A stretch of 20,500 bases of DNA from a virus. This document shows, in pieces, positions 1 to 20,500 of this stretch; position 1 is the stretch's first letter, and each line of letters opens with the position of its first letter. Location: IMG/VR virus record IMGVR_UViG_3300009788_000349, positions 1 through 20,500 of that record; one strand, given 5' to 3'. Under the pieces are notes generated by a model, which saw nothing but the letters and a program-made list of their open reading frames with translations, had not been told where the DNA came from and made no database searches. The position numbers were made by a program, and so were the translations under genes.

Positions 1-79
1 GATATAACAAAAAACCGACATTTTTGTATTTTTTACGTCCTATGTTATCAGTATTATGTAAACTTTTTTAGGGGTATAA

Positions 80-436
80 TGTTACAACCGAATTCAATGA
101 TTCCGCACACTTACAAGAATTTGTAACACCAAAAATTGTTGAAATGTTACAAACTATTTCTAATGATTTCAGATAGATATGCATGGTTTGTAACACCAGT
201 AACATTACGTTGAGTTTGTTTTAAAAAATTAAAAAGTCGAGGTTGAAATTTTCGAACATTTTTTTTATTTCTGTATTTTTTTACGTGTTACAATGTTACA
301 AAACGCCGGAACTATTTGTTTTCTTTATATATAGGAAATAACAGACGAAAAAATCCAAATGTTACAGTTACACCTTAAACCTGCGTAAGTATTACGGATA
401 GTTTGTAACACCATTTTTTTGTGAAGTGTTACAAAC
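80..436. repeat. cluster of TTTGTAACACC / TGTTACAA boxes
   Basis: Boxes read TGTTACAA at 80-87, TTTGTAACACC at 120-130, TGTTACAAAC at 145-154, GTTTGTAACACC at 186-197, two tandem TGTTACAA copies at 286-302, a degenerate TGTTACAGTTACACC at 360-374, GTTTGTAACACC at 401-412 and GTGTTACAAAC at 426-436. They occur in both orientations, which suits operators of a DNA-binding protein or origin-like iterons. Related boxes recur at 5917-5934 and inside the promoter at 6155-6183. No cognate regulator is identified. Confidence 0.7.
401..436. repeat. perfect 11-bp inverted repeat of the TTTGTAACAC box
   Basis: GTTTGTAACAC (401-411) is the exact reverse complement of GTGTTACAAAC (426-436), with 14 bases between including a T run. 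It can be a two-half-site operator or an RNA hairpin. The T run lies in the loop rather than after the stem, so a terminator is unlikely. Confidence 0.65.
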
Positions 437-678
437 TACATTTTTGTAAGATTGATTTTTAAATCTGTAAAATCATTACTGAAATTTAAAAATGTTTTTT
501 TCAGCTAAAATTTGCCTGAAGATGGTCAAAAAAGGTTAAAATTGTTGTGAAATCTCACCAATACTAAAAGACCCCTCGTAAACCCGCTGTGGTAAAGGTT
601 GTAGGCGTTTCTCGTCCATTGGTTTTTTTATTGGTCTATGTTTCCCCTATATATAAAGGATTTTTTGCGAAGGTGCAT

Positions 679-715
679 AAAAAAGGGGATGTCAAATAAT
701 TGACATCCCCTTTTT
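679..715 (-). terminator. bidirectional intrinsic terminator ending the leftward operon
   Basis: A perfect 15-bp stem joins 680-694 to 701-715 with a 6-base loop. The GC part is GGGGATGTCA/TGACATCCCC, flanked by A5 and T5, so the U tract is present in either direction. It lies 3 bases beyond the last leftward stop codon (718-720), so ending the leftward operon is its most likely job. It may also stop incoming rightward transcripts. Confidence 0.9.
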
Positions 716-717
716 CT

Positions 718-813
718 TTACAGGTGATAAAAGAAAACGTTCCTTACGATCAGAACCGCGATACAGAATAGTATTATGATCCAGATAATCCGTTCAAAGT
801 GTTTGGTCTTCAT
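718..813 (-). CDS. 31-residue single-span membrane protein
   Basis: This short ORF has a consensus ribosome binding site (AGGAGG at 820-825) and starts MKTKHFERIIW. Residues 8-22 form one hydrophobic stretch (IIWIIILFCIAVLIV) with basic residues on both sides, so a single membrane span is likely. It overlaps the end of the ribbon-helix-helix frame by 20 bases and is the last gene before the terminator. Small membrane peptides of this kind are common in phage accessory operons, where some affect the host membrane or lysis. I do not recognise the family, and function is unknown. Confidence 0.6.
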   Translation of the reverse strand: MKTKHFERIIWIIILFCIAVLIVRNVFFYHL

Positions 814-967
814 CTTCAACCTCCTTATCAAATATTTCATAGCAGAGTACTGTAACCATATTTGAAAGAGATCGGTGTTCCTCCTTGGCACGTTCCCTTA
901 ATTTGGATAATAGTGAATCAGGTATCGAGATCTGAACCTGTTTTGTGATACCGCTTCATTTAACCAT
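794..967 (-). pseudogene. ribbon-helix-helix (Arc/CopG-like) DNA-binding protein with in-frame TGA at codon 4
   Basis: The frame begins at an ATG (965-967) behind a strong AAGGAGG, reads M-V-K, meets TGA (956-958), then continues open for 53 residues. The open part reads S-G-I-T-K-Q-V-Q-I-S-I-P-D-S-L-L-S-K-L and so on. The KQVQISIP beta strand followed by two helices (about DSLLSKLRERAKEE and SLSNMVTVLCYEIF) is the layout of Arc/CopG/MetJ-type repressors, which bind DNA as dimers through the strand. There is no other ATG, GTG or TTG between the stop and the conserved strand. It is either a recent nonsense mutation, a sequencing error, a readthrough product or a product of a non-standard start. 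Other genes here end in TGA, so wholesale recoding is unlikely. Confidence 0.6.
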
Positions 968-980
968 TTACACCACCTCC

Positions 981-1475
981 TTATTCCTCACATTCGACTT
1001 TCATCACTTCTTCAAATTTGCCTGTACCGACTTTCTTACAGTGTCGTGAATTACCAAACCATACTCGAAGTAAGAACTCTGGATAGATTACAGGGCTGTT
1101 ACTTTCTTCACCCATGTATTTATCTTTGAACTTAAATCGCCAGCCCTTCCATCCTATTTCGATATAGTCACCTTCTTTTATGAATTCAAATTTAGCGGAA
1201 TCTTTTAATTCTTCAACAATCCAACCGATATCTTTAATGATTTTATCATCCGGTGCAAGATAAAGGTTTAGAGACAATGCGTTAATAGTACCGGAGTTAA
1301 GGGCAAAGGTTAAATCCGAATGTCTTTTATTACCATCATGTTGATGATTTTCGGAAAACTTCTCAGCGTACTCATGAACGATCTCAAATAGTGGTTCATA
1401 CCGTTTAATTAGTTTCACGGTCTCAGCGTGTCGTTCAAACTCCTCTTTTAAGACTTTTTCATAAGTTAACATCAT
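981..1475 (-). CDS. hypothetical protein, 164 aa
   Basis: I do not recognise the family. The first 45 residues are predicted helical and charged (YEKVLKEEFERHAETVKLIKRYEPLFEIVHEY). The middle carries a His-rich patch (HQHDGNKRH), and the rest alternates strand-like segments such as YIEIGWKGWRFKFKDKY and FLLRVWF. It begins with two Met codons; the first (1473-1475) follows GGAG at a good distance and overlaps the upstream stop by four bases (ATGA), so the two are translationally coupled. No signal peptide or membrane span is visible. It is probably a cytoplasmic accessory protein of the leftward operon. Confidence 0.75.
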   Translation of the reverse strand: MMLTYEKVLKEEFERHAETVKLIKRYEPLFEIVHEYAEKFSENHQHDGNKRHSDLTFALNSGTINALSLNLYLAPDDKIIKDIGWIVEELKDSAKFEFIKEGDYIEIGWKGWRFKFKDKYMGEESNSPVIYPEFLLRVWFGNSRHCKKVGTGKFEEVMKVECEE

Positions 1476-1681
1476 TTTTTCTCCTTTCGCCTTGATGGCG
1501 GTACACGTATTTGAGTTTTATCCTTATCGTGTTGATGTTTCAGCCGGTAGACTCTACCATGCGGATAACACCGGGTTATGTGTTTTGGAGATTTAGTTTC
1601 GACAAGCCGTTTCTTAAGACGCTTGCCGCAATCACGACAAACCTTATCGGACAGCTCAGTATGTTTATGACTTTTTTTCAT
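1472..1681 (-). CDS. small basic Cys/His protein, 69 aa
   Basis: I chose the ATG at 1679-1681 because it follows GGAGG at normal spacing; a longer reading upstream lacks such a site and would run deep into the neighbouring gene. The protein is strongly basic, with CRDCG near residues 15-19, C38 and several His residues. It ends in a Lys/Arg tail (PPSRRKEKK). This looks like a short zinc-ribbon or nucleic-acid-binding protein, but four clear metal ligands cannot be assigned. It overlaps both neighbours: 17 bases with the gene before it and 4 with the gene after it. Confidence 0.7.
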   Translation of the reverse strand: MKKSHKHTELSDKVCRDCGKRLKKRLVETKSPKHITRCYPHGRVYRLKHQHDKDKTQIRVPPSRRKEKK

Positions 1682-1907
1682 CGAGCACCTCCAATTGTTT
1701 TGTGAGCCACGGTTCGAGTATTCCGTTAACTTTTTTCCATATTTCATGTGGGATAAAACAGCCAATGGCTTCCTTCAGGTTATCTTCGATTTGAAGCATG
1801 AGGGCTCCCTTTGTACCTTTTAGGTATGCTTCATGCATTTTTTTCTGAAGGGGTTTTAATATCCTCTGCTGTCCATTGGATAGTTTGAATCTGATCTCAA
1901 TACTCAT
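1665..1907 (-). CDS. hypothetical protein, 80 aa
   Basis: Translation starts at ATG 1905-1907 behind GGAGG. The N-terminus (MSIEIRFKLSNGQQRIL) is strand-like. The remainder is probably helical, with LKPLQKKMHEAYLKGTKGALMLQIEDNLKEAIGCF and a hydrophobic C-terminal helix around KVNGILEPWLTKQLEVL. There are no Cys pairs, membrane spans or known catalytic motifs. It overlaps the next gene by 17 bases, so the two are probably coupled. I do not recognise the family. Confidence 0.7.
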   Translation of the reverse strand: MSIEIRFKLSNGQQRILKPLQKKMHEAYLKGTKGALMLQIEDNLKEAIGCFIPHEIWKKVNGILEPWLTKQLEVLDEKKS

Positions 1908-1920
1908 AGTGCACCTCCTT

Positions 1921-2097
1921 TTATTTAATATATACCGGTAGTGATCTGTTATAGATAGACACCCCGCCTACCTTAACAATATCCACTTTTGTCGTTGAAT
2001 CCGCATGTACCGGTGTAATCACAAATGGTTTTATGGTTATCCATATAAGACAGATTGCGATCACGGTTAATATGAATTTTGTGTATAAGTCATGCAC
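1921..2097 (-). CDS. small single-span membrane protein, 58 aa, GTG start
   Basis: The best start is GTG at 2095-2097, eight bases after GGAGG. An earlier in-frame GTG at 2104-2106 abuts the same site and cannot use it. Residues about 8-24 (FILTVIAICLIWITIKP) form one membrane segment. The rest (about 35 residues, ending YNRSLPVYIK) is polar, with a possible short strand VDIVKVGGVSIY. It has no lipobox, so it is more likely anchored than lipidated. Function is unknown. It is the second membrane peptide of this operon, with the 31-residue one at its end. Confidence 0.65.
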   Translation of the reverse strand: MHDLYTKFILTVIAICLIWITIKPFVITPVHADSTTKVDIVKVGGVSIYNRSLPVYIK

Positions 2098-2111
2098 GTT
2101 TGTCACCTCCT

Positions 2112-2252
2112 TTATAAAGTTATTTCCGAGATCCGTTTCTCTATAGCTACAGCCTTTTTGAACAGTCTTTTTTTCTTGATCAGACTTTTTTCTTTTTCAT
2201 ACTTATCCTCGATCTTTTTGAACAGCCGTTTTAGCTTCGTTAGTTCATTCAT
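2112..2252 (-). CDS. 46-residue Lys-rich coiled-coil protein
   Basis: The ATG at 2250-2252 follows AAAAGGAGG and overlaps the upstream stop in an ATGA arrangement. The protein is almost entirely charged helix, with heptad-like spacing (LTKLKRLFKKIEDKYEKEKSLIKKKRLFKKAVAIEKRISEI). A short motif, RLFKK, occurs twice (residues 9-13 and 29-33), hinting at an internal duplication. It probably dimerises or binds nucleic acid. I do not recognise a family. It is easily missed because it is below usual length cut-offs. Confidence 0.6.
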   Translation of the reverse strand: MNELTKLKRLFKKIEDKYEKEKSLIKKKRLFKKAVAIEKRISEITL

Positions 2253-2464
2253 TCTGTGTGCCTCCTTTTAAAAAACCATAATCCATGACAAGAAGAACGA
2301 ATATATTTGAGACATCCTTTATCGCCAATTTTTGCTTTTTTGTTTCGAGTCCATCCTGTTAGCCATAAAAAAGTTCTGAGTGTTTGATGTGGCTTTTCCC
2401 AAGCATAAAGCTGATCACCATTTTCGGCTATTTCTTTTAATGTAACATTTTTAATTAGTTTCAT
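2249..2464 (-). CDS. hypothetical basic protein, 71 aa
   Basis: The ATG at 2462-2464 is preceded by AGAGG about four bases upstream and by a stronger GGAGG 13 bases upstream. A TTG four codons earlier would give a slightly longer product, so the start is uncertain. The sequence is rich in Trp and basic residues (KPHQTLRTFLWLTGWTRNKKAKIGDKGCLKYIRSSCHGLWFF). There is no membrane span or clear motif. It is the first gene downstream of the last intergenic hairpin of the operon, and its stop overlaps the next start. Confidence 0.6.
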   Translation of the reverse strand: MKLIKNVTLKEIAENGDQLYAWEKPHQTLRTFLWLTGWTRNKKAKIGDKGCLKYIRSSCHGLWFFKRRHTE

Positions 2465-2497
2465 TTTCCTCTTCAAACCTCCTTTTTTACGGTTAAT

Positions 2498-2556
2498 ATT
2501 AAACGCTCAATCTGCCCCTGAGTCCTCCAATTTCAGGAGCATGGTGAGGGTTTAAT
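2498..2556 (-). repeat. intergenic RNA hairpin R1 (GC variant)
   Basis: In the leftward RNA the inner arms are UGCUCCUGA (2533-2541) and UCAGGGGCA (2513-2521), with one U-G pair. Outer arms ATTAAAC/GTTTAAT (2498-2504 and 2550-2556) and CTCA/TGAG (2506-2509 and 2545-2548) extend the fold. The loop contains GGAGGAC. It is nearly the same as R3. Confidence 0.8.
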
Positions 2557-2574
2557 AAAATCTATAGTACGACA

Positions 2575-3039
2575 TTAGCCCCAAGAAGTAGCTTTATATT
2601 CATCGGTTTCGGTAATGATATCGTAAGCTAAAGCGTCACAAATTTTTTCAAGTTTTTTAAACAGATCAGTTTCCGGCACATCTCCTTCGTTACATTGATA
2701 TATCAAACATCGAATATTAGCGAATAGTTGATATTGATTTTCCATCGGTAAACAGGACTCGTATTTATAGTCATAACCGTCATTGATTCCATCCTCATAC
2801 CGTTGGCTAATTGCTTCGAGATTCATATCATAAAGTTGTCGAGCAAAAACGGCAGCTTTTGCTTGTATGTTAGGATGTAATACACGGCTACCGTTATCGT
2901 TTTCAATAACCCTGAGTGTTAATATAAATTTTGAAGCATGGGCAGTTGCAGAAAAAGCAAATGGGTCTTGATCAGCATAAGAAGCTAATGTTTCGGCTAT
3001 CTCATTAAATAATTTTGCATCACATAAAAATGCACTCAT
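2575..3039 (-). CDS. conserved phage/plasmid hypothetical protein, 154 aa
   Basis: The N-terminus MSAFLCDAKLFNEIAETL and the C-terminal block YQCNEGDVPETDLFKKLEKICDALAYDIITETDEYKATSWG resemble, from memory, a widespread family of accessory proteins on plasmids and phages that start MSAFL and end with a YQC-EG-VPE block. Their function is not established. The middle (QLYDMNLEAISQRYEDG) fits the same family. The start at 3037-3039 follows AGAGG. It lies between hairpins R1 and R2. No catalytic motif is visible, and the protein is predicted helical and cytoplasmic. The family match is recognition by eye. Confidence 0.75.
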   Translation of the reverse strand: MSAFLCDAKLFNEIAETLASYADQDPFAFSATAHASKFILTLRVIENDNGSRVLHPNIQAKAAVFARQLYDMNLEAISQRYEDGINDGYDYKYESCLPMENQYQLFANIRCLIYQCNEGDVPETDLFKKLEKICDALAYDIITETDEYKATSWG

Positions 3040-3071
3040 AATAAACCTCTTTTTGTTTGGTGTTCGTTAAG

Positions 3072-3115
3072 TCCTATCGAGTCCACGAACTTCGCGAGCT
3101 CATGAACTCTAAGGA
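3072..3115 (-). repeat. intergenic RNA hairpin R2
   Basis: In the RNA, GAGUUCAUGA (3100-3109) pairs with UUCGUGGACUC (3079-3089) using two U-G pairs. The flanks UCCUUA and AUAGGA also partly pair. The element begins two bases after the stop of the upstream gene. Confidence 0.85.
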
Positions 3116-3116
3116 A

Positions 3117-3332
3117 TTAAGATAAAAAAACTCTTTTAAATGTTGTCTTGTCAAAGTATGCGGATGAATTGAGTCCGTGTTTGACAGGACGTTTGCGGTA
3201 CAGTTCCCAATTATCCCCTGTAGAACGTACACCATAATTTTTCATGGTATCACCAAAAAATTTCATAGTTGATCGAGAGAAAAAGTACGGATTTGTTCCA
3301 TAGGTTAAACGTTTCAATTCTGCTGGTGTCAT
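3117..3332 (-). CDS. conserved phage hypothetical protein, 71 aa
   Basis: The pattern YFFSRSTMKFFGDTMKNYGVRSTGDNWELYRKRPVKHGLNSSAYFDKTTFKRVF is one I recognise as a short conserved phage/plasmid family of unknown role, rich in aromatic and basic residues. The ATG at 3330-3332 follows AAGGAGG by about 8 bases. It could bind nucleic acid, given its charge and size, but there is no defined fold motif. It is flanked by hairpins R3 upstream and R2 downstream, and co-occurs with the families on both sides. Confidence 0.75.
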   Translation of the reverse strand: MTPAELKRLTYGTNPYFFSRSTMKFFGDTMKNYGVRSTGDNWELYRKRPVKHGLNSSAYFDKTTFKRVFLS

Positions 3333-3374
3333 GATATTTTACCTCCTTTTTTTTGATGTTTAAGTCCTTATTCA

Positions 3375-3403
3375 TGCCCCTGAGTCCTCCACGTTCAGGA
3401 GCA
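3375..3403 (-). repeat. intergenic RNA hairpin R3 (GC variant)
   Basis: UGCUCCUGA (3395-3403) pairs with UCAGGGGCA (3375-3383) in the leftward RNA, including one U-G pair. The loop holds GGAGGAC, which could alternatively pair with the CTCC of the 5-prime arm. It shares the inner core of R1 almost base for base, but its outer arms pair poorly. Confidence 0.8.
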
Positions 3404-3414
3404 TTGATAAAAAT

Positions 3415-3816
3415 TTAAAGATTCTGTTGTAACTTGATGTTTCTTAACCACTTATTAGCGAATGTCGTATGTTCAGACTGTTTTTTCCTGTTGATTTTCC
3501 AATCACCATCGTTGTAGTCATAAAATAGAGACCGTTCATAGATTGGGGGGATTGCCATTTGAAACGACATCGGACAGACTGAACCGTTCTCACGTCTTAA
3601 AAAAGTCATTTCCGGATCTTGGCAAAGATCACCGTTTTGCTCAAAGTAGTGACACAGGCTGTATTCCGTTCCCATATCATAGGTATTAATCTTTTCGACT
3701 GAGAGCGGCATAAACGATTTGTTACAATTATCGATCTTGGTATGAGATTTGCCTTCCGGGATTGATTCAATAATCTTGTTAAAGATAGTAGTAGCCGGTT
3801 TGCTTAAAGTTCTCAT
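3415..3816 (-). CDS. hypothetical protein, possibly DUF6908-like, 133 aa
   Basis: The central block YSLCHYFEQNGDLCQDPEMTFLRRENGSVCPMSFQMAIPPIYERS resembles DUF6908-type phage and plasmid proteins, which carry HYYEQNGDL-DPEM and a Pro-rich strand after it. Function of that family is not established. The start at 3814-3816 follows AAAAGGAGG. The N-terminus (about 1-45) is less distinctive. It lies between R4 and R3 with neighbours that look like the same accessory-plasmid repertoire. The family name is a tentative recognition. Confidence 0.65.
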   Translation of the reverse strand: MRTLSKPATTIFNKIIESIPEGKSHTKIDNCNKSFMPLSVEKINTYDMGTEYSLCHYFEQNGDLCQDPEMTFLRRENGSVCPMSFQMAIPPIYERSLFYDYNDGDWKINRKKQSEHTTFANKWLRNIKLQQNL

Positions 3817-3854
3817 AAAAACCTCCTTTTAATTAATTGTTAATAAATCATAAA

Positions 3855-3897
3855 TCCTATTGAATCCACAAACCTCGCGAATTGTGGATTCTAAGGA
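3855..3897 (-). repeat. intergenic RNA hairpin R4
   Basis: GAATCCACAA (3882-3891, read on the minus strand) pairs perfectly with TTGTGGATTC (3862-3871), loop TTCGCGAGGT. Flanks are TCCTTA and AATAGGA. Confidence 0.85.
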
Positions 3898-3903
3898 ACT
3901 ATG

Positions 3904-4320
3904 TTAATGATCACCAACTGGCCCTTCTCGATAACCTTCAGATTCAACATACACATCAGGCCGACCCGGAACCGAAGTAACAATTGGTAAGGTGGCCGTA
4001 TAATACCGGATAGCTGATAACGTGACATCAAGATCTTTTTTCATGACTCTTTTATAAATCGGTTTTTTCCAATCATCCACATGAGCAACCCTATCAAAAG
4101 CCGTCTTTAACTCTTTTCTGGTATAACCTTCAAACATAGTTATACCTTTCTTGACCCAGCCGTCATCAAGGTCACAAAGAAAACTATCGATTATGGTGAT
4201 AGCGTTTATAACTTCTTCCTTGATTTTTTTATCGTTATAAAGATGATCTTTAACCCATGTCAGACGTTCAAGCGATTCCCTGATTTCTTTCCGGGCACGT
4301 TCTTTTCTTTTATTAGGCAT
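3904..4320 (-). CDS. conserved hypothetical protein, 138 aa
   Basis: The first 55 residues form a charged helical region (RKERARKEIRESLERLTWVKDHLYNDKKIKEEVINAITIIDSFL). A C-terminal domain begins around FEGYTRKELKTAFDRVAHVDDWKKPI, continues DLDVTLSAIRYYTATLPIV, and ends with YVESEGYREGPVGDH. The combination of a DWK-P-I segment, a Y-TATxP segment and the terminal EGYR-GP-GDH resembles a conserved family of plasmid/phage proteins of unknown role, from memory. Start 4318-4320 follows AAAAGGAGG. The gene sits between R5 and R4. Confidence 0.7.
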   Translation of the reverse strand: MPNKRKERARKEIRESLERLTWVKDHLYNDKKIKEEVINAITIIDSFLCDLDDGWVKKGITMFEGYTRKELKTAFDRVAHVDDWKKPIYKRVMKKDLDVTLSAIRYYTATLPIVTSVPGRPDVYVESEGYREGPVGDH

Positions 4321-4357
4321 GACAACCTCCTTTTAATTAGTTATTAATAATTGTAAA

Positions 4358-4401
4358 TCCTATAGAATCCACAACCCTTGCGGAGTCATGGACTCTAAGG
4401 A
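4358..4401 (-). repeat. intergenic RNA hairpin R5
   Basis: In the RNA, GAGUCCAUGAC (4385-4395) pairs with GUUGUGGAUUC (4365-4375). Eleven pairs form, three of them G-U. Three wobble changes without loss of pairing are strong evidence for RNA rather than DNA function. Flanks are UCCUUA and UAUAGGA. Confidence 0.85.
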
Positions 4402-4415
4402 ATTACAAGAACCCT

Positions 4416-4613
4416 TTACTTCTTTTCTTCTGGGTACTTGTAAACGTTAACGCCGATAACGACATCACCCTTGCCTGTGTCAAAGGACTGATTACCTCTT
4501 GTGGAAGCAAGTACAATAGTTTTCCCGGATTTAGAAGGACTGCCCTTCTTCTTAAGGTCAACCGTGATAGTCATTACGTTCTTTTCATCAATAGCGACTT
4601 TAACATTATCCAT
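4416..4613 (-). CDS. small conserved phage protein, 65 aa
   Basis: The sequence VMTITVDLKKKGSPSKSGKTIVLASTRGNQSFDTGKGDVVIGVNVYKY matches a short beta-rich family common in phages and plasmids, which I know by the pattern GxPSxSGKTxxxASTRGNQ. Its role is unknown. The start (4611-4613) follows GGGAGG. No Cys or membrane segment is present. It lies between hairpins R6 and R5. A single beta-domain fold is likely but cannot be confirmed here. Confidence 0.7.
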   Translation of the reverse strand: MDNVKVAIDEKNVMTITVDLKKKGSPSKSGKTIVLASTRGNQSFDTGKGDVVIGVNVYKYPEEKK

Positions 4614-4645
4614 AATAAAACCTCCCTAATATAAAATAGTTGTGA

Positions 4646-4711
4646 AAGCTTTATAGCCCTCATTGTGTACACGAACTGTGTAATTCGTGTACACTGGCGG
4701 GTTACAAGCTT
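4646..4711 (-). repeat. intergenic RNA hairpin R6 (divergent arms)
   Basis: GTGTACACGAA (4665-4675) and TTCGTGTACAC (4684-4694) pair perfectly over 11 bases. Outer AAGCTT copies (4646-4651 and 4706-4711) and CCC/GGG blocks replace the TCCT/AGGA flanks of the other copies. Position and geometry are kept although the bases differ. The outer arm overlaps the upstream stop codon. Confidence 0.75.
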
Positions 4712-4968
4712 AGAAGTGGTATGTTTTCAATGAATCGATCTCCATCCTCTTGTAAAGCCTCATCATAAAGTTTTGAAATAGTTCTCTGACGAAGTTTCAT
4801 CGGTAACTGCATTTCAATAACCATATTCATCATCGATTGAATGTTTTTTCTGATTTCTGGACACTTTGGAGAACAATTATCGAGTTGTTGCCCAAACGTT
4901 GATTCTAATAGACTTAATTTTTCCTCGATCACGTAAATGGCTTCAATTATGTCATTAAAATTTTCCAT
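4702..4968 (-). CDS. hypothetical helical protein, 88 aa
   Basis: The predicted fold is mostly helical, with FNDIIEAIYVIEEKLSLLESTFGQQL in the first 30 residues and IRKNIQSMMNMVIEMQLPMKLRQRTISKLYDEAL after it. A CSPKC pair (residues 32-36) is present without partner cysteines. The start (4966-4968) follows AAAAGGAGG. I do not recognise the family. It is transcribed between the Cys-rich gene before it and the beta-rich 65-residue gene after it, and hairpins lie on both sides. Confidence 0.65.
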   Translation of the reverse strand: MENFNDIIEAIYVIEEKLSLLESTFGQQLDNCSPKCPEIRKNIQSMMNMVIEMQLPMKLRQRTISKLYDEALQEDGDRFIENIPLLSL

Positions 4969-5009
4969 GTCAAAACCTCCTTTTGTTTGTTAATATTAGC
5001 ATTCATAAA

Positions 5010-5054
5010 TCCTATTGAATCCATGAACTCTACGAAATTCATGGATTCTAAGGA
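5010..5054 (-). repeat. intergenic RNA hairpin R7
   Basis: GAATCCATGAA (5038-5048 on the minus strand) pairs perfectly with TTCATGGATTC (5017-5027). This is the nearest copy to a consensus. Flanks are TCCTTA and AATAGGATTTA. Confidence 0.85.
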
Positions 5055-5074
5055 ATTAAGAATTTTAGACTTTA

Positions 5075-5308
5075 TTAGTCCTTTACACATGATCCATCGT
5101 CATTGTGTACTATCCATGCCTGATTACAGTTAGGACAGTATTTACTATCTTTTTCTTCTCTCCGGCAGATTACACACTTTTTACCGACTTTTGTTACGTG
5201 TCTTCGACCACACTCGCACTTTACTATCCCGAATGGGTTTTTATTAAAGGATCTTTCAACCTCACCAGCTCCGCTTATAGTGTTTCTTTCCCTTGTATTA
5301 GCCTTCAT
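5075..5308 (-). CDS. zinc-ribbon protein, 77 aa
   Basis: Seven Cys residues are arranged C31-x-C33, C45-x2-C48, C58-x2-C61 and C74, enough for one zinc ribbon and perhaps two sites. The N-terminal 25 residues are polar and basic. Small proteins like this usually bind nucleic acid or support another protein; the partner is not visible. The start (5306-5308) follows AAAAGGAGG, the usual site for this operon. It sits directly downstream of the HNH gene and between hairpins R8 and R7. Confidence 0.7.
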   Translation of the reverse strand: MKANTRERNTISGAGEVERSFNKNPFGIVKCECGRRHVTKVGKKCVICRREEKDSKYCPNCNQAWIVHNDDGSCVKD

Positions 5309-5340
5309 GGTAAAACCTCCTTTTGTTTAGCGTTTATAAA

Positions 5341-5384
5341 TCCTATTGAGCTCACGAATCCGGCAGATTCATGAACTCTAAGGA
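5341..5384 (-). repeat. intergenic RNA hairpin R8
   Basis: GAGUUCAUGAAUC (5366-5378) pairs with GAUUCGUGAGCUC (5348-5360) over 13 pairs, two of them U-G, with a 5-base loop. Flanks are UCCUUA and AAUAGGA. It lies just after the stop of the HNH gene. Confidence 0.85.
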
Positions 5385-5385
5385 A

Positions 5386-5727
5386 CTATATTCTAAAACT
5401 TCCGTTTAGTTTCCGTCTTGTTCTACGTCTTACACGTTTGCTGATCTTGTCGGTATCGACACCCTGATATCGTAACCACTTAAAGAACATTCGTATAGAC
5501 TTTGAACCCTTTGTTGAATTACAGGCTTTACAGGCAGTCACAAGGTTACGACTTCCGTTAGTTCCGCCAAGCTCTTGTGAAAGGACGTGATCCAAAGTTA
5601 AATAGCTTTGATTTATAATTGTTTTATTACAGTATGAACAGGAATAATGATCACGTTCATAGATAGCCGTTCTACGAGTAGGTGTAATCCATTTTCCTCC
5701 GTTATTGGCACAATTTCCTTCACACAT
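5386..5727 (-). CDS. HNH endonuclease, 113 aa
   Basis: An HNH motif is complete: C30-x2-C33 (CSYC), the catalytic D46-H47 in LTLDHVLSQELGG, N61, then C66-x2-C69-N70 (CKACN). This is the usual beta-beta-alpha metal fold with a structural zinc held by four Cys. A basic tail (SKRVRRRTRRKLNG) probably helps DNA binding. The size fits free-standing phage HNH nucleases that nick or cut DNA during packaging or act as mobile endonucleases. It is the first sizeable gene of the leftward operon, starting at 5725-5727 behind AAAAGGAGG, while the opposite operon also opens with an HNH gene. Confidence 0.9.
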   Translation of the reverse strand: MCEGNCANNGGKWITPTRRTAIYERDHYSCSYCNKTIINQSYLTLDHVLSQELGGTNGSRNLVTACKACNSTKGSKSIRMFFKWLRYQGVDTDKISKRVRRRTRRKLNGSFRI

Positions 5728-5765
5728 AATAACCTCCTTTTAGTTTGATAGTTAATATTCATAAA

Positions 5766-5809
5766 TCCTATAAAATCCACAAAGTATAAAACTTCATGGA
5801 TTTTAAGGA
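5766..5809 (-). repeat. leader RNA hairpin R9
   Basis: AAAAUCCAUGAAG (5792-5804) pairs with CUUUGUGGAUUUU (5772-5784): 13 pairs including U-G and G-U. It lies in the mRNA leader ahead of the HNH gene rather than between two genes. The downstream segment ATAGGATTTATGAATATTAAC matches the other copies. Confidence 0.85.
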
Positions 5810-5823
5810 ATTACGAAAAAAAA

Positions 5824-5831
5824 GGAGGAGG
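5824..5831 (-). promoter_or_regulatory. CCTCCTCC leader segment complementary to ribosome binding sites
   Basis: The leftward RNA reads A7-CCTCCTCC-T8 here, just upstream of R9. It is complementary to the AAAAGGAGGTTTT ribosome binding sites that head nearly every gene of the operon. It could pair with the first of them and lower translation, or simply be fortuitous. On the plus strand it looks like a ribosome binding site, but no start codon follows at a usable distance. Confidence 0.35.
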
Positions 5832-5916
5832 TTTTTTTATATCTTAAATCGAATTAATTCTTGATCTCAATTATCAGTCAATTTGAGGACATACTGGAAA
5901 AGATATTAAATAATTA

Positions 5917-5934
5917 CTTGTACAATGTTACAAG
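5917..5934. promoter_or_regulatory. dyad containing a TGTTACAA box
   Basis: CTTGTA (5917-5922) and TACAAG (5929-5934) form an 18-base dyad, and its right half contains TGTTACAA (5926-5933), the same box as in 80-436. It lies about 220 bases downstream of the leftward promoter. A binding site for the same regulator is plausible. Confidence 0.45.
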
Positions 5935-6015
5935 ATACAAAATATCTAACAGAAGTTACTTATTTAATTCCGTCTTAAGATTTCAATTTGTCAAGGTTAG
6001 TGTAGAATTACAGAA

Positions 6016-6144
6016 TTATTGAAACTTCCGACTACTGGTTATTGTTTCGTTAACATTACTTGTGAAATCAATCGTGGAAACATTGTCCATCTCTTTTCGT
6101 ACTCTGTTCAATTGATTCCGGTATATGGTGAGAGGTGTTTTCAT
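6016..6144 (-). CDS. possible leaderless 42-residue leader protein
   Basis: The ATG at 6142-6144 is about 10 bases beyond the -10 element of the leftward promoter, so its mRNA would have almost no 5-prime leader, and no ribosome binding site precedes it. The frame codes for a hydrophilic peptide beginning MKTPLTIYRNQLNRVRKEMD and ending TITSSRKFQ. It has no recognised domain. Leaderless starts are known in phages (lambda cI from PRM). It may be real, a regulatory leader peptide or chance. The next gene starts almost 300 bases further on. Confidence 0.35.
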   Translation of the reverse strand: MKTPLTIYRNQLNRVRKEMDNVSTIDFTSNVNETITSSRKFQ

Positions 6145-6154
6145 TGGAAACTTT

Positions 6155-6183
6155 AATATAGTTACAAATGTTTATCTTGTCAA
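6155..6183 (-). promoter_or_regulatory. sigma70-type promoter of the leftward operon
   Basis: On the minus strand the sequence reads TTGACA (6178-6183), a spacer of exactly 17 bases, and TATATT (6155-6160). The -35 is consensus and the -10 differs at one base. The spacer contains TTTGTAAC, the core of the repeated box at 80-436, so a repressor bound there would block RNA polymerase. Transcription should start near 6148. Confidence 0.75.
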
Positions 6184-6184
6184 G

Positions 6185-6300
6185 CTTTTTTTTTAAAAAA
6201 AGTTAAAATAGTTTTAAAATAGTGTATAACTATCTAAAATAACTATAAATAAAAATTAAAAAAAGATTTTATTAAAAATAATTTAAAAAATTAGTTGAAT
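6185..6300. other. extreme AT tract with short repeats
   Basis: This stretch is almost all A and T, with a TAAAATAGT repeat (two copies near 6204 and 6215), an inverted relative AACTATCTAAAAT and long A or T runs. It lies between the leftward promoter and the GGACGT repeats. It could be an easily melted segment of a replication origin or UP-element DNA for the leftward promoter; nothing here decides between them. No gene is present. Confidence 0.45.
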
Positions 6301-6321
6301 TCCTTAAAATACCGTGTTAAA

Positions 6322-6541
6322 GGACGTTAAATTGATTTTAACAGGACGTTTTAACTGAATACGTGGGGAAACATGGACTTTTTTAAGATACCTTTAAAAT
6401 CGATCTCAGGACGTTTAAAGGGGAAAGGACGTGAAATTGATTTTAAAGGGGACGTTTTAAAAAACCCATATAAAGGTACACGTTTTTGTTGAAAGTACCC
6501 TTAAAATCGATCTTACGTCCTTTAAAATCGAATTTTAAAGG
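6322..6541. repeat. GGACGT boxes alternating with TTAAAATC(G/A)AT boxes
   Basis: GGACGT occurs at 6322, 6344, 6409, 6427 and 6450, and inverted as ACGTCC at 6515-6520. Between them lie ATTGATTTTAA (6331-6341 and 6436-6446) and its inverted form TTAAAATCGAT (6395-6404 and 6501-6510). The pairs repeat as a unit of about 20-25 bases just before the first rightward gene. They look like operator or iteron arrays. One ACGTCC also lies at 35-40. Confidence 0.65.
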
Positions 6542-6557
6542 TATTCATAACGATAAA

Positions 6558-7364
6558 ATGAAAAATTCTGACATTATAAATTTAAAAAAAGCTGGATGGG
6601 ATATATCAGGGATATGTTTATCTAAAGGTGGAAAACTATATAAAAATAAACATCGAGTTGTACCGATTATTTGTGATAGGTGTACTGAAAAGGGATGGAC
6701 AAGTTATTATAATTATAAAAAATCAAAGTATCATTTTTGTTCTATTAACTGTTATCAAAAAAGTGATCAGAAAAAAAATACGTGTAGAAAAGCGGGGAAA
6801 AATAAAGCAAGAATAAAAAGATTGATTGCTCGAAATAAGACTTCTGAAATGAGAAAAAAAGTAAGCAAGAGTCTGAAGAAAAGAAAAAAACTATTAAAGA
6901 ATAATTATCATTCAGAAAAAACAAAAATTAGAATCGGTATAGCTACAAAGAAAAGATGGAAGGATCAGAAATTTAAAATACTTCCTGTCTTAAATAAAAA
7001 CGCAAAACAGATGCAAGACAAAACGTTATATGGACACACATTTAGGAAAATAAAAAATCAATATAAAAAAATAATTAAACGTTGTATTTTCTGTAATAAA
7101 AAAACCGATATTGATTTAAGCGGCCATCATATTTTGCCCGTAAGGTTTGGAGGAATAACCGATATTTTAAATATAATTTTATCATGTAGAAGTTGTCATA
7201 AAAAGATAGAAACGTTTGAATGGCGATTTGCAAGAAAATTATACGATACTAAAATGTTTTCAGAAACGGAAATATGGTGGATAGTATACTCTATATTTAA
7301 TCAAATATTAAGAAAAAAAATAATGGATAAAACAGGAGGTAAGATATGTCAACTATACCGCTAA
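6558..7364 (+). CDS. HNH homing-type endonuclease with N-terminal Cys motif, 268 aa
   Basis: The C-terminal HNH domain shows C176-x2-C179 (CIFC), the catalytic H190-H191 in LSGHHILPVRFGG, N205 and C210-x2-C213-H214 (CRSCH). The N-terminus has a second possible zinc site, C39-x2-C42 and C61-x3-C65. The centre (about 85-140) is very Lys-rich, and SEKTKIRIGIATKKRWKD resembles NUMOD3-type DNA-binding repeats of homing nucleases. I chose ATG 6558; a TTG reading 24 codons earlier would translate the GGACGT repeat region. The ribosome site is weak. The gene is more A-rich than its neighbours, which with its type suggests a mobile insertion. It overlaps the ParB-like gene by 19 bases. Confidence 0.85.
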   Translation: MKNSDIINLKKAGWDISGICLSKGGKLYKNKHRVVPIICDRCTEKGWTSYYNYKKSKYHFCSINCYQKSDQKKNTCRKAGKNKARIKRLIARNKTSEMRKKVSKSLKKRKKLLKNNYHSEKTKIRIGIATKKRWKDQKFKILPVLNKNAKQMQDKTLYGHTFRKIKNQYKKIIKRCIFCNKKTDIDLSGHHILPVRFGGITDILNIILSCRSCHKKIETFEWRFARKLYDTKMFSETEIWWIVYSIFNQILRKKIMDKTGGKICQLYR

Positions 7365-8032
7365 GATGTAAATATACCAAACTTATTTCTATTGAAAAAA
7401 TAAAACCGTTTCAGGCTAATCTTAAGAGTATCGATGAACAGGATTTGATTAAATTAAAAAGATCGATACTTAAATATGGTTTTTCGTTTCCAGTTTTTGT
7501 ATGGAATGGAAATATATTAGACGGACATACAAGGTTGAACGCAGTTAAAGCCTTGGTTGAAGAAGGATATAAAATTAAAGGCATTCCAGTTGTAGAGATA
7601 GAAGCTAAATCAAAGAAGGAAGCAGGAGAAAAGTTACTTCTTATAAATTCTAAATATGCAAAAATAACGGATGAAGGTCTTTATAATTTCGTAAATGATT
7701 TTGGTATTGATTTAAAGGATATGCCGGAAATCAGCTTACCTGAAATTAAAATCGATAGTTTTATTGAAAACTGGTTTAAAGAAGAAGTAACGGAATCAAC
7801 TGATGATATGATAGAAACACTAAAACCGAATGAAATTATTAGTCGCGAAATAAAAAAGTCTGTATTCTGTCGCTATTGGGGCAAGACTTACCCTACACGG
7901 CTTAGAACAAGATCATGCTCGGAAGCAACTCGAAGAGAAGACCTCGTTAAACGAATTACAAGATCGCAGGAATTAGTAAATGAACAATTGATGAAAATAG
8001 ATAAAGAAAAAATCTCTATTAAATCAGGCTGA
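7346..8032 (+). CDS. ParB-like nuclease-domain protein, 228 aa
   Basis: Residues 13-100 form a ParB/Srx N-terminal domain: ISIEKIKPFQANLKSIDEQDLIKLKRSILKYGFSFPVFVWNGNILDGHTRLNAVKAL. The GHTRLNA segment (60-66) corresponds to the GxHRxxA nucleotide-binding loop. In phages this domain often precedes a DNA methylase or acts as a CTP/ATP-dependent DNA-binding or nuclease module; no methylase motifs follow here. The last about 60 residues (from KKSVFCRYWGKTYPTRLRTRS) are basic and unlike the rest, so the C-terminus may be divergent or altered by a frameshift. Start 7346 follows AGGAGG, inside the end of the HNH gene. Confidence 0.8.
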   Translation: MSTIPLRCKYTKLISIEKIKPFQANLKSIDEQDLIKLKRSILKYGFSFPVFVWNGNILDGHTRLNAVKALVEEGYKIKGIPVVEIEAKSKKEAGEKLLLINSKYAKITDEGLYNFVNDFGIDLKDMPEISLPEIKIDSFIENWFKEEVTESTDDMIETLKPNEIISREIKKSVFCRYWGKTYPTRLRTRSCSEATRREDLVKRITRSQELVNEQLMKIDKEKISIKSG

Positions 8033-8047
8033 AAAGGAGTCAAACAC

Positions 8048-8431
8048 ATGATCAGATTCAAAGTAACCACGTTGGATGATAAAAGTTGTGTTACTTCGAA
8101 ACGTGATGAAGGATTTACTAAATTATACAAAGATAACACTATAATTGAAGCAGATAAAAGTACAATCGGTCTCATGATATTTAAGACAAAAAAAGCCGCT
8201 CTATGTTTTATAGAGGATTATAAAAACAGTATTTATTCATCATGGAAAGTTAAAAGAGTTATTCCGTTAGACAAAGGAAAAACTCCAAGATGGATAGCAT
8301 TCTGTTATCGTATATTTGAATTTAATAACTCGATGAAAGAATACGGTATTCCGCTTTGTAGTGATAGTGCTTCGCCACCATCAGGCACAATATGTCATTT
8401 TAAAATAAAAGTAATTGGTGACTGCAAATAA
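8048..8431 (+). CDS. hypothetical protein, 127 aa
   Basis: I do not recognise this family. It opens with strand-like MIRFKVTTLDDKSCVTS and contains KKAALCFIEDYKNSIYSSWKVKRVIPLDKGK, a helix-strand unit. The C-terminal half holds four Cys in widely spaced positions (residues 85, 103, 115 and 126), not as CxxC pairs. It follows the ParB-like gene by 15 bases with its own AAAAGGAG, so the two are co-transcribed. No membrane span or signal peptide is visible. Confidence 0.75.
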   Translation: MIRFKVTTLDDKSCVTSKRDEGFTKLYKDNTIIEADKSTIGLMIFKTKKAALCFIEDYKNSIYSSWKVKRVIPLDKGKTPRWIAFCYRIFEFNNSMKEYGIPLCSDSASPPSGTICHFKIKVIGDCK

Positions 8432-8449
8432 CAAAGGAGGTGAAAAACC

Positions 8450-8827
8450 ATGACTAAAAAAATTGATCAGATGAACAAAGGAACCACGTTAAACGACCTG
8501 CAGGACTCCGTACTACCTGTACATTCCAAAAAGAAAAAATCCGAGTCGAAGGAAAAAGAAACACCGGAAACAGAACAAAAAACTCAGGCACCGGAAGAAG
8601 AAACTCAGGAACCGGATAAGAAGATCAAGTATGATAAAATCAAGAACGCTTGTCAGGCAGCAGAGTTCGTGAATCAAAATCCAAAAACCACTGTTCAACG
8701 AATCACTGCCCTGATACCGAAGTACACGTTTCAACTACACTATAACCAGTGGAGTAAGAACTTCTTCAAGTATCTGAATTCAGCGTATCACGATAAGTTT
8801 GTTGAAATAAAGAATATTAGGTTATAA
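8450..8827 (+). CDS. hypothetical protein with Glu/Lys-rich linker, 125 aa
   Basis: Residues about 25-60 are low complexity (KKKKSESKEKETPETEQKTQAPEEETQEP), probably a flexible linker. A C-terminal segment follows: IKNACQAAEFVNQNPKTTVQRITALIPKYTFQLHYNQWSKNFFKYLNSAYHDKFVEIKNI. That segment looks like a small helical, possibly DNA-binding domain, but I cannot name it. The start at 8450 follows AAAGGAGGTG closely. Because of the biased linker its other reading frames look open but are shadows. Confidence 0.7.
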   Translation: MTKKIDQMNKGTTLNDLQDSVLPVHSKKKKSESKEKETPETEQKTQAPEEETQEPDKKIKYDKIKNACQAAEFVNQNPKTTVQRITALIPKYTFQLHYNQWSKNFFKYLNSAYHDKFVEIKNIRL

Positions 8828-8840
8828 GGAAATCTGTGTA

Positions 8841-9044
8841 ATGAATAATTTTATAAATAAAGCGTACGCAGAGATTGATGTTGAAACTGTTGATAGTTCC
8901 GATCTTGCTGTACGATTTAATGATGGTGATGGTGATTTCTGGATACCGAAGTCAGTAATGAAAGAAGGAAGCTGGCCGGATCTATTTGATTCTGGTACTG
9001 TATCAGTTGAAGTCTGGTTTGCTGAGAAGGAAGGGCTCGTTTGA
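8841..9044 (+). CDS. hypothetical acidic protein, 67 aa
   Basis: The protein is acidic, with a likely beta-rich core: DVETVDSSDLAVRFNDGDGDFWIPKSVMKEGSWPDLFDSGTVSVEVWFAEKEG. The segment FWIPKSVM with the spacing around it recalls a short conserved phage protein seen near single-strand-binding or recombination genes, but the match is too loose to name. The start has only AAGGA upstream. It lies 13 bases after the previous gene and 6 before the next. Confidence 0.65.
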   Translation: MNNFINKAYAEIDVETVDSSDLAVRFNDGDGDFWIPKSVMKEGSWPDLFDSGTVSVEVWFAEKEGLV

Positions 9045-9050
9045 AAAAAC

Positions 9051-9380
9051 ATGGCAAAAGAAAACAGAAATCGAAACTGTAAACTATATCCTAAGTGTAT
9101 GGATATAGCTCTAAAGAACTACGAAGGTGGATTCACGTGCGAAGGTTGTGATGGGAGAACACCTTTGTTCGTGTCTTCTTCTAAGGCTGCTAAACAAAAA
9201 GATAAAGGAAAAAGTATGAATGAAAAATTAGACCCTAATAAGAACAGGCTGTATGTAGACTTCAAAGACTATCTTGAAGTGTATGAAAAAATAATTATCG
9301 AAGCTGATGAACAATGCAGATCCGTACCTAAACAAGTGATCTTCTGGTGTAAGGAAGGGATTAAAAATATTAAGAAATAA
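9051..9380 (+). CDS. Cys-rich protein, 109 aa
   Basis: The N-terminus carries C10, C16, C30 and C33 (CKLYPKC...FTCEGCDG), suitable for one zinc site. A Ser/Lys-rich linker follows (SSSKAAKQKDKGKS), then a helical C-terminus (YVDFKDYLEVYEKIIIEADEQCRSVPKQVIFWCKEGIKNI). An internal ATG at residue 56 (MNEKLDP) follows AAGGAAAAAG and could start a shorter product. Function is unknown. It follows its neighbour by six bases. Confidence 0.65.
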   Translation: MAKENRNRNCKLYPKCMDIALKNYEGGFTCEGCDGRTPLFVSSSKAAKQKDKGKSMNEKLDPNKNRLYVDFKDYLEVYEKIIIEADEQCRSVPKQVIFWCKEGIKNIKK

Positions 9381-9392
9381 GGAGAAAATACT

Positions 9393-9626
9393 ATGAAAAA
9401 AATTGTGTTTGATGTAGAACAAAGCGTTATTCCTTTTTCTATGATTAACGAATCGACACCTATATTCGCTAAAAAAGCCGGAGTCTTATATGGAATGGTT
9501 GTTCAAGGTCATGATGGAAGATGGGCTTTAAGAATAGGTGGTGCTTGTAGTGATACAGGGGCTTATTTAACGTTAAGAAAATGTCTTGGGTCTGTTAACA
9601 GCGATATTAGTTTTTACGTGGAATAA
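9393..9626 (+). CDS. hypothetical protein, 77 aa
   Basis: The protein looks like a small mixed alpha/beta domain: KIVFDVEQSVIPFSMINESTPIFAKKAGVLYGMVVQGHDGRWALRIGGACSDTGAYLTLRKCL. I do not recognise the family. Start 9393 follows AAGGAG at good spacing. It is the last gene before a 183-base gap that separates the small-gene block from the terminase genes, so it probably ends a transcription unit or is read through. Confidence 0.65.
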   Translation: MKKIVFDVEQSVIPFSMINESTPIFAKKAGVLYGMVVQGHDGRWALRIGGACSDTGAYLTLRKCLGSVNSDISFYVE

Positions 9627-9671
9627 AATCTAATTAAATCAGCCAATTATAGGTTCTCATTGCACAGCTTT

Positions 9672-9700
9672 TTGAAGGTCTGATATTCCCTATAGTATAA
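9672..9700 (+). promoter_or_regulatory. candidate promoter ahead of the terminase genes
   Basis: TTGAAG (9672-9677) and GTATAA (9695-9700) are 17 bases apart in the only sizeable gap before the packaging genes. The -10 region lies in CCCTATAGTATAAGGGG, a near-dyad that resembles CCCCTATATATAAAGG at 644-659. Both boxes depart from consensus, so the call is tentative. A TTGACA at 9741-9746 has no partner at proper distance. The 9627-9809 gap holds no gene. Confidence 0.35.
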
Positions 9701-9809
9701 GGGGTTTACAACGCAATTTTCTACGGGCCCAAAAAAAGTCTTGACAGACAAGTAATTGGTGTGTCACCCTTATATCTTCCTAAAAAACCTACTCATAAAA
9801 AGATTTTTT

Positions 9810-10136
9810 ATGAAAGCTACTAAAAAAGACATAATCAAAGCACTTGAAAAGTCGGCAGGGTTTATAACTGTTGATGCCAAGAAACTGAATATGGCTTATC
9901 CATCCCTTTCTGAACGTATCAAAAAAGATCCTGAACTAACAGCCAAGAAAGAAGAAATAACCGAGAGTATGAAGGACTTCGCTGAGAGCAAGCTTTTAAA
10001 AGCTATCAAGAACGAAGCGAGCTGGGCGATCTGTTTCTATTTGAAGTGTAAAGCTAAGGACAGGGGTTATGTGGAAAGGCAAGAGCTGACAGGTAAGGGT
10101 GGGAAGGACATTAAGATTACGGTAACTGGTGTTTAA
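9810..10136 (+). CDS. terminase small subunit-like protein, 108 aa
   Basis: The product recognises phage DNA and feeds it to the large terminase. Residues 5-45 read as a helix-turn-helix type region (IIKALEKSAGFITVDAKKLNMAYPSLSERIKKDPEL). A helical segment follows (LLKAIKNEASWAICFYLKCKAKDRGYVERQELTGKGGKDIKI), where KDRGYVERQE-TG is typical of small terminase or terminase-associated DNA-binding proteins. I chose ATG 9810, since upstream codons lack homology, although no good ribosome site precedes it. It ends two bases before the large subunit, which supports the assignment. Its N-terminal start may be revised. Confidence 0.8.
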   Translation: MKATKKDIIKALEKSAGFITVDAKKLNMAYPSLSERIKKDPELTAKKEEITESMKDFAESKLLKAIKNEASWAICFYLKCKAKDRGYVERQELTGKGGKDIKITVTGV

Positions 10137-10138
10137 CG

Positions 10139-11422
10139 GTGGGCTACACAGTTGATTTTAAGAAAGAAGCGTTTAACAAGGTTTACTTACCATTATTGGA
10201 GAACGAGACTAGAGTACAGATCATATTCGGTGGAGCTTCAGCCGGTAAGTCACATTTTGCAGCACAACGCTGTATTCGGGATCTTTTAAAAGGTGGGAGA
10301 AATTATTTAAACGTTAGAAAAGTCGGTAAGTATATTCGCGGATCAACGTTCAATGAACAGACGAAAGCTATCCGGCGGTACGGTTTAGATGATCTTTTTA
10401 AAATACATTCGACTAATATGTCTATTACTTGTGTTAATGGGTATCAGAGTATTAGTGCGGGTTTGGAAGATGTTGATAGAATAAAGAGTATAACACCGGA
10501 GAAGGGTATCGTTACTGATATCTTAGTTGAGGAAGCTACTGAGACCAGTAGAAACGATATTACACAGCTTAAGAAACGACTCAGGGGCTTGACAGGCGGT
10601 TTAAAGAAACGAATAACGTTGTTATTTAATCCGATATTTCAGAGCCATTGGATATTTAAAGATTATTTCAAAGGCTGGGTAGACGGTAGTACAGAGTACC
10701 GGGATGACAGTCTTCTTATTTTAAAAACCACTTACAAGGATAACCGCTTCCTTGAACCTGATGATATTAAGGAGCTCGAAGATGAAAAAGACGATTATTT
10801 TTATCAAGTCTATACTTTGGGAAATTGGGGTATTCTCGGCGGTCTTATTTTTAATAATTGGAAGACGGCAGACATCCTCAATGATCCTATATTAAAAACA
10901 TTCGATCATTTTTACAATGGTCTTGATTTTGGATATACTGCACATCCGACAGCTTTTAATCGGATGTACTACCACAGAGGGTTACAGCGATTATACATTG
11001 TTTACGAGTATCACGAAAAGAACGTTACCAATGATGTAATTGCAAGTGACCTGAAGCGGCTTATAAATTCCGGTGATCTAATAACCTGTGATTCTGCGGA
11101 GCCTAAGAGTATCAGGGAACTGTGTGATCATGGGTTAAACGCTGTTGGAGCTAAGAAGGGTAAGGGTTCAATCAATCACGGTATTCAATGGCTGAAACAG
11201 CAAGAGATCATAATTGATAAGACGTGCCAAGAGACTATAAACGAGTTTCAGTTGTATCATTTTTTAAAAGACAAATATGGGGAGACAACTAACGTGCCGG
11301 CAGATCGAGACAATCATCACATTGACGATATTAGATATGGAACGGAGCCGTTATCGGAGTTTAGTGATAATGTTGATATAGGTTCCGGTGATGATATGGA
11401 GTCGGTAGAGTCAGACTGGTAA
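10139..11422 (+). CDS. terL: terminase large subunit (PBSX/terminase-3 type), 427 aa
   Basis: This is the ATP-driven packaging motor with nuclease. The ATPase half shows Walker A GGASAGKS (31-38), Walker B DILVEE (127-132) and a coupling motif LLFNP (161-165). The RNase H-like nuclease half has D263 in NGLDFGYTAHPTAF, D318 in TCDSAEPKS and D396/D397 in HHIDDIRYG, the usual three acidic positions. Length is normal for the family. The GTG start (10139) sits two bases after the small subunit stop, so translation is coupled. It would act with the portal fusion encoded just downstream. Confidence 0.95.
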   Translation: MGYTVDFKKEAFNKVYLPLLENETRVQIIFGGASAGKSHFAAQRCIRDLLKGGRNYLNVRKVGKYIRGSTFNEQTKAIRRYGLDDLFKIHSTNMSITCVNGYQSISAGLEDVDRIKSITPEKGIVTDILVEEATETSRNDITQLKKRLRGLTGGLKKRITLLFNPIFQSHWIFKDYFKGWVDGSTEYRDDSLLILKTTYKDNRFLEPDDIKELEDEKDDYFYQVYTLGNWGILGGLIFNNWKTADILNDPILKTFDHFYNGLDFGYTAHPTAFNRMYYHRGLQRLYIVYEYHEKNVTNDVIASDLKRLINSGDLITCDSAEPKSIRELCDHGLNAVGAKKGKGSINHGIQWLKQQEIIIDKTCQETINEFQLYHFLKDKYGETTNVPADRDNHHIDDIRYGTEPLSEFSDNVDIGSGDDMESVESDW

Positions 11423-11431
11423 GGAGAAAAT

Positions 11432-11632
11432 ATGGTAGGTCAAGACGTGACAGGCGAATGTGTTAAGTTAACAAAGACATCCGGTTTCGAGAAGACTATG
11501 AATAAAGAATTAGCAATAGGTGTTACTAAACGAGATTTGAAAAGGGGTGAAATAATAGAGATCAATATTTCAACAGTAGATGGTAAAATGTTCTCTAATG
11601 CGATTGAGTTTTTTAATAAGGATATTACATGA
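11432..11632 (+). CDS. hypothetical protein, 66 aa
   Basis: The protein is small and probably beta-rich (LAIGVTKRDLKRGEIIEINISTVDGKMFSNAIEFF). A gene of this size between terminase and portal is common in phages, but I recognise no family. The segment KRDLKRGEIIEIN looks like a strand-turn-strand unit. It starts nine bases after the terminase behind AAGGAG and overlaps the portal start in an ATGA arrangement, so translation is coupled to the head genes. Confidence 0.75.
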   Translation: MVGQDVTGECVKLTKTSGFEKTMNKELAIGVTKRDLKRGEIIEINISTVDGKMFSNAIEFFNKDIT

Positions 11633-13842
11633 ATCCAATAAGCAAGTTCGTTAATCTATTTAAAACACAACCGGCTGAGAGTCCACCTATGGGCGAAGTC
11701 GGTTTCGATGATTCCATACTTTATGGTGGTCGAGATTTTCCAAAGTATTCGCCGGATGACCTGATTATCAAAAAGGGTAACGGTGTATATCGTAAGATGA
11801 TGCTGGATGAACAGATCAAGGCTGTTCTTCGATTTAAACAAGACGCTATCCTGTCACGGCCATACTATTTCGATACCGAAGATACACCTGATGAAGAAGT
11901 TGAATACATGGAAGAAATCGCTGATTTCTTTAACTTCATGATTAAGCAGATCAAGGGTAGTTTCACGGATAATCTTACCGGTATTCTATCAGCACTTTAC
12001 AACGGATTTTCCATAACCGAAAAGATATATCAACCTATCGAGTACGAAGGCCGTACTATGTGGGGTCTGAAAGATATGAAGGTTAGGCCTTTTGATACCT
12101 TCCTGAATGGTTTTATGGTGGATGAACACGGCAATCTTTTTGGGTTGGAACAGAATGTTACTGCTGCTATAGTACCGATACCTATTGAGAAGGTTATTCA
12201 TTTCGTACACCAGCCTGATATCGATCTTCATTACGGTGAATCTGATTTAAGAGCGTGTTACCGGTCTTACTGGTCTAAGGATATTGTTATCAAGTTTCAG
12301 AACATTCATCTTGAACGTCATGCCAGTGGCTTTATATGGGCTCAGGTAGAAGGTGGGTTAACTGATCCTCAGAAGGTTAAACTACAAGCTTTATTATCGA
12401 ATATGTCGGCTAAGAGCAGTGTTCACGTTCCTTCTAACGTTAAGTTGAACAGTTTTCAACCGTTAAGAACAGACGCTTACGATAGGGCTATTGCTCAACA
12501 CGACAAGTCGATTGCAAAAGCTATGCTTGTTCCTAATCTTTTGGGAATGTCGGAACAGGGTAGTACTGGAAGTTACGCCCAGAGTGAGGTACATTTTAAG
12601 GTTTTTCTTTGGGTACTCGATCATATCACGAACAGGCTGACAGAGACCTTGAATGAACAGGTATTCCGAGAGCTCGCTTACTGGAACTTCGGAACTAAGA
12701 CTTTTCCGTGGTTTTCGTTTGAGCCGTTGAGTGATGATCAGAAGACGAATCTCGCTAAATCATGGGGAGAACTTATTTCTAAGAATGCTGTTACCAAGTC
12801 AGACAGTGATGAGGTTCATGTAAGACGATTGATGGGATTCCCTGATAAATCCGAAGACGCTGAAGAAGAACCTGAAACCGGAGATGATGTTGAAGATATG
12901 ATTGAGATACCGGATCAAGAGGACTGGATCTCGGCAAAGGGTAACTTGTCACAGTACATTCGTCAGGAGTTGCAGAACAAGCAATGGTTACGGCGTGTCA
13001 ACTTTGCTAAGATCGAGGGGACGCTTGATAATCACGATACGGTTATATCTGATGGTTTAGCAGATTCCATGGCGTTAGCTCGACAGAGTATCGAGAAGCA
13101 GATAATCAGTATAGTCGGTAATAGGTCATTAGGCAATGTCAAGCCGAAAGAAGTTGAGAATATTCGTATTCCAAAAGGTCAGCTCGTTACGATGCGGAAA
13201 CTCTTAAGAGTCAATCTAAAGTCCGTCCTTGATAACGGTTACGCTACAGCACAGAAGGAGCTCCCTTCAAAAAAGCTGGTTAACATATCACCTAACATGG
13301 ATAAGACACAGGCTGAGCGTTTTCTATCTTCCAAAGCCATGAAGATCACTGGTGTCTTGGATCAAGATGTTCTGAATGCAGTGCAACGGATATTAGAGAA
13401 CGGTATTAAATATGATAGTACACTTGACGAGGTAATCCGGTCAATGGCTTATGATACACAGTTGAAATCGATGTTACCTGAGTATGACGCTGCCGGTAAA
13501 GCGACTAACATCCCTGCTCGTTTGGAAAACATAGCTCGGACAAACACGTCAGATGCTATCAATCAAGGTCGTATGGCTCTATTCAGTAGGGAAGAGTTCA
13601 AGGGTTTTATAGTATCGTATGAGTATAGTGCAATACTTGATAGTCGGGTAACAGACGTGTGTGAGTCGTTACACGGCAAGATTCGGAAACAGTGGGCTGA
13701 ACGTACACCTCCGAATCATTATCAATGTAGGAGTTTACTTGTGGCCGTGACGGCTATTGATGATTGGAGTGGTAAGGAGAACAGGATTCCGGTAAAGGGT
13801 ATGCCCCATGCCGGATTCGGGAAGGAACTTTTAGAACAATAG
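11629..13842 (+). CDS. portal (Mu gp29/DUF935-like) fused to Mu F/SPP1 gp7-like minor head protein, 737 aa
   Basis: Residues about 40-405 match DUF935 portal proteins: LDEQIKAVLRFKQDAILSRPYYF, FTDNLTGILSALYNGFSITEKIY, GWG-like loop at MWGLKDM, and LVPNLLGMSEQGSTGSYAQSEVHF. The portal forms the ring through which DNA enters the head. An acidic linker follows (about 408-432). Residues about 560-712 carry a phage head morphogenesis domain: ARTNTSDAINQGR (636-648), D-RVTDVCESLHGK (671-684) and PPNHYQCRS (694-702). In Mu these are two separate proteins, gp29 and gp30/F. I see no stop or frameshift between them. The fusion would fix one F copy per portal subunit, unless it is cleaved. Confidence 0.9.
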   Translation: MNPISKFVNLFKTQPAESPPMGEVGFDDSILYGGRDFPKYSPDDLIIKKGNGVYRKMMLDEQIKAVLRFKQDAILSRPYYFDTEDTPDEEVEYMEEIADFFNFMIKQIKGSFTDNLTGILSALYNGFSITEKIYQPIEYEGRTMWGLKDMKVRPFDTFLNGFMVDEHGNLFGLEQNVTAAIVPIPIEKVIHFVHQPDIDLHYGESDLRACYRSYWSKDIVIKFQNIHLERHASGFIWAQVEGGLTDPQKVKLQALLSNMSAKSSVHVPSNVKLNSFQPLRTDAYDRAIAQHDKSIAKAMLVPNLLGMSEQGSTGSYAQSEVHFKVFLWVLDHITNRLTETLNEQVFRELAYWNFGTKTFPWFSFEPLSDDQKTNLAKSWGELISKNAVTKSDSDEVHVRRLMGFPDKSEDAEEEPETGDDVEDMIEIPDQEDWISAKGNLSQYIRQELQNKQWLRRVNFAKIEGTLDNHDTVISDGLADSMALARQSIEKQIISIVGNRSLGNVKPKEVENIRIPKGQLVTMRKLLRVNLKSVLDNGYATAQKELPSKKLVNISPNMDKTQAERFLSSKAMKITGVLDQDVLNAVQRILENGIKYDSTLDEVIRSMAYDTQLKSMLPEYDAAGKATNIPARLENIARTNTSDAINQGRMALFSREEFKGFIVSYEYSAILDSRVTDVCESLHGKIRKQWAERTPPNHYQCRSLLVAVTAIDDWSGKENRIPVKGMPHAGFGKELLEQ

Positions 13843-13854
13843 GAGGGAAACACG

Positions 13855-14307
13855 ATGAAACAGGCAGTAGTAACAGAAGGATTTGAAAAAAGGCGAGTGT
13901 ACACTAATTCAGAGCCGAAAACTGAAAAACCAAAAGGAGAAAACACGATGAAAGGTAAACCGATAGAAGGTAATAGTATTGCGGAAAAGATGGAACTGAT
14001 GTCTGAACGCGAAGTCAAAGAAATTCTGGTAAAAGGTTTTGATATAAGTATGTTGATCAACGTTGCTGGTGATTTAGCGAAGTTTCAAGTTTCTGCTAAA
14101 GAGATCGAAGAAGAATTAAGGAACTTAGTTTTACAATCTCGCGTCTTTTTAAAACTATCGCTTGATAAGGCTATCGAAAGTTTAACTGTGAAAGAATGTG
14201 ATCATAAGTGGATCGGATTACATGGACATCCGGCAGCATTTGAATGTGAATTTTGTCATGAGTTAGAAAAAGCAGGAAATATTTATAAAAATGACGATAC
14301 AGACTAA
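13855..14307 (+). CDS. hypothetical protein with C-terminal Cys/His site and two start sites, 150 aa
   Basis: Two in-frame starts each have a strong ribosome site: GGAGG before ATG 13855 and AAAAGGAG before ATG 13948 (residue 32). A shorter 119-residue form is therefore likely, perhaps the main one. The core is helical (SIAEKMELMSEREVKEILVKGFDISMLINVAGDLAKFQVSAKEIEEELRNLVLQSRVFLKL). Near the end, C115-x-H117 and C131-x2-C134-H135 look like a zinc site. It opens the cargo block downstream of the portal fusion. I do not recognise the family. Confidence 0.7.
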   Translation: MKQAVVTEGFEKRRVYTNSEPKTEKPKGENTMKGKPIEGNSIAEKMELMSEREVKEILVKGFDISMLINVAGDLAKFQVSAKEIEEELRNLVLQSRVFLKLSLDKAIESLTVKECDHKWIGLHGHPAAFECEFCHELEKAGNIYKNDDTD

Positions 14308-14455
14308 AATCAAATGTATTATCTGTAACGGCTTATTTGATTACAGGGAGATGATTTTATACTGTATTGTTTATCAAAGTACGTTATACATGCCGGTATG
14401 TGTGAGTTGTATTAAACAATCTTTGGGAGGCACACACGTTTGTGAAGCGAGGTGA
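14291..14455 (+). CDS. 54-residue zinc-ribbon protein
   Basis: The start overlaps the end of the preceding gene by 17 bases. C9-x2-C12 and C37-x2-C40 (CIIC and CVSC) form a four-Cys zinc ribbon spaced by about 24 residues, with two further Cys (25 and 51). Ribbons like this often occur at 50-60 residues in phages and bind nucleic acid or another protein. No ribosome site is obvious, so translation is probably coupled. It is one of several CxxC mini-proteins in this block and is shorter than common gene-calling limits. Confidence 0.6.
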   Translation: MTIQTKIKCIICNGLFDYREMILYCIVYQSTLYMPVCVSCIKQSLGGTHVCEAR

Positions 14456-14459
14456 GGGG

Positions 14460-14630
14460 AGGACTCATGGAAACATGGGTCATGTGTTTCCTCCTAAGTG
14501 GCGGGGTCGGCATGGGGCTGACCCCGTCCATACAGTGAGTAGAAAAAACTTGGTAGTTATAACGGTAGGCAGTGGATGAATACTTCCACAGGGTATCAAG
14601 TTTTTTGGTGTGGTTATTCTAAGAATAATC
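14460..14630 (+). ncRNA. four consecutive hairpins, candidate structured RNA
   Basis: Hairpin A: GGAAACATG (14469-14477) with CATGTGTTTCC (14481-14491), extended by AGGA/TCCT. Hairpin B: CGGGGTCGGC (14502-14511) with GCTGACCCCG (14517-14526), ten pairs with one G-U. Hairpin C: a 13-pair outer stem, 14543-14555 with 14594-14606, enclosing GTGGA/TCCAC. Hairpin D: GGTTATT (14612-14618) with AATAATC (14624-14630). They sit in a gap between two coding genes and end just before a ribosome site. This could be a riboregulator or processing element. I recognise no known RNA class. Hairpin C ends in a T6 run and may act as a weak terminator. Confidence 0.5.
14467..14538 (+). CDS. possible 23-residue hydrophobic peptide
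   Basis: METWVMCFLLSGGVGMGLTPSIQ starts at ATG 14467 behind GGGGAGGA. That ribosome site can be covered by TCCT inside hairpin A of the RNA fold. The sequence is short and hydrophobic. It may be a leader peptide or chance, because the hairpins alone explain its composition. Confidence 0.3.
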   Translation: METWVMCFLLSGGVGMGLTPSIQ

Positions 14631-14643
14631 AGGAGGTGTCAGG

Positions 14644-14688
14644 GTGAGGTTAACTGATCTACTCGCTTATTTATTAGGGAGAAAATAA
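14644..14688 (+). CDS. possible 14-residue leader peptide, GTG start
   Basis: A GTG start (14644) follows AGGAGG at seven bases, and the frame reads MRLTDLLAYLLGRK before TAA at 14686, two bases before the next ATG. The strong ribosome site and the tight junction suggest it is translated and couples to the 62-residue gene. Leu content is high (5 of 14), as in attenuator peptides, but no attenuator is visible. Confidence 0.4.
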   Translation: MRLTDLLAYLLGRK

Positions 14689-14689
14689 A

Positions 14690-14878
14690 ATGGACACAGG
14701 AGAAGGCACATTTGTACAGGTTATACCGGAACAGTGGAAGCAATTAGTTGAAGAATATCCTGATCACGGTGGTGTTTTTGAAATCGGCGAAGAGGTTGAA
14801 TTAAAGGGAAGTATTTTCAGAATTAAATCAATAAAACCAACGGAACTGCGATTGAAGTTAGTTAGGAGGAAACCATGA
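14690..14878 (+). CDS. hypothetical protein, 62 aa
   Basis: The protein is acidic at the N-terminus and basic at the end (LRLKLVRRKP). Its middle, GVFEIGEEVELKGSIFRIKSIKPTELRLKLV, looks like a small beta barrel: a DNA- or protein-binding SH3-like fold is possible but not shown. GGGAG precedes the ATG. It overlaps the next gene in an ATGA arrangement, so these small genes form one translational unit. I do not recognise the family. Confidence 0.65.
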   Translation: MDTGEGTFVQVIPEQWKQLVEEYPDHGGVFEIGEEVELKGSIFRIKSIKPTELRLKLVRRKP

Positions 14879-15036
14879 TGACTGACGCTGATTATTTGAA
14901 TTTAGTAAATCAACTTAATCATATTGGAAGTGACATAATATCTAAGCTTGAAGAAATTAGGTGTGCTATTGTTGATGTAGAAACGGAACTTGAAAAATTG
15001 AATTCAAACAAATCGGATGTAGAGCCATACGGTTAA
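14875..15036 (+). CDS. 53-residue coiled-coil protein
   Basis: Starts with MM; the first ATG (14875) follows AGGAGGAAACC. Nearly the whole chain is a heptad-like helix (YLNLVNQLNHIGSDIISKLEEIRCAIVDVETELEKLN), which suggests an oligomer or a partner-binding coiled coil. It is acidic and lacks a membrane segment. It lies 19 bases before the next start. Its size and position fit the other small accessory proteins between the head gene and the radical SAM enzyme; function is unknown. Confidence 0.6.
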   Translation: MMTDADYLNLVNQLNHIGSDIISKLEEIRCAIVDVETELEKLNSNKSDVEPYG

Positions 15037-15055
15037 TTATAAGGAGGGAACACTA

Positions 15056-15304
15056 ATGGCTAACTTAAAGGTATTTAAATGGAACGATCTTGAGGCATTA
15101 AAACAGCATAGTTCAGGAGATGCATTAGCAATAGCTGAAACGAAAGAAAAAGCAATAAAAAATATATCTGATTTATTCAATAAAGAAAATGAAAGTGATT
15201 ATTATACATCTATACGTGAGGAATTAAAAAAAGAACTCAATGAAACAAAGCCGTCTATTTCTGAACTTAAAAATTTTGTTTTTTATACATTCGGAAGTGC
15301 TTAA
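15056..15304 (+). CDS. hypothetical protein, 82 aa
   Basis: The protein starts behind AAGGAGG at good spacing. It has a strand-like opening (LKVFKWNDLEALKQ), an Ala-rich helix (GDALAIAETKEKAIKNISDLFNK) and a charged tail ending KNFVFYTFGSA. I see no Cys or membrane segment. It stands directly before the first radical SAM gene (13-base gap), the position a precursor peptide or partner would take, but no leader or core pattern of a known ribosomal peptide family is present. Confidence 0.65.
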   Translation: MANLKVFKWNDLEALKQHSSGDALAIAETKEKAIKNISDLFNKENESDYYTSIREELKKELNETKPSISELKNFVFYTFGSA

Positions 15305-15317
15305 ATAAGGAGGGAAC

Positions 15318-16028
15318 ATGATAACACTTAAAACAATTACAACTATCGAGCTATCGAATATCTGTCAGCTCAAATGTAGGTACTGTATCAACCGGCTACT
15401 TGTAAAACACGGCAGTCGAAAGTTAGGGATCATGGAAGAAGCTATTTTTACAGAATCTTTAGAGCTATTAAACAGCTTGTGTGTTGCCGGTACACAGAAA
15501 GAGGTTAATCTGAACGGTAACGGTGAGAGTTGTCTTGATCCGAATCTACCGGAACGTGCCAAACGTGTAAAGGAAGTAATGGGAGATCGCCATGTACAGT
15601 TCTGTACTAACGGAATGAATATGACACGGGCATTAGCTCAGGCTTTAAAGGATTCGGGTATTGATAGAATCGACATATCTGCTCATTCACCGTTTCATGC
15701 AAGACGGGCTCTTGAATGTTTTGCTTCTGTGAAGATGCCAACTATGTACGCTCTCGGTGTATTGCTTGCCCCTCATAACTGGGCGGGTCAGCTTGAACTT
15801 GAAAATCAGTATTTTTATTTACCGAGTATTCCCTGTACTCCGTTAATCGAAGGTCGTGGTTATATATCGAGGGAAGGTAATATCTCGCCGTGTTGTTATG
15901 ATTACAGGGATTTAGGAAAGTTCGGATCGGTACTTGATGGAGATATTTTAGATCGGGAGATCAAGCCCTTTATACTGTGTAAGACTTGTCATCAAAATAT
16001 ACCGGAGGAAATACAAAATGAAAAATGA
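15318..16028 (+). CDS. radical SAM/SPASM-like enzyme 1, 236 aa
   Basis: The radical SAM cluster motif is C16-x3-C20-x2-C23 (CQLKCRYC), which binds the [4Fe-4S] that cleaves S-adenosylmethionine. NLNGNGE (64-70) is the GGE-like motif and CTNGMNM (96-102) a conserved strand. C-terminal cysteines C173, C192-C193 and C221-x2-C224 form a short SPASM-like pattern for a second Fe-S cluster. Such enzymes usually act on peptides or proteins, sometimes on sugars. It is short for the family (often 350-450 residues), as phage versions are. It is paralogous to the gene at 18866: all Fe-S cysteines align. Strong AAGGAGG precedes the start. Confidence 0.9.
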   Translation: MITLKTITTIELSNICQLKCRYCINRLLVKHGSRKLGIMEEAIFTESLELLNSLCVAGTQKEVNLNGNGESCLDPNLPERAKRVKEVMGDRHVQFCTNGMNMTRALAQALKDSGIDRIDISAHSPFHARRALECFASVKMPTMYALGVLLAPHNWAGQLELENQYFYLPSIPCTPLIEGRGYISREGNISPCCYDYRDLGKFGSVLDGDILDREIKPFILCKTCHQNIPEEIQNEK

Positions 16029-16209
16029 AATTACATTACAAGATTCATGGGCTGATTATGATGAAGCTGATCCCATAAGTGACATTAAAGATGGAATTAA
16101 ATTGTTGGGAGGTGGGAAAAAGTGTTTGGGTATAACGATCAAAGGAGCGGTAGAGATTGAATGTCTTAAAAAAGAAGGTCTTATAAAATATAAAGAAAAT
16201 GAATCTTAA
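16018..16209 (+). CDS. hypothetical protein, 63 aa
   Basis: The gene overlaps its neighbours on both sides by 11 bases, so it is translated within the radical SAM-methyltransferase unit. The sequence is acidic at first (DSWADYDEADPISDIKDGIKLL) and then strand-like (GITIKGAVEIECLKKEGLIKYK). That middle part might be a small regulatory or binding domain. Its overlap with both enzymes suggests a partner or subunit, but I recognise no domain. Confidence 0.6.
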   Translation: MKNEITLQDSWADYDEADPISDIKDGIKLLGGGKKCLGITIKGAVEIECLKKEGLIKYKENES

Positions 16210-16867
16210 CCAGCAATACATAGACGGCTCATGGTACGAGGAAGAGTACAGTAGAAAATGGTATCGTCATCAGTATATCGATACTCCTGAACCTGATTGG
16301 GCTAAACAGAGCAAGGATTATTATATCGGGTTGATGATTGCGTATGCAGGGTTGATGCCAACTATGAAGGTGCTTGATCTTGGATCGGGTGTCGGGCAGG
16401 TCATGAACGCATGGCGAAGACGGGAGTTTCATAATATCGAGGGGGTCGAAATTTCTAAAACAGCCGTTGAAGCAAGTGGTGATCCGTTCATTAGAGTTGG
16501 CAGTGTAGCTGATCTTCCGTATGAGGATAAGTCTTTCGATGTTGTAACATCCCTTGCTCTTCTGGAACATATTGATGAAAGTATTATCGATAAAGTACTT
16601 TCAGAAGTTGTCAGGGTCGGAAAGAGACAGGTACATAATATAGGTATGGACAAAGGTACTGATCCAAGTCATATAAATATTAAAAGTCCTGATACATGGT
16701 TACAGTATTTCAAAAGGAATATGGACGCTGATAATGCTCTTCTATCGTATTTACCTGATCCGTTATTTAATACGACACCTATAATAATCGGGTTATACAA
16801 GGAAGAAATAACACATCCATTGTTTAATGCATTTAATAAGACGGTCAGGGAACCTATTGAATTTTAG
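16199..16867 (+). CDS. class I SAM-dependent methyltransferase, 222 aa
   Basis: A Methyltransf_11-type Rossmann fold is visible. Motif I is VLDLGSGVG (58-66), the acidic ribose-binding residue is E84 in EGVEISK, the SVADLPYEDKSFDVV block spans 102-116, and LLEHIDE (121-127) is typical of this subfamily. The first 45 residues (SWYEEEYSRKWYRHQYIDTPEPDWAKQSKDYYIGL) form the usual cap. It would transfer a methyl group from SAM to a small molecule, sugar or lipid; the substrate is not indicated. It overlaps the previous gene by 11 bases and has no clear ribosome site, so translation is coupled. It shares SAM as cofactor with the radical SAM genes. Confidence 0.9.
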   Translation: MNLNQQYIDGSWYEEEYSRKWYRHQYIDTPEPDWAKQSKDYYIGLMIAYAGLMPTMKVLDLGSGVGQVMNAWRRREFHNIEGVEISKTAVEASGDPFIRVGSVADLPYEDKSFDVVTSLALLEHIDESIIDKVLSEVVRVGKRQVHNIGMDKGTDPSHINIKSPDTWLQYFKRNMDADNALLSYLPDPLFNTTPIIIGLYKEEITHPLFNAFNKTVREPIEF

Positions 16868-16875
16868 GAAACAGT

Positions 16876-17046
16876 ATGAAGAAATTAGGTCAATTAAATT
16901 GTACTATAAATGCTGTGAGTTTAGGTATTAAAGTAACAGTTGAAATTTGTATAGAGTGTGGAGGTGTTATTACTCCAAAAAATATTAGTAATATTTATCT
17001 TAAATGTAAGTGTGAGAAAAGGAATCATGCCAGCATACGAAGTTGA
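16876..17046 (+). CDS. 56-residue zinc-ribbon protein
   Basis: C25-x2-C28 (CIEC) and C44-x-C46 (CKC) form a ribbon. The pattern VEICIECGG...NIYLKCKCE is close to the N-terminal ribbon of the FkbM protein that follows (IRICMNCNA...IYFECTCS). The start (16876) follows AGGA. It overlaps that FkbM gene by 20 bases. It may be a duplicate of the fused ribbon, either its ancestor or a free-standing partner. Shorter than common gene-calling limits. Confidence 0.65.
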   Translation: MKKLGQLNCTINAVSLGIKVTVEICIECGGVITPKNISNIYLKCKCEKRNHASIRS

Positions 17047-18043
17047 GACAGTAACAGAAGCATTAAATCATGAAATAAGAATCTGTATGAACTGCAATGC
17101 TCGGATTGTCCAACGTGAGACCGATGAAATTGGAACTATTTATTTTGAATGTACCTGTAGCACATGGAGAAGTATTGAAAAGGATTACGGTATCGATATT
17201 GAACGGTACAAGTTCAGTAGTCAGGCAGAGAAGGACAAGTACTGTAGTAAAAATGGAAGGGAAATACATCCGATAATTAAGATACGACATCCGCACATTA
17301 ATAACCGGGTTGTTATGATGGAATTGGCTGAGTGTGATGAATTCATATTGGATGATGGTACAAAGTACATGGAAGCTTATGACGGCCCCTGTGACACGAT
17401 GTTAGAGTTAGGTTCTCATGTTGGGTGTAGTACGTTATTCTTTGCTGCTGAAAAGGGCTTTAAACGGATAATGGCAATAGAAGCACATCATGAGAATTTT
17501 AGGAATCTGGTACGGAACACGTTTAATAATCAATTGAACGATATTATCCGTCCATTCTGGTCAGCGGTTGCAGCAAAGACAGGGGAGATTCGTTCTTTAT
17601 CTTGGGCGAACTCCGGTCTTAATCATGGTCAATACGGTACGTTTTTCAGATCGGATAATCATCCTAATGCCGGATTTGTACAGACGATAGGATTTGAACA
17701 TATACTTTCTCTCTTCGATACCATTGATGTATTGAAGGTGGATATTGAAGGTAGCGAGTACGAGATATTCAGCCCGAATAACGGTTTAAAGGAAACACTG
17801 AAGCGGGTTAGATTTATAGAGCTGGAAACACACGCTCCGAATGACGCTTTTTTTACAGACAAGCAGTTCGCCGAGTACGGATATCCACATCAGGGAACGG
17901 CAACTGGTATCTTAAAGAACTTCTTAATTGATTGCGGTTTTGAACTTAATTTTCGGGATGTGTCTGATGGTGGTATGCAGGGGTACAATAAAAACTTTAG
18001 GGGGAAAACACAAAATGGAAAACATAATCGATGTAATTTATGA
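17027..18043 (+). CDS. FkbM-family methyltransferase with N-terminal Cys ribbon, 338 aa
   Basis: Motif I is MLELGSHVGCS (125-135), E152 follows in MAIEAHHENF, and the family signature LKVDIEGSE (236-244) is complete, with FIELETHA near 263-270. FkbM enzymes are O-methyltransferases acting on polyketides, sugars and glycolipids. Residues 1-70 are extra: C20-x2-C23 and C42-x-C44 form a ribbon like the 56-residue gene before it. I chose ATG 17027 since the longer reading begins inside that gene. AAAAGG precedes it. It overlaps the next gene by 29 bases. It is the third SAM-using enzyme type in the block. Confidence 0.88.
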   Translation: MPAYEVETVTEALNHEIRICMNCNARIVQRETDEIGTIYFECTCSTWRSIEKDYGIDIERYKFSSQAEKDKYCSKNGREIHPIIKIRHPHINNRVVMMELAECDEFILDDGTKYMEAYDGPCDTMLELGSHVGCSTLFFAAEKGFKRIMAIEAHHENFRNLVRNTFNNQLNDIIRPFWSAVAAKTGEIRSLSWANSGLNHGQYGTFFRSDNHPNAGFVQTIGFEHILSLFDTIDVLKVDIEGSEYEIFSPNNGLKETLKRVRFIELETHAPNDAFFTDKQFAEYGYPHQGTATGILKNFLIDCGFELNFRDVSDGGMQGYNKNFRGKTQNGKHNRCNL

Positions 18044-18440
18044 CTGGATTGAATCTATTGAAGCGATAATAAAAAGACACACTATTGTAAAACCTATCAT
18101 CGGTGAAAAAGGTGGTGAGGTATCAAGAGGCTGGATATTTGAAGTAATTACGGCGATAAGCTTAACCTTTAAAAGACATGAGACGAAGGACGGTGTTTTA
18201 GGATTTGCTTATATGACAGGGCTTATATTATTAAGCTGGTACTTCAGAACTCACTTTGCAAAGACCTGTGATCCACGAAGATCAATAAAGGATAGAGAAG
18301 AAGCCTTTAGACAATTAGTTGGAAATATGGAATCTCTTTTTGAAATGCTTAAATTAGAAGTTACAGAAAAAGATAAAGAGGTTTTTGATCAAGAATGGGA
18401 GCCGATTGAATTTAAAAAGGAGGAAACTGAAAATGACTAA
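18015..18440 (+). CDS. hypothetical protein with one hydrophobic segment, 141 aa
   Basis: I chose ATG 18015, preceded by GGGGGAAAAC, 29 codons into a longer frame that would overlap the FkbM gene even more. Residues about 62-78 (LGFAYMTGLILLSWYFR) are a possible membrane segment. The rest is helical, ending in an acidic tail (EWEPIEFKKEETEND). The start IIDVIYDWIESIEAIIKRH may be an amphipathic helix. It might hold the pathway at the membrane, but I do not recognise the family. Confidence 0.65.
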   Translation: MENIIDVIYDWIESIEAIIKRHTIVKPIIGEKGGEVSRGWIFEVITAISLTFKRHETKDGVLGFAYMTGLILLSWYFRTHFAKTCDPRRSIKDREEAFRQLVGNMESLFEMLKLEVTEKDKEVFDQEWEPIEFKKEETEND

Positions 18441-18669
18441 CGTATGTTGTCTTGCTTGTGGAGCGGAGTTATACAAGATTAGAGAACTAATACCGTATTT
18501 TTGTGAAGGTCAGTTAGTTATAGATTGCCCTATTTGTAATGTTATAACACGAGTATTTATAACTAATAATGGTGAAATTGCTTTAGTACCAGAGACATTT
18601 GAAGTAGCCGGTGATCCTTCCGAAACCGAAAAATATACTGGTACTCCTCCCTATGGAACGGGAGATTGA
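18433..18669 (+). CDS. Cys-rich mini-protein, 78 aa
   Basis: ATG 18433 follows AAGGAGG, overlapping the previous stop by eight bases; a longer upstream reading is rejected for that reason. C5, C6, C9, C24, C32 and C35 (CCLAC...CPIC) make a zinc ribbon in the first 40 residues. The second half (VITRVFITNNGEIALVPETFEV and a Gly/Pro-rich end) is strand then disordered. It is another of the CxxC mini-proteins placed among the SAM enzymes. Confidence 0.65.
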   Translation: MTNVCCLACGAELYKIRELIPYFCEGQLVIDCPICNVITRVFITNNGEIALVPETFEVAGDPSETEKYTGTPPYGTGD

Positions 18670-18671
18670 TA

Positions 18672-18878
18672 ATGCAAGAAACTGTCGGGATAAGAACTGT
18701 TGAAAACGGCTCTCATCCTTATCAATTTGAATGGGCTACATACTATACTACTTGTATCTGTGGGGAAGAAATTTGGTTAGGTGGAACGGTAAGGCGATTA
18801 GTAGAGCAGGGTGATATTGAATTAAAATGTCGGGCTTGTCCAAGGGTAATAAAGGAGAAAACACAATGCGAAAGATAA
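18672..18878 (+). CDS. zinc-ribbon mini-protein, 68 aa
   Basis: ATG 18672 follows GGGAG and starts two bases after the previous stop. C28-x-C30 and C53-x2-C56 (CIC...CRAC) make a ribbon with a helix-like spacer between them (VRRLVEQGDIE), and C66 is extra. Its C-terminus overlaps the second radical SAM start by 13 bases, so it is coupled to that enzyme. It may deliver substrate or act on nucleic acid; no family is recognised. Confidence 0.65.
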   Translation: MQETVGIRTVENGSHPYQFEWATYYTTCICGEEIWLGGTVRRLVEQGDIELKCRACPRVIKEKTQCER

Positions 18879-19570
18879 CCACAATAAACAGTATTGAGAT
18901 ATCGAGTTTGTGTAATAATAAGTGCCCATACTGTCCATCACCGATTCAGGGAGAACATAGAAAAGTCGGTCTTATGGATGTTGAAGTGTTTAAAATAGCG
19001 ATAGGTTGGGTACGGCATTTTGTAAAACATGGAACACAAAAGGAGTTAAACCTGTTTGGTGTAGGCGAATCAACATTACATACTGAACTTGTGAGTATGG
19101 TTGAATACGCGAAGTTAAAGTTACCTGTAGCATTACCTATTCATTTGAATACAAACGGAAAGTTAATGACACAGGAATTAGCTGTCGGTTTAAAGAGAGC
19201 CGGTATCAGTCATATAGATATAACCGGGCATGATGCTTATATCACGGCAAGAACGATTAAGATATTCAAGGATGTTGGAATCGAAGGTCAGCTTTCTTTT
19301 GATTTTATAACACAGCCTAACAATTGGGCTGGTCTGGTAGATTGGTTTGAACCGGATTACAGTTATCCTTGTCAATGGCTCCGAGATGGTCAGGTCATGA
19401 TAATGAGTAGTGGAGATGTAACCACGTGTTGTATTGATGCCTTTGGAGAAGGTATTTTTACTCATGTTGGTAAAGATATAACACAGGCTTACTCACAGCC
19501 ACACAAGCTTTGTGATGGCTGTCATCATGAAGTACCGGAGGATATGAAGAATATTAAAATGGTGGCTTAA
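18866..19570 (+). CDS. radical SAM/SPASM-like enzyme 2, 234 aa
   Basis: The cluster motif is C16-x3-C20-x2-C23 (CNNKCPYC), at exactly the positions of enzyme 1. NLFGVGE (62-68), LNTNGKL and PNNWAGL also align with it. C169, C188-C189 and C216-x2-C219 match the SPASM-like cysteines of enzyme 1. The two proteins are therefore paralogs from duplication or separate acquisition, and keep both predicted Fe-S sites. I chose ATG 18866 (AAAGGAGAAAACACA before it). Its end joins the next gene in a TAATG junction. Confidence 0.9.
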   Translation: MRKITTINSIEISSLCNNKCPYCPSPIQGEHRKVGLMDVEVFKIAIGWVRHFVKHGTQKELNLFGVGESTLHTELVSMVEYAKLKLPVALPIHLNTNGKLMTQELAVGLKRAGISHIDITGHDAYITARTIKIFKDVGIEGQLSFDFITQPNNWAGLVDWFEPDYSYPCQWLRDGQVMIMSSGDVTTCCIDAFGEGIFTHVGKDITQAYSQPHKLCDGCHHEVPEDMKNIKMVA

Positions 19571-19758
19571 TGAGTAATGAAATTATTAAATTTAAATATT
19601 ATCATGATGGTGGGCCACATATTGCGGAATTTTTAATGGAAGATCTAAAACATAATGATAAAAGAGGTATTTTTATTCATGTTTCGGATTTAACGGATCA
19701 TTTTCGCATTAAAGATATTTTATTAGATATATTTAATACGAATAAAATAAAGGAATAA
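19570..19758 (+). CDS. hypothetical protein, 62 aa
   Basis: Last gene of the cargo block, starting at the TAATG junction with radical SAM enzyme 2. The sequence is a possible small alpha/beta domain (IIKFKYYHDGGPHIAEFLMEDLKHNDKRGIFIHVSDLTDHFRIKDILLDIF), with several His and Asp residues but no known motif. It precedes the terminator and branched hairpin that separate the block from the protease gene, so it likely shares one transcript with enzyme 2. Confidence 0.6.
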   Translation: MSNEIIKFKYYHDGGPHIAEFLMEDLKHNDKRGIFIHVSDLTDHFRIKDILLDIFNTNKIKE

Positions 19759-19767
19759 TTAACGGGC

Positions 19768-19792
19768 AATCCGATAAGCTATCGGGTTTCTT
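19768..19792 (+). terminator. intrinsic terminator ending the cargo block
   Basis: CCGATA (19771-19776) pairs with TATCGG (19780-19785) around loop AGC. The stem extends by A-T and T-G pairs outward (68-70 with 86-88), followed by GTTTCTT. It lies 10 bases past the stop of the last cargo gene. The T run is short, so efficiency may be partial. Confidence 0.6.
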
Positions 19793-19803
19793 AATAAGAG
19801 AAT

Positions 19804-19852
19804 AAAAAGGGATGCTGGTGAGAGCTCACCCTCTAATCAGTCATCCCTTTTT
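19804..19852 (+). terminator. branched hairpin before the protease gene
   Basis: AAAAAGGGATG (19804-19814) pairs with CATCCCTTTTT (19842-19852), eleven pairs ending in T5, enclosing a second hairpin GGTGA/TCACC (19817-19821 and 19826-19830) and an unpaired CTCTAATCAGT. The outer stem fits a second terminator. The enclosed arm and single-stranded joint are unusual for a simple terminator and may mark a regulated RNA. The protease gene starts 27 bases later. Confidence 0.6.
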
Positions 19853-19879
19853 GTTTGCCCAAAGGAAGGAGATTATAAA

Positions 19880-20500
19880 ATGCCTTATCAAACAATATCA
19901 GATTTACCGGACACTATAAAAAACAGTTTACCAACGGCTGCTCAAAAAGTATGGCTCGAAGCTTACAATGGTGCAGAGAAACAAGGACAGGATGAAGAGA
20001 CTCGGGCAAAGGTTGCTTGGACGGCTGTTAAGAACGGATGGGAACAGGTTGATGATAAATGGATAAAGAAACAGGCTGAGAAAACTCCGTCCAAGAAACA
20101 TGATTTTGATGCTGAGATCTTCAGTGTAGGAACATGGAACGGTGATAAATATACAGTAGCCGATCTTGATGATATAGTAGATAATTTTAGCAAATTAAAA
20201 GGTATTGTCAAACCGCCTGTTAAGTTAGGTCATAATGAAGAGCAAATGGCTGATGGTAACCCTGCTCTCGGATGGGCGGCTGGTTTAAAACGTGTCGGTG
20301 AAAAACTGATAGCGAGTCTTAAGGATGTTCCTGATATTGTGTATCGGGCAATTAAACAGGGTTTATATAAACGTGTTAGTTCTGAAATATTTTGGAATTA
20401 TAAACACGAAGGAAATATATTTAAACGAGTATTAGCGGGTGTTGCTCTATTAGGAGCCGACATCCCGGCAGTTACAAATCTGGAAGATTTAGAAGCATAC
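19880..20500 (+). CDS. ChaB-domain plus Mu gpI-like prohead protease/scaffold, partial at right edge
   Basis: The first 65 residues fit ChaB: LPDTIKNSLPTAAQKVWLEAYNGA, then ETRAKVAWTAVKNGWEQVDDKWIKK. A ChaB domain at the front of phage head proteases or scaffolds is known from Mu-like genomes. The remainder (from about 77) matches Mu gpI-type proteins: PPVKLGHNEEQ with H118, ALGWAAGLKRVGEKLIASLKDVPDIVYRAIKQGLYKRVSSEIF with S167/S168. H118 and one of these Ser are candidate catalytic residues for the prohead protease that cuts itself and the scaffold. It starts behind GGAAGGAG and continues beyond 20500. No stop is seen, so length is unknown. Confidence 0.85.
   Translation, partial: MPYQTISDLPDTIKNSLPTAAQKVWLEAYNGAEKQGQDEETRAKVAWTAVKNGWEQVDDKWIKKQAEKTPSKKHDFDAEIFSVGTWNGDKYTVADLDDIVDNFSKLKGIVKPPVKLGHNEEQMADGNPALGWAAGLKRVGEKLIASLKDVPDIVYRAIKQGLYKRVSSEIFWNYKHEGNIFKRVLAGVALLGADIPAVTNLEDLEAY

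Follow-up and report, generated by a model that had tools for sequence, protein, structure and literature searches.

A hairpin at every gene boundary in part of a leftward phage operon, and the likeness of six of the nine to T7 site R1 for RNase III processing

The leftward operon and its boundary hairpins

The window analysed here, 20,500 nucleotides of a virus (IMG/VR record IMGVR_UViG_3300009788_000349, positions 1 to 20,500), contains a leftward operon with a promoter-like site upstream and a terminator-like hairpin at its far end (Table 1); its first gene (5386-5727) is of the HNH kind. Between 5810 and about 2496, the minus-strand RNA has a hairpin (R9 to R1) at each of nine gene boundaries, located 3' of the stop codon or, for R9, in the leader, and 5' of a GGAGG or AGAGG ribosome site. 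As originally predicted, the series stops at R1: the genes of the operon beyond 2476 have no boundary hairpin. The phage has a terminase of the PBSX type, and some relatives of its TerL are in Bacillota. No T7-like genes were seen in the phage, no integrase was recognised in the sequence read, and no DNA similarity to phages and plasmids was found.

Table 1. Coordinates of the hairpins and associated features of the leftward operon
Feature	Description	Position	Strand	Score or remark
Promoter-like site	TTGACA-17-TATATT, upstream of operon	6155..6183	-	consensus match only
R9	Type A with outer stem; leader of first gene (HNH)	5758..5817, core 5766-5810	-	model 63.0 bits
5' module (example)	Hairpin, AU-rich linker, AAAAGGAGG	5728..5813	-	
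R8	Type A; TAG stop of upstream gene within 5' foot	5335..5390, core 5341-5385	-	65.3 bits
R7	Type A	5002..5062, core 5010-5055	-	65.2 bits
R6	Diverged copy: 13-bp stem, other feet	4665..4694	-	19.1 bits (model positions 7-41); double changes when included
Second short hairpin	3' of R6	4643-4662	-	only weak terminator-like site in 600-7500
R5	Type A	4351..4408, core 4358-4402	-	67.7 bits
R4	Type A; U.U mismatch in stem	3849..3903, core 3855-3898	-	61.7 bits
R3	Type B: AUGCUCCUGA/UCAGGGGCAU and outer stem UUUUUAU/AUAAGGA; GGAGG in loop	3365..3413	-	
R2	Type A; TAA stop of upstream gene within 5' foot	3067..3120, core 3072-3116	-	66.5 bits
R1	Type B: 9-bp inner stem (2513-2541), outer stems CUCA/UGAG and UUAUUAAA	2496..2559	-	
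Terminator-like site	Perfect hairpin, then T run; far end of operon	681..714	-	

Hairpin classes and selection on the leftward RNA

The original prediction described nine related hairpins; each of the nine boundaries does have one, but they form three groups and not one family: type A (n = 6: R9, R8, R7, R5, R4 and R2), R6, and R1 with R3. From the outside in, the type A fold consists of an outer stem of 4-7 bp, a U.U or U.C mismatch, the pairing UCCU:AGGA, a 2x3 internal loop UA/NAU (two nucleotides on the 5' side and three on the 3' side, in six of six copies), and a core stem of 13 positions closed by a loop of 4-6 nt; the helix thus comprises the 13-position stem, 4 bp and a further 4-7 bp, and the whole spans 54-61 nt. 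Almost no variation is seen in the feet and internal loop, whereas the stem varies in sequence. Type A hairpins start between -5 and +12 nt from the stop codon and end 26-33 nt short of the start codon. The earlier description had missed the 2x3 UA/NAU loop, the constant length of the 13-position stem, and the outermost 4-7 bp stem beyond the U.U or U.C mismatch. R6 keeps a 13-bp stem on different feet, and the UCCU/AGGA arms attributed to most copies are those of the six type A hairpins, R6 being without them. R1 and R3 (type B) are 74% identical to each other, with background-level identity to the other hairpins, and fold into 8-10 bp with GGAGG inside an 11-nt loop and outer stems of their own. 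The type A internal loop is absent from R1, R3 and R6. The segment AATATTAAC, held to be shared, is exact in three copies only (R9, R7 and R1) and takes looser forms elsewhere.

The hairpins are an RNA structure under selection in the leftward transcript, because compensatory variation runs across the copies. In the seven 13-bp stems of type A and R6, both sides have changed at 8 of the 13 pairs, a result that none of 500 shuffles matches, and aligned cells are 100% paired in the covariation test; the prediction of a selected RNA structure from compensatory variation is supported, and so is the excess of compensating pairs. The claim that the arms always pair is reduced to 90 of 91 positions by the U.U mismatch in the stem of R4. 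Uninterrupted 13-bp stems number six in this stretch against 0.07 expected. That the leftward RNA strand is the target of selection follows from the 14 G-U against 0 A-C pairings over the seven stems, a stronger bias than had been claimed, and from the far higher minus-strand scores (62-68 bits, against 13-27 bits on the plus strand) of a covariance model built from the six type A copies only. One plus-strand match of this model (6300-6346; 17.4 bits, E 0.21) was taken as chance.

Hairpin, linker and ribosome site together constitute a 5' module common to unrelated genes. The type A modules are 80-90 nt long and approximately 75% identical, versus 59-60% in their flanks, and only in this sharing by unrelated genes does the suggestion of a cassette boundary hold. 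The type A family is known from one phage, represented by two near-identical records: when the viral collection was scanned with patterns for types A and B, several copies occurred only in the near-identical record 3300028610_001702, and other matches were single, as expected by chance. Model searches yielded no credible match in 21 single-hit loci, in 80 TerL-related genome loci and 20 further loci, or in 52 loci that contain homologues of the 3117-3332 gene. Two TerL-related phages (G002 and G003) and Marinitoga camini virus 1 lack a comparable hairpin series; phages that are very distant but have homologues of two operon genes also lack this hairpin, a weak result. Among Rfam families none reached the gathering score, and the sub-threshold matches were a snoRNA and pre-microRNAs of similar shape.

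Candidate function in processing of the operon transcript

The six-copy model was run unfiltered on both strands of T7 (40 kb) and T7M (38 kb), with E-values that are to be read as rough. Its best match in T7 (3107-3142, plus strand; 20.0 bits, E 0.018) is the RNase III processing site R1 at the 0.7/1 boundary, and its best match in T7M (2913-2948, plus strand; 26.4 bits, E 5.6e-4) falls in the annotated 'RNase III recognition site R1' (2907-2955); since the two phages are relatives of each other, these count as one observation. A weaker match in T7 (5858-5889, plus strand; 9.2 bits) overlaps R1.1, which is cut at nt 5887. Nothing credible was found in lambda (best E 3.7) or in a Marinitoga phage (best E 1). 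In the reverse search, a model of the T7-group R1 sites placed R2, R8, R4, R7 and R9 within the top 7 matches in the window, each score being weak by itself (12-16 bits at E 0.04-0.7, where an 88-kb control gives up to 15.5 bits); R2 ranks best of the copies and R5 scores 9.1 bits only. The processing site, one of several functions first suggested, gains specific support from these two-way matches.

In six phages of the T7 group, the R1 site retains the pattern UAUCUU(A/C)-[stem]-NAUAG (with one T7M variant at the first base pair position) around a stem that covaries, and its counterpart in the window is UUCCUUA-[stem]-NAUAGGA. The motif CUUA-[8+ bp]-NAUAG, which was set post hoc, occurs once in T7 against 0.007 expected and not at all in 5.1 Mb of other strand sequence scanned. 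Patterns from other T7 RNase III sites (TTTATGATATTCACTA, TTTATGATTATCAC) show no enrichment at the copies, and a pooled local-alignment excess was not relied on. Type A hairpins combine the position of T7-type sites with a helix of about two turns, a stem of at least 12 bp, a 2/3-nt asymmetric loop and recognition by the models in both directions, weakly and for five of the six copies in the reverse one. Because the feet and loops of R6, R3 and R1 differ, only the type A copies are assigned to this class.

We consider it probable (roughly 0.6) that RNase III processes a polycistronic leftward mRNA at the six type A hairpins, probably at R6 as well and perhaps at R1 and R3, these hairpins serving as sites of the T7 R1 kind. 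A transcript from the promoter-like site near 6160 would fold one hairpin 3' of each stop codon; host RNase III would bind the helix of about two turns and cut at its asymmetric internal loop, with the 3' side (between NAU and AGGA) the likeliest place, as in T7 processing sites; and the products would be mostly single-gene mRNAs, the upstream message keeping the stem as its 3' end and the downstream message beginning approximately 25-40 nt before the ribosome site or start codon. Cutting ahead of the first gene would, in addition, part its Shine-Dalgarno sequence (SD) from the leader stretch CCTCCTCCTTTT, which is predicted to mask it. RNase III is nearly universal among bacteria. That of Escherichia coli requires only a 12-bp stem with a tetraloop for single-strand cutting (PMC8708148), and R1.1 RNA is cut into 47 and 13 nt (PMC4858673). 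More tentatively, an RNA-binding protein encoded by the phage could target the hairpins, which would then make up an undescribed RNA regulon governing how the whole operon is translated; or the RNase III of a host from a distant phylum could read the enterobacterial internal-loop bases, unrelated phages having converged on, or exchanged, one signal.

Of the other explanations, it is unlikely that the hairpins are translational operators at which a phage or host RNA-binding protein reads the feet and internal loop to repress or activate all operon genes together. Such a protein would account for the near-invariance of those elements beside a variable stem, for the placement of every type A copy 26-33 nt 5' of a start codon, and for a module that accompanies the ribosome site rather than the gene; however, the RNase III likeness accounts for the same conserved elements, no RNA-binding protein was recognised among the scanned gene products, and masking of the SD by the hairpin is not predicted, R9 excepted. 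Translation insulation, also suggested at first, is possible; the broader explanation, that the hairpins halt upstream ribosomes or, as mRNA stabilisers, shield downstream messages, whose ends another nuclease would have made elsewhere, from attack by 5' exonuclease, is rather improbable. It fits hairpins directly 3' of stops, the Bacillota relatives of TerL and the Bacillus subtilis case in which RNase J1 is kept off an RNase Y cleavage product by a hairpin 3' of the cut (PMC11780869), but a generic stabiliser requires no invariant internal loop or feet and leaves the sequence likeness to T7 R1 unexplained.

A metastable switch, in which the 5' foot UUCCUU pairs alternatively with the SD AAGGAG, is very doubtful: the two are complementary in most copies and the first-gene SD (R9) is predicted to be masked, though by the separate leader stretch, yet the alternative pairing loses 4.1 to 11.3 kcal/mol of stability in six of six type A copies, and the altered SD of R2 (AAAGAGG) has no compensating change in the foot. 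Inverted repeats that recur at the boundaries of unrelated genes might suggest a DNA-level element (a dyad operator, a cruciform or a folded single-strand recombination site at a cassette boundary), an explanation made highly improbable by the G-U bias and minus-strand scores, which point to the leftward RNA, and by the lack of a recognised integrase in the sequence read. Intrinsic terminators or attenuators, suggested by stable hairpins 3' of stops, can be virtually dismissed, as no T run follows the hairpins and the one weak terminator-like site in 600-7500 is the second hairpin beside R6; the antiterminator originally offered as an option is unsupported.

If the processing reading is true, production of single-gene mRNAs by RNase III, best known at the gene boundaries of T7 and its relatives, extends more widely than thought, to a phage with a different type of terminase and at boundary after boundary. 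What RNase III reads is poorly understood according to a review (PMC8708148), and a set of six paralogous hairpins, their internal loops fixed and their stems free, would then be a natural experiment on its recognition.

Comparison with known systems

Mycobacteriophages of cluster K likewise have recurring, imperfect inverted repeats ahead of the starts of small, unrelated genes: the extended start-associated sequences (ESAS), 17-bp repeats of unknown function tied to a 13-bp start-associated sequence (SAS) at the start site (PMC3203893); the SAS, GGGATAGGAGCCC, was not seen at the nine boundaries. A phage contig (L169) with two gene homologues in common with this phage likewise has a repeated hairpin-like leader, CCCCTAGCAAGGGGAGGAG, adjoining the SD of several genes, but this is a 4-bp stem that abuts the SD and has no sequence likeness to the hairpins described here.

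The closest resemblance is to the R1 sites of the T7 group (T7, T7M, AP5, CarlSpitteler and others). Like type A, these are intergenic, between a stop codon and the next ribosome site, and the two share an outer stem, a 1x1 mismatch, 4-5 bp, a 2x3 internal loop UA (UC)/NAU, a stem and a small loop, together with the bases CUUA...AUAG, the loop being kept while the stem covaries. The annotated sites of T7M start -7 to +18 from the stop and end 19-49 before the start codon, overlapping the type A distances. The sites R0.3, R0.5, R1.1, R1.3, R4.7 and R18.5 of T7 and T7M resemble type A in having one hairpin per early gene boundary, an asymmetric internal loop and similar distances to stop and start, whereas their internal-loop bases differ (ACUC/UUUAUGA). 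Unlike the T7-group R1 sites, in which the stem is 8-9 bp, type A hairpins have stems of 13 positions, recur as six near-paralogous copies within one operon, belong to a phage with a PBSX-type terminase, and are putative cleavage sites.

Architecture of the hairpins and the level under selection

Hairpins lie at nine boundaries of the leftward operon, and six of them (R9, R8, R7, R5, R4 and R2, termed type A) form a single family with the same order of elements: an outer stem of 4-7 bp; one mismatch (U.U, but U.C in R2); UCCU:AGGA; an internal loop, UA/NAU; a 13-position stem; and a loop of 4-6 nt. The diverged copy R6 has the 13-bp stem with feet different from those of the family, and R1 and R3 (type B) are a pair apart from it. 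Uninterrupted 13-bp stems number 6 in the operon, versus 0.07 expected. Both type B hairpins expose GGAGGAC in an 11-nt loop; their outer stems are unlike in sequence, yet pairing is found in each.

Across seven stems, both sides have changed at 8 of the 13 pairs with all aligned cells paired, a result as high as which was given by 0 of 500 shuffles in a test that did not preserve the relatedness of the copies; every slid register of the stem alignment drops to half or less. The ratio of G-U to A-C in the seven stems is 14:0, and with a covariance model built from the six type A copies, minus-strand scores are 62-68 bits and plus-strand scores 13-27 bits. Taken with the covariation, this ratio and these minus-strand scores show that the leftward RNA is the level under selection. 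In the outer stem, pairing is better within copies than between copies (permutation P 0.025-0.044).

Phage setting and lineage scope

The window is a virus record of 20.5 kb. A second record, IMGVR_UViG_3300028610_001702 (23,171 bp), is at least 99.9% identical to the window over the compared stretches and extends the window record. The leftward operon consists of small genes, mostly unknown, among which an HNH nuclease, DUF6908 and a weak DUF7447-like match were recognised. Marinitoga phages, together with genome bins from Clostridia and other anaerobes, carry TerL relatives at 28-59% identity.

In NCBIfam, the leftward HNH protein matches best to the HNH portions of IscB and Cas9d, with scores far under the cut-offs. 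Located 3' of the packaging genes, and unusual for a phage, are genes for one radical SAM protein and, judged by sequence, for a methyltransferase-like and another radical-SAM-like protein. A cluster of repeats, inverted as well as direct (GGACGT, ATCGATTTTAAAG), lies upstream of the rightward HNH gene, possibly as an origin or control region, and several copies of TTTGTAACA / TGTTACAAA in an AT-rich non-coding stretch are possible operators or a possible origin.

Coordinates of features in the window and in the phages compared with it
Feature	Record	Position	Strand	Remark
Promoter-like site	window	6183-6155	-	start of leftward operon
Terminator-like hairpin, perfect	window	681-714		far end of leftward operon
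HNH gene (first gene)	window	5386-5727	-	
Leader stretch AACCTCCTCCTTTTTTTT	window	5818-5833	-	
R3 (type B)	window	3365-3413	-	
R1 (type B)	window	2496-2559	-	
Radical SAM, methyltransferase-like and radical-SAM-like genes	window	15318-16028, 16199-16867, 18827-19570	+	
Inverted and direct repeat cluster	window	6300-6550		
TTTGTAACA / TGTTACAAA repeats	window	72-440		
Repeated leader CCCCTAGCAAGGGGAGGAG	L169	9320-9338, 10241-10259, 10596-10614, 11796-11814		short hairpin abutting SD
Homologues of 3117-3332 and 2575-3039	L169	10001-11042		
Homologues of 3117-3332 and 2575-3039	L218	10001-10907		
Top model match	T7	3107-3142	+	0.7/1 boundary
Top model match	T7M	2913-2948	+	

All copies of the hairpin family come from a single phage. 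The contig L218, from a very distant phage, keeps the gene pair 3117-3332 and 2575-3039 without the type A hairpin, and L169, a distant contig with the same pair, has a different repeated leader (CCCCTAGCAAGGGGAGGAG; 4 matches with no more than 3 mismatches, versus 0.01 expected); the hairpin is therefore a feature of this lineage rather than of those genes. The order of the two homologues is kept, with one other gene between them, in both of these contigs, which belong to very different phages.

The 5' module and its proposed processing

From the TAA or TAG ahead of the foot to the SD, the type A copies share about 75% identity, compared with 59-60% in the flanks (the preceding sequence and the coding starts). 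The genes that carry these units are unrelated to each other. R9 sits in a leader, which ties the unit to the downstream gene.

In that leader, CCTCCTCCTTTT is predicted to mask the SD of the first gene, and the leader stretch AACCTCCTCCTTTTTTTT has complementarity to AAAAGGAGGTT of the first gene, which it is predicted to mask completely. By analogy, we infer that the internal loop of each hairpin is where RNase III would cut, probably on the 3' side, yielding short mRNAs as cleavage products, and that a cut in the R9 leader would free the first-gene SD.

Likeness to RNase III sites of T7-group phages

T7 was folded to provide a standard of comparison for intergenic processing hairpins, and the six-copy model was then run over it unfiltered. 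The top match genome-wide scored 20.0 bits. In T7M, a T7 relative with RNase III stem-loops annotated in its record, the top match (26.4 bits; E 5.6e-4, a rough value as for all searches with this model, and from a genome related to the other yardstick, T7) lies within the annotated 'RNase III recognition site R1'. This annotation of the homologous site suggests that the T7 match is likewise a cutting site; in T7 the R1 cut falls at nt 3138, within the internal loop. The same model search of lambda and a Marinitoga phage found nothing.

In a reverse search of the window with a model of six T7-group R1 sites, 5 of the 6 type A copies were among the top seven matches, each of them weak and similar to single scores reached by a control. 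The motif CUUA-[8+ bp]-NAUAG, which was defined after the fact, occurs once in T7 (0.007 expected) and in 5 of the 6 type A copies, and is absent from 5.1 Mb of other strand sequence. Aligned segments of the window copies and T7/T7M have CUUA 5' of the stem and AAUAGG(A) 3' of it. T7M R1 folds with its elements in the type A order, with a stem of 9 bp versus 13 bp in the window, and across the R1 sites of six T7-group phages the internal loop is kept while the stem covaries.
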